Below are positions 1 through 50,806 of a DNA stretch of 50,806 bases, piece by piece. The notes beneath the pieces were generated by a model, which saw only the letters and a list, made by a program, of their open reading frames with translations, was not told the DNA's origin and made no database searches. Source of the DNA: Draconibacterium orientale (GTDB lineage: Bacteria > Bacteroidota > Bacteroidia > Bacteroidales > UBA12170); contig DYSN01000013.1 of NCBI GenBank assembly GCA_020718205.1, positions 1 through 50,806 of the forward strand. The letters run 5' to 3'. The translations under genes and the position numbers were made by a program. Numbering within the stretch: position 1 is the first letter of the stretch; each line of letters starts with the position of its first letter.

Positions 1-105
1 AAGTGCAATGATAAGATGGGCAACAAGGCCGCTAAAATACCAGATTCCCAGTAGCAAAATGATTGTAAAAACAACTATTATGGTGATTCTTGTATATCTG
101 TTCAT
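1..105 (-). CDS. AI-2E family transporter, N-terminal fragment (cut by window edge)
   Basis: The reverse strand opens with ATG at 105 and runs without a stop to the window edge, giving 35 residues that start MNRYTRITIIVVFTIILLLG and continue with a tryptophan, YFSG and a second hydrophobic run. A short basic start, a membrane helix at about residues 7-25, then a [WY]YFS-type turn is the usual opening of the PerM/AI-2E family of polytopic inner-membrane transporters. It is transcribed divergently from ligA across about 144 bases. Only the first helix is visible, so the family call rests on resemblance of a short segment; any polytopic membrane protein remains possible. Confidence 0.5.
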   Translation of the reverse strand, partial: MNRYTRITIIVVFTIILLLGIWYFSGLVAHLIIAL

Positions 106-192
106 GGTTTTAGTTATAATGATAATCAAGCGAAAATAGACATAAATAACTTTTGAAAGCTCAATTGACAAATTTTTAGAAAAATAATTGTG

Positions 193-2295
<2,103 letters not shown>

Positions 2296-2306
2296 AGCAC
2301 AAGGCT

Positions 2307-3506
2307 TTATTCCAATGGCAGCACTACAAAAAAGGTACTTCCTTCGCCGGGTTTACTTGTTACCTTGATTTCGCCCTGCAACATATCAACAGATTTTTTA
2401 AGAATAGAAAGCCCCATTCCGGTCCCTTCGATATTGGTTACATTTTTGGCACGGTAAAACGAGTCGAAAATCATGCTCAGGGTTTCTTCGCTCATGCCAA
2501 TTCCCTCGTCGGTTACCGAAAAATGGAATTTTTCATCATGAACTTTGGTATCAATATGCACTGTTTTTCCCTTTTCAGAATACTTGAATGCATTGGAAAG
2601 AATATTGTTTAATATCTGAGAAAACAGCTTTTTGTCGCACGAAATATTCCCCATAGCATCTTGAAAATGAACATCGATGGTATGGTTTTTTCCAATTCCA
2701 ATCTCAAGCTTAAATTTCAGTTGTTCGAAGTATTCATCAAGGTTAGTATTCTCTTTGATGACTTCATATTTCCCCGAGTCGAATTTTTCTATCATCAGGA
2801 TATCGTTGAGCAATTCCACCAATTCGCCAACACTGGTTTTAATGAGATTGGTATGACGAAAAACCTTGTCTTTGGGTTTGTCGTTATTGATAAGATTCTC
2901 CATGATTTCGGTGGAGCTCAGAATGGTTGTCATGGGGGTTCGAAATTCGTGCGATATGGTAGTTACAATGCGCGATTGAAACTCATTCAACTCTTTCTCG
3001 CGAAGCAGGGCAATCTCAAGTTTTTTGTTTTTTTCTTCAATCTCCCTGGTTCTTTCCATCACCTTTATTTCCAGGGCATTGTTGAGGCTGGCCAATTCTT
3101 CCTGCTTTTCTTTAAGCTCCATGTCGAGCAAATGGCGGGTATAGCCCATTTGAACTACTGTTCTCAGGGTGTCGCGGGTAACAGGTTTCTGGATATAGCC
3201 GAAAGGCGCAGTTTTTAACGCTCTTTCGAAAACGCTGTCTTCGGAGTTGGCGGTGACATAGATAACAGGAATTTTATACCGATTGTAAATTATATCGGCT
3301 GCGCCTATTCCATCGGTGGTTCCGGGCATATCGATGTCCATGAGTACCAGGCTGGGTTTAAGTTCTCCAACCTCTTCAATGGCGGTGTCGGTGTTGGTAC
3401 CAAGTCCCACAAATTCAAAACCAATTCGTTTAATGGTAATATTCATCATTTTACCAGAGAGCGGATCGTCTTCGGCAACATATATAGAAATTTTATTCTC
3501 GTCCAT
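2307..3506 (-). CDS. Response regulator-histidine kinase protein (REC-coiled coil-HisKA-HATPase)
   Basis: A 399-residue cytoplasmic signalling protein in which the receiver comes first. The receiver (about 1-122) has the acidic pair Asp13-Asp14, phosphoacceptor Asp57 in LVLMDIDMPG and Lys107. A glutamate/lysine-rich coiled coil (about 125-175) links it to a HisKA domain with His186 in SHEFRTP, and an HATPase_c domain with a GMGLSI box near the end. No transmembrane segment or sensor domain is visible, so input is presumably phosphorylation of the receiver by another kinase. It is divergent from the glycan-export operon starting at 3804, suggesting but not proving a regulatory link. No output protein is adjacent on the same strand. 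Confidence 0.93.
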   Translation of the reverse strand: MDENKISIYVAEDDPLSGKMMNITIKRIGFEFVGLGTNTDTAIEEVGELKPSLVLMDIDMPGTTDGIGAADIIYNRYKIPVIYVTANSEDSVFERALKTAPFGYIQKPVTRDTLRTVVQMGYTRHLLDMELKEKQEELASLNNALEIKVMERTREIEEKNKKLEIALLREKELNEFQSRIVTTISHEFRTPMTTILSSTEIMENLINNDKPKDKVFRHTNLIKTSVGELVELLNDILMIEKFDSGKYEVIKENTNLDEYFEQLKFKLEIGIGKNHTIDVHFQDAMGNISCDKKLFSQILNNILSNAFKYSEKGKTVHIDTKVHDEKFHFSVTDEGIGMSEETLSMIFDSFYRAKNVTNIEGTGMGLSILKKSVDMLQGEIKVTSKPGEGSTFFVVLPLE

Positions 3507-3522
3507 GTATTATTTTTTTTAC

Positions 3523-3552
3523 CAAAAGTATGTTTTTTCCGGAAACTGGAAA
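3523..3552 (-). promoter_or_regulatory. Promoter for the receiver-kinase gene
   Basis: On the minus strand TACTTTTG (3530-3523) is an exact TAnnTTTG -7 box, 17 bases before the gene's ATG. A TTTC at 3552-3549 lies 18 bases upstream and could be the -33 element (consensus TTTG, spacer 19-21). Confidence 0.45.
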
Positions 3553-3588
3553 TAGAAATTTTGATTTCAAAATGTTTTATTCTATTAG

Positions 3589-3605
3589 TGCAATAGGGTA
3601 TTGCA
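3589..3605. repeat. Palindrome between the divergent genes (possible operator)
   Basis: TGCAATA at 3589-3595 and TATTGCA at 3599-3605 form a perfect 7-bp inverted repeat around GGG. It lies between the two divergent transcription units and roughly 40-60 bases upstream of the minus-strand promoter. It resembles a dimeric regulator site; with a 3-base loop and a short T-rich tail it could also be a weak hairpin. Confidence 0.35.
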
Positions 3606-3740
3606 TTTTATAAACAATTGGTTGTAAATTGAGTTAAAAATGATGTAAATATATGTTAATCAATAATATAAGCGAGTTTGCTGTTAAAAACATTGTTGAT
3701 ACCTTTAAACTTATTGTAAATTTTTGGGGTTTATGTGCAG

Positions 3741-3748
3741 TAGATTTG
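3741..3748 (+). promoter_or_regulatory. Possible -7 box of the glycan-export operon
   Basis: TAGATTTG matches TAnnTTTG, 55 bases upstream of the ATG at 3804. No TTTG lies at the right spacing; the nearest, 3723-3726, is only 14 bases away. It is listed because it is the only good -7 match in the leader of this operon. Confidence 0.25.
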
Positions 3749-3803
3749 GTAAATGTGAAACTGTACCATTTCAACGAGTTAGGGATTGAAGAAAAAGTTA
3801 GCT

Positions 3804-6692
3804 ATGACATTGAAAAAAACACTGTATTTTATTTTTCTGATTCTGATATTATTCGCGATGAATAATGTATCAGCCTTACCTTATACATATGAGGGTGATA
3901 TCCAAGGGAAAGGAACTCCCCCGGGCAGTAGTGGATTTTTACCCGATACTGTGAGTGTTTTCAAGGTGGCTAAGGATGTGAGCGAAATATTTGTAAATGC
4001 TGTGAAAGGCCCCGTTTACAGCGATATTTTTGGTGATACTAATATTCTGAATCAGATTTTTCTGGCCAACTATACTTCAAACGACATAGCCAATTCTTAC
4101 AAAGACGCCATCAACGAGCAAATTAGAGCTAAAAAGGGCGATATAGGGTTGAATTTGCGCGGCGATTATACCGAGAATTTCACCCCTGGATTTTCGGTTG
4201 ATGAAGACCTTACCTTCAAACGTCGGTTTTATGTTGGGTTGGAATGGGACATTATAAATGGTGGATTGTTCGATGCGTCCAACAGAATTCATCAACTCAA
4301 AATGGAATCTATTCTTAAGGAGTATGAAGCCCTGGAGTATGCCGAGAAAGAAAACTACCGCTACCTCTTTAATTTCATCAACTACCTGTTCAATCAAAAG
4401 AAAATTGAAGTGCTGAAAGAGCGTAAAGAGTTGGTGGTTAAACAACTAAATTTTACACGCGAACTTTATTACCTTCATTATGTGGGCTGGGAAAAAGTTT
4501 TACAGTATCAGGCAAAAGTCGAAGATATAGACCATCAAATATTTCAGATAGAAAGTTTTAATAAGCACATTCCCGCAAGCATTCCCGACTCACTCATTTC
4601 ATGCGGATTGAATGCCGACCAGTTGCCTTTGTTCGATGTGAATCTGGACAGTTTGATGAGAATTTATTATGATCATCATGCCGAAGACACTGTAACACAA
4701 ATAAAGCTTGCCATTTACCGCGACAATATTAAATGGTGGAAAGATATTACCCTGAAACCTTATGTGCGTTATAATATGTATATGGACGAGTTTAATGTGT
4801 CGAAGAATTATGGTTCTGCTGGCGTCACATTAAGTGTTCCATTGCGATTTCACAATAAAGGAAAACTCATTCGTTCGCAGGAAGCCATTTATCGTTCGGA
4901 GCAAATGAAAGAGTTGGAAGGCGGCGATAATGAACTCGTTAATATTTATGCCGAATTTGGCTATAAGCTTAAGCAAATCAAGGAATTCTATTACCGGAAA
5001 CTGCTCAACGACGAGCTTATCAGAAAAGAGCTTGTCAAAAAAGACTATCACGATGTGGCTTTCAATCCGGTTTTTACCCTCGGACTTATCGACGATAAAA
5101 AAGCCATTGAAGCCGAAATCATCGACATTAAGAAACTCATGTACATCAATTTGGTTCGCTTGGCTTTCTACCTTGAAAACCGCAAACCTACCAATTTTAT
5201 TACTGTGCTCAAGCCAGAAGATTTTGTGGGACGCTATAGTGGCAGCGTAAAAATGTTTATCAGTAGAGATGATATGCAAAGATTCGCGGCTACCGATTTG
5301 GCCAATTTCTTATGGAAGAACGAATTTATAGACGCTATTGTTGAAACCTCGGGCGATTCGGTTTCAGAAGAACTCCGGGTAATGCTCGATAAAACCCGTA
5401 TGGCTAATATTTTCTTTACCCCAATGACCCGCATCACTGCAACCAGTATGTTGCCCAATGTGGCAGCCGACATAGCACAGATTCGTCAATGGAACAAGGA
5501 TAGAGTTATTGGCCGCCATTACGAGCTGGAAATTTCTGGCAATCAGTCAATGAACGAGTCGGACGAATTGGTCATTTCCGATTGGTTAAACAGCATTCCA
5601 CAGAATGATACAGAAGGCGGAATCAGGCTAAGTATTGGAATACCCGGCAATATGAGCATTAACTTGTTAAATAGGATATTTGACAAATTCGATTTGGTTT
5701 TTGTGAGAGAGCGCGGAATGCCCGATCGCGAAAAAATTCAATCCACCTATTCACGCGAAATCAGCATGGATCGCGATCGCTTGGTGCTCAATCTCGATGG
5801 TGCCGATTTTGTTGATCGTATGCATGTGGATAATTTTATGTCGAATTTGCACGACAATCTGGGCATCAGCAATTTTGCTTTCTCGTCCTACGAAAGCATG
5901 TTTCACCTCGATACCCGTGTCATAAACCATACCGACTCCCCCGAATCGTTGATTGCAAGCATTCAAGACCAGATTTATCTTTCCGAATCTCGCGTTCCTG
6001 AAAAAACAGAGGTGGAAAAGGCGGTGGAGAAGCAAGAAATTGTAACCGCCGAAGAAATTGTGAATCAGGTTGTTGAAGAAGTTTTTGAAAAAGAAACCAT
6101 CGCGGCAGAAAATGTGGTGACCGTAGAAGTTATAGCTGAACAAGCAAAAACGGAAATCCGTGTTGCTGTGGAGTCCGAAACAGTTGCAACAATTTCGAAC
6201 GATTCTGAGATCATAGTAGACATGACCTCCGATACTGTTGTAGAAACTCAAGTTTTGGTATCTGCTTTTTCAGATACAGAAACAATAAATGAGTCGGCGA
6301 AACCAATTGAAAATCAGGCAATAGACTTGCAAATTGTTAGTGCTCCTATGGATTCGGTAGTTATAATAGAATTGGCCGACAGCACCCTGGCCGAACCCAT
6401 TCAGGAGCAGGAAGAAATGATAGCAGAGAATACAGAAATAGTTCAAAATGAATCTGTTGTGCCATCGGTTGAAGTAACCGCCGTTTACAGAATTCAAATA
6501 GCCGCCAGCAAAGTAAAACTGAGCGAAAATTTTCTCATCAGATTTAAAGCTGAAGATATCAGAGAAATTATCTATGATGGATTATACAAATACACCATTG
6601 GCAATTTTTCATCGGAAAGAGATGCTTACAGGCAACTCCGAATATATAAAGAACAATCAGGAAATACAGGTGCATTTATTGTGACCTATTAA
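3804..6692 (+). CDS. TolC-like outer-membrane protein with C-terminal SPOR domain
   Basis: First gene of the operon. I start it at ATG 3804, not the in-frame TTG 18 bases upstream, because this gives a clean signal peptide (MTLKKTLYFIFLILILFAMN, cleavage after VSA near residue 24). Residues about 80-490 resemble an outer-membrane efflux protein: long amphipathic helices, a strand-like RRFYVGLEWDI segment and an internal repeat of that layout. The middle (about 490-730) is unassigned. A 150-residue Glu/Val-rich linker follows, then a SPOR-type domain (VYRIQIAASK to the end). SPOR domains bind denuded peptidoglycan; fusing one to a TolC-like channel is unusual. The next gene, 16 bases on, encodes an HlyD-type adaptor, so this is probably the outer-membrane port for a glycan. 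Substrate is inference. Confidence 0.82.
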   Translation: MTLKKTLYFIFLILILFAMNNVSALPYTYEGDIQGKGTPPGSSGFLPDTVSVFKVAKDVSEIFVNAVKGPVYSDIFGDTNILNQIFLANYTSNDIANSYKDAINEQIRAKKGDIGLNLRGDYTENFTPGFSVDEDLTFKRRFYVGLEWDIINGGLFDASNRIHQLKMESILKEYEALEYAEKENYRYLFNFINYLFNQKKIEVLKERKELVVKQLNFTRELYYLHYVGWEKVLQYQAKVEDIDHQIFQIESFNKHIPASIPDSLISCGLNADQLPLFDVNLDSLMRIYYDHHAEDTVTQIKLAIYRDNIKWWKDITLKPYVRYNMYMDEFNVSKNYGSAGVTLSVPLRFHNKGKLIRSQEAIYRSEQMKELEGGDNELVNIYAEFGYKLKQIKEFYYRKLLNDELIRKELVKKDYHDVAFNPVFTLGLIDDKKAIEAEIIDIKKLMYINLVRLAFYLENRKPTNFITVLKPEDFVGRYSGSVKMFISRDDMQRFAATDLANFLWKNEFIDAIVETSGDSVSEELRVMLDKTRMANIFFTPMTRITATSMLPNVAADIAQIRQWNKDRVIGRHYELEISGNQSMNESDELVISDWLNSIPQNDTEGGIRLSIGIPGNMSINLLNRIFDKFDLVFVRERGMPDREKIQSTYSREISMDRDRLVLNLDGADFVDRMHVDNFMSNLHDNLGISNFAFSSYESMFHLDTRVINHTDSPESLIASIQDQIYLSESRVPEKTEVEKAVEKQEIVTAEEIVNQVVEEVFEKETIAAENVVTVEVIAEQAKTEIRVAVESETVATISNDSEIIVDMTSDTVVETQVLVSAFSDTETINESAKPIENQAIDLQIVSAPMDSVVIIELADSTLAEPIQEQEEMIAENTEIVQNESVVPSVEVTAVYRIQIAASKVKLSENFLIRFKAEDIREIIYDGLYKYTIGNFSSERDAYRQLRIYKEQSGNTGAFIVTY

Positions 6693-6708
6693 TAAAAAAG
6701 GAAGCCGC

Positions 6709-7773
6709 ATGAAGCCGTTTAAATTTCAAACGAAAGCAACAGTACTTAAGGGAGTCAGAGAAGAGGCTCCTAAGAAATCCGCCAATTGGGATCGGATTGT
6801 ATATTTAATATTGTTTTTAGCCATCTTTATTTCGATAATTTACTACACTATTAGCAAAAGCTTTTATGTAAACATATACGGACATGTCTACTCTCATCAG
6901 TTCAGAGTTCAGTTTCCCGATGATATTTCTGTATTTAAATATCATGTTAAGGAAAAAGAAACTGTAAATAAGGGCGATACCTTGTTCTATTACCGCCTGA
7001 ATCTGATGGACAACGAAGACAATGGAAGCGGAGCAGCTGTTGCAGCCGTGGTTTCGAATAATTCTGACTGGTATTTGAAAGAAAGGCTGCAAACTCAAAA
7101 GAATATTAGCTTAAACTATATTGAAATAGAAGATTTTAAAAACAATATTAACCGAATTGAAAAAGAAATAGCCATTACCCGCAAAGAGGTTTATCTCGAT
7201 GTTTATCCACAGGTGGAGTTGAAGCAGGCTTTGCTTGAGATTGAGAAATTAAAAGTGGATATCACCAAAACCGAAGACGAGATTGCCTATTTAAAGGAGT
7301 ATCTGTCGCAGCTGAATTATTATGAAAACCAATCGAAAATAAACCAGCCAGTGATAAATACCGGCGACGGCGATGACGTGATTCTATGGGATTATTACCG
7401 CAGTCCTGTGAACGGGAAAATAGATAAAATCTTCTACGAAACCGAAGAAGTTATTTACAAGAAAGACATCGTGATGTATGTAAATAATTTCGATAGCATT
7501 TTTATTCTTGGCTATCTGGATCAAAAAGATATTGACCAGTTTGAATTGGGCGAAAGTCTTGATATTACCTTTGCCAATGGTCAGGTGAGTTCAGGAATCA
7601 TCAATAATTTCTATATCAATACTGAGGAATTGCCACTGGATTTTGTGGAGCCAAAAGCAAGATATAAAAGGAGAGTTGTGGTTAGGTTGATTCCTGAATC
7701 GCAAGAGATGGCGCAGGAGTGGAAAAAATATCATTTGTTTGAAGTGAGAATCACGAAAACCAGATATTTCTAA
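6709..7773 (+). CDS. HlyD/Alg44-like membrane fusion (adaptor) protein
   Basis: A 354-residue inner-membrane protein with about 29 cytoplasmic residues, one transmembrane helix (about 30-48, VYLILFLAIFISIIYY) and a periplasmic part. The periplasmic part has the split lipoyl/barrel-sandwich pattern: a first half at about 65-95 (VNKGDTLFYY), a coiled-coil hairpin (about 125-195), and a second half beginning YYRSPVNGKIDKIFYE, followed by a beta-barrel domain. Such adaptors bridge inner-membrane synthases or pumps to outer-membrane channels. It resembles the periplasmic half of the alginate protein Alg44, but the short N-terminus leaves no room for a PilZ domain. A good ribosome site (AAGGAAG, 6695-6701) precedes the ATG. 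Gaps of 16 and 41 bases to the neighbours indicate an operon. Confidence 0.85.
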   Translation: MKPFKFQTKATVLKGVREEAPKKSANWDRIVYLILFLAIFISIIYYTISKSFYVNIYGHVYSHQFRVQFPDDISVFKYHVKEKETVNKGDTLFYYRLNLMDNEDNGSGAAVAAVVSNNSDWYLKERLQTQKNISLNYIEIEDFKNNINRIEKEIAITRKEVYLDVYPQVELKQALLEIEKLKVDITKTEDEIAYLKEYLSQLNYYENQSKINQPVINTGDGDDVILWDYYRSPVNGKIDKIFYETEEVIYKKDIVMYVNNFDSIFILGYLDQKDIDQFELGESLDITFANGQVSSGIINNFYINTEELPLDFVEPKARYKRRVVVRLIPESQEMAQEWKKYHLFEVRITKTRYF

Positions 7774-7814
7774 AGAATAGGGAGCAAATAAGAACCCTTA
7801 AAATATTAAAACCT

Positions 7815-9215
7815 ATGGCAAACGATCAATTTGGAAAAAAGGTTCAAACCCAAAGTGATAAGGAAATATTTTTTATTTCCGATTATACCGATCTGGACAT
7901 CAAGAGGGTGGTGATAAGCGATGCAATCATCCTCGATTATTCCAATCGCGAGGGTTGCGCTTCGTTTATCAGACAGGTAAGGTCATCGTTTGTTGAGTCT
8001 ATCTATCTGGTACCCATCTTCATACTTTCCATCAGCGAAGAAATTGATGCTTATATTGCAAGCCTCACCGATGGAACCATCCACAGCCTTCAGGAAGAAA
8101 CATTTATGGGGGTTTATCAGGGCATCGACCAGCGGATTAAGCAATTGCAAACTACTGACAATAACGACCAGGAAATTAAGATTCAAAATAAAATCATCAG
8201 GTTTCATTATACACGTCAGCGCCGCATGAAAGCTATAATTTCATCGTCGTCGCATATAGGCTATGAGTTTCCGCTGCTGAGTCTGCATTTTAAAAACGCA
8301 AATACCGAAGAGAAATTCGGCATTCTCGATAAAATGGTGGGCAAGGAATTGTTCCGCCTCCGTTACGAAGACATAGTTCATTTGTGCAATAATTGTTATT
8401 CGGGGTTTCTAAACTACCGTGAAGTTTGCCCCAAATGCCAATCATCTGATTTGTACACCGAAAACCTAATCCATCACTTTGTTTGTGCTCATGTGGCACC
8501 CGAAAGCGATTACATTACCAACGACCAGATGATTTGCCCAAAATGTAACCGCTTGTTGCGACATATTGGCGTAGATTACGATAAGCCTTCACTCATTTAT
8601 ACCTGCAACAGCTGCGGTCACCATTTTCAGGACTCGGTTATGCAAGCACTTTGCATGAATTGCCAAACCATTCACAATGTGGATAGTTTGCTTTCACGAA
8701 AAATTTATAACTATGAGCTCACCGCATTGGGCGAAGAAGCAGCCATTGGGGGTTTGGTTCCAAGCCAGAAAACTGAGTCGGAAATGCCCGGTTTTATTGG
8801 ATTTTCAACATTTAATATTTTCCTGAAATACGAAATAGAGCGCATTAAAAACAGTGGAAAAACAAGCAGTGCCGGTAGTTTGAGCCTGAGGTCGCCAGCG
8901 GCACTCAATGCTTCAATGGGTATAAAATATACTTTGGTTATAAACGAAATAGCGGAATTTTTGAAGAATGCTACCTTGGCCACCGACATACTCACCTTTA
9001 TCAATAACAATACTTTCCTCATTATTTCGCCCGATAATGACAAGTTTCGGCTCGAAAGTCTGTTGAATAATATCAGACACAGTATTCAGAAACTCATCGA
9101 TAGCAATGTGGACGATGCCAATATTGTTGTAAAAATTAAAGCCGAAAATATAGACAGTTCAAAAAATCATAACGACTTAATTAATAGTTTGTTAACTAAT
9201 ATAGGTGCACCCTGA
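7815..9215 (+). CDS. Zinc-ribbon TackOD1-like protein with degenerate GGDEF-like C-terminal domain
   Basis: A soluble 466-residue protein with no signal peptide or membrane helix. Residues about 18-110 look like a receiver-type alpha/beta fold without a clear phosphoacceptor. Residues about 185-285 hold five CxxC-type pairs (C191/194, C205/208, C241/244, C264/267, C280/283) and the stretch RHIGVDYDKP, which I recognise as the TackOD1 zinc-binding output domain. Residues about 330-466 follow a GGDEF layout: Asp391, five residues, then NNNTF in place of GGDEF, and ILTFI where RLGGDEF-type enzymes have the lead-in. The catalytic glycines and acids are absent, and the I-site RxxD reads LATD. It cannot be a cyclase as drawn; a nucleotide-binding or scaffolding role is inference. 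Its stop overlaps the glycosyltransferase start (TGATG). Confidence 0.78.
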   Translation: MANDQFGKKVQTQSDKEIFFISDYTDLDIKRVVISDAIILDYSNREGCASFIRQVRSSFVESIYLVPIFILSISEEIDAYIASLTDGTIHSLQEETFMGVYQGIDQRIKQLQTTDNNDQEIKIQNKIIRFHYTRQRRMKAIISSSSHIGYEFPLLSLHFKNANTEEKFGILDKMVGKELFRLRYEDIVHLCNNCYSGFLNYREVCPKCQSSDLYTENLIHHFVCAHVAPESDYITNDQMICPKCNRLLRHIGVDYDKPSLIYTCNSCGHHFQDSVMQALCMNCQTIHNVDSLLSRKIYNYELTALGEEAAIGGLVPSQKTESEMPGFIGFSTFNIFLKYEIERIKNSGKTSSAGSLSLRSPAALNASMGIKYTLVINEIAEFLKNATLATDILTFINNNTFLIISPDNDKFRLESLLNNIRHSIQKLIDSNVDDANIVVKIKAENIDSSKNHNDLINSLLTNIGAP

Positions 9216-10525
9216 TGATTTATAATTTTTGGGACGAATTTTTTTGGTATTGGTATTCTAACGGTTTCGAAAAGGTATTCAATATTTTCTGGTACTTCTT
9301 TCTACTCGAGGCACCACGATTTCTTCTCATGGACTTTGTTATCTTGTTTGTCTATTTCCGCCGTCGCGATACCATGCGCACTGCCCGCGAAAATGCCCGG
9401 AGCAAGTTCCTACTCGAAAATCCTGTTATTTCGGTTATTGCGCCCGGAAAAAACGAAGGTAAACACATCTATAAATTAGTAAATTCGCTCAACGAGCAGA
9501 CCTATAAAAATATTCAGATAGTGATTGTGGATGATGGCTCGGACGATGATACCTACACCATTTGCAAGAGTTTATACGACAATGGCTATATCGATGTATT
9601 TCTGTGTAACGATGCCCGTGGCGGCAAAGCTTCGGCAGCAAATCTGGCATTACGCTATGCCACCGGAAAATTCGTGGTTCACCTCGATGCCGACTCATCT
9701 TTCGATGCCAGCGCCATCGAGAATATCATTATTCCATTCTATCTCGACGAAACCGTGGGAGCGGTGGGTGGAAATATAAAAGTGAGAAACTACTCCAAAA
9801 ATATTTGCACATCGCTTCAAGCAATTGAATATCTTCAAACCATCTCAATTGGGCGTATGGTAACAGCTTATCTGGGGATTTATAAAATTATTTCGGGTGC
9901 TTTTGGTGCTTTCCGCAAAGATATTCTCGATAGAATCGGTGGGTGGGATATTGGCCCGGGATTGGATGGAGACATAACAGTTAAGATTCGAAAGCTTGGA
10001 TACAGAATTGAATTTGAGCACACTGCAGTAGGATTGACCAATGTTCCTGAAAAATTTAAAAATTTGTCAAACCAGCGTATGCGTTGGAATAAATCGCTCG
10101 TCAGGTTTCGTTTGAGGAAACATAAGGATGTATTGTTGCCCGGAGCCAATTTTAGTTTTTCCAATTTCTTTGCTAACTTCGAAAATATTTTCTACAACCT
10201 CATTCTCGACGTGGTGTGGTTTTTCTACATCATTAACATAGTTGTGACTAACGTTGATTTTCTGGCCTTCATCATCCCGCTAAAAATCATGCTCTATGGA
10301 ACAGCGAGTTTTCTTCAGTTTCTGGTGATTTTAATGATATCTGAGCGGTGGCGACAGGAAATAAAACTAATCATTTACATTCCGCTTATGATGATTTACA
10401 ATGGGTATTATATGCGTATTGTACGATCCATGGCCTATATAAAAGAAATATTCTTTCTCTCGAGCTACAAAGACCCGTGGAATCCCAGTAAATCGTCGGA
10501 TAAAGCCCGTGAATTTGGGCTCTAA
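9215..10525 (+). CDS. Processive family 2 glycosyltransferase (membrane polysaccharide synthase)
   Basis: A 436-residue inner-membrane GT2 enzyme of the hyaluronan/PNAG/cellulose synthase type, expected to polymerise a nucleotide sugar and pass the chain through its own membrane channel. There is an N-terminal hydrophobic segment (about 22-48) and a cytoplasmic GT-A domain with DDG (106-108), DAD (158-160), GLDGD (249-253, supplying the base Asp of the TED position) and QRMRW (287-291), the product-gate motif of processive enzymes. Two or three further helices follow at about 325-400. No PilZ domain is present. ATG 9215 overlaps the previous stop by one base, implying translational coupling. 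The sugar cannot be read from sequence. Its 3' end overlaps the convergent kinase gene by 4 bases. Confidence 0.93.
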   Translation: MIYNFWDEFFWYWYSNGFEKVFNIFWYFFLLEAPRFLLMDFVILFVYFRRRDTMRTARENARSKFLLENPVISVIAPGKNEGKHIYKLVNSLNEQTYKNIQIVIVDDGSDDDTYTICKSLYDNGYIDVFLCNDARGGKASAANLALRYATGKFVVHLDADSSFDASAIENIIIPFYLDETVGAVGGNIKVRNYSKNICTSLQAIEYLQTISIGRMVTAYLGIYKIISGAFGAFRKDILDRIGGWDIGPGLDGDITVKIRKLGYRIEFEHTAVGLTNVPEKFKNLSNQRMRWNKSLVRFRLRKHKDVLLPGANFSFSNFFANFENIFYNLILDVVWFFYIINIVVTNVDFLAFIIPLKIMLYGTASFLQFLVILMISERWRQEIKLIIYIPLMMIYNGYYMRIVRSMAYIKEIFFLSSYKDPWNPSKSSDKAREFGL

Positions 10526-13500
10526 TTCTCTGTGGGCAAGGTATTAAATGGAATGGTGAATTGCATACGGGTTCCAATTCCATGCTCCGATTCCGCCCAT
10601 ATTTCGCCTCCCAATAAACCAACACACGATTTTGCAATGGCAAGGCCAAGTCCGGTTCCACCAAATTCCCGGCTGATGCTGCTATCGGCCTGAGTAAATC
10701 TATCGAAAATAATTTGTTTTTGTAAGTCGGTCATTCCAATACCTGTATCGCTGATGGTGAAATGCAGATGTCCATCGTTAAGTTCGTAAGATATAATCAC
10801 TTCTCCCTTTCGGGTGAATTTCACTGCGTTTTCAATCACATTGTGCAGAATCTGTCGCAAGCGGGTTTCGTCGCTGCTCATCATGTCGTTTCCCACGCTT
10901 AGACCAAAGCTATAACTCAGCAATACTTTGTCTTGTTTGTGCATGTTTATCAGTTCTCCATTGAAATAGTGAACCAATTCCATGAGCAAACCATTCAAGC
11001 TGAATATATTGACCGATATTTTCATTTGATTGGCATTTATTTTCGATATATCGACCAAATCGTTGATGAGATTTAGCAAATGGTAACTGCTTCGGTTAAT
11101 GATTTTTAGAAATCCCACCTTTTCATCGGTTTCCATGTGAGGGTCGAGAATGAGTTCCGAGAAGCCGAGTATGGCATTCATGGGGGTTCTGATTTCGTGA
11201 CTCATATTGGCCAGAAATGCCGACTTCAGCCGATCGCTTTCCTCAGCTTTGTCGCGGGCTTCAATGAGCTCGTTTGTAATTTTTATTTGCTCGCTGATAT
11301 CGCGCGAAACTGCTATGATTACGCGTTCGCCAAAATAAAAACCAGGCGAAAGAACTACTTCCTTCGGAAAAATGCTTCCGTCTTTTTTCAATCCCCAGAA
11401 ATAAAGGGTATTCTGTTGACCATCAAAAGCCTTTTTTATGGCTTTGGCAACTTGATCCGAGTTGTTCTTTCCGGGTGCAGAAACAAATTCGGGTGTAGAA
11501 CCAACAAACTCATCGGCAGAATATCCATATTTTTCTATGGCTGCCTGATTCACAAATATAAATTCCCCATTTAGATTTAGAATATAAATCATTTCGGAGA
11601 TGCTGTTGAGAATGTTCTGATAGGTATCGTGCGATTGTTTTAATTGTGATTTATTTCTAAGCTCTTCGGTTTTGTCGTGAATGATTAATACGAATGTAAT
11701 CATTTGATTATGAACAACTTTACTCACATGTACATCCACAGAAATTCGTTCACCGTTTTTCTTTTTATGAACAAATTCGTAATTATAGGCAAAATTTTCC
11801 AACGCTTGTTTCATTTTCATATCCACATCATCTTTCGTAAGGGTCTGGATATCGTAGGCCGTGAGATTCAGAAATTCTTCTGTGCTATAGCCATACATTT
11901 TTCGGGCTGCTTCATTGGAGAATACAAACGATTTTGTAGCCACATCAAGGGCCAGCATAGGAGCAGTATTTTGTTCCATATAGACTCTGAACTGCGATTC
12001 AATCTCCAATGATTTTTGCTTTTCATCCTCAATCTGAACAATATTTTGCATGAGTTTAAGCTCCATATTTTTGCGGTCGGTAATATCGAAAGCTGTGCCA
12101 ATGGCAGCTTTCTGTCCCATATATAGGGTATGATTTGCTGAAAATTCTAACCATTTAGTTTGGTTGGTTTTGGTTAGAATTTTAAATTCGTAATTGGGTA
12201 TGGTTGAATCGCCTGTGATGCGCCGGATTCCTCTTTTTTTCACCAACTCCCGGTGATCAGGGTGAACTATTTGCCAAAAGGGCAGGTTCTTCAAGGAAGT
12301 TTGATTATATCCTGTTATTCTTTCAAAGGCTTGATTCACAAACAAATATTTGTCGGAATAGATGAAAATGGCCGCCGACGTGCTTTCTGTGAGTGCTTTA
12401 AAAGTGTTCATTTGCTCCCGAATCTGGTTCTTCAGATTAATGGACGATGAAATATCTACCGAGCTAATAATCAATCGGTTTACATCTTCATCCAAACCCC
12501 GGAGAATATTGGCGGATGATTTAATGGTACTTTCTTTATGGTCGTTATGTTTTATTCTATAGATCAAATCCATCAATTGACCTGTTTCAACCACCATATC
12601 TATTCCTTCTTTCACCCGATCCACATCGTCGGGGTGAATGGATTGGAGCCAGAAATTGAGCGAATTTTTTACTTCAACCCGGTCTTTTTGCAAAATATCG
12701 AGCATATTGTTGTTAATGCTCACATGCCCGTTCGACATATCCACTTCTATAATTCCAATGGCTTCCATTTTGGTAACAAACAGAAGGCGGTCGTGCATGT
12801 CCTTCAGCTGTTTTTGGCTTTCCAATCTTTGGCTTATATTTCGCATGATGCTGATATAGCCATCCGATGTTCTTCTGGAATGCATTTCAACAGGAATACC
12901 GTTACCTTTCCGGCGGCGAAGCCATCGTTCGGTTAATATTTCGGCGCCCTTGTCTAAATCCTGAAAACGCAGTGGTTTTTTCTCCAGCTCATCATCTTCG
13001 AAAATATAGCGAATATGCTTACCTATAATTTCCGACTTTGAAAATCCCGTGAACTCAACCATCACCTGGTTTATATGAATGATTTCTCCCTTTTCGTTTC
13101 CGAGCACAACTCCATCGCCCGCCAGTTCAATATATTCCTGTAGCAAGGGGTTTATTTCCTCCGAAATATTGCCGGTTTCATAATCAGATTTCCGATTTAA
13201 AAACAAGGCGCTCATTGGGGTTTCTTCATGCAGAAATTTATCAGACAACCTGATTTCGAAAGCTTCGGTTGCGGTGTGCAATACTTTGATTGATGTTGGG
13301 GTTGCATGGGCAAAATAGTTGATGAGCTCTGTAAAAAATGCTTTGTTTTTTCTCCCGAAGTCGAATAGGGTTTCAAGGGTGGGTTTTGTATTTTCGGATA
13401 AAGGATTTTTATGTAAAAACAGCTTTTTAAAACCATTGCTGGCCGAAAAAATTTGAAGCTCCGGTGTTATAAAACATAGAATTATGTCGTCCGAACTTAA

Positions 13501-13578
13501 AAGTGTTTCATACAATTGAGCGTTATATTTCCTTGTATTCATAGGTGTTATATAGTTTTCTGATTGATTTTCATTCAT
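10522..13578 (-). CDS. Multi-PAS sensor histidine kinase
   Basis: A 1018-residue kinase with no obvious transmembrane helix. Five clear PAS domains lie at about 145-255, 262-380, 390-510, 525-640 and 650-770 (for example IIHINQVMVEFTGFS and FIFVNQAAIEKYGYS), with a more divergent sixth at about 20-115. The transmitter has HisKA His794 (NMSHEIRTPMNAI) and an HATPase_c domain ending with a GGTGLGLAIAK box and VGLLGGEIW. There is no C-terminal receiver, so a separate response regulator is required; the closest is the NtrX-like gene at 14992, which already has its own kinase. ATG 13578 starts a plausible N-terminus; a second in-frame ATG is 12 codons on. It is convergent with the glycosyltransferase gene, overlapping by 4 bases. 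Confidence 0.93.
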   Translation of the reverse strand: MNENQSENYITPMNTRKYNAQLYETLLSSDDIILCFITPELQIFSASNGFKKLFLHKNPLSENTKPTLETLFDFGRKNKAFFTELINYFAHATPTSIKVLHTATEAFEIRLSDKFLHEETPMSALFLNRKSDYETGNISEEINPLLQEYIELAGDGVVLGNEKGEIIHINQVMVEFTGFSKSEIIGKHIRYIFEDDELEKKPLRFQDLDKGAEILTERWLRRRKGNGIPVEMHSRRTSDGYISIMRNISQRLESQKQLKDMHDRLLFVTKMEAIGIIEVDMSNGHVSINNNMLDILQKDRVEVKNSLNFWLQSIHPDDVDRVKEGIDMVVETGQLMDLIYRIKHNDHKESTIKSSANILRGLDEDVNRLIISSVDISSSINLKNQIREQMNTFKALTESTSAAIFIYSDKYLFVNQAFERITGYNQTSLKNLPFWQIVHPDHRELVKKRGIRRITGDSTIPNYEFKILTKTNQTKWLEFSANHTLYMGQKAAIGTAFDITDRKNMELKLMQNIVQIEDEKQKSLEIESQFRVYMEQNTAPMLALDVATKSFVFSNEAARKMYGYSTEEFLNLTAYDIQTLTKDDVDMKMKQALENFAYNYEFVHKKKNGERISVDVHVSKVVHNQMITFVLIIHDKTEELRNKSQLKQSHDTYQNILNSISEMIYILNLNGEFIFVNQAAIEKYGYSADEFVGSTPEFVSAPGKNNSDQVAKAIKKAFDGQQNTLYFWGLKKDGSIFPKEVVLSPGFYFGERVIIAVSRDISEQIKITNELIEARDKAEESDRLKSAFLANMSHEIRTPMNAILGFSELILDPHMETDEKVGFLKIINRSSYHLLNLINDLVDISKINANQMKISVNIFSLNGLLMELVHYFNGELINMHKQDKVLLSYSFGLSVGNDMMSSDETRLRQILHNVIENAVKFTRKGEVIISYELNDGHLHFTISDTGIGMTDLQKQIIFDRFTQADSSISREFGGTGLGLAIAKSCVGLLGGEIWAESEHGIGTRMQFTIPFNTLPTEN

Positions 13579-13664
13579 TTAAAGTATCCGCCAGGGCAAC
13601 ATATTTCGCATATTTGCTTGCTGGTGGTCATCTATTAAAAGTAATAATTTTTTGGAATACCCGA

Positions 13665-15002
13665 CTAAAAAATTAATGTAAAAACTGAACCTGTTCCGTG
13701 AATCGATTTAACGAAAATATTTCCTTTGTGAAGATGCATGATTTGGCGACTCAAACTGAGCCCAATTCCCGATCCTTCGCTTTTTGAAGTGAAAAAAGGC
13801 ATGAAAATTTTATCCATCATCTCGGGTTTTATTCCCGTTCCATTGTCGGCAATCTCTATCACTACCCGTTCATTTTTATTGAAACGGCTGCTTAGAATAA
13901 TCTGTGGGTTATCGCGGTTTTCGAGAGCATGATGTGCATTGATGAGTAGATTAATGAGAACCTGTTCTATCAGATTGGGGTCGGCTTTTATGCTGATGTC
14001 TTCGGGAATGGTTTGAATCTGAATATCGATATGCGAAGCACCGGTGCGGTGAAGCAGCAGTAACTTGGCATCGAAAAGCATATCTTTAACCACCACTTGC
14101 CTGAAATTGGGTTGGGGAATCCGGGTTAGATCGCGGTAAAGTGTTACAAAATTCAGTAAGCCATCGCTTCGGCGACTGATGGTGCTCAATGCCTGATGCA
14201 TGCTTTCCAGATCTTCCGATTCGAAGTTTTGATTTTTGTCGTCCGGAAGCATTTGAATTACAGTGGATGCCAGCGATGAAATGGGGGTGATAGAATTCAT
14301 AATTTCGTGGGTGAGCACGCGGATAAGTTGCTGCCAGCTGTCCACTTCTTTTCTCTCCAATTCGGAATGGATGTTTTTTATGCTGATTAACAGGTATTCT
14401 TCCCCCTTTTTCTTGAATTCTGTGGCCTGAACCGAAAGCTGCATAAGCTCTTCTTCCTGATAGAGTTTAATGAGCTTGCTCTCGTCCTGCCGCAAATGAA
14501 GGAGCTTTTCGGGCAACTCTTCGTCAATTTGAGCCAACTCCTTGATATGCTTCAGAGTATTGATTTTGAAGAGTTGTTTTATGGCATTATTATAAATATC
14601 TACCTGCCCATCTTTGCGAAAGGTAATGATACCTATGCTCAAATGCTGAACTATGGTTTGAAGCTGATGGTGGTGGTCTTCTTTTTCGGCGCGGGTTTTA
14701 ATAAACTGCTGAATTACCTGATTAAAACTCTCGTTGAGTGCGTTAAAGCTTTCGCCTTTATTCTCCGACACAAAACTGCTGGTAAAATCGTTGTATTTTA
14801 TATTCTCGAAAAACCGGGTGAGTTTCATATTGGTTTGCTCCACATATTTTATGAGCAAAGCTATTTGTGCCACAACAATGGCCACACTTATGGTGGATGA
14901 AATATAATTGCTACTCTGAAACAGCCACACAATAAGAAAGGCGTTGATGAGTATGAACACCAACCTCACTATGATACTGCTTCTGAACGTATTAAAGGTC
15001 AT
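13665..15002 (-). CDS. NtrY-like sensor histidine kinase
   Basis: A 445-residue membrane kinase with two N-terminal helices (about 11-29 and 34-52), almost no periplasmic loop, a HAMP-like/PAS linker (about 112-210; GIITFRKDGQVDIYNN) and a NtrY-type HisKA with His232 in LTHEIMNSITPI, followed by HATPase_c with SGIGLSLSRQIM. Minimal extracytoplasmic loops suggest sensing within or at the membrane. Its ATG overlaps the 3' end of the sigma-54 activator gene by 11 bases, so the two are translated together and form a cognate pair. The only non-signalling genes nearby are the divergent small-protein/ABC-transporter operon. Confidence 0.92.
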   Translation of the reverse strand: MTFNTFRSSIIVRLVFILINAFLIVWLFQSSNYISSTISVAIVVAQIALLIKYVEQTNMKLTRFFENIKYNDFTSSFVSENKGESFNALNESFNQVIQQFIKTRAEKEDHHHQLQTIVQHLSIGIITFRKDGQVDIYNNAIKQLFKINTLKHIKELAQIDEELPEKLLHLRQDESKLIKLYQEEELMQLSVQATEFKKKGEEYLLISIKNIHSELERKEVDSWQQLIRVLTHEIMNSITPISSLASTVIQMLPDDKNQNFESEDLESMHQALSTISRRSDGLLNFVTLYRDLTRIPQPNFRQVVVKDMLFDAKLLLLHRTGASHIDIQIQTIPEDISIKADPNLIEQVLINLLINAHHALENRDNPQIILSSRFNKNERVVIEIADNGTGIKPEMMDKIFMPFFTSKSEGSGIGLSLSRQIMHLHKGNIFVKSIHGTGSVFTLIF

Positions 15003-16368
15003 ATTTTTCGATTCTGCGATACAGAGAAGCTCTGGTTAAACCCAGTTCACGGGCTGCTTTGGTAATATTTCCTCCGTGTTTGTCAATCACTTTTCGAATC
15101 AGAATTTTTTCGGTGTCTTCCAGATTCAGGTTATCGGCATTGAGGAGGGCATTTTTATGAAGGGGCTTGGTAAGAAAGAAATCGTGAGCCTGCAAAGTAT
15201 TGCTTTCGCTCATAATTACAGCTCGTTCCACGGTATGCTGAAGTTCTCTGATATTTCCAGGCCAGCTGTGTTTTTTAAGTCTTTTGGCCGCTGCCACACT
15301 AAGCCTTTTGGTATCGAGTTTGTATTTTTTACAATACATCCCCAGAAAATAATCCACCAAATCGGGAATATCGTCGGTGCGATCGCGTAGGGGAGGAATA
15401 TTTATTTCTACGGTATTCACGCGATACAGTAGATCCTGTCTGAATTTTCCTTCTTCCACCATTTGATACAGTGGCATATTGGTGGCGCAGATAATCCTAA
15501 CATCGATTTCGGTTTCCATATGGGTTCCCAGCCTCACAATTTTTCGGCTTTGGAGAACCGAAAGCAACTTCGATTGCAAGCCATAGCTCAAATTCCCAAT
15601 CTCATCGAGGAAAATAGTTCCTTTGTTGGCGGCTTCAAACCTTCCGGCCCGGTCTTCTTTGGCATCGGTAAAAGCACCTTTTTTATAACCAAAGAGCTCA
15701 CTTTCGAACAACGATTCTGTGATGGCTCCCAAATCTACCGTAACAAATACTTCGTTTTTACGATTCGATGCGCGGTGAATGGCTCTGGCTATCATTTCTT
15801 TACCAGTACCGTTCTCGCCCAATAGCAGGATATTGGCATCGGTTTTGGCCACTTTTTGCACGGTATTTAGAACCTGACTGATAGATCCCGAAGTTCCAAT
15901 GACCTCGCCAAACGACGAATCGGCATCGGAAATGAGCACCTTTTGCTTGCTTTTAAGGTTCTCCAGCTCTTTTTTCGACTCGCGTATCTGAATGTTGGCG
16001 GTGATTTCGGCCAAAAGCTTTTTATTGTCCCACGGCTTTAGAATAAAATTGGTGGCTCCTTCTTTTATGCCTTGAACCGCAAGCTCAATGTCGCCGTAGC
16101 CAGTGATAAAAATGACCACCGCAGCCGGGTCGAGCTCCAGAATTTTATTCAACCACACAAAGCCTTCTTTTCCGCTGGTGGCATCTTTCGAAAAATTCAT
16201 GTCGAGCAAGAAGATGTCGTAGTTTTCATTTCGCATTAAGTCGGGGATATATTCTGGGTTGCTTTCTGTATGCACCACCGTAAAATATTGACGTAAAAAA
16301 AGGCGGGCTGCCAGCAGAACATCCTTGTCGTCATCAATAATTAATATCTTGGCTTCTGACTTTGACAT
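14992..16368 (-). CDS. NtrC/NtrX-family sigma-54-dependent response regulator
   Basis: A 458-residue bacterial enhancer-binding protein. The receiver (about 6-125) has DDD at 12-14, phosphoacceptor Asp56 and Lys111. The AAA+ domain (about 155-395) has Walker A GENGTGKE (184-191), Walker B TIFLDE (251-256) and the sigma-54 contact loop at 231-236, which reads GAFTDA instead of GAFTGA. A Fis-type helix-turn-helix closes the protein (NITKAARELGLTRASLYRR). It should activate sigma-54 promoters when phosphorylated by the overlapping NtrY-like kinase. A sigma-54-type promoter (16483-16498) and repeat sequences lie immediately upstream, directing transcription the other way into the small-protein/ABC operon, which is therefore its probable target. 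Confidence 0.95.
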   Translation of the reverse strand: MSKSEAKILIIDDDKDVLLAARLFLRQYFTVVHTESNPEYIPDLMRNENYDIFLLDMNFSKDATSGKEGFVWLNKILELDPAAVVIFITGYGDIELAVQGIKEGATNFILKPWDNKKLLAEITANIQIRESKKELENLKSKQKVLISDADSSFGEVIGTSGSISQVLNTVQKVAKTDANILLLGENGTGKEMIARAIHRASNRKNEVFVTVDLGAITESLFESELFGYKKGAFTDAKEDRAGRFEAANKGTIFLDEIGNLSYGLQSKLLSVLQSRKIVRLGTHMETEIDVRIICATNMPLYQMVEEGKFRQDLLYRVNTVEINIPPLRDRTDDIPDLVDYFLGMYCKKYKLDTKRLSVAAAKRLKKHSWPGNIRELQHTVERAVIMSESNTLQAHDFFLTKPLHKNALLNADNLNLEDTEKILIRKVIDKHGGNITKAARELGLTRASLYRRIEKYDL

Positions 16369-16380
16369 AGTAAAAAAATT

Positions 16381-16418
16381 TGTTCGTAAATGTACAAAAA
16401 AATGAACGCTGGCGAACA
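16381..16418. promoter_or_regulatory. Candidate enhancer (activator-binding) repeats
   Basis: TGTTCG (16381-16386), TGAACG (16403-16408) and CGAACA (16413-16418) are related half-sites; the first and last are exact reverse complements. They lie about 65-100 bases upstream of the -24 element of the candidate sigma-54 promoter, the normal position for enhancer sites of this activator class, and directly in front of the activator gene. The match is short and unproven. Confidence 0.3.
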
Positions 16419-16482
16419 GAAATAAAATTTTTTTCGATTACTAAACTATATGAAAATCAGCTAATCAGAATATTATAAGACA

Positions 16483-16498
16483 TGGCATTATATTTGAA
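16483..16498 (+). promoter_or_regulatory. Candidate sigma-54 (-24/-12) promoter
   Basis: TGGCAT, five bases, then TTGAA reproduces the sigma-54 consensus TGGCAC-N5-TTGCW with exact spacing (GG at 16484-16485, TTG at 16494-16496); the deviations are T for C in the -24 box and A for C after TTG. Start of transcription would be near 16509, 33 bases before the ATG of the 70-residue gene. The divergent neighbour encodes a sigma-54 activator. Confidence 0.5.
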
Positions 16499-16541
16499 AT
16501 AACATCACAATCACTGGTTTTAATATTTAAATTTTTTAAGT

Positions 16542-16754
16542 ATGGATATCGCTTCTCTTTTACCAAATCCCACCGCCGAGTTCAATAAATCGCTGCATAC
16601 TAAATGGTCGAAGTTTCAAAGTCTTATCGATGAGCTCAACGAGCGCCAACTTCCCGAAGGTACGGTAACGGCTATAAATAGTTGGGTTAGCGAGATAAAC
16701 GATTTCAATGAAAGCCGCCGTTCATATTCAAAGTTACTTGGCAAAAATCTGTGA
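16542..16754 (+). CDS. Small hypothetical protein (70 aa)
   Basis: I do not recognise this family. The 70 residues are soluble, charged and predicted mostly helical (KWSKFQSLIDELNERQLPEG, then SWVSEINDFNESRRSY), with no signal peptide, cysteines or membrane helix. It is the first gene after the candidate sigma-54 promoter and is followed by two very small hydrophobic ORFs and an ABC transporter on the same strand. Codon usage resembles neighbouring genes, which supports coding. A small soluble helical protein at the head of an envelope-stress-like operon could be a regulator or a partner of the membrane peptides; that is inference only. Confidence 0.62.
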   Translation: MDIASLLPNPTAEFNKSLHTKWSKFQSLIDELNERQLPEGTVTAINSWVSEINDFNESRRSYSKLLGKNL

Positions 16755-16832
16755 AAAATCGTAAAATTTCTTGAAAAGGAGTTTAAAATTATTCCAAAGA
16801 ACTACTATAGAAGCCTTTGGATCTTGCTGTGA

Positions 16833-17009
16833 ATGAACAGTATTGGTGTTCCATTCGGGTTAATTCTTGGGGTGGTTTTTCATAATATGGGCCTATTGGC
16901 CATTGGCTTCCCTTTTGGCATTGCAATCGGCATGGCACTAGGTTCATCAATGGACGAAAAAGCCGGAAATCAGGGTAAACAATTGCGTTTCGAGATGTTT
17001 GGGAAATAA
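16833..17009 (+). CDS. Small glycine-rich membrane protein (58 aa), possibly truncated by an in-frame TGA
   Basis: Reads MNSIGVPFGLILGVVFHNMG, a second glycine-spaced hydrophobic run (about 21-38), then a polar tail starting SSMDEKAGNQGKQ. This is a glycine-zipper-like hairpin of two membrane segments. The codon just before the ATG is TGA (16830-16832). Upstream of that the same frame stays open to 16755 and encodes PKNYYRSLWILL after a strong ribosome site AAGGAG (16776-16781), with ATT rather than ATG at the expected start 16788. The whole reads like one protein with a sense-to-TGA change at Leu-Leu-[Gly?], so this may be a decayed gene, a reinitiating ORF, or a sequence error. No strong ribosome site precedes 16833 itself. 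Confidence 0.45.
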   Translation: MNSIGVPFGLILGVVFHNMGLLAIGFPFGIAIGMALGSSMDEKAGNQGKQLRFEMFGK

Positions 17010-17049
17010 AAATAAAAGGATATTAACGAGTTTTTAAAAAGCAACGAGG

Positions 17050-17151
17050 ATGAATATTTTAAAGATTTTATGGAATTTATTACCAGTTAACGGATTGGGA
17101 ATCATTGGGGGAGCACTTTTGTTTACCTTAGCCATCAGAATTTTTAGTTGA
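17050..17151 (+). CDS. Possible tiny membrane peptide (33 aa)
   Basis: An ATG-started ORF of 33 residues: MNILKILWNLLPVNGLGIIG followed by GALLFTLAIRIFS. It is almost entirely one hydrophobic segment with a basic N-terminus, and GAGG directly abuts the start. It sits between two same-strand genes of the proposed sigma-54 operon. Tiny single-helix peptides occur in stress operons, but an ORF this short can arise by chance. Confidence 0.32.
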   Translation: MNILKILWNLLPVNGLGIIGGALLFTLAIRIFS

Positions 17152-17277
17152 TTCAGGGTGGGCTTTGGGTTCATTCCGGATGTTATTTTTGACATTCTCA
17201 TAATACAGGAAAGAAATTCATTTGTGTGACAATAGATTGATAACCAATAGAATATATTAAATTCAAATAATGGGAGT

Positions 17278-17964
17278 ATGATTAGGTTACGAAATTTGAG
17301 CAAAGTATACCGCACCAGCGAAGTAGAAACCATTGCTTTGCGCGATGTGAATCTGGAGGTAAAGAAAGGGGAGTTTCTGGCCATCATGGGGCCTTCGGGC
17401 TGCGGCAAAACCACCTTGCTCAATGTGCTCGGTCTTATCGACTTTCCAACCGATGGCACTTATTTCTTCAACGGCGATAATATTACTTTTAAATCGGAAA
17501 TAATTCGGTCCCAAATTCGAAAAACATATATGGGATTTATCTTTCAGAATTTCAATCTGATCGAAGAATTAAACGTGTATGAAAATGTAGAGCTTCCCCT
17601 GATTTATATGGGGATGAAACTTCAGGAGCGAAAAGAAAAAGTGACTTCCATTCTCGAAAAAATGCAAATCATTCACCGAAAATATACCTTCCCCAATCAG
17701 CTCAGCGGAGGGCAACAACAAAGGGTAGCTGTAGCCAGGGCAGTGGTGGCCGCTCCACAGGTTATTTTGGCCGATGAGCCAACCGGAAATCTCGATTCGG
17801 CTCATGGCGAAGAAGTGATGCGCCTACTCGACGAAGTGAATAAAAGCGGAACAACCATTATTATGGTTACGCACTCGCAGCGCGATGCCTCATACAGCAA
17901 CAGGGTTTTGCGCCTGTTCGATGGCCAGATAATCAATGAAAACATACTTCAAAAGTTTTCCTAA
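17278..17964 (+). CDS. ABC transporter ATP-binding protein, LolD/MacB type
   Basis: A 228-residue ATPase of the family that powers mechanotransmission permeases (LolD, MacB, FtsE). Walker A GPSGCGKT (38-45), Q-loop at FQNFNL, signature LSGGQ (142-146), Walker B VILADE (162-167) with the DEPTGNLD motif typical of this subfamily, and switch His199. Length is standard. It is followed by a small gene and a matching FtsX-like permease on the same strand, forming one transporter. GGGAGT lies just before the ATG. The transported substrate (lipid, lipoprotein, peptide or only a mechanical signal) cannot be told from sequence. Confidence 0.97.
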   Translation: MIRLRNLSKVYRTSEVETIALRDVNLEVKKGEFLAIMGPSGCGKTTLLNVLGLIDFPTDGTYFFNGDNITFKSEIIRSQIRKTYMGFIFQNFNLIEELNVYENVELPLIYMGMKLQERKEKVTSILEKMQIIHRKYTFPNQLSGGQQQRVAVARAVVAAPQVILADEPTGNLDSAHGEEVMRLLDEVNKSGTTIIMVTHSQRDASYSNRVLRLFDGQIINENILQKFS

Positions 17965-17974
17965 AAACAAGGTC

Positions 17975-18241
17975 ATGCATCGAGAAATAAAAATATTAAT
18001 CCCCGACCAATCACCTGGAGAAGCTCAGGATATTTTTGTGTACCGAAATAAAATCCCTGTTATGCAATATCGCATCGAAATATTCCGATACCAACCCTTG
18101 TCCCCCAATTTTTCCCGGGCCGATTTTGTAAAAGAATGCATCGATCAGTACGATTCTAAGTATGAAGTGGCTCATATTGATTTGTTTAAACCCCACGAAA
18201 TTGCCGTTTTATTTCAGCGGATAAATAAGGATAAAGGTTAG
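17975..18241 (+). CDS. Small hypothetical protein between ABC ATPase and permease (88 aa)
   Basis: Not a family I recognise. From ATG 17975 it encodes 88 residues (MHREIKILIPDQSPGEAQDI ...), soluble, with alternating strand-like segments (FVYRNKIPVMQYRIEIFRYQ) and a helix (FVKECIDQYDSKYEVAHIDL), suggesting a compact alpha/beta fold. An in-frame ATG at 17936 would overlap the ATPase gene by 29 bases; I prefer 17975, which removes the overlap. The next gene starts 12 bases after its stop. Position inside the transporter operon suggests a cytoplasmic accessory or regulator of the transporter. Confidence 0.6.
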   Translation: MHREIKILIPDQSPGEAQDIFVYRNKIPVMQYRIEIFRYQPLSPNFSRADFVKECIDQYDSKYEVAHIDLFKPHEIAVLFQRINKDKG

Positions 18242-18253
18242 GGGGAGAAGCAC

Positions 18254-20710
18254 ATGTTGAAAAATGTAGTTAAAACGAGTTTCAGATTCTTAACCAAAAA
18301 CAGATATTATACTCTCATCAATGTTTTGGGTTTATCTTTGGGGTTGGGCACCAGCGTTCTCATTTTTATCTACATCACCGACGAACTTAGCTTCGATAAA
18401 TTCCACACCGACTACGAAAATATCTATCGCGTTCAGGAGCGCTACGAGTGGGATGACTATAAACAGGGCTGGGCCACCTGCGACGGAAGCATGGCTCCGC
18501 GCATTGCCCGCGGACCTGTCGATAGTCTGTCGGTGTGCCGCTTGATGACCTATTTTAACCCGCCATTTCTCTATGCCAATGCCCGCTCCGCCAACAGTGG
18601 TCAGGTTATTTTTGCCGATTCCGGTTTCCTCGATGTATTTTCTTTTCCCATGGTCACAGTGCCCAGGCAGGCAAAGCTCAATCATCCCAACGATTTGATG
18701 ATTTCGGAGAAAATAGCCATGCAACTCTTTGGAAATACTGATGTTACCGGCCAAAAAATTGAAGCCGACGGCGCTTTATTTGTAGTCACCGGGGTGTTTA
18801 AGGAGATTCCCTCGCAATCGCATTTAAATTTTGATGTGGTTTTTTCTATGGAACTCCTTCGAAAATCGTTCCCCGAAGCCGATAGCACCGGGCCCATAGC
18901 CTTTTATACCTATTTCAGATCGCCAAATGAACGTTCTACCAACGAGTTACGAAATTATCTGATTGAATATCAATCAAAACGACTCGATCATATTCTGGCA
19001 CAAGAAGCCGATTCGACCATGAGTCGCGATAAAATAAAAGCCGATATTTTATTTATTCCCATCAACGATATTCACCTTAAAAGCCATGCCGAGAAAGAAT
19101 ATCAAACCAATGGCAACTATGATTATATCTTCATTTATTTCACCATTGCACTTTTTATTCTGCTTTTAGCTTCTATCAATTATATCAATCTGGCCACGGC
19201 AAGCTCCATTATCAGAGCCCGCGAAATTGGGGTGCGGAAAATCCTGGGGGCTCAAAAAAAGAATATCTTTTTTCATTTTATTAGCGAAGCCTTTATTTTG
19301 GTGCTTGCTTCAACCATTACTGCCTTGGTTTTTGTGGAGTTAAGCTTTCCAACCTTTAATTCGTTTGTTGGTAAAAGCTTGTCAATTAACATGATATGGT
19401 CGTTCGAAATAATGACCTTCATCGTGATAACCGTGGTGGTGCTCACCATTTTCTCGGGATTTTACCCAAGTTTATTCATGTCGACTTTCAGCCCTTTGTC
19501 GGTACTTTCCAATCGGCTGAATGCCCAGAAAAACAATAAGCTCAATCTCATTCTGCGCCGAATCCTGGTGATATCGCAGTTTAGCATTGCAGTTTTTCTT
19601 TCTATTGCAAGCATTGTGGTGGCTCAGCAACTCAGGTTCATCAGTACCCAGGATTTGGGTTTTAACCGCGACCATGTGATTGTGATTCCGCTTCACGGCG
19701 AAAACAGTCTGCAGCATCTGCACGAGCTAAAAAAAGATTTTATTCAAACGCCCGGCATTCTTTCGGTTACCGGCAGTAGCAATATTCCGGGCGAGCGTTT
19801 TGGCTATTATGGAATCTACCTGCCATCGCTGGAGCAAAAGGATGATTCAGCAGCTCAAAGCCCTAAAACCGATCCCTATCTGGGCATCAGAATGCTTTGC
19901 GTGGATCACGATTTTTTAAGCTCCTTCGGGTTCGAAATTGCTGAGGGTCGCACCTTTAATTTGGACATCTGGTCCGATAGCAATGCCTTTATTTTAAACG
20001 AAGCAGCCGTGAAAAAATATCAGATTGATAGACCCATTGGTAAAGATGTGATTTTCAATTATGCGGTAAAACAACCCAAAAAAGGAAAGATTATTGGGGT
20101 AGTGAAGGACTTTCATTATGCATCTTTGCATTCGGAAGTGGAGCCACTGATGATTCAGATTTTCCCTCCGTTCTTTCGTTATGTAATTTTAAAAGTGGAA
20201 ACCGGCAGCCCCACAACCTTAATTGCCGAGATTGAACGCAAATGGCACAAACATTTGCCACATGCTCCTTTCCGCTACAATTACCTCGATCAAACCTACG
20301 ATGAAATCTACTCTGCCGATAATCGTCTGGGGCGGATTTTTTATTTTTTTACCGTGGTAGCGCTTTTCCTAGCTGCGCTGGGGTTGTATGGGTTGGTGGC
20401 CTTTATTTCGGAGCAACGAAAAGCCGAAATTGGAATCAGAAAAATTCTTGGAGCCAGCATTGGAAGGCTCATGTTCACTATGTCGCGGGAGTTTGTATTG
20501 CTCATTTTTATCAGCAATGTTATTGCCTGGATTCCAGCCTGGTTCTTTATTAAAAGCTGGTTGAGCGATTTTGTATTTCGCATAGAACCAAGCATTTGGC
20601 CCTTTGTTTACACCAGCTTCATTTCGTTGTTCATTGGGCTCATAACCATTAGTATAAAAACCTGGCTTACCTCCAAATCGAATCCGGCAGATATTCTCAG
20701 CAATCAATAA
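18254..20710 (+). CDS. FtsX/MacB-like ABC transporter permease
   Basis: An 818-residue permease with two copies of the MacB-type arrangement common in Bacteroidota. It starts with an N-terminal helix (about 20-40, LINVLGLSLGLGTSVLIFIY), then a MacB periplasmic-core-like domain (about 45-270), FtsX domain 1 with helices near 290-420 (REIGVRKILGAQ), a second helix (about 435-460) and periplasmic domain, and FtsX domain 2 near 690-815 (KAEIGIRKILGASIGRLMF). The paired RKILGA coupling motifs are typical. A strong ribosome site (GGGGGAGAAG) precedes ATG. It partners the ATPase at 17278. It ends 6 bases before the convergent DUF5686 gene. Confidence 0.95.
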   Translation: MLKNVVKTSFRFLTKNRYYTLINVLGLSLGLGTSVLIFIYITDELSFDKFHTDYENIYRVQERYEWDDYKQGWATCDGSMAPRIARGPVDSLSVCRLMTYFNPPFLYANARSANSGQVIFADSGFLDVFSFPMVTVPRQAKLNHPNDLMISEKIAMQLFGNTDVTGQKIEADGALFVVTGVFKEIPSQSHLNFDVVFSMELLRKSFPEADSTGPIAFYTYFRSPNERSTNELRNYLIEYQSKRLDHILAQEADSTMSRDKIKADILFIPINDIHLKSHAEKEYQTNGNYDYIFIYFTIALFILLLASINYINLATASSIIRAREIGVRKILGAQKKNIFFHFISEAFILVLASTITALVFVELSFPTFNSFVGKSLSINMIWSFEIMTFIVITVVVLTIFSGFYPSLFMSTFSPLSVLSNRLNAQKNNKLNLILRRILVISQFSIAVFLSIASIVVAQQLRFISTQDLGFNRDHVIVIPLHGENSLQHLHELKKDFIQTPGILSVTGSSNIPGERFGYYGIYLPSLEQKDDSAAQSPKTDPYLGIRMLCVDHDFLSSFGFEIAEGRTFNLDIWSDSNAFILNEAAVKKYQIDRPIGKDVIFNYAVKQPKKGKIIGVVKDFHYASLHSEVEPLMIQIFPPFFRYVILKVETGSPTTLIAEIERKWHKHLPHAPFRYNYLDQTYDEIYSADNRLGRIFYFFTVVALFLAALGLYGLVAFISEQRKAEIGIRKILGASIGRLMFTMSREFVLLIFISNVIAWIPAWFFIKSWLSDFVFRIEPSIWPFVYTSFISLFIGLITISIKTWLTSKSNPADILSNQ

Positions 20711-20716
20711 ATCAGA

Positions 20717-23167
20717 CTATTCTACCAGGTTGAATGCGGGTTTAACAGGCAAAGTCAAGGTCAGACGAAAGGAAATATTATCCATAAAACGGTCGAATCC
20801 ATAAGCACCATATCGGTAGGTTGCCCCCACACCCAATTTGTAAAGCGATAAATCGAGCAAACTATTTATCAGAATACCGCTTTCGAAATATCCTTTTTCC
20901 ATGGTTTTAAAAGAAATATTTCCGTGAAGTTCAGGCTTCGATATCCACCCAAAACCAATATTGGTCAGCAAAACCAATTCGGGCTTAAACTTGTTTCTCC
21001 GGTATAACAGCGTACCAAAATTATGCGATAAAAATGCAGCCACATATCGGTCCGAAAGAAACTCGAAGGAGCTCATACTACTAAATGTCGAAGGGACAAA
21101 GAAGCCTGCTATGCCGTAGGTTCCCGTTCCGCGGTAGAGATTGGTATGCGGAATGTCGCCCAAAACCACTCCACCCCGCAGGTCGATATTGGTTTCTCCC
21201 CAATATTTGGTATAGAAACTTTTGGTGATTCGCAAATCGAATCTATGATAACTAAAATCGCCCCCAAACAACCCTTTAACGCCTTTGTAATAGTTGAAAA
21301 AAATGAGAGGATAGCGGGTTCCCATACTCAGCATCATGCGACTGTTGTCTAAATATCGTTCCTTATATGCAAAACGCAAACCCACTTGTATCTCGCTGAA
21401 AACAAAATGATTGGTTGATGTGGGGATGAAAAAATAGTCGTATTCAGCTGCTTTTGAGTCCAGTCGAATTCCCACATTGGCATGAACAAACCGCAGGGTT
21501 CTGAAGCGAATAAACAATTCTTTGCGTTCGGTATAATTCGCTCTCGAAATAAAGAAGTCTTTAAAAGTTTCGGGGTTGAAAACGGTGAGCTGATTGTTGT
21601 AAAATTCAACGCCCCCGGTTTCTTCGTAGTCTTTGGAGAAGGAAGCAAAAACCTTCAGCGCCCGGGGTCTGTATAAGAGCCATTGACCGTCGAATCCGTA
21701 TTTTGGTTTTTCGGCACGAAAAGCCCGGGCTCCATAGCCACCCAATTCCCATTTTGAGCTGATTCGCTTATTGGTTCTGATGCCTGCGCCAACCCAATAC
21801 CCCTGATAATTATTATAACCCACAAATTTATTGAGCGGAATATCAAATTTCCCCCAGGGAATTTTACCTGTGAACAGGGTTTCCGCTTGTTTTACTTTCC
21901 GGTCGAAATTCATGGCCTGACCCACGCTGTCCATAAACTCGTAGGTTCTGCGGTTTCTATTGGTGAGGCTGTCCACACGGTATTGATTCCAAAAGTCATC
22001 GTTTACATACCCCGCATTCGGATCGAGCTCAATTTCGGCAAACGAAAATTCCCGTTTCACGAGTTCGGGATTGAGAACAATATTTTCGTGATAGCTTTTC
22101 CCAATTCCGATAAAATTGGCCTGTTCGCCACCTTTGGAGGTAGCCGTCATATTGCTGAAAATGATATTGGTATTCAGTTGAATAGGGAACCAATGTCCCT
22201 CAATAAAATCGTAAAGCTGTTGAATTTCGATATTAAACCCCATATCGGCCGATGCCGGGCCTGCCTTCACATTGGCAATAGCCCATTTATTGGTACTGAT
22301 ATTCAAAACCCCCTTCAATCCATCGAAATTGGTATTGGAATAGGGTTCAAAACTAATAGCGAAAATGGTATCACCGGCTGCAGAATAGGTGGTATCTTCC
22401 ATTCTGAAATGATATTTTGTCAGACTTCCTTCGCTTATGGGATTGATATAGTGGTTGTTCACCATATGAATGATTTCGTCGTAGAAAGAGGTGGATTGAA
22501 TTTGCGAAACCACAAAAACAACCAGGGGGTCTTTGAGGCCCGAAACCCGCGAAGCCACTATTTTTTCATGATTTCGTTCGGGCGCCAGAAATTTTTTCTC
22601 CACCACATTTTCCATTATCAGAATGTCCTTGTCTTTGACAATGGAGCTTATGGAGCCAATGCTATCGGGTATTTCGAGAATGGAATCTGCCTGCTGAACA
22701 TGCTCCTGATCCAGCGTAATTACCATTTTATCGTAGCTCGTATACGAAAAGCTCGAAAGTTTTTTTGGATTGTTAGTATCGCGGTATAAAACCACATTTT
22801 TTATGATTCGGTGCGCCGGATTGCTACCAGGGGTTATTTCCAGCTCCGAAAGTAAATAGGCTTTCCGCTTGAGTTTTATTAGGATTCTGGTGGTTTTTTG
22901 GGGGAGGATAAAATCTAATTTTTCATACCCAACCGACGAAATCAGCAGATTTTCTACCGATGCATCCACTTGGATTTTAAATTTGCCATCAATATCGGTC
23001 GATACGCCTGTCTTTCCATCGGGTGTGATGATATTTACGAATGCCAGGGTTTCTTTGGTGTCTTCATCCACAATGCTTCCGGTGATGGTTTTTGTTTGGG
23101 AAAAGACCTGAGTAGAAATCAGTAAGAATAGTAGCGTGAGCAGGGTTATTGGAATAAAATTCTTCAT
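20717..23167 (-). CDS. DUF5686 / carboxypeptidase-regulatory-like outer-membrane protein
   Basis: 816 residues with a signal peptide (about 1-23, MKNFIPITLLTLLFLLISTQ). A carboxypeptidase regulatory-like domain follows (about 27-110; TGSIVDEDTKETLAFVNI, VSTDIDGKFKI), as in SusC/TonB-dependent proteins but without a plug. The remainder, ending in an aromatic-rich, strand-like barrel (to PVKPAFNLVE), resembles the DUF5686 family of Bacteroidota. The family has no established function that I know of; outer-membrane location is inferred. It is a single gene on the minus strand, upstream of which lies a 418-base gene-free stretch. Its 3' end is 6 bases from the ABC permease stop, convergent. Confidence 0.83.
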   Translation of the reverse strand: MKNFIPITLLTLLFLLISTQVFSQTKTITGSIVDEDTKETLAFVNIITPDGKTGVSTDIDGKFKIQVDASVENLLISSVGYEKLDFILPQKTTRILIKLKRKAYLLSELEITPGSNPAHRIIKNVVLYRDTNNPKKLSSFSYTSYDKMVITLDQEHVQQADSILEIPDSIGSISSIVKDKDILIMENVVEKKFLAPERNHEKIVASRVSGLKDPLVVFVVSQIQSTSFYDEIIHMVNNHYINPISEGSLTKYHFRMEDTTYSAAGDTIFAISFEPYSNTNFDGLKGVLNISTNKWAIANVKAGPASADMGFNIEIQQLYDFIEGHWFPIQLNTNIIFSNMTATSKGGEQANFIGIGKSYHENIVLNPELVKREFSFAEIELDPNAGYVNDDFWNQYRVDSLTNRNRRTYEFMDSVGQAMNFDRKVKQAETLFTGKIPWGKFDIPLNKFVGYNNYQGYWVGAGIRTNKRISSKWELGGYGARAFRAEKPKYGFDGQWLLYRPRALKVFASFSKDYEETGGVEFYNNQLTVFNPETFKDFFISRANYTERKELFIRFRTLRFVHANVGIRLDSKAAEYDYFFIPTSTNHFVFSEIQVGLRFAYKERYLDNSRMMLSMGTRYPLIFFNYYKGVKGLFGGDFSYHRFDLRITKSFYTKYWGETNIDLRGGVVLGDIPHTNLYRGTGTYGIAGFFVPSTFSSMSSFEFLSDRYVAAFLSHNFGTLLYRRNKFKPELVLLTNIGFGWISKPELHGNISFKTMEKGYFESGILINSLLDLSLYKLGVGATYRYGAYGFDRFMDNISFRLTLTLPVKPAFNLVE

Positions 23168-23193
23168 AAAGTGGAGGCTATAGAGCTTTTTGG

Positions 23194-23201
23194 CAAAGAT
23201 A
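23194..23201 (-). promoter_or_regulatory. Possible -7 box of the DUF5686 gene
   Basis: On the minus strand TATCTTTG is an exact TAnnTTTG match, 26 bases upstream of the ATG. No TTTG is seen at the expected 19-21-base distance, so only the -7 element is supported. Confidence 0.35.
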
Positions 23202-23585
23202 TAAGATATTAAAACAGCTGTGTTTTATTATCATCGCCAAAAATTTATAAAATTTCGATTTCGGGGATTTTGCGCATCTCGTAGCATAAAATTTTGATTC
23301 TTATAAACATACGAAAACCAACCATCAGAGCAAATAATTGGGCTTATGAATTATTATGTGTTGAAAGGACACTGTTGATACCCTGTGGTTGGTTCACAAT
23401 TTACTTCTTGCTTATAAGAACTTTTTATCGAATCACTTTTACGACTGTGGTTAATTGTTTTTTGCCTTGAATTGATTTTGATCGTCCTGACTTCTTTCAA
23501 TTAAATCTAATAAAGGTTCGATGATTAAAGTTAACCATACGAATTTGCCTTTTCAAGCATTCAGAAAAAAAGTTCTAAAATTTTA
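23202..23585. other. Gene-free stretch between purM and the DUF5686 gene
   Basis: About 384 bases with no ORF of useful length on either strand. It contains the nested inverted repeats at 23316-23394, described separately. Otherwise it is AT-rich with no recognisable RNA family or mobile-element end. Confidence 0.6.
23316..23394. repeat. Nested inverted repeats; candidate structured RNA or element remnant
   Basis: AACCAACCA (23316-23324) pairs perfectly with TGGTTGGTT (23386-23394). Inside lie AATAATT (23333-23339)/AATTATT (23349-23355) with a 9-base loop, and GTGT (23358-23361)/ACAC (23369-23372) with a 7-base loop. Together these would fold as a three-way junction of 79 bases on either strand. 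The inner helices are weak, so the outer 9-bp helix carries most of the evidence. Confidence 0.3.
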
Positions 23586-24764
23586 TCAGGCCTTGTTATA
23601 AACAAATTTTCCTTTGGCTCCAGATAGGGTCAGTTTAAGCTCTGTTGCCGTTTCTACTCTTCCAATGAGCTGAGCATCAACGCCAAATGATTTTGAAATT
23701 TCGATAATTTCCTGAGCCACATTCAGCGGAACATACAATTCCATTCGGTGTCCCATATTAAAAACCTTATACATCTCCTGCCAATCGGTTTGCGATTGTT
23801 CCTGAATCATCTCGAAAAGTGGGGGAATTGGAAACAAATGGTCTTTAATGATGTGCAATTTGTCGACAAAATGAAGAATTTTCGTTTGTGCTCCACCGCT
23901 GCAATGCACCATTCCATGAATCTGTGGGCGCATAACATCGAGCACTTTTTTTATAATGGGTGCATAGGTGCGGGTAGGGGATAACACCAATTTCCCTGCA
24001 TCTATGCCCGGAACCGGAGTGGAGTTGGTGAGTAGTTTTTGTCCGGAGTAAACGAGCGATTCGGGGACAGATGGATCGTAGCTCTCGGGATACCGGGTAG
24101 CAAGGATTTTAGAAAATACGTCGTGTCGGGCACTGGTAAGTCCATTGCTTCCCATTCCGCCATTGTATTCCTTCTCGTAAATGGCCTTCCCATAGCTGCT
24201 CAATCCCACAATCACGTCGCCCGCGGCAATTCTGGAGTTGTCAATCACATCGGCACGTTTCATTCGGGCGGTCACGGTACTGTCCACAATAATTGTTCTC
24301 ACCAGGTCGCCCACATCGGCTGTTTCGCCACCTGTGGAATAAATATTCACCCCCCATTTTCTCAACTCTTCCAATAGCTCCTCGGTACCATTAATTAGGG
24401 ATGAAATCACTTCGCCGGGAATCAGGTTTTTGTTTCGGCCTATGGTAGAGGAAAGCAGAATATTGTCGGTAGCTCCCACGCAAATCAAATCGTCGAGATT
24501 CATTACCAATGCATCCTGAGCAATGCCTTTCCAAACCGATAAATCGCCTGTTTCTTTCCAATACATATAAGCCAGCGCCGATTTGGTGCCAGCTCCATCG
24601 GCGTGCATAATAGTGCAATAGTCGTCATCGCCACCCAGCAAATCGGGTATTATCTTGCAAAAAGCCTTGGGAAACAATCCTTTGTCGATGTTTTTTATGG
24701 CGCTGTGTACATCTTCTTTCGATGCAGAAACTCCCCGCTGATAATATCTTGATGAATCGCTCAT
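23586..24764 (-). CDS. purM: Phosphoribosylformylglycinamidine cyclo-ligase (AIR synthase) PurM
   Basis: Catalyses ATP-dependent ring closure of FGAM to aminoimidazole ribonucleotide in purine synthesis. At 392 residues it is the longer Bacteroidota form. Visible family motifs are HADGAGTKS near residue 55 in the ATP-binding N-terminal half, the long NLDDLICVGA segment, and STGGETADVGD near 145. I start at ATG 24764 (MSDSSRYYQRGVSASKEDV), 5 bases after the preceding stop, in preference to an in-frame TTG at 24776 that would overlap the OmpA gene. It is the last gene of a tatA-ompA-purM run on the minus strand; purine synthesis has no evident link with those envelope genes. Confidence 0.96.
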   Translation of the reverse strand: MSDSSRYYQRGVSASKEDVHSAIKNIDKGLFPKAFCKIIPDLLGGDDDYCTIMHADGAGTKSALAYMYWKETGDLSVWKGIAQDALVMNLDDLICVGATDNILLSSTIGRNKNLIPGEVISSLINGTEELLEELRKWGVNIYSTGGETADVGDLVRTIIVDSTVTARMKRADVIDNSRIAAGDVIVGLSSYGKAIYEKEYNGGMGSNGLTSARHDVFSKILATRYPESYDPSVPESLVYSGQKLLTNSTPVPGIDAGKLVLSPTRTYAPIIKKVLDVMRPQIHGMVHCSGGAQTKILHFVDKLHIIKDHLFPIPPLFEMIQEQSQTDWQEMYKVFNMGHRMELYVPLNVAQEIIEISKSFGVDAQLIGRVETATELKLTLSGAKGKFVYNKA

Positions 24765-24768
24765 GGCC

Positions 24769-27219
24769 TTATTCAAAAGTGATGGTTTTCATTTCTTCGT
24801 TGATGGTTGGAACTCCAAACTTATTGAGAGTCACTTCGTTGATAAAAAATGGATGTAAGCTTCCATGCCAAACATACACATCCAAATTGCGGATGGTTTG
24901 ATTGCCAAGTCTGAAATCTTTTATGGTGAAAACCGATTTATGAACTATATTTCCTGTGGAAATAATATCATCAGGATTTCCTTTAAAATCTTCTTTTTTA
25001 ATAACACCTTGTTTCAAAAGCTCCAGAGCAAAATCAACAGAGCATGTTACAAGATTGGTCAGCGGCGTGTAAATCACATCGAAGCTATAGCCATTGATGG
25101 AGCAGTCGGTTTTATACATTTTTTTGTCGGGACTGGAAAAGAAAATGAGGTTTTTCTTGTCGCCCATCTCAATTTCTATACTGCTTGTATCGCCCCGTTC
25201 GGCCAATGCTCTTTGTTTGAAGTCTTTTCTCAGAATCCTGAATTCTATTCTCCGGTTCAGCGTATGGGCTGTTTCCTGCTGCGATTTTGGTAAAGAGTCG
25301 ATATAGCCCTCGGTCAGGGTTAGCCCGGCAGGAAATGTGATTCCATTTTTCGAAATTTCGTTGTTGATGGTTCGGGGGGTGGATTCTCCGTAGCCTTTGG
25401 CAAACAATCTTCCGGGATCAATGCCACGAAGTATCAAATAATCAACCACCGACTCAGCGCGTTTTTGCGAGAGAATGTCGTTTTGTTCATCCTTGCCGCG
25501 GGCATCGGTATGGGCACCCAATTCCACCACAATATTCGGATTGGCATCCATGGTTTCTATAAGTCCCTGAATACTGTCTTCGAATTGTGGTTTTAAATCC
25601 CATTTAGCCAAATCGAATAGTATTTCGGGTAGCACAATGGGTGCTTCGACCAAACGCTGAAGCTTAACTTCCATTTGAATGTCTTTGCTGTGATCCAAGC
25701 CTACGGTAGTTTCTTTTGTTACTAAGCGCAAATAGCCTTCCCGTTCAAATACCACCTCATATTCCATATCCGATGAAACCTGATTTTTATTGAAATTGAA
25801 GGTTCCGTCGGTCTGGGTTTTTGCTTTTTTCTCTGAGCCATCGGAGCCTTTGAGCAGCACATCCATTCCATCAACAACCTGATAGGTATAGTCGTCGGTC
25901 ACAATACCCGAAATGGTGAATTCTAAAGGGGGAAGCACAAAGCTGTAAAGGTCGGCGCCACCTTTGCCATTGGCACGATTCGACGACAGAAAACCAGATT
26001 CATATTGGTTTGGGTCGAATATGATACCAAAATCGTCGGAAGGGGAATTCATGGGGAATCCCATATTTTCCGGGGTGGCAGAAATGGTATCTGAATTCAT
26101 AATCACCTTGAAAATATCGAGTCCACCCATTCCAATATGTCCGTTCGATGAGAAGTAAAGGGTAGTATCATTCCGCAGGAAAGGGTACATTTCATCGAAT
26201 ATGGTATTGACTTTAGGTCCCAGATTTCTGGGGCGTTTAAATCCGTCGCGTTTGCTGTCGCGCTCGGCAATGTACAAGTCTTTACCCCCTAAGCCGTTGT
26301 CGAAATCAGCGGCAAAAATGATAAATCTCTCGTCTTCGCTGATGGCGGGATGCCCTACCACATGACTACTGTCGCTGCCAAGTTCCACCACTTGAGGGTC
26401 GTCCCATTCCCTGCCCGAGCGTTTAGTGATGAGTATTAAGCAGCCGCAAGGCCTGTCGGGACTGTTGAAACAACGGGTAAAATACATCCGGCTGAACCGG
26501 CTGTTGAAAACTGTCTGGCCTTCGTTGGCTTTGGTGTTTATAACTTCATCTTCGTCAATGGATTCGGGTTTGCTCCATTCGCCATCGCGCTCGAGTTTGG
26601 TATAAAATATATCGCTGAATTTCTCACCAGTCCAGCCATCGTTATCGTCGCCAAATGCTTCTTCGCGCGAGGATGTAAAATACAGACTTTGATAGTTATT
26701 ATCCTGAAAACCAGGGCTAAATTCATCGTATTTCGTATTTATTTTTTTAAGGTTCTCAACGGTATAATTCTTAGGATTTGCTATAACCCGGCGGGCAAAT
26801 TTTAGCGATTCCACTGCAACCTGAGCTTGTGGATCGGCATTCATGAGACTATCATAGAGCGAAAACTGAATTTCTGCTTCCTTAAATTCCGAGAGCATGA
26901 GCAAAACCTGCCCATAGCGCAATAGTATTTCCGGACTGTTTTTATAGATACCGAGTCGTACGAGCCTGTTATACTGTGCCTTGGCTTTTCTTAAATCGTT
27001 AGTAAGTCGATAGCATTCTGCCATTTTCATGGTTACTGTGTCTTTATCTTCGGCTTTTTTAAGCTTTTTGTAGCCTTTTTTGTATTTCTGGGCAGCTGTT
27101 TTATAGAGTTGATTTTCAAAGGCCTCATCACCGGCTTTGATATGTCGGTTCTGACCCACAGTAAAGGTGGATAATCCAAGAAACATTATCAGTAAAACAA
27201 GGGTTTGTATTCTATACAT
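24769..27219 (-). CDS. TPR/PD40/OmpA-family protein with C-terminal retropepsin-like domain
   Basis: 816 residues. Signal peptide about 1-22. TPR-like helices (about 25-130), then PD40/beta-propeller repeats (about 155-440; SPGFQDNNYQSLYFTSSREE, LYFSSNGHIGMGGLDIF), a carboxypeptidase-regulatory-like domain (about 443-525), and an OmpA peptidoglycan-binding domain (about 526-665; VELGAHTDARGKDEQN with Asp572, NRRIEF). This is the architecture of PorE-like proteins, associated with type IX secretion. Beyond it residues about 690-816 follow the layout of bacterial clan-AA aspartic proteases (CSINGYSFDVIYTPLTN, ... FFINEVTLNKFGV), but the catalytic DTG position reads YTP (717-719), so it should be inactive. 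It lies between tatA (37 bases) and purM (4-5 bases). Confidence 0.88.
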   Translation of the reverse strand: MYRIQTLVLLIMFLGLSTFTVGQNRHIKAGDEAFENQLYKTAAQKYKKGYKKLKKAEDKDTVTMKMAECYRLTNDLRKAKAQYNRLVRLGIYKNSPEILLRYGQVLLMLSEFKEAEIQFSLYDSLMNADPQAQVAVESLKFARRVIANPKNYTVENLKKINTKYDEFSPGFQDNNYQSLYFTSSREEAFGDDNDGWTGEKFSDIFYTKLERDGEWSKPESIDEDEVINTKANEGQTVFNSRFSRMYFTRCFNSPDRPCGCLILITKRSGREWDDPQVVELGSDSSHVVGHPAISEDERFIIFAADFDNGLGGKDLYIAERDSKRDGFKRPRNLGPKVNTIFDEMYPFLRNDTTLYFSSNGHIGMGGLDIFKVIMNSDTISATPENMGFPMNSPSDDFGIIFDPNQYESGFLSSNRANGKGGADLYSFVLPPLEFTISGIVTDDYTYQVVDGMDVLLKGSDGSEKKAKTQTDGTFNFNKNQVSSDMEYEVVFEREGYLRLVTKETTVGLDHSKDIQMEVKLQRLVEAPIVLPEILFDLAKWDLKPQFEDSIQGLIETMDANPNIVVELGAHTDARGKDEQNDILSQKRAESVVDYLILRGIDPGRLFAKGYGESTPRTINNEISKNGITFPAGLTLTEGYIDSLPKSQQETAHTLNRRIEFRILRKDFKQRALAERGDTSSIEIEMGDKKNLIFFSSPDKKMYKTDCSINGYSFDVIYTPLTNLVTCSVDFALELLKQGVIKKEDFKGNPDDIISTGNIVHKSVFTIKDFRLGNQTIRNLDVYVWHGSLHPFFINEVTLNKFGVPTINEEMKTITFE

Positions 27220-27256
27220 ATTTCGAATTTTCAGAATAAACTATTCTATGTGGAAT

Positions 27257-27631
27257 TTATTGTTGTTTGGCAGAATCAGCGGAATCTTCCATCAATTTGG
27301 TTAATGTGGGCGATTTGGACACTGGATTCGGTGGGGTAACAGGATTTTCCGTGGTATTTAACGAATTTCTTAGCTGGTTTGTTGTTTCATTGGTCAAAGA
27401 AGTTACATTTTCGTAGGCCGATTTAAAGGGCTTTTGCACAGCATCGCTTTCCTTTTCTATTTCCCGCTTTATATCATCGGTGGCTTTACGCACATATCGA
27501 ATCACCTGACCCGTTTTGCGGGCGAACTCTGGGATTTTATCGGGACCCACAACCACCAGAATTACCAATAGAATAAGCAGGAACTCGCCTCCACTAATAT
27601 CAATAAATAGTATGATTGGGGAATTTAGCAT
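27257..27631 (-). CDS. tatA: Twin-arginine translocase TatA/TatE-family protein
   Basis: Pore-forming subunit of the Tat pathway. From ATG 27631 the 124 residues have a single N-terminal helix (about 14-28, EFLLILLVILVVVGPDKIPE) with the family GPxKxPE hinge, an amphipathic helix (ARKTGQVIRYVRKATDDIKR), and a Pro/Thr/Ser-rich soluble tail. An in-frame TTG at 27646 would add five residues; the ATG leaves MLNSPIILFIDISGGE, the usual Bacteroidota beginning. No tatC is in the window. It follows the secDF terminator by 24 bases on the same strand, so its promoter must overlap that terminator (a TATTTTTG lies at 27651-27644) or it depends on read-through. Confidence 0.87.
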   Translation of the reverse strand: MLNSPIILFIDISGGEFLLILLVILVVVGPDKIPEFARKTGQVIRYVRKATDDIKREIEKESDAVQKPFKSAYENVTSLTNETTNQLRNSLNTTENPVTPPNPVSKSPTLTKLMEDSADSAKQQ

Positions 27632-27654
27632 GTTGTTTTTTTGCAAAAATAAAA

Positions 27655-27680
27655 AAAGTCCCGATTGTAGTCGGGACTTT
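27655..27680 (-). terminator. Intrinsic terminator after secDF
   Basis: A 10-bp perfect stem (AAAGTCCCGA, 27655-27664, with TCGGGACTTT, 27671-27680) around TTGTAG. Reading on the minus strand the hairpin is followed by a run of T residues (complement of 27651-27657), giving a classical rho-independent terminator 25 bases past the secDF stop. Confidence 0.8.
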
Positions 27681-27704
27681 ATTTATAATAGAGAGTTAAG
27701 TCAA

Positions 27705-30700
27705 CTATTTTTTATTTTCTGCTTTACGAGGCTCTAATTCTCCTTTTACTTTATCACCACCCAAAAAGTCGTATGCAATAGGACTTGCAGTGAAAATAGA
27801 AGAATAAGTTCCTACCAAAATACCAATCAATAAGGCGAAAGTGAAACCTCTGATAATCTCACCGCCAAATAAGAAAATGGAAAGTAAAACCACCAAAGTA
27901 GTTCCGGCAGTATTCACTGTACGACCCAGAGTACTCAACAAGGCATTATTCATATTGGTTTTTAAATCGGCCTTTTTATGCAGGCCTAAGTATTCTCTGA
28001 TACGGTCGAAGATGATTACTGTATCGTTGATGGAGTAACCAATGATGGTTAGGATGGCTGCAATAAAAGCCTGATCCATGTCCATGCTGAATGGAAGTAT
28101 GCCCCAGAACATGGAGAAAATACCCAAAGTAATCATAGTATCGTGGAATAAGGCAATAACACCGCCCAATCCATATTGCCATTTTTTGAAACGGATGGCG
28201 ATATAGGCAAAAATGATTAGTAATGCAAAGATAATAGCAAAGAATGCACCCCTGATAATTTCATCTACGATGGTGGGTCCAACTTTTTGAGAGCTTAAAA
28301 TACCAGTTAATTGCTCAGCATTTTCACCATTTCCCGAGAATTCATCAAAGGTTAATGATTTGGTATACAAGCCATGAAGGCCTTTATATAATTTCTCCTC
28401 AACCAATAAATCCACGTTATCACCATCGTCTTCAATCATGTATTGGGTGGTGATTTTGACCTGACTGTCTGGACCAAAAGTTTTTACTTCGGGCGTTTGG
28501 GGGAATTCTTTTGCCAGTGCACTTCTAACATCGTTGGTACTAACAGTTTTATCAAAACGAACTACATAGGTGCGACCCCCGGAGAAATCAACACCATAGC
28601 TCAAACCTCTTACTATCAGCGAAATAATTCCTAAAGTGATGATGGTACCAGAGATAAAATAGGCGATCTTACGTTTTCCAATAAAATCGAATTTGAAGCC
28701 CTTGAAGATATTTTCGGTACGTTTAAAACTGAAGGAGATTGCTTTATTTTTTTCCATCAAATTGGTAAAAATCAGGCGGGAGATGAAAATGGAAGTGAAC
28801 AATGAAGTAAAGATACCAATGATTAAAGTAGTTGCAAAACCTTGAACGGGGCCAGAGCCAAAGATATTCAGTACAATAGCTGTAAGTAAAGTGGTAACGT
28901 TACCATCGATAATGGCTGAATATGCATTCTTGTAACCATCGGTTATGGCAAGTCTCACTCCTTTGCCCAGCGCAACTTCTTCTTTAATCCGCTCGTAGAT
29001 AATAACGTTGGAGTCAACCGCCATACCCAGAGTTAACACAATACCTGCGATACCGGGCAGAGTTAAAACAGCTCCCAGTGAGGCCAGAACTCCGAAGATG
29101 AAGAGAATATTCACCACCAACGATACATCGGCAACCCAACCAGCGCGGTTATAAAATAATATCATGTAAACCAGTACCAAAAGGAAAGCGAGTACAAACG
29201 ACCACAGACCCGATGTAATAGCTTCCTGTCCCAATGAAGGACCCACTATTTCTTCCTGAACAATTCTTGCAGGAGCGGGTAATTTACCAGCCTTTAGAAT
29301 GTTTGCAATATCCTGAGCTTCTTCCACCGACATATCGCCACCGGAAATTGATGAACGTCCGCCGGCAATCTCTGTATTCACCACAGGAAAGCTATAAACC
29401 AAACCATCCAATGCAATAGCCACCTGACGACCAATATTTTCGCCAGTAAGTCTTTTCCATGTCAGGGCTCCTTCAGCATTCATGCTCATGGAAACTTCCA
29501 CTTGCCCAGTTGGGCTATAATCCTGCGAAGCATCTACAATAACGTCGCCACCCAAAGCAGGTTCTCCATCGCGGGAGCTTACTTTAATAGCCACGAGACT
29601 GTGAATATCGCTTCCTTTTTCCAAAGGATGAATGGTCCACATAAAACGAAGGTTCGATGGGAAGATATTTCTTGTTTTGCCTAACAAAGCATTTACCGCT
29701 GCAGTATCTTTAACAGAGGCATAACCCACTGCGGCACCTTTGCTGGGATAAACATTTCCGCTGGAAGGATCGCGCTGGAAATTGGGCTGTAAATATTCGT
29801 AGATAGGATTGTTTTTGTAAAACTCGGCAGCTTGCAGTTTTTCGTCACCGACGGTGCTTGTATCTTGTTTCACTTCGCTTAGAAGCGATTGTTCTTTATC
29901 GGTGGTGGTTTCGGTGGTTGCAGTCTCTCCGGTGGTTTCTCCGGCAGTTTGATTGGTTGTTTCTTTTGAAACTACAGTTTCTTTGGTCAAACCACTGGCT
30001 GCATTCATTTCGGCTAAAGCCTGATTGGCCTGAGCGAAATATTGCACAGTTTCGGCAAATTCCCAGGTTTCCCAGAATTCGAGTTGCGCTGTACCTTGCA
30101 GAAGTTTTCTAACCCTTTCCGGTTCCTTAATGCCGGGGAGTTCAACCAGAATTCTGCCTTTGGTAGCCAATTGCTGAATATTGGGTTGTGCCACACCAAA
30201 ACGATTGATACGGGTATTCAGAATGTTGAATGTACGGTCGATGGCGCCATCGATTTCTCCTTCCAATACTTCCAGTACATCATTGTTGGTTGAGTTATAG
30301 TTGATTTTGTCTTTCAGATCGATGGTGCTAAAAACACTTGCTAAACTGAAATTAGGATCCAATTCGTTGATGGCTTCACTAAATAAACTTAGAAAAGGCT
30401 GATCGGTGCTTCTTTGTTTAATTTTTGCACGTTCAATAGCTTCTCTGAAGGTTGCGTTTTTACTTTTACCGGATAAGGCAACGATGATATCGGGAACCGA
30501 AACTTCCAAAGTTACGTTCATACCCCCTTTAAGGTCGAGACCTAAGTTGATTTCACGCTCTTTTACCTCCTTGTAAGTGTATTTTCTTACTAAAATATTG
30601 TAGACGACCTCATTCTGAATAGAATCCAGATAAAATCTTTCTCTGGCTTTTGAGATTGAATCTAAAATCATCCCTTCCTTAAGGGTGTTTCCTTTTGCTA

Positions 30701-30851
30701 AAACATTTGCCTGTTCAATGGCTTTGGGGCCTTTTGCAAAGTCTTTCGCGTCGCCTTCGGCCATTCTGGCAAAGAAAGTGAACGAAAGCTGGAAAATACA
30801 AACCAAAGCAAATACGATGGCAAATAAACGAATAGCTCCTTTATTCTGCAT
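27705..30851 (-). CDS. secDF: Fused protein translocase subunit SecDF
   Basis: A 1048-residue proton-driven accessory of the Sec translocon, with SecD and SecF in one chain as is usual in Bacteroidota. SecD half: first helix (about 8-27), NLGLDLKGGMNVTLEV near residue 100, the P1 periplasmic domain with an inserted Thr/Glu-rich linker around residues 285-330, and a helix bundle with TLGMAVDSNVIIYERIKEE. SecF half from about 700: GLSYGVDFSGGRTYVVRFDK and TIIGYSINDTVIIFDRIREY. Twelve helices are expected. It stands as its own transcription unit, with a promoter candidate at 30890-30920 and a strong terminator after it. Confidence 0.97.
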   Translation of the reverse strand: MQNKGAIRLFAIVFALVCIFQLSFTFFARMAEGDAKDFAKGPKAIEQANVLAKGNTLKEGMILDSISKARERFYLDSIQNEVVYNILVRKYTYKEVKEREINLGLDLKGGMNVTLEVSVPDIIVALSGKSKNATFREAIERAKIKQRSTDQPFLSLFSEAINELDPNFSLASVFSTIDLKDKINYNSTNNDVLEVLEGEIDGAIDRTFNILNTRINRFGVAQPNIQQLATKGRILVELPGIKEPERVRKLLQGTAQLEFWETWEFAETVQYFAQANQALAEMNAASGLTKETVVSKETTNQTAGETTGETATTETTTDKEQSLLSEVKQDTSTVGDEKLQAAEFYKNNPIYEYLQPNFQRDPSSGNVYPSKGAAVGYASVKDTAAVNALLGKTRNIFPSNLRFMWTIHPLEKGSDIHSLVAIKVSSRDGEPALGGDVIVDASQDYSPTGQVEVSMSMNAEGALTWKRLTGENIGRQVAIALDGLVYSFPVVNTEIAGGRSSISGGDMSVEEAQDIANILKAGKLPAPARIVQEEIVGPSLGQEAITSGLWSFVLAFLLVLVYMILFYNRAGWVADVSLVVNILFIFGVLASLGAVLTLPGIAGIVLTLGMAVDSNVIIYERIKEEVALGKGVRLAITDGYKNAYSAIIDGNVTTLLTAIVLNIFGSGPVQGFATTLIIGIFTSLFTSIFISRLIFTNLMEKNKAISFSFKRTENIFKGFKFDFIGKRKIAYFISGTIITLGIISLIVRGLSYGVDFSGGRTYVVRFDKTVSTNDVRSALAKEFPQTPEVKTFGPDSQVKITTQYMIEDDGDNVDLLVEEKLYKGLHGLYTKSLTFDEFSGNGENAEQLTGILSSQKVGPTIVDEIIRGAFFAIIFALLIIFAYIAIRFKKWQYGLGGVIALFHDTMITLGIFSMFWGILPFSMDMDQAFIAAILTIIGYSINDTVIIFDRIREYLGLHKKADLKTNMNNALLSTLGRTVNTAGTTLVVLLSIFLFGGEIIRGFTFALLIGILVGTYSSIFTASPIAYDFLGGDKVKGELEPRKAENKK

Positions 30852-30889
30852 GTGTGTAGAGTTTTAAATAATTCTGATTTTTCAAGGCG

Positions 30890-30920
30890 CAAAAATAGAA
30901 TAATATTTTATCTTTTTAAA
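30890..30920 (-). promoter_or_regulatory. secDF promoter
   Basis: On the minus strand TATTTTTG (30897-30890) matches TAnnTTTG, and TTTA (30920-30917) lies 19 bases upstream, one base off the TTTG -33 box. The ATG follows 38 bases after the -7 box. Confidence 0.45.
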
Positions 30921-31252
30921 ATTTAATACTTAAACTGTGGGTGATACGGAAAGCTACCAATCTTTATTCATTCAAAAAATTGATATTCAATTAAATATAT
31001 TTGCCAGCGAGGCCTATTTTTATGGTGGTTTTTATTCGAAATCAGGGCATCTGAAGTGCATCAATCGTGACAGTAAATGCACATAATTAAGCGAGTAGCC
31101 CAATTTTTAATCGGATTTTAAGCACATTTTGAGCATCATGCTAAGTTTTTTTCTTTGAAATGGAACCGGTTTGTTGTGGCGTAAATCTTCTTGAAATAAA
31201 ATCAGAAGTTAACATATCACAACGAATCATGGGTTCGTAGCTCCCAATGAAT
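30921..31252. other. Gene-free stretch upstream of secDF
   Basis: About 330 AT-rich bases with no credible ORF. A plus-strand TATATTTG at 30996-31003 matches a -7 box but has no matching -33 element and no gene follows on that strand for over 900 bases. No terminator with a good T-run is evident for the lipoprotein gene ending at 31253. Confidence 0.55.
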
Positions 31253-31774
31253 CTATGGTTTTTTAAACGACTGAATGATTTCTTCGGGCGATTTACCCAG
31301 ATTGTTCAACGAAATTTGTGCATCGCCTGCCAATTCATGCTCTGGATATTTTTTGAGGAATTGTTCGTACGAGAGGCGGGCATTTTCCATATCGTTCAGG
31401 AAATTCTCGTAGGTAAATGCTTTTAAAAACATGGCTTGCGGAACTTTTTCCGATTTGGGAAATTTGAGGATAAACTGGTTTAGCAGATTCACCGATTCGT
31501 TCGAATGGAATACCGAGATGCTTACGTCGGCAGCCTTAAACAGAAATTCTTCGCTTTTTATGTCATTTGGATATGCATCGGAAAAATCGGTGTACAGCTT
31601 TATCATGGTGGCCGCTTCTGTTGTCTCTATAACTCCGTTCTTCTCTTCGAACAATTTCTTTTCCAAACTGTTGATTTGATCCAGGTTAGCTTGCAGGGTA
31701 TCTGTTTTGCAGCTACTCCATATTAATAGAATGGTAAATAATAGTCCAATGGCAGGTAAATGATTTGGTTTCAT
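31253..31774 (-). CDS. TPR-like lipoprotein
   Basis: A 173-residue probable lipoprotein: basic start, hydrophobic stretch (LPAIGLLFTILLIWSSC) and lipobox cysteine at residue 22. The mature part is helical with tetratricopeptide-like repeats (EEFLFKAADVSISVFHSNES, then FLKAFTYENFLNDMENARLS and YEQFLKKYPEHELAGDAQIS), resembling the short outer-membrane-assembly lipoprotein type (BamD/YbgF-like TPR) but much shorter than BamD. Function is unknown; scaffolding in the periplasm is the generic expectation. It is a single gene on the minus strand, divergent from dnaN with 170 bases between. Confidence 0.78.
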   Translation of the reverse strand: MKPNHLPAIGLLFTILLIWSSCKTDTLQANLDQINSLEKKLFEEKNGVIETTEAATMIKLYTDFSDAYPNDIKSEEFLFKAADVSISVFHSNESVNLLNQFILKFPKSEKVPQAMFLKAFTYENFLNDMENARLSYEQFLKKYPEHELAGDAQISLNNLGKSPEEIIQSFKKP

Positions 31775-31944
31775 AGTTTTTTTTGCGGCAAATTTAGGAA
31801 TCGGTTTTCATACAACAAACCTTTTAATGAATGTCTTTGAATTCCTTGGTGAATAATGTGTTGAAAAAATAGAGGATATAGTGAATCATGCTAACTATTT
31901 TTTTTTAATTTTACCCTTTCAAAATAAAATAAAAAGATATTTCT

Positions 31945-33063
31945 ATGAGATTTATTGTCAACAGTATAAGTTTACTCAAAAGTGTACAGGCATTGGGAGG
32001 CGTTTTAAATGCAAAGAATACTTTGCCCATTTTAGATAATTTTTTGTTTGAGTTAAAAGGGCAAACTTTGTCCATCACCGCCAGCGATTTGGAAACTATC
32101 ATGTCGGTAAGTCTCGATTTGGAAATGGCCGAAGACGATGGTCAGGTGGCTATCCCAGCGCGGTTATTGCTCGAAATGCTCAAAGCATTCCCCAATATTC
32201 CCATCACTTTCACCATAGATATGGATAATAAAATTGAACTGGCCGCCGGCGATGGTAAGTACAATTTATCCGGGTTCAATGCCGATGAATTTCCAAAGGT
32301 AAGCGAGCTTGTGGATCAGGTTAGTGTGGAATTCGAATCGGGAATTTTGGTGAGTGCCATCAATAAAACGCTTTTTGCCACAGGTAACGACGAGTTAAGA
32401 CCGGTTATGGCAGGTGTTTTTTGCGATATTCACGAAGACAATATCACCTTTGTGGCCACCGATGCTCATAAACTCGTTCGCTATCGTCACGTTCACGATA
32501 ATTCCGATGTTCAAATCAGTTTTATCCTTCCAAAGAAGCCACTGAATCTGCTTAAAAACACTTTACCCAACGACGAAACCAAAGTTAAAATAGAGTATAC
32601 CGAGAAAAACGCCATTTTTAATTTCGAGAATTTTAGTTTGGTTTGTAAGCTTGTCGATGGTCGTTATCCGAATTACGAAGCCGTTATCCCAAAAGAAAAT
32701 CCAAATGTTCTCACCGTAAACAGACAGGCCATTCTCAGCGTTATCCGCAGGGTTTCAATTTTCTCCAACAAATCTACCCACCAAATAAGACTTAGAATCG
32801 TAGGACAGGAGTTGCAGCTGTTTGCCGAAGATTTGGATTATAGCAATGCTGCTCAGGAGCGAATCAGTTGTCATTACGACGGAGAAGATATGGATATTGG
32901 ATTCAATTCGAGATTCCTGTTGGAGATGCTAACCAATCTCGATTCGGACGAAGTGAGCCTGCATTTGTCGCAGCCCAACCGCGCCGGATTAATCATCCCA
33001 AATTCCAACGACGAGCGTGAAGACATTCTCATGCTCATTATGCCTGTGATGCTCAACAGCTAA
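31945..33063 (+). CDS. dnaN: DNA polymerase III beta subunit (sliding clamp) DnaN
   Basis: The ring-shaped processivity clamp of the replicative polymerase. 372 residues, standard length, with the three repeated clamp domains: N-terminal (MRFIVNSISLLKSVQALGGV, NTLPILDNFLFELKG), central (FATGNDELRPVMAGVFCDIH, TFVATDAHKLVRYR) and C-terminal (IGFNSRFLLEMLTNLDSDEV). The C-terminal LMLIMPVMLNS provides the hydrophobic pocket residues for clamp-binding peptides (the [FL]MPM-type end). It is not next to dnaA here, as is common in Bacteroidota. It is followed by a strong terminator. Confidence 0.97.
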   Translation: MRFIVNSISLLKSVQALGGVLNAKNTLPILDNFLFELKGQTLSITASDLETIMSVSLDLEMAEDDGQVAIPARLLLEMLKAFPNIPITFTIDMDNKIELAAGDGKYNLSGFNADEFPKVSELVDQVSVEFESGILVSAINKTLFATGNDELRPVMAGVFCDIHEDNITFVATDAHKLVRYRHVHDNSDVQISFILPKKPLNLLKNTLPNDETKVKIEYTEKNAIFNFENFSLVCKLVDGRYPNYEAVIPKENPNVLTVNRQAILSVIRRVSIFSNKSTHQIRLRIVGQELQLFAEDLDYSNAAQERISCHYDGEDMDIGFNSRFLLEMLTNLDSDEVSLHLSQPNRAGLIIPNSNDEREDILMLIMPVMLNS

Positions 33064-33086
33064 AAAACAAATTCCTAATAAAATAC

Positions 33087-33114
33087 ACCTGGTAAAAGTA
33101 CCAGGTTTTTTTTT
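33087..33114 (+). terminator. Intrinsic terminator after dnaN
   Basis: Perfect 8-bp stem ACCTGGTA (33087-33094)/TACCAGGT (33099-33106) with an AAAG loop, followed by eight further T residues. It lies 24 bases after the dnaN stop. Confidence 0.82.
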
Positions 33115-33265
33115 GCCCCCTAAAATCTCAGCCGTAAGATTGAGTCAACAACCGATTTAATAAAAAAATAAAGAAAATCTCTTGGGGGGAATCAAAAGAG
33201 GGTGAAAAAGCTTGGAATTGAGTTGAAAAGCTGTGATGAGCACGAAGTAAGCAGGAAAAATAAAG

Positions 33266-33347
33266 TGGGGAGAGGAGGATTCGAACCTCCGAAGGTGTCA
33301 CCAACAGATTTACAGTCTGCCCCATTTGGCCGCTCTGGAATCTCCCC
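33266..33347 (-). tRNA. tRNA-Tyr (anticodon GTA)
   Basis: Read on the minus strand it begins GGGGAGA and ends TCTCCCC plus discriminator A, a full 7-bp acceptor stem. The anticodon arm is GCAGA-CTGTAAA-TCTGT with GTA at positions 34-36. A long variable arm (class II, as in bacterial tRNA-Tyr) and a GGAGG-TTCGAAT-CCTCC T arm complete it. CCA is not encoded. Length 82. Confidence 0.97.
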
Positions 33348-33391
33348 AATATTTTTGAATGAACAAATTTTCAATGATTTTCGATTCTTCA

Positions 33392-33417
33392 AAAGCAGCT
33401 TACAAGACGGCTGCTTT
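33392..33417 (-). other. Hairpin in the putative tRNA-Tyr leader
   Basis: AAAGCAGC (33392-33399) pairs perfectly with GCTGCTTT (33410-33417) around a 10-base loop. On the minus strand it lies between the candidate promoter at 33475-33505 and the tRNA, and is followed by TTTG. It could be an attenuating or processing hairpin, or simply the terminator of something upstream. Confidence 0.35.
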
Positions 33418-33474
33418 CTCAAATCTGTCATTTCTTTTGCTTGCAACCCGCATTTGCTGGCTTTAAAGCGACTG

Positions 33475-33505
33475 CAAAAATAGACAAGATTTTGAATCAG
33501 GCAAG
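33475..33505 (-). promoter_or_regulatory. Candidate tRNA-Tyr promoter
   Basis: On the minus strand CTTG (33505-33502), 19 bases, TATTTTTG (33482-33475) is a near-consensus Bacteroidota promoter. Transcription would run into tRNA-Tyr after a leader of about 120 bases, the only minus-strand gene nearby. Confidence 0.42.
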
Positions 33506-33574
33506 GCGTAGCACCAAAATAATTGGGGCTTCACATTTTTTTTTATTTTCAATGGCAGGTTTTTAAAAAAAATA

Positions 33575-33582
33575 TACTTTTG
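33575..33582 (+). promoter_or_regulatory. -7 box of the TPR membrane-protein gene
   Basis: TACTTTTG followed by CA is an exact TAnnTTTG element, 22 bases before the ATG at 33605. ATGG at 33552-33555 sits at the 19-base spacing and is a poor -33 box. Confidence 0.45.
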
Positions 33583-33604
33583 CACTTCAAAATAAAAAAA
33601 CGAA

Positions 33605-34303
33605 ATGTCGCAGAAAAAAAGTACTAAAGATCTTACAGACGAAAGATTGGAAGCCGTAGAAGAGGCCTTGACCAAATCGGAGCAGATTATTGAGAAACAT
33701 CAAAAAACTATTCTAATAGCCATTGGTGCCATAATATTTGTAGTAGTTGCCTATTTTGCCTTCGATAAGTATTATATTCAACCTAAAGAAGAAAAGGCAC
33801 AAGTGGAAATGGCCTGGGCCGAAAGTTATTTTGGTATGGATTCTCTGCAAATGGCTCTTGAAGGAAAAGGTATCAATCCTGGGTTTTTAGATATTATCGA
33901 CCAATATGGAATGACAAAGAGTGCAAATCTGGCCAAATATTATGCCGGTATCTGCTACTTAAAAATGGGTAATTACAACGAAGCCATTAAAAATCTCAAA
34001 GGGTTCAAAGCCGATGATAAAATTGTAGCCCCCATGGCCATGGGTGCCATTGGCGATGCATACTTGGAATTGGGTGAAACCGACAAGGCTATTACCTATT
34101 ATCTCGATGCAGCCAATCAAAATAAAAATGGTTTTACATCGCCGCTTTTCTTTCAAAAAGCTGCTTTAGCCTATGAGTCGGATAACGATTTTTCCAAAGC
34201 TTTGAACATTCACGAGCGCATTGCCAAGGATTTTCCAACTTCCAACGAAGGTCGTCAGGCAGAAAAATACATTGTTTATTTGAAAAGCAAACTTGGAAAA
34301 TAA
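33605..34303 (+). CDS. TPR-repeat membrane protein (YfgM-like)
   Basis: 232 residues: a charged N-terminus (about 1-33), one membrane helix (about 34-53, ILIAIGAIIFVVVAYFAFDK), then a periplasmic tetratricopeptide domain with repeats such as LAKYYAGICYLKMGNYNEAI and AMGAIGDAYLELGETDKAIT and a last AALAYESDNDFSKALNIHER. The layout is that of the YfgM/ancillary-translocon TPR family, which binds near the Sec translocon and periplasmic chaperones; that specific role is family knowledge, not shown here. It has its own promoter and a terminator, so it is monocistronic. Confidence 0.86.
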   Translation: MSQKKSTKDLTDERLEAVEEALTKSEQIIEKHQKTILIAIGAIIFVVVAYFAFDKYYIQPKEEKAQVEMAWAESYFGMDSLQMALEGKGINPGFLDIIDQYGMTKSANLAKYYAGICYLKMGNYNEAIKNLKGFKADDKIVAPMAMGAIGDAYLELGETDKAITYYLDAANQNKNGFTSPLFFQKAALAYESDNDFSKALNIHERIAKDFPTSNEGRQAEKYIVYLKSKLGK

Positions 34304-34324
34304 TTCAATAGAATAAAAAATTAT

Positions 34325-34358
34325 AATACCTGTTCCCTTGGGGTCAGGTATTTTTTTT
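34325..34358 (+). terminator. Intrinsic terminator after the TPR gene
   Basis: AATACCTG (34325-34332) pairs with CAGGTATT (34345-34352), with CCC/GGG able to extend the stem inside, followed by TTTTTT. It lies between the TPR gene and fmt, so fmt needs its own start signal within about 20 bases or read-through. Confidence 0.75.
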
Positions 34359-34375
34359 ATCATAAAACCTTCATC

Positions 34376-35344
34376 ATGAACCAGCAGCCAGCAATTGTTT
34401 TTATGGGAACGCCCGATTTTGCGGTTACAATACTTCGGGTCATTGTAGAAAAAGGAATCAAGGTATTGGCCGTTATTACAGCCCCCGATAAACCTGCCGG
34501 GCGTGGAAAGAAAGTTCAGATGTCGGCAGTAAAAGAGTTTTGCCTGGCGCATCAACTAAATGTTCTCACACCCACCAATCTTAAAGACCCCTTGTTTATT
34601 GATGAACTGAAATCACTAAAACCCGATTTGCAGGTTGTGGTGGCTTTCAGAATGCTACCGGCTTTGGTGTGGCAAATTCCCCCTTTGGGCACCTTCAACC
34701 TGCACGCTTCGCTGTTGCCACAATATCGCGGTGCTGCGCCCATAAATCACTGTCTTATCAACGGCGATACAGAAACCGGCGTAACAACCTTCTTTCTCAA
34801 TCACGAGATCGATACAGGGAATATCATTGCCCAAAAATCTGTGGAGATATCCATAGATGACAATGCGGGAAGCCTTCACGATAAACTCGCGGAAACAGGA
34901 GCCATGTTGGTTTTAGAAACAATTGAACGCATTTTCAATGGCAAGGTGGAAGCAAAACCCCAGAATTTGCTGGCATCAGGGGAAAAATTAAAGCCTGCTC
35001 CAAAAATATTTAAAGACGATTGCAGAATCGATTGGACACAGAGCAGCCAAAGACTCTATAATTTCATCAGGGGGCTTAGCCCATATCCTGCAGCGCATAC
35101 CCGGCTTTTGAACATCAATAACTCGTCATACTCCATTAATTTCAAGATTTTTCGTGGGAAAATAACCAATATTGCCGGAAATGGAGAGCCGGGTAGTATT
35201 CGGGTGGTGGGTAAAACCTTGCTGGTTTGTTCATCTGATTATTTTTTAGAAATCGAAGAATTGCAAATGGAAGGCAAAAAACGATTAAAATCTGAAGAAT
35301 TTCTGCGTGGTTTTACGTTTGAAAACCAAATGTATTTTCAGTAG
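34376..35344 (+). CDS. fmt: Methionyl-tRNA formyltransferase Fmt
   Basis: Formylates Met-tRNA(fMet) from 10-formyl-tetrahydrofolate for translation initiation. 322 residues, standard length. N-terminal Rossmann-like domain with FMGTPDFAV (9-17) and the catalytic triad Asn108 and His110 (FNLHASLLPQYRGAAPI) and Asp146 (HEIDTGNI). A C-terminal OB-like domain (about 215-320; IDWTQSSQRLYNFIRGLSPY) binds the tRNA acceptor arm. The usual partner def is not adjacent. It ends about 100 bases before the HU promoter. Confidence 0.97.
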   Translation: MNQQPAIVFMGTPDFAVTILRVIVEKGIKVLAVITAPDKPAGRGKKVQMSAVKEFCLAHQLNVLTPTNLKDPLFIDELKSLKPDLQVVVAFRMLPALVWQIPPLGTFNLHASLLPQYRGAAPINHCLINGDTETGVTTFFLNHEIDTGNIIAQKSVEISIDDNAGSLHDKLAETGAMLVLETIERIFNGKVEAKPQNLLASGEKLKPAPKIFKDDCRIDWTQSSQRLYNFIRGLSPYPAAHTRLLNINNSSYSINFKIFRGKITNIAGNGEPGSIRVVGKTLLVCSSDYFLEIEELQMEGKKRLKSEEFLRGFTFENQMYFQ

Positions 35345-35441
35345 ATTTTTAAGGGAAATCACCCGGGTTTTTAACATAAAAACCATTTTATTAACAAAAT
35401 ACCCTTTCACATTAATTTTTTTTGCAAAAATTCTTGAAACA

Positions 35442-35472
35442 CTTGCTTTTGAAGTATTTTCAGTTATATTTG
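35442..35472 (+). promoter_or_regulatory. Promoter of the HU gene
   Basis: CTTG (35442-35445), 19 bases, TATATTTG (35465-35472) followed by CA: near-perfect Bacteroidota promoter with exact spacing. The leader is about 35 bases to the ATG at 35514. Confidence 0.62.
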
Positions 35473-35513
35473 CATTAATGAAAAATTAAATGTGTTAATT
35501 AAAATCATACAAA

Positions 35514-35786
35514 ATGAACAAAGCAGAATTAATTGAAGCAATGGCTAACGAGTCTGGCTTATCAAAAGTCGATGCCAAAAAAGCCTTAGACGCATTTATT
35601 AAATCAACCAGCAACGCTTTAGCAGTTGGCGACAGAGTAGCATTGGTTGGATTTGGTTCTTTTTCGGTTTCTATGAGAGAGTCTCGTAAGGGAAGAAACC
35701 CACAAACAGGGGCTGAAATTACTATAGCATCTAAGAAGGTGATTAAATTTAAAGCAGGAAATGAATTGGCTGATGGTGTAAAATAG
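35514..35786 (+). CDS. HU-family DNA-binding protein
   Basis: A 90-residue histone-like nucleoid protein that bends and compacts DNA as a dimer. The full family signature is present: MNKAELIEAMANESGLSKVD helices, VGFGSFSV beta turn, and the DNA-contacting arm RKGRNPQTGAEITI with the Pro that intercalates (RNPQTG), ending KAGNELADGVK. Length is that of canonical HU rather than IHF or the longer Bacteroidota HU-like proteins. Own promoter and terminator flank it, consistent with an abundantly expressed single gene. Confidence 0.96.
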   Translation: MNKAELIEAMANESGLSKVDAKKALDAFIKSTSNALAVGDRVALVGFGSFSVSMRESRKGRNPQTGAEITIASKKVIKFKAGNELADGVK

Positions 35787-35811
35787 CCTATTTTTTGCTT
35801 GAATTATAAAG

Positions 35812-35845
35812 AAGCTCTATATTGAATTTATGGAGCTTTTTTTTT
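35812..35845 (+). terminator. Intrinsic terminator after HU
   Basis: AAGCTCTATA (35812-35821) pairs with TATGGAGCTT (35829-35838), 10 bp with one G-U, 7-base loop, then a run of T to 35845. Confidence 0.75.
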
Positions 35846-35852
35846 ATATTTG
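35845..35852 (+). promoter_or_regulatory. -7 box for the tiny membrane protein gene
   Basis: TATATTTG matches TAnnTTTG and begins at the last T of the HU terminator. ATTG at 35821-35824 lies 20 bases upstream, inside the terminator hairpin. The ORF at 35874 starts 21 bases after the box. Confidence 0.35.
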
Positions 35853-35873
35853 ATTTTTCAAAACCAAGAACTT

Positions 35874-36011
35874 ATGAATGCTTCAGGAAAAAATAGCAAA
35901 ATCAAGAATATAGTAATTGCCATATTTGCTTTGGAGCAGGTAATCATCATTTATATCATAGCCACGCGCAAAGGGATGTCGATAATTGATTGGATTTCAA
36001 ATCTTTTCTAA
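35874..36011 (+). CDS. Tiny single-helix membrane protein (45 aa)
   Basis: ATG-started ORF encoding MNASGKNSKIKNIVIAIFAL, then EQVIIIYIIATRKGMSIIDW and ISNLF. It has a basic N-terminus, one hydrophobic helix (about 13-30), a basic stop-transfer segment and an amphipathic end: a plausible inner-membrane small protein. Its own -7 box and the tight fit between HU terminator and ORF argue that it is real. No family is recognised and no function can be given. Being 45 residues long it would fall below common annotation cut-offs. Confidence 0.42.
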   Translation: MNASGKNSKIKNIVIAIFALEQVIIIYIIATRKGMSIIDWISNLF

Positions 36012-36084
36012 GGAATCCGAATTTTGCTTTCCAAAAGTCAGCAGTTTTAGTTTTCAATAAGCTTCCATTCGCTTGAGCAGAATT

Positions 36085-37992
36085 TTAACTCACCCAATGC
36101 AATACGTGGTTTTCATCGTCACTGATTTTGCCATTCTCCTGTAACCACGAAATGGTGTTGATGAGTTTATCCACATCGTCGGTTTCAATCTTAAATACCA
36201 AATCGTCGAGCATCAAGGGGGTTGCTTTTAAAATGGGTTTGATAAGCTCTACCATCCTGTCAAATTCCAATTTACTTAAATCGGTTTTATTCCTTTTCAA
36301 ACAAACATCGCATTGCCCGCATCTTTGACTCGTAATTTCTCCAAAATAGCTTAACAGCTGCTGACTGCGGCATTTATGATCCGATTGAATATAGTTAATC
36401 ATGGCCAATTGCCGTTCTTTGGCGGCTTTTTTCCGCCATTCGTAGTTCTCTGGCGAAATTTTAAAGGATGAAATATCGAGTCTTTCTTTCACAAAAATAA
36501 TCTTGGGCTCGTTGTTCTCGGGCACATAATCGAGCACTTCGAGTTTTTTGAGTCTTTGAAGTTTCTCCCGTACCTGCTCCTTTGTAATTCCGAAAGCTTG
36601 CACAATCTGGCTCTCGTTTATGGAAGTAAATTGTTGAAAAACAGCCGAATAAGTACGCAGAATGAATTTTATAAGATTGTCGAACACAGCATTTTCCACC
36701 TGAAAGCGATATAAATCATTACCATTCATCAGGATTTTAATTTGTGAGGGATGATATATCGCATCGTTGAGCATAATCAAGCCTTCTTTTTCTACTATTT
36801 TAAGGCTGTTAAAAGCAATAAGGGGAGGAATTTGATATTGACGCGCAAAGTCGGACAAATCGAAATTAAACGACTGTCCTTCGCCACTACCCAAAGCTAA
36901 GCGAAAATAGTTACCCAGAGCCTGATATGTATTTTTGATAACATCGAGCGGTGGATAGCTGGTTTCGAAGTTTTTATGTAAATTCAGAATGTCGGCCTTA
37001 TCCCAAAAAATGATGGACCAGGCTGTTTTTCCATCGCGCCCACCACGGCCTGCTTCCTGGAAATACGCTTCCGGATTGTCGGGCAAATCCAGATGGGCCA
37101 CAAAACGCACGTTGTCCTTGTCAATCCCCATTCCAAAAGCATTGGTAGCTACAATAACTCTGGTAAAGCCTTCTTTCCATTGCTTTTGTTTCTGATCGCG
37201 AATGCGTGAATCGAGACCAGCATGATAATAACTGGCACTGATATTCTGGTTTTGTAGAAAATCGCTTATTTCCTTGGTCTTCTTTCGGTTTCTAACATAA
37301 ACAATGCCCGTACCCTGCTGTTTTTGAACCAGTTTCAGGAGCATCTGGAGTTTGTTTTCTTCGTTGGCCACAAAGTAGATGAGGTTTTTTCGCATGAAAC
37401 TCGATGACAAAAATTTCCCGTTTTTAAATTTTAACCGAAGCTGAATATCTTCGGCAACGGCAGGTGTGGCAGTTGCGGTGAGTGCCAAAACAGGAACCTT
37501 AGGAAAAAATGGTCTTATTTCGGCAATTTGGAGATAGGGAGGCCTGAAATCGTAACCCCACTGACTGATGCAGTGAGCCTCATCAACTGCTATGAGTTTT
37601 ACATTGAGGGTGGGGAGAATCGTTGTGAATTTTTCCGAAAGTAATCGTTCGGGGGAGAGGTAAAGAAACTTTGCTTCGCCGTGGGTAACCTGATTCATGG
37701 CCAGTTCGTATTCATGAGCATTCATGCCCGAATAGAGAGCCACTGCTTTGATGTTTCGGGTTTTCAGATTGTCGACCTGGTCTTTCATCAAGGCTATGAG
37801 GGGGGTAATAACCAGGGTAATTCCATCGAGAACCAGCCCGGGAACCTGATAGCAAATGCTTTTTCCGCCTCCGGTTGGCAACAAGGCCAGGGTATCGTGT
37901 CCCGCAAGAATCGATTGAATAATCTCCTCCTGCCGTGGCCGGAAATTGGGGTATCCCCAGTATTTAATAAGTATTTGCCGAATAGCGTCCAT
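36085..37992 (-). CDS. recQ: ATP-dependent DNA helicase RecQ
   Basis: A 3'-5' superfamily 2 helicase of recombination and fork repair. From ATG 37992 it has 635 residues; an in-frame TTG at 38007 is the only alternative. Motif 0 FRPRQEEII, Walker A LLPTGGGKS, DEAH box AVDEAHCISQWGYDFRPPYL, motif VI near FQEAGRGGRDG, and the RecQ zinc-binding subdomain with four cysteines (CRSQQLLSYFG ... CGQCDVC). A winged-helix region follows the zinc site poorly conserved, and there is no HRDC domain; the C-terminus instead ends with a short unassigned segment. This shorter form is common in Bacteroidota. Downstream neighbour is the ABC-F gene's upstream region, same strand. Confidence 0.95.
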   Translation of the reverse strand: MDAIRQILIKYWGYPNFRPRQEEIIQSILAGHDTLALLPTGGGKSICYQVPGLVLDGITLVITPLIALMKDQVDNLKTRNIKAVALYSGMNAHEYELAMNQVTHGEAKFLYLSPERLLSEKFTTILPTLNVKLIAVDEAHCISQWGYDFRPPYLQIAEIRPFFPKVPVLALTATATPAVAEDIQLRLKFKNGKFLSSSFMRKNLIYFVANEENKLQMLLKLVQKQQGTGIVYVRNRKKTKEISDFLQNQNISASYYHAGLDSRIRDQKQKQWKEGFTRVIVATNAFGMGIDKDNVRFVAHLDLPDNPEAYFQEAGRGGRDGKTAWSIIFWDKADILNLHKNFETSYPPLDVIKNTYQALGNYFRLALGSGEGQSFNFDLSDFARQYQIPPLIAFNSLKIVEKEGLIMLNDAIYHPSQIKILMNGNDLYRFQVENAVFDNLIKFILRTYSAVFQQFTSINESQIVQAFGITKEQVREKLQRLKKLEVLDYVPENNEPKIIFVKERLDISSFKISPENYEWRKKAAKERQLAMINYIQSDHKCRSQQLLSYFGEITSQRCGQCDVCLKRNKTDLSKLEFDRMVELIKPILKATPLMLDDLVFKIETDDVDKLINTISWLQENGKISDDENHVLHWVS

Positions 37993-38086
37993 AACTGAAA
38001 TATACAAAAATTTCGCTAAAAAAATACCTTATTCTTAGAAAAACTAATGGATAGCGGGTTCTTCAGTTTTAAGAAGATACCATGAA

Positions 38087-39973
38087 CTACCCCTTAATTT
38101 TCTCGGTCAACTCCAGCCATCTCATTTCTTTTTCGTCAAGAATATCGGTAATATGCTGAAATTCAAGGCTGGTTTTGTGAAGTTCCTGTGGATTTAAGCT
38201 CCCGGAGTTGAGCAAAGTCAAAACATCGGTTTTTTTCAATTCCAGTGCCGGAATTTCTTTTTCGAGCGATTCAAGCTCCATTTTCTCCTTGAAGGTGGCT
38301 TTGGTGGGGGTAGATTTTGGAGCAACGGGTTGGGGTTTTTCAGCTTTTTTCTCCTTTTTTGCCAGTGCTGCTTCAATTTCTTTTAAATCGCGGAAGTCGG
38401 AGTAATTTCCCACATAGTCTTTCACGCGGCCTTCGCCTTCGAACACAAACAAATGATCGCAGAGCTTATCTAAAAAATACCTGTCGTGGCTCACAATGAT
38501 AAGGCAACCTGGGAAATCCAATAGAAATTCTTCCAGTTTACCCAGCGTGAAAATATCCAAATCGTTGGTTGGCTCGTCGAGAATGAGAAAGTTTGGGTTT
38601 TTGAGCAAAGTTAGCAGAAGGTAAAGTTTGCGCCGTTCGCCGCCACTGAGGCTCGAATAGTAGCTTTGTTGCAGTGCATAGGAGAAACCAAATTGAAAAA
38701 GAAACTGGGCTGCGGCTATGCTGTTGCCTCCCAAATCCATCGATTCGGCCACTTCTTTTGCAATTTCGATAACCCGCAAATGCTCTTTGTTTTCCAGACC
38801 CTTTTGGGTGTAGTAGCCGAATTTGGTGGTTTCGCCTATAATGACATCCCCCGAATCGGGAGAAAGTTGTTGGGTGAGCAGATTGAGCAAGGTGGTTTTT
38901 CCGGCGCCATTGGGACCCACAAAACCAATACGTTCCCCTTTTTTGAAGATATATTCGAAGTCTTTTATAATATTCTGATTACCAAAGCTTTTATAGAGAT
39001 TTTTAGCTTCAAGAATTTTCCGTCCCTGACGACTCATTCTTACATTAAATTCAAGCTTTTTTTCTTCGATACGCTTACGGGCTATTTTTTCCAAATCGTA
39101 AAAGGAGTCGATTCGGGCTTTGCTTTTGGTGGTACGGGCTTTTGGTTGCCGGCGCATCCAATCCAACTCCTTTCGGTAGGTGTTTCGGGCTTTTTCAATT
39201 TCCAGAGCTTCCGACGATTCCCTTTCGGCTTTTTTCTCTATGAAATAGCTGAAATTGCCTTTATAGGTATAGCTTTTTTGCTGGTCAATTTCGATGATAA
39301 AATCGCAGACTTCGTCTAAAAAATAGCGATCGTGAGTAACAATAAGCAGGCTCAGCCGACTCATGCTGATATGCTCTTCGAGCCATTCAATGGTTGCAAT
39401 GTCTAAGTGGTTGGTGGGTTCATCGAGTATAATCAAATCGGCCTGATCGATAATTACCGATGCCAAAGCCACTTTTTTACGCTGTCCGCCCGAGAGCTGC
39501 GAAACTTCCTGTTCCAGATTGGTGATTTGAAATTTCTCCAGCACTTCGGTTATTCTGTGCTCATAATCCCAGGCCTGATTCAAATCCATGAGGGCTGTGG
39601 CTTCGTCGAGTTTTTTTTGATTCCCGGCCGATAGGTCGCTTTGATAATTGTCAAGCGCTTGATGGTATTGCTGAATCATGTTCACAAATAAGTTGTTCAG
39701 ATGAAACAGAACATCCTTCACTTTGAGGCTGTTATCGAGTTCGGGATCTTGTTTTAAATAGGCGATTTTGAGCGAATCTTTTGCCACAACTTTGCCTTCG
39801 TCGGGAATTTCGGCTCCCGTAATAATATTGAGAAGTGTAGATTTACCCACACCATTGTGTGCCACAAGGGCAATTTTTTGCCCTTCGCTGATGCTAAAGC
39901 TTATATTTTGGAAAAGAAGTTTCTCGCTATATGATTTAGTGAGATTTTCAACGGAAATAAGGACTTGAGACAT
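38087..39973 (-). CDS. ABC-F family ATPase (Uup-like)
   Basis: A soluble duplicated ABC protein acting on ribosomes or DNA rather than transporting. 628 residues. First ABC domain: Walker A AHNGVGKST (about 35-43), signature LSGGQRKKVALAS, Walker B LIILDEPTNHLD. A charged linker (about 240-310, RRQPKARTTKSKARIDSFYD, the P-site tRNA interaction motif of ABC-F). Second domain: Walker A GPNGAGKTT, signature LSGGERRKLYLLL, Walker B FLILDEPTNDLD. A C-terminal Lys/Glu coiled coil (about 540-628) marks the Uup subtype, which is linked to replication-fork and ribosome maintenance. It lies 2 bases after the TPR gene upstream on the same strand, so the two are an operon. Confidence 0.94.
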   Translation of the reverse strand: MSQVLISVENLTKSYSEKLLFQNISFSISEGQKIALVAHNGVGKSTLLNIITGAEIPDEGKVVAKDSLKIAYLKQDPELDNSLKVKDVLFHLNNLFVNMIQQYHQALDNYQSDLSAGNQKKLDEATALMDLNQAWDYEHRITEVLEKFQITNLEQEVSQLSGGQRKKVALASVIIDQADLIILDEPTNHLDIATIEWLEEHISMSRLSLLIVTHDRYFLDEVCDFIIEIDQQKSYTYKGNFSYFIEKKAERESSEALEIEKARNTYRKELDWMRRQPKARTTKSKARIDSFYDLEKIARKRIEEKKLEFNVRMSRQGRKILEAKNLYKSFGNQNIIKDFEYIFKKGERIGFVGPNGAGKTTLLNLLTQQLSPDSGDVIIGETTKFGYYTQKGLENKEHLRVIEIAKEVAESMDLGGNSIAAAQFLFQFGFSYALQQSYYSSLSGGERRKLYLLLTLLKNPNFLILDEPTNDLDIFTLGKLEEFLLDFPGCLIIVSHDRYFLDKLCDHLFVFEGEGRVKDYVGNYSDFRDLKEIEAALAKKEKKAEKPQPVAPKSTPTKATFKEKMELESLEKEIPALELKKTDVLTLLNSGSLNPQELHKTSLEFQHITDILDEKEMRWLELTEKIKG

Positions 39974-39975
39974 AG

Positions 39976-40680
39976 CTATTTATTACATTCCTCCATCAGC
40001 TTTAAATTGGCATCCTTTCCCCAGTTAGGAGAAAATTCACTTTTGGGTATAAAAGTTTCAAATTTCTCTTTGGCCATTTCGAAATGTTTGCAGGCATTGG
40101 TTTTGTTTCCTCCAAGTTTTTCGGGCAATCGCCATAAAACTTGTCCAATAAGGTAATAGGGACGGGGGTTTTCCGGATTCATAAACCGGGCGCTGTCGTA
40201 GTTTTGAACTGCCAGCTGAGCATATTTTTGAGAGTTCGCCACAGGATCAACATTAACGCGTGCCTGATACAATAATCCTTGCAGTGCAAATATTTCGCTG
40301 TTGTAGGGACTATACTTATTGGCAGAGTCAATCATTTGCTGAGCCTGATTCAACAGGCTGTCCATTTCTTTTTTATCATCCGAAAGAAAACCCGACCAAA
40401 TATAGCCATAGGCCGAATGGTAATAGGGAATCCATTTCGATTTTTCTGCTTCCGCAGTCTGGCGAATCTGCTTTGCCATGATTTTAAATGTAATCTGATT
40501 GCCCGCATTATGCAAGGTGTACAAATTGGCTTTCATTTTAGCAAAGTAATTAGACTCTTCGCTGCCAAGGTTGGTCGAGTCGGTTTCGGAGGCTTTAACC
40601 AATACTTTTTGGGCCTGCAAATTTAAGGAAGTCACGAGCCAGATAAGGGCAATAAAAACCAAATGAGATGTGTTTTTCAT
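39976..40680 (-). CDS. Secreted TPR-type protein
   Basis: A 234-residue exported protein with a signal peptide (about 1-24, MKNTSHLVFIALIWLVTSLN ending AQA) and no lipobox cysteine. The mature protein is helical with tetratricopeptide-like helix pairs (WIPYYHSAYGYIWSGFLSDD, EIFALQGLLYQARVNVDPVA, NPRPYYLIGQVLWRLPEKLG). No catalytic motif is visible; the family is common in Bacteroidota but uncharacterised as far as I know. It precedes the ABC-F gene with a 2-base gap, so expression is shared, although functions look unrelated. Confidence 0.75.
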   Translation of the reverse strand: MKNTSHLVFIALIWLVTSLNLQAQKVLVKASETDSTNLGSEESNYFAKMKANLYTLHNAGNQITFKIMAKQIRQTAEAEKSKWIPYYHSAYGYIWSGFLSDDKKEMDSLLNQAQQMIDSANKYSPYNSEIFALQGLLYQARVNVDPVANSQKYAQLAVQNYDSARFMNPENPRPYYLIGQVLWRLPEKLGGNKTNACKHFEMAKEKFETFIPKSEFSPNWGKDANLKLMEECNK

Positions 40681-40850
40681 GGGTTCGTTTTTTTTAGGTT
40701 TATGATGGGTAAAATGGCTGAAACTAATTTCAGTTTTAGGTTACTGGCTTCATTATGCCGCAACAATTTTTGGCAAATGTAATGAATCGCACAACGTTGG
40801 CACATTTTAACCAGGTTTCAACATCTTAAAAAATTCTAAATTGTTTGGTT

Positions 40851-43800
40851 TTAGGCCGGTTTCGGTTCATTAAAATGAATCATTGCAATTCGTTTTTTGC
40901 CATCCATCTTTATGATGAGTGGACTTTTGAACTGAATATGCCGGAAATAGCGGGTTTCTTCCACAATTTTTTGTTTTCCCAGGAGATCCCAGTTTATCAT
41001 ATTTGTCGAAAGCTCCTGTTGAACACTCAAATAGCCCACATCGGCCGAAGTTACATTGTGAAAGAAATGCGAGCCGCTGGATGCTTCGAGCGGGAAATTA
41101 ACCAAGCTGGTTTCTACTATTACCTTAGCATGGCTAATATGTGGCCATTGAACCGGTATACCAATCCACGGGTCGCGGGTGCCCCAACGGCCTGGGCCAA
41201 TGAGTACGTAATGCTTATCGAGCTTTTTAAATTTGTTGTTGAGCGCATCAATTTCTTTCACCATCTCTCTGGTTTCCGATTTGTCGAAAGTCTCCGGATT
41301 AACATAAACCACATCCGAAACATGATTGATAATTCCATTCCCCAGTCCGTTTTCTGTGTAGAGAACCATGTTTTTTTCGTCTTCCTGATTAAGATCGATA
41401 TTATAATCATCGGTATTTCCGACAATGGGTTTAATTTGAAGGATGTAGAGGCTGCTTTTATAATTGTCGTCGCGGTTTAAATCGAGCGCAAATTCGATTT
41501 CTACCGGACTTCCAATGGCTTCACGGCCAATTTGCAGGATTACGTCGATGGCTTTGGCCAAAGGAACGTAGTTGTATTTAAGGATATTGGCAAAGTTAAC
41601 AATTCTGGGGCCTGGAATATTCAGGCTTGGAACCAGTCGGTTGTTGTTTTGGTCGAAAACGCTGGCCATATGTTTTAGGGAGCCATTTTTTTCGGCCTCG
41701 GAAATGGGCAGGCGGATAAGACCTTCTTCATCACCCAGAAGCAAGTTCAATTCGCGCTCTTTCAAATTTACAGCAAAGAAATCAGACTGGCTGTTTTTGA
41801 ACAAGTCTTTGGTGCTGTAGTTTTCCAAATCGGGGTATTTGGGCGAAAACCTATAACTTCGTTCCCCATCAACCACTGTTTTGCCCAAACCCACTGCAAT
41901 ATTGGCAAATCCTTCTTCGGGTTTCATATAGGCCACCGGGTAATAATTATAGCTTTGAGCCACACCACTCAGGTGGGGATAGAAATAGTCGCCAAATTGA
42001 TTTCCAACCACTTCCTGAATAATTACGGCCATTTTTTCTTCGTCGATGCGGTAATTTACAGCTTCCACATAGCCCCGGGCCACATCGCTGTAAACCGAAG
42101 CATAAACCATTTTTATTGCATCGGTGAGTTGCTGAAGTCGGGTTTCGTTGTTGGAATGGTTATTCGGAAGAATGTAGGTGTCGAAAATGCCCGCAAATGG
42201 TTGCATAAGGCTGTCTTCGAACAATCCGCTGGACCGAACAGCAATGGCTTTTGTGGTTTCTTGAAGGATGAGCCGGAGTTTCTCGACCAATGCCGGAGTA
42301 AGGTCGCATTTGATGAATATCTGTCTGATTCGGTCGTAGTCGTGAATGAGTTTGAGTTTGGTGTGGAGATTATTTTGCTCCAGAAAAATTTCATACTCAT
42401 CGGTTCCAATGAGGTAAGTGACCGGATTGCAGATATTTATATCGTCGAGAATTTGCTTAAAGTCGAAATTATGAATCAAACTGTTTATAAAAGCCAAACC
42501 ACGGCCTTTTCCACCCAACGACCCATCGGAAAGTTTTACGATATTATAAATATTGCCAATATTGTTGGTTGCGAAGGGAACTATTTTGCCACGGGTTTGT
42601 TCATTTCTAAATCGTTGCATCACCTCTATCAGGTACTTGCGCAATTCTTTGCTGTCTTTGAAATCGGTAACCCGCGAAGGGTTTATTATTCGTGAAACCT
42701 GAATTTCGCCCCTTGCCATGAGCCAAAGACTAAAGTGGTTTTTGGTAGCATGATAAAAAATACTCTCATCGGGAATGGTGGCCAAATGGTCTTCGAACTC
42801 GCGCAGGGTGCGTGCCACCGCAATTTTCCGACCATTTTTATCACGATATATAAAGTCGCCAAACCCCAGATAATGGATAATGAAGTTCTTGAGATCGAGG
42901 AGAAGGCTCTCGGAGTTTTTGTCGATAAAACTGGCCTGAAGCAAATAAGCCTCACTCATATTTTCCTTTTGCGACGATTGAATGATGGTGGGCAAATCGT
43001 CGATTTGTTTGCGCACATATTTCACCAGATTCACTCCGGCTCTATCGTCGAGCTGCCCATTTTTGAAAAATTTGACATCGGTTATCAGGCAAAGCATGTA
43101 CTCTTTATAGTTGTTGAAAATCTCCACCGCATCTTCGTAATTATCGGTGTGAATTATCTTGGGGCGGGCGCGCAATCTCAAAACTTTATAAAGCTCGTCG
43201 GTGCTCACATCGTCAATAATCCGGCGGGTTTGCTCCATCACAATTTTATAGAGCATGGGCAGGTATCTGCTGTAGTATTTGGGCGAATCTTCCACCAGAA
43301 GAATGACGCGGGTCATGCCTTTTTGGGTATCGTTTTGCAGGTTAATTTTATCTTCTACCATTTTAATCATGGCAAAAAATACCTGCGAATGTCCGTTCCA
43401 AACAAAAATATTGTCGAATGTTTTTGGTAGATTTCCTCTATAGAAAGCGGCATCGCGGTTGTTGTGAAGCAGCAGAAACAAAGGCAGGAACGGGAAAATG
43501 CTTTTTATATTTTCGCTCAATCGGGTGGGGCCGGTTTTGTCGGTGCCCATCATGATAATCACCAAATCGTAATTCTTTTTCTGGAGCTCTTCAAGCGCAT
43601 CTTTTTCTGAAGAAACCCCTGTAATACGTGGTATGCTCGTGAGATTCAATGAGCTGTATTCCCCCAGAACATATTCGCTGAACCGACCTTCTTTTTCTAT
43701 GCTATAGGCATCGTAAAGATTGGCCACCAAAAGAATTTCTTTTACCTTGTAGGGCATTAAATCGTGATAAATATCGCGGGCGAAATTGTTCTTATTGATG

Positions 43801-44318
43801 AAACGCTGCAGGAGCTGTCGGCTGAGAACTTTATCCTGAGGCAGGTTATTGTCCTTAATGGGCAAGCTGTTGTCGGAATCGGATTCTGTTTTACGCAACC
43901 GGGCTTCAATTCCATTGATATACCCAGTGAGCTTGGTCGAAATAATTCCTATCAGATTAACTTCCTCCCGGCAAAACGGGCCTTCGAAATCGTCGAGAAA
44001 TTCCCGGGTATAATAAACTTCCAGGTATCCGTGTTTACCTCGCAATGTGGTAAATCGCTTTTGCAACCTCCAGCTGGTTTTTTGAAAGTCGCGACTGTCA
44101 TAGTCTTCACCATCAAAATGGATTCGGGCCACCGCAAATTCGGGGTATTGCCAGAATTGTGGAATGAGAGAGGCTACCTGGCTGAAAGAATCGGACAAAG
44201 ATTTATTTTCTTTGAGTATGCCCACAAGTTGATTAATACAGGAGAGCTCTTTCAGCTGTTTAAAGGATTTGCTTTCGTGAGGGAAACTCATTTTGCCGTA
44301 GGAAAGGTTGTTTGTCAT
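40851..44318 (-). CDS. Receiver-bearing PEP/pyruvate-binding (PPDK_N ATP-grasp) protein
   Basis: A 1155-residue soluble protein. Order of parts: GAF-like segment (about 25-140), degenerate receiver-like segment (about 193-320, no acceptor Asp), a complete-looking receiver (about 336-485; Glu343-Asp344, acceptor Asp414 in CLITDVKFF, Lys467), then an ATP-grasp PPDK_N domain (about 595-960) with SLGGKGRGLAF (600-610) and AIAVRSSGLFEDS (691-703) corresponding to the PEP-synthase ATP-binding motifs. The end (about 1000-1155, VLIGPGRWGTRDPWIGIPVQ) is a family-specific domain. The phosphohistidine swivel domain (TSH-type motif) and the PEP-binding TIM barrel of PEP synthase are missing, so it should not make PEP by the normal reaction. 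Annotation as PEP synthase would be misleading; function unknown. Divergent from the LuxR-type regulator. Confidence 0.85.
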   Translation of the reverse strand: MTNNLSYGKMSFPHESKSFKQLKELSCINQLVGILKENKSLSDSFSQVASLIPQFWQYPEFAVARIHFDGEDYDSRDFQKTSWRLQKRFTTLRGKHGYLEVYYTREFLDDFEGPFCREEVNLIGIISTKLTGYINGIEARLRKTESDSDNSLPIKDNNLPQDKVLSRQLLQRFINKNNFARDIYHDLMPYKVKEILLVANLYDAYSIEKEGRFSEYVLGEYSSLNLTSIPRITGVSSEKDALEELQKKNYDLVIIMMGTDKTGPTRLSENIKSIFPFLPLFLLLHNNRDAAFYRGNLPKTFDNIFVWNGHSQVFFAMIKMVEDKINLQNDTQKGMTRVILLVEDSPKYYSRYLPMLYKIVMEQTRRIIDDVSTDELYKVLRLRARPKIIHTDNYEDAVEIFNNYKEYMLCLITDVKFFKNGQLDDRAGVNLVKYVRKQIDDLPTIIQSSQKENMSEAYLLQASFIDKNSESLLLDLKNFIIHYLGFGDFIYRDKNGRKIAVARTLREFEDHLATIPDESIFYHATKNHFSLWLMARGEIQVSRIINPSRVTDFKDSKELRKYLIEVMQRFRNEQTRGKIVPFATNNIGNIYNIVKLSDGSLGGKGRGLAFINSLIHNFDFKQILDDINICNPVTYLIGTDEYEIFLEQNNLHTKLKLIHDYDRIRQIFIKCDLTPALVEKLRLILQETTKAIAVRSSGLFEDSLMQPFAGIFDTYILPNNHSNNETRLQQLTDAIKMVYASVYSDVARGYVEAVNYRIDEEKMAVIIQEVVGNQFGDYFYPHLSGVAQSYNYYPVAYMKPEEGFANIAVGLGKTVVDGERSYRFSPKYPDLENYSTKDLFKNSQSDFFAVNLKERELNLLLGDEEGLIRLPISEAEKNGSLKHMASVFDQNNNRLVPSLNIPGPRIVNFANILKYNYVPLAKAIDVILQIGREAIGSPVEIEFALDLNRDDNYKSSLYILQIKPIVGNTDDYNIDLNQEDEKNMVLYTENGLGNGIINHVSDVVYVNPETFDKSETREMVKEIDALNNKFKKLDKHYVLIGPGRWGTRDPWIGIPVQWPHISHAKVIVETSLVNFPLEASSGSHFFHNVTSADVGYLSVQQELSTNMINWDLLGKQKIVEETRYFRHIQFKSPLIIKMDGKKRIAMIHFNEPKPA

Positions 44319-44378
44319 AAATGGTTTTAGGGTTGAGTCTAAGAGTTTACGAATTTATGAAAACTAAACGAAAAGTTT

Positions 44379-44386
44379 TATCTTTG
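44379..44386 (+). promoter_or_regulatory. -7 box of the LuxR-type regulator gene
   Basis: TATCTTTG followed by CCCC is an exact TAnnTTTG match, with TATG (44356-44359) 19 bases upstream as a weak -33 box. It lies downstream of the ATGs at 44321 and 44357, so those cannot be the start of translation from this promoter. Confidence 0.5.
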
Positions 44387-44410
44387 CCCCGTATTTTTAA
44401 AGAATTGGCT

Positions 44411-45064
44411 TTGATAAGAGTAGTTATAAAAGATAGCAATAAAATTGTTTGTGAAAGTATTAAATCATTACTTTCCAATGTTAACGACATTGAAATTACT
44501 GACTTTTATAATACCGCCGAGGAGTTAACAAGACGTGTGAGGCTTTCTCAACCCAATGTTATTATCTACAATTCCTATTTATCCAATGCCGATGATGTTG
44601 CGGAGATTAAGAAAATTACCAACGACTATAGCAAAGCCCGTTTACTTGTGCTCTCGCTCAACACCCGCGAATCGTTCATTCTTAAGTCGATAAAAGCCGG
44701 AGCCAAAGGCTTTTTAACCAAAGATACCACCCGTCAGGAATTGGTAGAAGCCATATACACGCTTCGGAGTGGGTATGATTATTATGGTAAAGCCATTACC
44801 AATATTCTGTTAAATAGCTACCTGCGAAAAGCTGCCGACAGCGATAGCCCACTCGATCAACAGCTTAGTGTTCTATCGGACAGGGAGTTGGAAGTGCTCA
44901 AACTCTTCTCAGAAAGTTTTACCAATGCCGAAATTGCCGATAAACTTTTTATCAGCATCAGGACTGTGGAAAGTCACAAAAACAATATCATGCGCAAAAT
45001 AAACCTTCGCACCACTGTGGATTTGGTGAAATTTGCCATAAAAAACAACATCACCGAAGTATAA
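44411..45064 (+). CDS. LuxR/NarL-type response regulator with degenerate receiver
   Basis: I start this at TTG 44411 (reads MIRVVIKDSNKIVCESIKSL), giving 217 residues, the usual NarL size; earlier ATGs at 44321 and 44357 add a non-homologous N-terminus and precede the promoter box. The receiver lacks its phosphoacceptor: the aspartate position is Asn54 (NVIIYNSYL), and the acidic pair reads KDS, though Ser82 and Lys104 remain. The C-terminal LuxR helix-turn-helix is intact (LSDRELEVLKLFSESFTNAE, IADKLFISIRTVESHKNNIM). It should bind DNA independently of phosphorylation. The divergent partner encodes a large protein with a proper receiver, hinting at a joint signalling role. Confidence 0.87.
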   Translation: MIRVVIKDSNKIVCESIKSLLSNVNDIEITDFYNTAEELTRRVRLSQPNVIIYNSYLSNADDVAEIKKITNDYSKARLLVLSLNTRESFILKSIKAGAKGFLTKDTTRQELVEAIYTLRSGYDYYGKAITNILLNSYLRKAADSDSPLDQQLSVLSDRELEVLKLFSESFTNAEIADKLFISIRTVESHKNNIMRKINLRTTVDLVKFAIKNNITEV

Positions 45065-45073
45065 AATTCAATG

Positions 45074-45102
45074 CTGAAATGGTAATTTCAGTCTCATTTT
45101 TT
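45074..45102 (+). terminator. Intrinsic terminator after the LuxR-type gene
   Basis: CTGAAAT (45074-45080) pairs with ATTTCAG (45085-45091) around GGTA, followed after four bases by TTTTTT. It separates the regulator from the sulfatase gene starting 17 bases later. Confidence 0.5.
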
Positions 45103-45118
45103 AAATCGTTTCTGAAAC

Positions 45119-47011
45119 ATGCAGTTTTACTTCGCTACCTTTAAACGCCTGATTTTAATATTGTTTCTGCTCAGCATTTCGCGAATGTGTCTGTGGAGTT
45201 TCAATATGGCTCTGTTTTCAGGGTTTAGTTTCGCTCAGATTTTTAATGCCTGGTGGGTGGGCCTTCGATTCGATTTGTCGCTTATATCCATGATCCTCAG
45301 TGTTATGCTCCTTATCAATTTTCTTCCTTTTCCAGCTGTGAGAAAGCGAAAGGTGCAGAAATATATAGATGCAGCCATTCTGGTCATAGTAAGCCTGGCT
45401 CTGGCAACCAATTTAATCGATGCCATTTACTATCGGTTCACGCTCAAACGAATGACCTTCGATATATTCAGTTATATCAAATCGACCGATGCTTTTTGGG
45501 ATGTGGCCCCCACCTTTCTTTACGATTTCTGGTGGACAGTTTTGGTTGGAATTGTCATTATAGCTTTTCTTATCAAGCTCTACTTTCGAACAAAACCAAC
45601 CTTTGGTGATGATTTTAATATGGGATGGAAAAACAGAGTTAAATCAGCCATAGGATTTATTGTGGTAGCTGGGTTGTTGGTCATAGGAATCAGGGGTGGA
45701 TTGCAATTGAAACCCATTGGCATTGTGGATGCCAGCCTGAAAGCCCCTGCCGCGCTAAGTCCGGTAGTGCTCAACACCCCGTTTGTCATGGTGAAATCAT
45801 ACGGATATACGGGTCTCCGGCTGAAAAACGATTTTTCGGAAAACGAGTTGAAAACCATTTTCGATCCTTCAAAATCCTACAAACCCCTTCATCAAAAGGA
45901 TTTCAGTGTTAAAAACGTGGTTATCATTATTCTGGAAAGCTTTTCTATGGAACATATGGGCTATTATACAGGGAAGCAAACATTCACCCCCTTTTTAGAC
46001 AGTTTGTTGAGTAAAAGCCTGACATACAAATGTGTGGCCAATGGAAAGCGAAGCATTGAAGGCATTCCTGCCGTCTTATCAGCGTTGCCCACTTTATCCG
46101 ATGAATCGTTTTTAAACAGCTCCTATGCAGCCAATTCCATCGAAGGAATAGCAGGGACTCTTAGAAAATACAACTATCACACTTCCTTCTTTCACGGAGG
46201 AAAAAATGGAACCATGAGCTTTGATTCCTATGCTGCATCGGCTGGTTTCGGCCACTATTTTGGATTGAACGAATATAAGCATGATGGTGATTATGATGGC
46301 CATTGGGGGATTTGGGATGAGCCTTATATGCAATATTTTTCCCGGCAACTGGAAGATTTCCCCCAACCTTTTATGACCACCGTTTTTACTCTTTCCTCCC
46401 ATCATCCTTATAAAGTTCCGGAGGAATATTTAAACCAATTTCCAAAAGGAGCACTCGAAATCCAGCAAACCATTGCCTACACCGATTTTGCTCTTTCGAA
46501 ATTCTTCGAAACCGCTTCAAAAACTTCATGGTTTAAGAATACGCTGTTTGTTATTACAGCCGATCATACCAGCGAGGGTGGAACTCCGTTTTACCAAAAC
46601 AGCCTTGGACAGTTTTGTATCCCCCTGGCTTTTTATGCGCAAAATGATTCAATTCTTGTAAACCAGAAAGTTGATTTTCCTGTTCAACAGACAGATATTT
46701 ATCCATCTGTAATTCAATATCTTGGAATCACCGATACCATAATCAGTTTTGGAGAATCGGTTTTTGATACTGCCAGAACTCCTTTTGCAGTTAATTTTTT
46801 CAATCAGAAAATGCAGATTTTGAACAACGAATTGCTTTTGCAATTGAGTGGTGATGAGCCCATGGCTTTGTACCATTATCGAACTGATAGTTTGCTCGCA
46901 CAAAATCTGATAAATAGTCAGGATTTTAGTTCCTTGCTCAGGTTTCAAAAAGCCTTCCGACAGCAGTTTAATAACCGAATGATTAAAAATCAATTGACCC
47001 TGAGACCATGA
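45119..47011 (+). CDS. LtaS-like membrane sulfatase / phosphoglycerol transferase family
   Basis: A 630-residue inner-membrane protein with five N-terminal helices (about 8-200) and a periplasmic alkaline-phosphatase-fold domain (about 255-590). Metal ligand Glu in VVIIILESFSMEHMG, a nucleophile region NGKRSIEGIPAVLSALP with Ser where LtaS has Thr, HGGKNGTMSFDSYA, and ITADHTSEGG. This is the LtaS/OpgB/MdoB type, which transfers phosphoglycerol from phosphatidylglycerol to glycans in other bacteria; the actual donor and acceptor here are unknown. Its stop overlaps the start of the lipid kinase gene by 4 bases (ATGA), so the two are translationally coupled. Confidence 0.9.
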   Translation: MQFYFATFKRLILILFLLSISRMCLWSFNMALFSGFSFAQIFNAWWVGLRFDLSLISMILSVMLLINFLPFPAVRKRKVQKYIDAAILVIVSLALATNLIDAIYYRFTLKRMTFDIFSYIKSTDAFWDVAPTFLYDFWWTVLVGIVIIAFLIKLYFRTKPTFGDDFNMGWKNRVKSAIGFIVVAGLLVIGIRGGLQLKPIGIVDASLKAPAALSPVVLNTPFVMVKSYGYTGLRLKNDFSENELKTIFDPSKSYKPLHQKDFSVKNVVIIILESFSMEHMGYYTGKQTFTPFLDSLLSKSLTYKCVANGKRSIEGIPAVLSALPTLSDESFLNSSYAANSIEGIAGTLRKYNYHTSFFHGGKNGTMSFDSYAASAGFGHYFGLNEYKHDGDYDGHWGIWDEPYMQYFSRQLEDFPQPFMTTVFTLSSHHPYKVPEEYLNQFPKGALEIQQTIAYTDFALSKFFETASKTSWFKNTLFVITADHTSEGGTPFYQNSLGQFCIPLAFYAQNDSILVNQKVDFPVQQTDIYPSVIQYLGITDTIISFGESVFDTARTPFAVNFFNQKMQILNNELLLQLSGDEPMALYHYRTDSLLAQNLINSQDFSSLLRFQKAFRQQFNNRMIKNQLTLRP

Positions 47012-47913
47012 GCAAACAAAAAATACTTTTTGTGGTAAATCCCATTAGCGGGGGGAAATCCAAAAGAAATTTTGGTTCACTGGTATTGCAAAATCTTGAT
47101 TTGAAGACCTTTGATTACGAGATACTCCATACAGAATATGCCGGTCATGCCAAAGAAATATTGGCGCAACGCCGGGAAATAGAAGAAATGGTGGTAGCTG
47201 TTGGCGGCGATGGAACTGTAAATGAAGTGGCTTCCAGTTTAATTCATAGTCAGAAGGCTATGAGCATCATACCGCTGGGATCGGGGAATGGCCTGGCCCG
47301 ACATCTTGGTTTTTCGTTAAATGTAGTCAAAGCCCTTCGGCAAATGGCTTCACTTCAGGAGATTGGCATAGATAGTTGTGTGCTCAACGGGCATTTCTTT
47401 TTGAGTATTGCCGGAATTGGCTTCGACAGTCTTATTGCAAAAGAATTCAGCCGCAGTGCCCGGCGCGGTTTTTTAGGATATGCCTTTTTCGGAATACGCG
47501 AATTTTTTAGATATGAAGAGAACCACTATCGAATCCATTTAGATGGAAAGCAAATCAAACGGAAAGCCGCCTTAGTCACCTTTGCCAATTCCAACCAGTT
47601 TGGCTATAACACCAAAATTTCCCCCGAATCGAGCATCACCGATGGCCTGATTGATGTGTGTATTCTTCGTAAACCTACCATTTTTCAGGTTCCCCGCTTA
47701 TTATGGAAAATCTGGAGAAATAAAGCACATCATTCTCCCTTGCTCGAGATTATCAGGGCAAAGGGTGTTATTGTAGATAATAACGATGTTGGATTTGCCA
47801 ATATTGATGGCGAATCGGTGGCGGCAGGCACAAAAATTCATGTTACCTTGCAAGAGAAAAGTTTGAAAATCATGATTCCAATTTACAGCTATGGCAAAGA
47901 AAAACGATTTTAA
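47008..47913 (+). CDS. Diacylglycerol kinase-family lipid kinase (YegS/DgkB type)
   Basis: A 301-residue cytoplasmic DAGK-catalytic-domain protein. Motifs are FVVNPISGGKSKR at the start, AVGGDGTVNEVASSL (nucleotide-binding glycine loop), and PLGSGNGLARHLG, followed by a beta-rich C-terminal domain. It likely phosphorylates diacylglycerol or a similar lipid. ATG 47008 overlaps the sulfatase stop. Paired with an LtaS-like enzyme, which would release diacylglycerol if it used phosphatidylglycerol, recycling of that lipid to phosphatidic acid is an attractive inference, by analogy with DgkB in Gram-positive bacteria. Confidence 0.93.
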   Translation: MSKQKILFVVNPISGGKSKRNFGSLVLQNLDLKTFDYEILHTEYAGHAKEILAQRREIEEMVVAVGGDGTVNEVASSLIHSQKAMSIIPLGSGNGLARHLGFSLNVVKALRQMASLQEIGIDSCVLNGHFFLSIAGIGFDSLIAKEFSRSARRGFLGYAFFGIREFFRYEENHYRIHLDGKQIKRKAALVTFANSNQFGYNTKISPESSITDGLIDVCILRKPTIFQVPRLLWKIWRNKAHHSPLLEIIRAKGVIVDNNDVGFANIDGESVAAGTKIHVTLQEKSLKIMIPIYSYGKEKRF

Positions 47914-48238
47914 AAAAATTACAGGCGATATAGTGTACTCCACCAAACAGAATTTTGAGTACGATTTTGGTAAAGCAGAAGTTGAGACTCCGGCACCAAA
48001 AGAACAGGACCTGCGCATTTGGCTTCAAAAACACGGGGGAGGCAAAATAGCCTCTGTGGTGAAGGGGTTTGTGGGTAGCGATGACGATTTAAAAGAACTG
48101 GCCAAAGTGCTGAAAACCAAATGTGGCGTGGGCGGATCGGCCAAAGAAGGCGAAATCATCATTCAGGGCGACCATCGCGATAAAATTCTTGGCCTTCTTC
48201 AGAATATGGGCTATAAGGTTAAAAAAGCCGGGGGGTGA
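47891..48238 (+). CDS. eIF1/SUI1-family translation factor (YciH-like)
   Basis: 115 residues. The SUI1 core is intact: QDLRIWLQKHGGGKIASVVK, then FVGSDDDLKELAKVLKTKCG, GVGGSAKEGEIIIQGDHRDK and a final ILGLLQNMGYKVKK. In bacteria the family (YciH) modulates fidelity of translation initiation and is non-essential. ATG 47891 overlaps the lipid-kinase 3' end by 23 bases, in a different frame, which is unusual but gives the family-typical N-terminus. It is the last gene of the sulfatase-kinase-SUI1 unit. A weak GATGC/GCATC hairpin (48237-48255) follows. Confidence 0.9.
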   Translation: MAKKNDFKKITGDIVYSTKQNFEYDFGKAEVETPAPKEQDLRIWLQKHGGGKIASVVKGFVGSDDDLKELAKVLKTKCGVGGSAKEGEIIIQGDHRDKILGLLQNMGYKVKKAGG

Positions 48239-48273
48239 TGCTCTTTTGTGGCATCTCTTCCAAATTATTTAAA

Positions 48274-48281
48274 TAACTTTG
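48274..48281 (+). promoter_or_regulatory. Possible -7 box of rmuC
   Basis: TAACTTTG followed by TG matches TAnnTTTG, 20 bases before the rmuC ATG. The nearest TTTG (48245-48248) is 25 bases upstream, too far for a good -33 box. Confidence 0.35.
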
Positions 48282-48301
48282 TGGGGTAAAAATGATTCCC
48301 C

Positions 48302-49798
48302 ATGACCGACTTTTTGTTAATCTCCGCGAATATTCTTCTTCTTATAGTGATAGTGCTTGTTTGGTTGAGTCGCCAAAAAAATGACAGCAGTGCATTTGCT
48401 GATTTTCAGGCTTTCGTGAAAGAAAAATTTACGGACAGCTCACGCGAATCCCGCGAGTTATTCTCCGAAAACCGTCAGGAAACAGCACGCAGCTTTCAAA
48501 CCTTTCAGGATAGTTTATTGCAGCGTCTCACCGAAAACATAACCATTCAGAAGGAACAACTCGACAATTTTTCCAAATTGCTCCAGCTGCTCAATACCGA
48601 ATTGCTCAAATCGCAAAATCAGTTTATGGAAGATGTTAACCAAAAGCAAATCAAGCTATTGGAAGCCATGAATCAGCATTTTAAATCGTTCGAAGAAAAG
48701 TTGCAGAAGGAATCGAAAAGCAACCGCGAAGATTTTTCTTTGGGGGTTAAAAATATGAACGAAGAGCTAAGAGAGCGATTTGGCGAGCTCAACAAGCAGC
48801 TCATTGAGCAAAACCGGAATTCAATGGAACAAATAAAAGGTTTGAAAGACAATGTGAACGAGAGCTTGAAAGCCATTCGCGAAGACAATACCCACCAGCT
48901 CGATCAAATGCGTCAGACAGTTGACGAGAAGCTTCAAACCACTCTCGAAAAACGCCTGGGTGAATCCTTTAAAATGGTGAGCGAGCGCTTGGAATTGGTT
49001 CACAAAGGACTGGGCGAAATGCAAAACTTAGCCAGTGGAGTGGGGGATTTGAAAAAAGTGCTTTCAAATGTTAAGACAAGAGGAATTTTGGGAGAATATC
49101 AGCTGGGGAATATTTTGGAGCAAATACTCACCCCGGATCAGTACAGCCGGAACGTGGCTACCAAAAAAGGAAGTCAGGCACATGTGGAATTTGCCGTTAA
49201 ATTACCTGGCAAGGCCGATGATAAAGAAGTCTGGCTGCCTGTGGATTCCAAATTCCCCATTGAGAACTATCAATTGCTTTTGACTGCCTACGATAGCTCC
49301 GATAAACAGGCCATTGAGGATGCACAGAAAATTCTAATAAAAACCATTGAATCCTTTGCCAAAGAAATCAGCAGTAAATACATCGATCCGCCGCATACCA
49401 CCGATTTTGCCATCATGTTTTTACCAGTCGAAAGCTTGTATGCCGAGGTTTTGCGTCACCCGGGGTTGTTTGAGAAATTGCAGCGCGATTACAAAATCAC
49501 CGTTACAGGACCCACTATTTTGTCGGCCTTGCTTAATAGTTTGAACATGGGATTCAGAACATTGGCGGTGCAAAAGCGCAGCAGTGAAGTGTGGGATGTG
49601 CTCAAGGCTGTGAAAGCAGAGTTTGGCTTGTTTGCCGATCATTTGGACAAGGTTCAAAAGCAATTGAATACTGCATCCACAACCCTTGAAACCCTCAGCA
49701 CCACGCGTACCAGTGCCATCAACCGCAAGTTGAGAGGGGTTCAAATACTGGAGCCGGGGCAGTCGCAACAAATTTTAGAGTTACCCGAAAATGAATAA
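48302..49798 (+). CDS. rmuC: DNA recombination protein RmuC
   Basis: 498 residues. One N-terminal membrane helix (about 4-22, FLLISANILLLIVIVLVWLS), a long coiled coil (about 40-250, many E/K/Q heptads), then the RmuC nuclease-like domain (about 255-450; KTRGILGEYQLGNILEQILT, VWLPVDSKFPIENYQLLL, FAIMFLPVESLYAEVLR). The family limits inversions and recombination at inverted repeats and has a PD-(D/E)XK-like core; the VDSKFP segment carries the Asp and Lys of that fold. It shares a transcript with pepE, which begins 11 bases after. Confidence 0.93.
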   Translation: MTDFLLISANILLLIVIVLVWLSRQKNDSSAFADFQAFVKEKFTDSSRESRELFSENRQETARSFQTFQDSLLQRLTENITIQKEQLDNFSKLLQLLNTELLKSQNQFMEDVNQKQIKLLEAMNQHFKSFEEKLQKESKSNREDFSLGVKNMNEELRERFGELNKQLIEQNRNSMEQIKGLKDNVNESLKAIREDNTHQLDQMRQTVDEKLQTTLEKRLGESFKMVSERLELVHKGLGEMQNLASGVGDLKKVLSNVKTRGILGEYQLGNILEQILTPDQYSRNVATKKGSQAHVEFAVKLPGKADDKEVWLPVDSKFPIENYQLLLTAYDSSDKQAIEDAQKILIKTIESFAKEISSKYIDPPHTTDFAIMFLPVESLYAEVLRHPGLFEKLQRDYKITVTGPTILSALLNSLNMGFRTLAVQKRSSEVWDVLKAVKAEFGLFADHLDKVQKQLNTASTTLETLSTTRTSAINRKLRGVQILEPGQSQQILELPENE

Positions 49799-49809
49799 AA
49801 AATAGCAAT

Positions 49810-50553
49810 ATGAACAGAAACTTATTATTAATCAGTAATTCCACCAATGCCGGGGAGGTTTATTTGAGCTGGCCCCGTCCGCATATTCAGGCTTTTTTAG
49901 CCGAAAACCAAGTGAAAGAAGTATTATTCGTGCCCTATGCAGGCGTTAATTTGAGTAGTGAAGGACTCAAAGCCTCTTTCGATGCTTATGAAAGTCGTGT
50001 TAAAGCAGTTTTTGGAGAATTGGGTTTCGGTTTAAAATCCATTCATCAGTTTAGTGATGCGGTAAAAGCAGTTGAAGAAGCCGAATGCATAGCCGTGGGA
50101 GGGGGAAATACCTTTCATTTGTTCTATATGATGCATCATATGGGCATAATGAAACCCATGCGCAAACGTATACTCGAAGGTATGCCTTTTATGGGCTGGA
50201 GTGCCGGTGCCAATGTGGCTTGTCCGACACTTAGAACCACCAACGACATGCCCATTATTGAGCCTGTAAGCTTTCAGGGGTTGAATGTAATTCCATTTCA
50301 AATCAATCCGCATTACCTCGATGCGCATCCGGAAGGACATGGAGGCGAGACCCGCGAGCAAAGAATCAACGAGTTTATCGCTATCAATCCAGAAGTTTAT
50401 GTGGCAGGGTTGCGTGAGGGTTGTTTCTTCAGAGTGAAAGGCGATGATATAAAGCACTATGGTTCAAGAAGTTTGAGAGTTTTCAAAAATGGGAAGACCC
50501 CATTTGAGTTGAACAACGAAAGTGATTTGCAGTTTTTAATGGAAGGCATGTAA
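49810..50553 (+). CDS. pepE: Alpha-aspartyl dipeptidase PepE
   Basis: A serine peptidase (family S51) that cleaves N-terminal aspartyl dipeptides. 247 residues, standard length. Nucleophile elbow GWSAGAN with Ser131, catalytic His168 in INPHYLDA, and the preceding VGGGNTFHL loop typical of S51. No signal peptide, so cytoplasmic. It follows rmuC by 11 bases on the same strand, with no functional tie apparent. No strong terminator precedes the tRNA promoter. Confidence 0.94.
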   Translation: MNRNLLLISNSTNAGEVYLSWPRPHIQAFLAENQVKEVLFVPYAGVNLSSEGLKASFDAYESRVKAVFGELGFGLKSIHQFSDAVKAVEEAECIAVGGGNTFHLFYMMHHMGIMKPMRKRILEGMPFMGWSAGANVACPTLRTTNDMPIIEPVSFQGLNVIPFQINPHYLDAHPEGHGGETREQRINEFIAINPEVYVAGLREGCFFRVKGDDIKHYGSRSLRVFKNGKTPFELNNESDLQFLMEGM

Positions 50554-50568
50554 TTTTTAATAAAATTA

Positions 50569-50599
50569 TTTGCTCAAATAAAAAATATATCTACTTTTG
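50569..50599 (+). promoter_or_regulatory. Promoter of tRNA-Ser
   Basis: TTTG (50569-50572), 19 bases, TACTTTTG (50592-50599) followed by CA: an exact Bacteroidota promoter (TTTG-N19-TAnnTTTG). Start near 50606; a CCCC/GGGG hairpin (about 50604-50616) occurs in the leader before the tRNA at 50652. Confidence 0.68.
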
Positions 50600-50651
50600 C
50601 AGTCCCCAAAACGGGGGAATAGTTCTTGGAAAATTTTTACTAAAACATGTT

Positions 50652-50741
<90 letters not shown>

Positions 50742-50754
50742 AAAAGTTTTAAAA

Positions 50755-50806
50755 CGGGGTATAGCGTAGTCCGGTTATCGCGTCCCGACGGAAACGTCGG
50801 GAAGGT
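50755..50806 (+). tRNA. tRNA-Pro-like 5' half with an abnormal anticodon arm (cut by window edge)
   Basis: CGGGGTA-TA-GCGTAGTCCGGTTATCGC-G matches the acceptor strand and D arm of a Bacteroidota tRNA-Pro and follows tRNA-Ser by 14 bases. Where a 5+7+5 anticodon arm should be, there is TCCCGACG-GAAA-CGTCGGGA (50783-50802), an 8-bp perfect hairpin with a GNRA tetraloop and no T33 or 7-base loop, then AAGGT resuming tRNA-like sequence. The T arm and 3' acceptor lie beyond the window. It may be a pseudo-tRNA, a tRNA-like element, or a hairpin placed in a tRNA gene. Confidence 0.45.

Follow-up and report, generated by a model that had tools for sequence, protein, structure and literature searches.

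We report that a gene in the window examined here, a contig stretch of 50,806 nucleotides from Draconibacterium orientale, is not a PEP synthase gene but encodes one of a family of proteins that use ATP under signal control, and that glutamate dehydrogenase (GDH) is the commonest neighbour of this family. The reading that we prefer, and in which we place moderate confidence, is that this is a Bacteroidota family of receiver-gated ATP-grasp proteins dedicated to GDH, probably acting as a covalent switch of GDH activity. GDH is one of the main doors for ammonia into or out of glutamate in the Bacteroidota, gut species included. Should the pairing prove functional, an otherwise anonymous family, present in 130 of the 149 sampled genomes of the order, would acquire a job that can be tested, and a protein substrate would be assigned to an ATP-grasp of the PPDK type that has no swivel domain. 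How GDH activity is switched in these bacteria is an old question, to judge from the title of Baggio and Morrison 1996 as it appears in the reference list of PMC4539542.

The gene, which we call type A (P0001), occupies 40851..44318 on the reverse strand and encodes 1155 amino acids, in agreement with the first-pass annotation and the listing of open reading frames; it is certainly more than a chance reading frame because full-length orthologues occur across many families of the order. The protein carries, in order, a GAF domain, a degenerate receiver, a receiver with an intact phosphorylation pocket, a DUF5752/OrfY-like domain, a PPDK_N ATP-grasp domain and a C-terminal domain, all on the reverse strand. 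The GAF-like part and the two receiver-like parts had been recognised from the sequence. The GAF domain spans about residues 15-147 (43878..44276); residues 13-147 superimpose on 3cit, itself a GAF domain (Z 13.0, rmsd 2.9, 126 aligned residues), and the domain recurs in type D members of the family, in a CRP-like regulator and in a PAS-rich protein. Alignment places the first receiver, REC1, which lacks the phospho-acceptor aspartate, at about residues 191-330 (43329..43748), and the second, REC2, at about residues 336-485 (42864..43313). The REC2 pocket is complete and conserved, with the acidic pair E343/D344, the phospho-acceptor D414, S448 and K467, and D414 is kept in 35/35 type A and 44/44 type B proteins. 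The Pfam Response_reg model scores 20.3 bits on the type A protein, under its cut-off of 30.2, and 35.7 bits, over the cut-off, on one type B member.

The next domain, at about residues 486-573 (42600..42863), escaped the first-pass annotation, as did the four-type family and its linkage to GDH, though its reading of the domain make-up otherwise stands. DUF5752 (PF19027) scores 21.2 bits here against a gathering cut-off of 23, and 26.4 in a six-frame search that included the neighbours. The fold matches OrfY of Thermoproteus tenax (4cso; Z 11.9, rmsd 2.5, 90 aligned residues, 24% identity) and phmmer gives an E-value of 0.093.

The ATP-grasp domain covers residues 600-971 (41406..42521) and is a strong match to PPDK_N (PF01326; E 8.6e-39, 134 bits against a cut-off of 27), with both motifs of the earlier reading in place, SLGGKGRGLAF near residue 600 and AIAVRSSGLFEDS around 691-703. 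The residues K604, R695, E701, D702, E942 and Q961 are invariant in 97/97 aligned family members, an alignment from which broken or cut ATP-grasp genes were left out (such as L078/L033 and the truncated second reading frames of L025-L028). Position 940 is E, but D in type D, and position 963 is K in type A and R in types B to D, with K in one type B protein. The C-terminal domain, placed by alignment at residues 980-1150 or so (40869..41381), conserves G1041, GRWG (1043-1046), D1049, E1069 and S1080-x-G-S-H1084-F-F, and the signature GRWG...E...S-x-G-[ST]-H-F-F recurs across types A to D in 97/97 aligned members. The PPDK_N domain and the GRWG/HFF domain occur together in all 97, a combination by which we define the proposed GDH-linked ATP-grasp family. 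The C-terminal domain is indeed distinctive: it matched no Pfam family, and a PDB sequence search with its alignment yielded nothing meaningful.

Neither the swivel-histidine domain (PF00391) nor the PEP-binding barrel (PF02896) was detected in a Pfam search of the type A protein, as had been supposed, and the ATP-grasp domain is followed by no more than some 180 residues. Two candidate swivel motifs were considered. An SHA-like ISHAK near residues 1061-1065 has its histidine in only 1/35 type A rows, and H is not among the commonest letters at this position in types B to D. The S/T-H-F-F motif, taken as a diverged TSHAA, gave no match by hhalign (probability 0.2%) to a set of 31 swivel sequences drawn almost exclusively from PPDKs, and the comparison is a weak test because this set is narrow. 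We keep the resemblance as a hypothesis on the working of the domain and do not count the domain among the swivel domains. AlphaFold models of the full-length protein (four sequences, a shallow alignment) and of the C-terminal domain alone reached pLDDT values of 39 and 38.7; fold comparison was confined to the GAF and OrfY-like domains and to a portion of the ATP-grasp, the only usable regions.

The homologues fall into four types, A to D, with the ATP-grasp residues common to all. Type C consists of the ATP-grasp and C-terminal domains only, with no sensors, and a nucleotidyltransferase domain, not found by Pfam in the type A protein, ends two of the four type D proteins scanned. Type B is present in 61/71 Bacteroidaceae-like genomes. 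A 16S primer pattern used to look for Bacteroides thetaiotaomicron matched 2 of 393 genomes. The Bacteroidaceae-like group (f51) includes Phocaeicola, a member of the Bacteroidaceae, since one of its genomes, G700, matches a Phocaeicola massiliensis record (type B 99% and GDH 100% identical); the 16S of another genome, G297, is 89.6% identical to that of P. massiliensis, and G289 and G297 likely belong to Bacteroides. Thirty stretches of viral contigs fit a pattern and none is a relative. The warning that such proteins are easily mislabelled as PEP synthase is well illustrated by the type B homologue of Parabacteroides distasonis, annotated 'PEP/pyruvate-binding domain-containing protein'.

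GDH (PF00208 + PF02812) was found at 30 of 60 loci fetched by the ATP-grasp match alone, with GDH disregarded; the next commonest families were found at 8 and 6. Of the 61 type B genomes grouped with Phocaeicola, 24 have GDH no more than 500 bp from type B and 27 have it within 6 kb; a hand estimate puts the chance expectation at about 0.1 of 61. The GDH gene there is divergent, upstream on the same strand or convergent, and three type B genes are flanked by GDH on both sides. In the order sample, GDH lies upstream of and divergent from type A, at 0.7-2.6 kb, in at least 21 of the 42 matches listed, and in other arrangements in at least 2 more; for type B, at least 15 of the 108 matches listed have GDH within 1.5 kb and at least 25 within 6 kb. 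These distance counts are lower bounds, also because contigs end. Among individual genomes, gdhA is divergent from type B at 0.2 kb in P. distasonis, and likewise in P. massiliensis, while in four genomes of the same genus as ours (G001, G003, G004 and G006) a GDH-b gene is followed by a 584-residue gene, type A and a NarL-type regulator, type A being about 3 kb from GDH. In G001 and G004 a GDH-II gene and types C and D share the contig.

The types also pair with different GDH clades: type A goes with a single clade of family I, type B for the most part with other clades, and types C and D with family-II GDH. A tree of 88 GDHs was built once fragments under 340 residues, overlapping loci (L030-L040) and duplicate sequences had been removed. 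No more than 6 switches of partner type are needed among its 68 partnered rows, and the full set of nine arrangement labels requires 23 changes; shuffled labels needed 55.7 on average, and 0/200 shuffles came as low as the observed count. The presence of type A tracks that of the GDH-b clade at the 70%-or-above level (18/8 vs 2/23, Fisher p 8e-6, 51 genomes). Other observations count against a dedicated link. In the genome under study both family-I GDH genes lie on contigs other than that of type A, none of ten fetched loci carrying only type A has GDH in the fetched stretch, and the type B gene of Prevotella oral taxon 299 has none in the 20.9-kb stretch fetched. GDH occurs without the family in 15/19 family-negative genomes of the order sample and in 9/10 B-negative Bacteroidaceae-like genomes, the family occurs without a GDH match in 5/130 family-positive genomes, and no fusion of a family protein with GDH was seen. 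A search of open-licence PubMed Central found no paper linking this ATP-grasp family to GDH.

Of the other neighbours, genes for HisKA_3 kinases separate a pair of GDH/type B units at three loci (L084, L085 and L089). Divergent from type A, across a short shared intergenic region (44319..44356), is a NarL/LuxR-type response regulator (PF00072 + PF00196) on the forward strand at 44321..45064, with a likely start at 44357; the divergent pair is kept in seven other genomes of the genus.

Linkage to GDH is not function, but it turns the 'unknown substrate' of the first-pass annotation into a testable question. Of its 'regulated ATP-dependent phosphotransferase or ligase', the regulated ATP-dependent enzyme stands and nothing found favours a ligase. 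From the neighbourhoods of its family, the type A gene probably controls glutamate synthesis or breakdown. Signals, probably of nitrogen status, would be received by the GAF domain and via phosphorylation of D414 in REC2, and would gate the ATP-grasp domain, which would bind ATP and transfer a phosphoryl group, or a larger one derived from ATP, with the aid of the GRWG/HFF domain. The latter would occupy the place that the swivel domain has in PEP synthase, with H1084 as a putative acceptor or catalytic base. The target would most likely be GDH itself, turned on or off by covalent modification, each type serving its own GDH clade.

The best-surviving alternative, though an unlikely one, is a metabolic, ATP-dependent phosphotransferase or ligase whose substrate would be glutamate, 2-oxoglutarate, ammonia or a derivative, and whose gene would lie beside GDH through a shared metabolite. 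The relatives of the PPDK_N domain, such as PEP synthase and rifampin phosphotransferase, work in metabolism, and type C does without sensors; however, the GAF, receiver and OrfY-like domains of type A look regulatory, and a shared metabolite explains less well why the types pair with separate clades of GDH families I and II. Slightly less probable again is an activation or assembly factor, chaperone-like or allosteric, that binds ATP and leaves no covalent mark. This would fit the title of Baggio and Morrison 1996 and the 3.0-kb type B gene directly downstream of a GDH gene in G289 and G297, but a chaperone would not need the whole catalytic set that all 97 members keep. It is improbable that the proteins regulate something else and sit near GDH by frozen ancestral gene order; the NarL-type regulator is equally constant beside type A within the genus, yet proximity to GDH survives in varied orientations and recurs with distant GDH families. 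Already disfavoured, and the least probable, is half of a split dikinase in the style of phenylphosphate synthase: a PPDK_N domain alone on one chain is known, as in HpeI (9goj, 387 residues, matched here and presumably part of a split system), but the separate swivel partner that the first-pass annotation proposed to look for was not found, the only PF00391 match of the genome being its PPDK, and the 36 matches in 41 related genomes, nearly all in PPDK-like frames, including none in a frame under 498 residues.

A more specific form of the covalent switch is a tentative proposal, clearly less secure than the general one: two-component signalling would drive an ATP-grasp 'GDH kinase' that phosphorylates GDH, or marks it in another way, through a non-swivel phospho-carrier, the histidine of S/T-H-F-F, in a family duplicated and re-paired for each GDH clade, with type B as the trans-acting GDH factor of Bacteroides. 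The carrier role found no structural support, nor any match in the profile comparison with swivel domains. If true, this would be a new kind of post-translational control.

Several known systems invite comparison. With PEP synthase, PPDK and rifampin phosphotransferase the type A protein shares the ATP-grasp fold and catalytic residues, but it has another C-terminal domain in place of the swivel-histidine domain and PEP barrel, and its ATP-grasp is preceded by GAF, receiver and OrfY-like domains. OrfY of T. tenax, labelled a transcription factor, resembles it in a single domain of some 90 residues; OrfY forms a separate chain of 216 residues, whereas in type A this domain is a module placed after the receivers and before the ATP-grasp. 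GlnE and GlnD, nucleotide-using, sensor-bearing enzymes, exert covalent control over glutamine synthetase, an enzyme of nitrogen assimilation. The comparison is one of working principle only; some type D proteins share the nucleotidyltransferase domain, while type A does not and its proposed target is GDH. In the case of Bacteroides thetaiotaomicron GdhA, a 3-kb segment supplied in trans reportedly brought back activity in E. coli. The title of Baggio and Morrison 1996 names a trans-acting factor for this enzyme, and the type B family, a 3-kb gene beside GDH in other Bacteroidaceae, is a candidate for it.

The minus-strand reading frame at 40851-44318 encodes a protein of 1155 amino acids, with a Pfam PPDK_N match at residues 600-971 (134 bits), sub-threshold matches to DUF5752 and Response_reg and no Pfam match to either PF00391 or PF02896, and to this extent the first-pass annotation, an ATP-grasp protein lacking the swivel domain and PEP barrel, is borne out. 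The NCBIfam PEP-synthase and related models matched the ATP-grasp part alone, with scores far below their cut-offs, and the PDB sequences matched by the family profile are PEP synthases and receivers. Folds were compared on a predicted structure of low overall quality (pLDDT 39). In it, residues 13-147 best match a GAF domain (3cit, Z 13.0), residues 575-815 the ATP-grasp domain found in PEP synthase and rifampin phosphotransferase, and residues 484-573 Thermoproteus tenax OrfY (4cso, Z 11.9, 90 residues aligned at 24% identity). DUF5752 (window 42600-42863) corresponds to the solved OrfY, which is labelled a transcription factor, and this correspondence may aid annotation of the domain. The separate swivel partner that the same annotation had suggested seeking was not found in the window's genome (99% complete), where the sole swivel domain is in PPDK itself; in 41 related genomes there are 36 swivel matches, in 34 of the genomes, all in frames of at least 498 amino acids and nearly all PPDK.

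An alignment of 97 members (35 of type A, 44 B, 7 C and 11 D) reveals invariant ATP-grasp residues, which we take to be equivalent to those of PPDK: K604, R695, S696, S697, E701, D702, E942 and Q961. Position 940 is E, or D in type D, and position 963 is K in type A and R in the other types, one B excepted. The receiver pocket is complete in the second receiver domain, REC2, and incomplete in REC1. The C-terminal domain occupies the place of the swivel domain, though profile comparison detected no kinship between the two and no sequence relative was found in Pfam or the PDB. It conserves G1041, G1043-R-W-G1046, E1069, S1080, G1082, H1084, F1085 and F1086 in all 97 members, and D1049 in 96.

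Type A proteins share the architecture of the window protein; in some of them the N-terminal GAF is doubled or tripled. Type B (about 1000 amino acids) lacks the GAF domain, type C (about 580) consists of the ATP-grasp and C-terminal domains, and type D (about 1060) has a GAF domain, a different middle, the ATP-grasp and the C-terminal domain, with a Pol-beta-like nucleotidyltransferase at the end of some proteins (two of four scanned). The family is carried by 56 of 60 relatives, by 130 of 149 genomes of the order (type B query) and by 43 of the 247 genomes compared from the phylum as a whole (window protein as query, a few rows being GAF-only matches). The GAF domain at the N-terminus of type A proteins is a mobile sensor (loci L059 3741-4853, L007, L047 and L024), found fused to a CRP-like regulator adjoining a type B gene and also in a PAS-rich protein.

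When all reading frames around the family genes were clustered, a single neighbour family stood out, occurring in 36 of 83 loci, some of which overlap. It is glutamate dehydrogenase (GDH), identified from PF00208 and PF02812 matches in the three members that were scanned. Among 60 separate loci GDH is present in 30, the next families being a NarL-type regulator (8) and another (6). By locus content, GDH accompanies B only in 16/34, A only in 0/10, A+B in 3/3, C+D in 4/5, D only in 4/5, C only in 1/1, B+C+D in 1/1 and a broken gene in 1/1. A type B gene in genome G287 (loci L033 and L078) is interrupted by one in-frame stop, yet still adjoins GDH. In the order sample, among the matches listed, GDH lies within 6 kb of at least 23 of 42 type A genes and at least 25 of 108 type B genes, some of the latter counts taking in a GDH beyond an adjacent type A. 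For the 61 type B genes of the Phocaeicola-containing family, GDH is within 6 kb in 27 and within 500 bp in 24, and eight have two GDHs within 6 kb. In Parabacteroides distasonis (NZ_OY725790.1) type B and gdhA diverge, 0.2 kb apart, with a second GDH 3.5 kb beyond; in Phocaeicola massiliensis (OY726056.1) a divergent GDH lies 0.2 kb from type B and a second 4.1 kb away on the other side. Both records (L172 and L174) are filed in PLSDB as plasmids and contain chromosomal genes (in P. distasonis valine--tRNA ligase, ruvC and the two GDHs), and so look like chromosome fragments; a further P. massiliensis 'plasmid' (1875 bases) consists largely of a 16S gene. The fetched stretch of Prevotella oral taxon 299 has type B and no GDH. 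GDH may be upstream and divergent, upstream on the same strand or downstream and convergent; that the two genes stay close despite this reshuffling is an argument for selection acting on them as a pair.

The types also pair with particular GDH clades in a quick tree of 88 rows (SH-aLRT support only, two long stems flagged), on which the partner letter changes six times. Partners of A lie in a single clade of 32 rows, support 80, of which 20 are divergent, one is convergent and 11 have no family gene in the fetched stretch. Downstream partners of B fall mostly in another clade and upstream ones in a third, while those of C and D are family-II GDHs, which also include five with a B as nearest family gene. 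Presence of type A tracks that of the GDH-b clade at a cut of at least 70% (18/8/2/23, p 8e-6), and more weakly when this is widened to at least 64% (21/5/9/16, p 0.002). At the stricter cut the window's own genome is among the exceptions, its nearest GDH (C276) being 67% identical and without an adjoining family gene.

Four same-genus genomes (G001, G003, G004 and G006) share the order GDH-b, a gene for 584 amino acids (L175, L176, L178 and L179), a small gene in three of the four, type A and a divergent NarL-type regulator. The pair of A and regulator is retained in the window, G002 and G009, where GDH is absent from the stretch carrying it. Family-II GDH, C and D share the contig of GDH-b and A in G001 and G004 and lie on another in G003. 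Family-II GDH, C and D follow one another closely on the same strand in L175 1042-7281, L176 211-6435, L177 1-3601 and L083, with C and D overlapping by a few bases. In L084, L085 and L089 the space between two GDH/type B units holds a PAS-HisKA_3 histidine kinase together with a NarL-type regulator. The NarL-type regulator and these linked kinases suggest a two-component system as the input to REC2, and the kinases are candidate phosphodonors.

The first-pass reading of an ATP-grasp protein with receivers stands, and its general phosphotransferase or ligase is revised to a GDH-linked, receiver-gated ATP-grasp family. The linkage and clade-specific pairing indicate that GDH is the family's business, and a link between the two is very probable. 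The presence of sensors and a receiver favours a regulatory role over a step in a pathway, and the intact ATP-grasp site favours ATP chemistry over simple ATP binding. Taken together, these considerations lead us to propose that the family protein may modify GDH covalently, a form of control that we consider about as likely as not. The C-terminal histidine might act as a base or, rather doubtfully, as a carrier. Trans-acting gene(s) were reportedly placed downstream of gdhA in Bacteroides thetaiotaomicron in 1996, and type B, directly downstream of a GDH in G289 and G297, would fit as a candidate. The terminal nucleotidyltransferase of some type D proteins recalls GlnE and GlnD, as a second layer.
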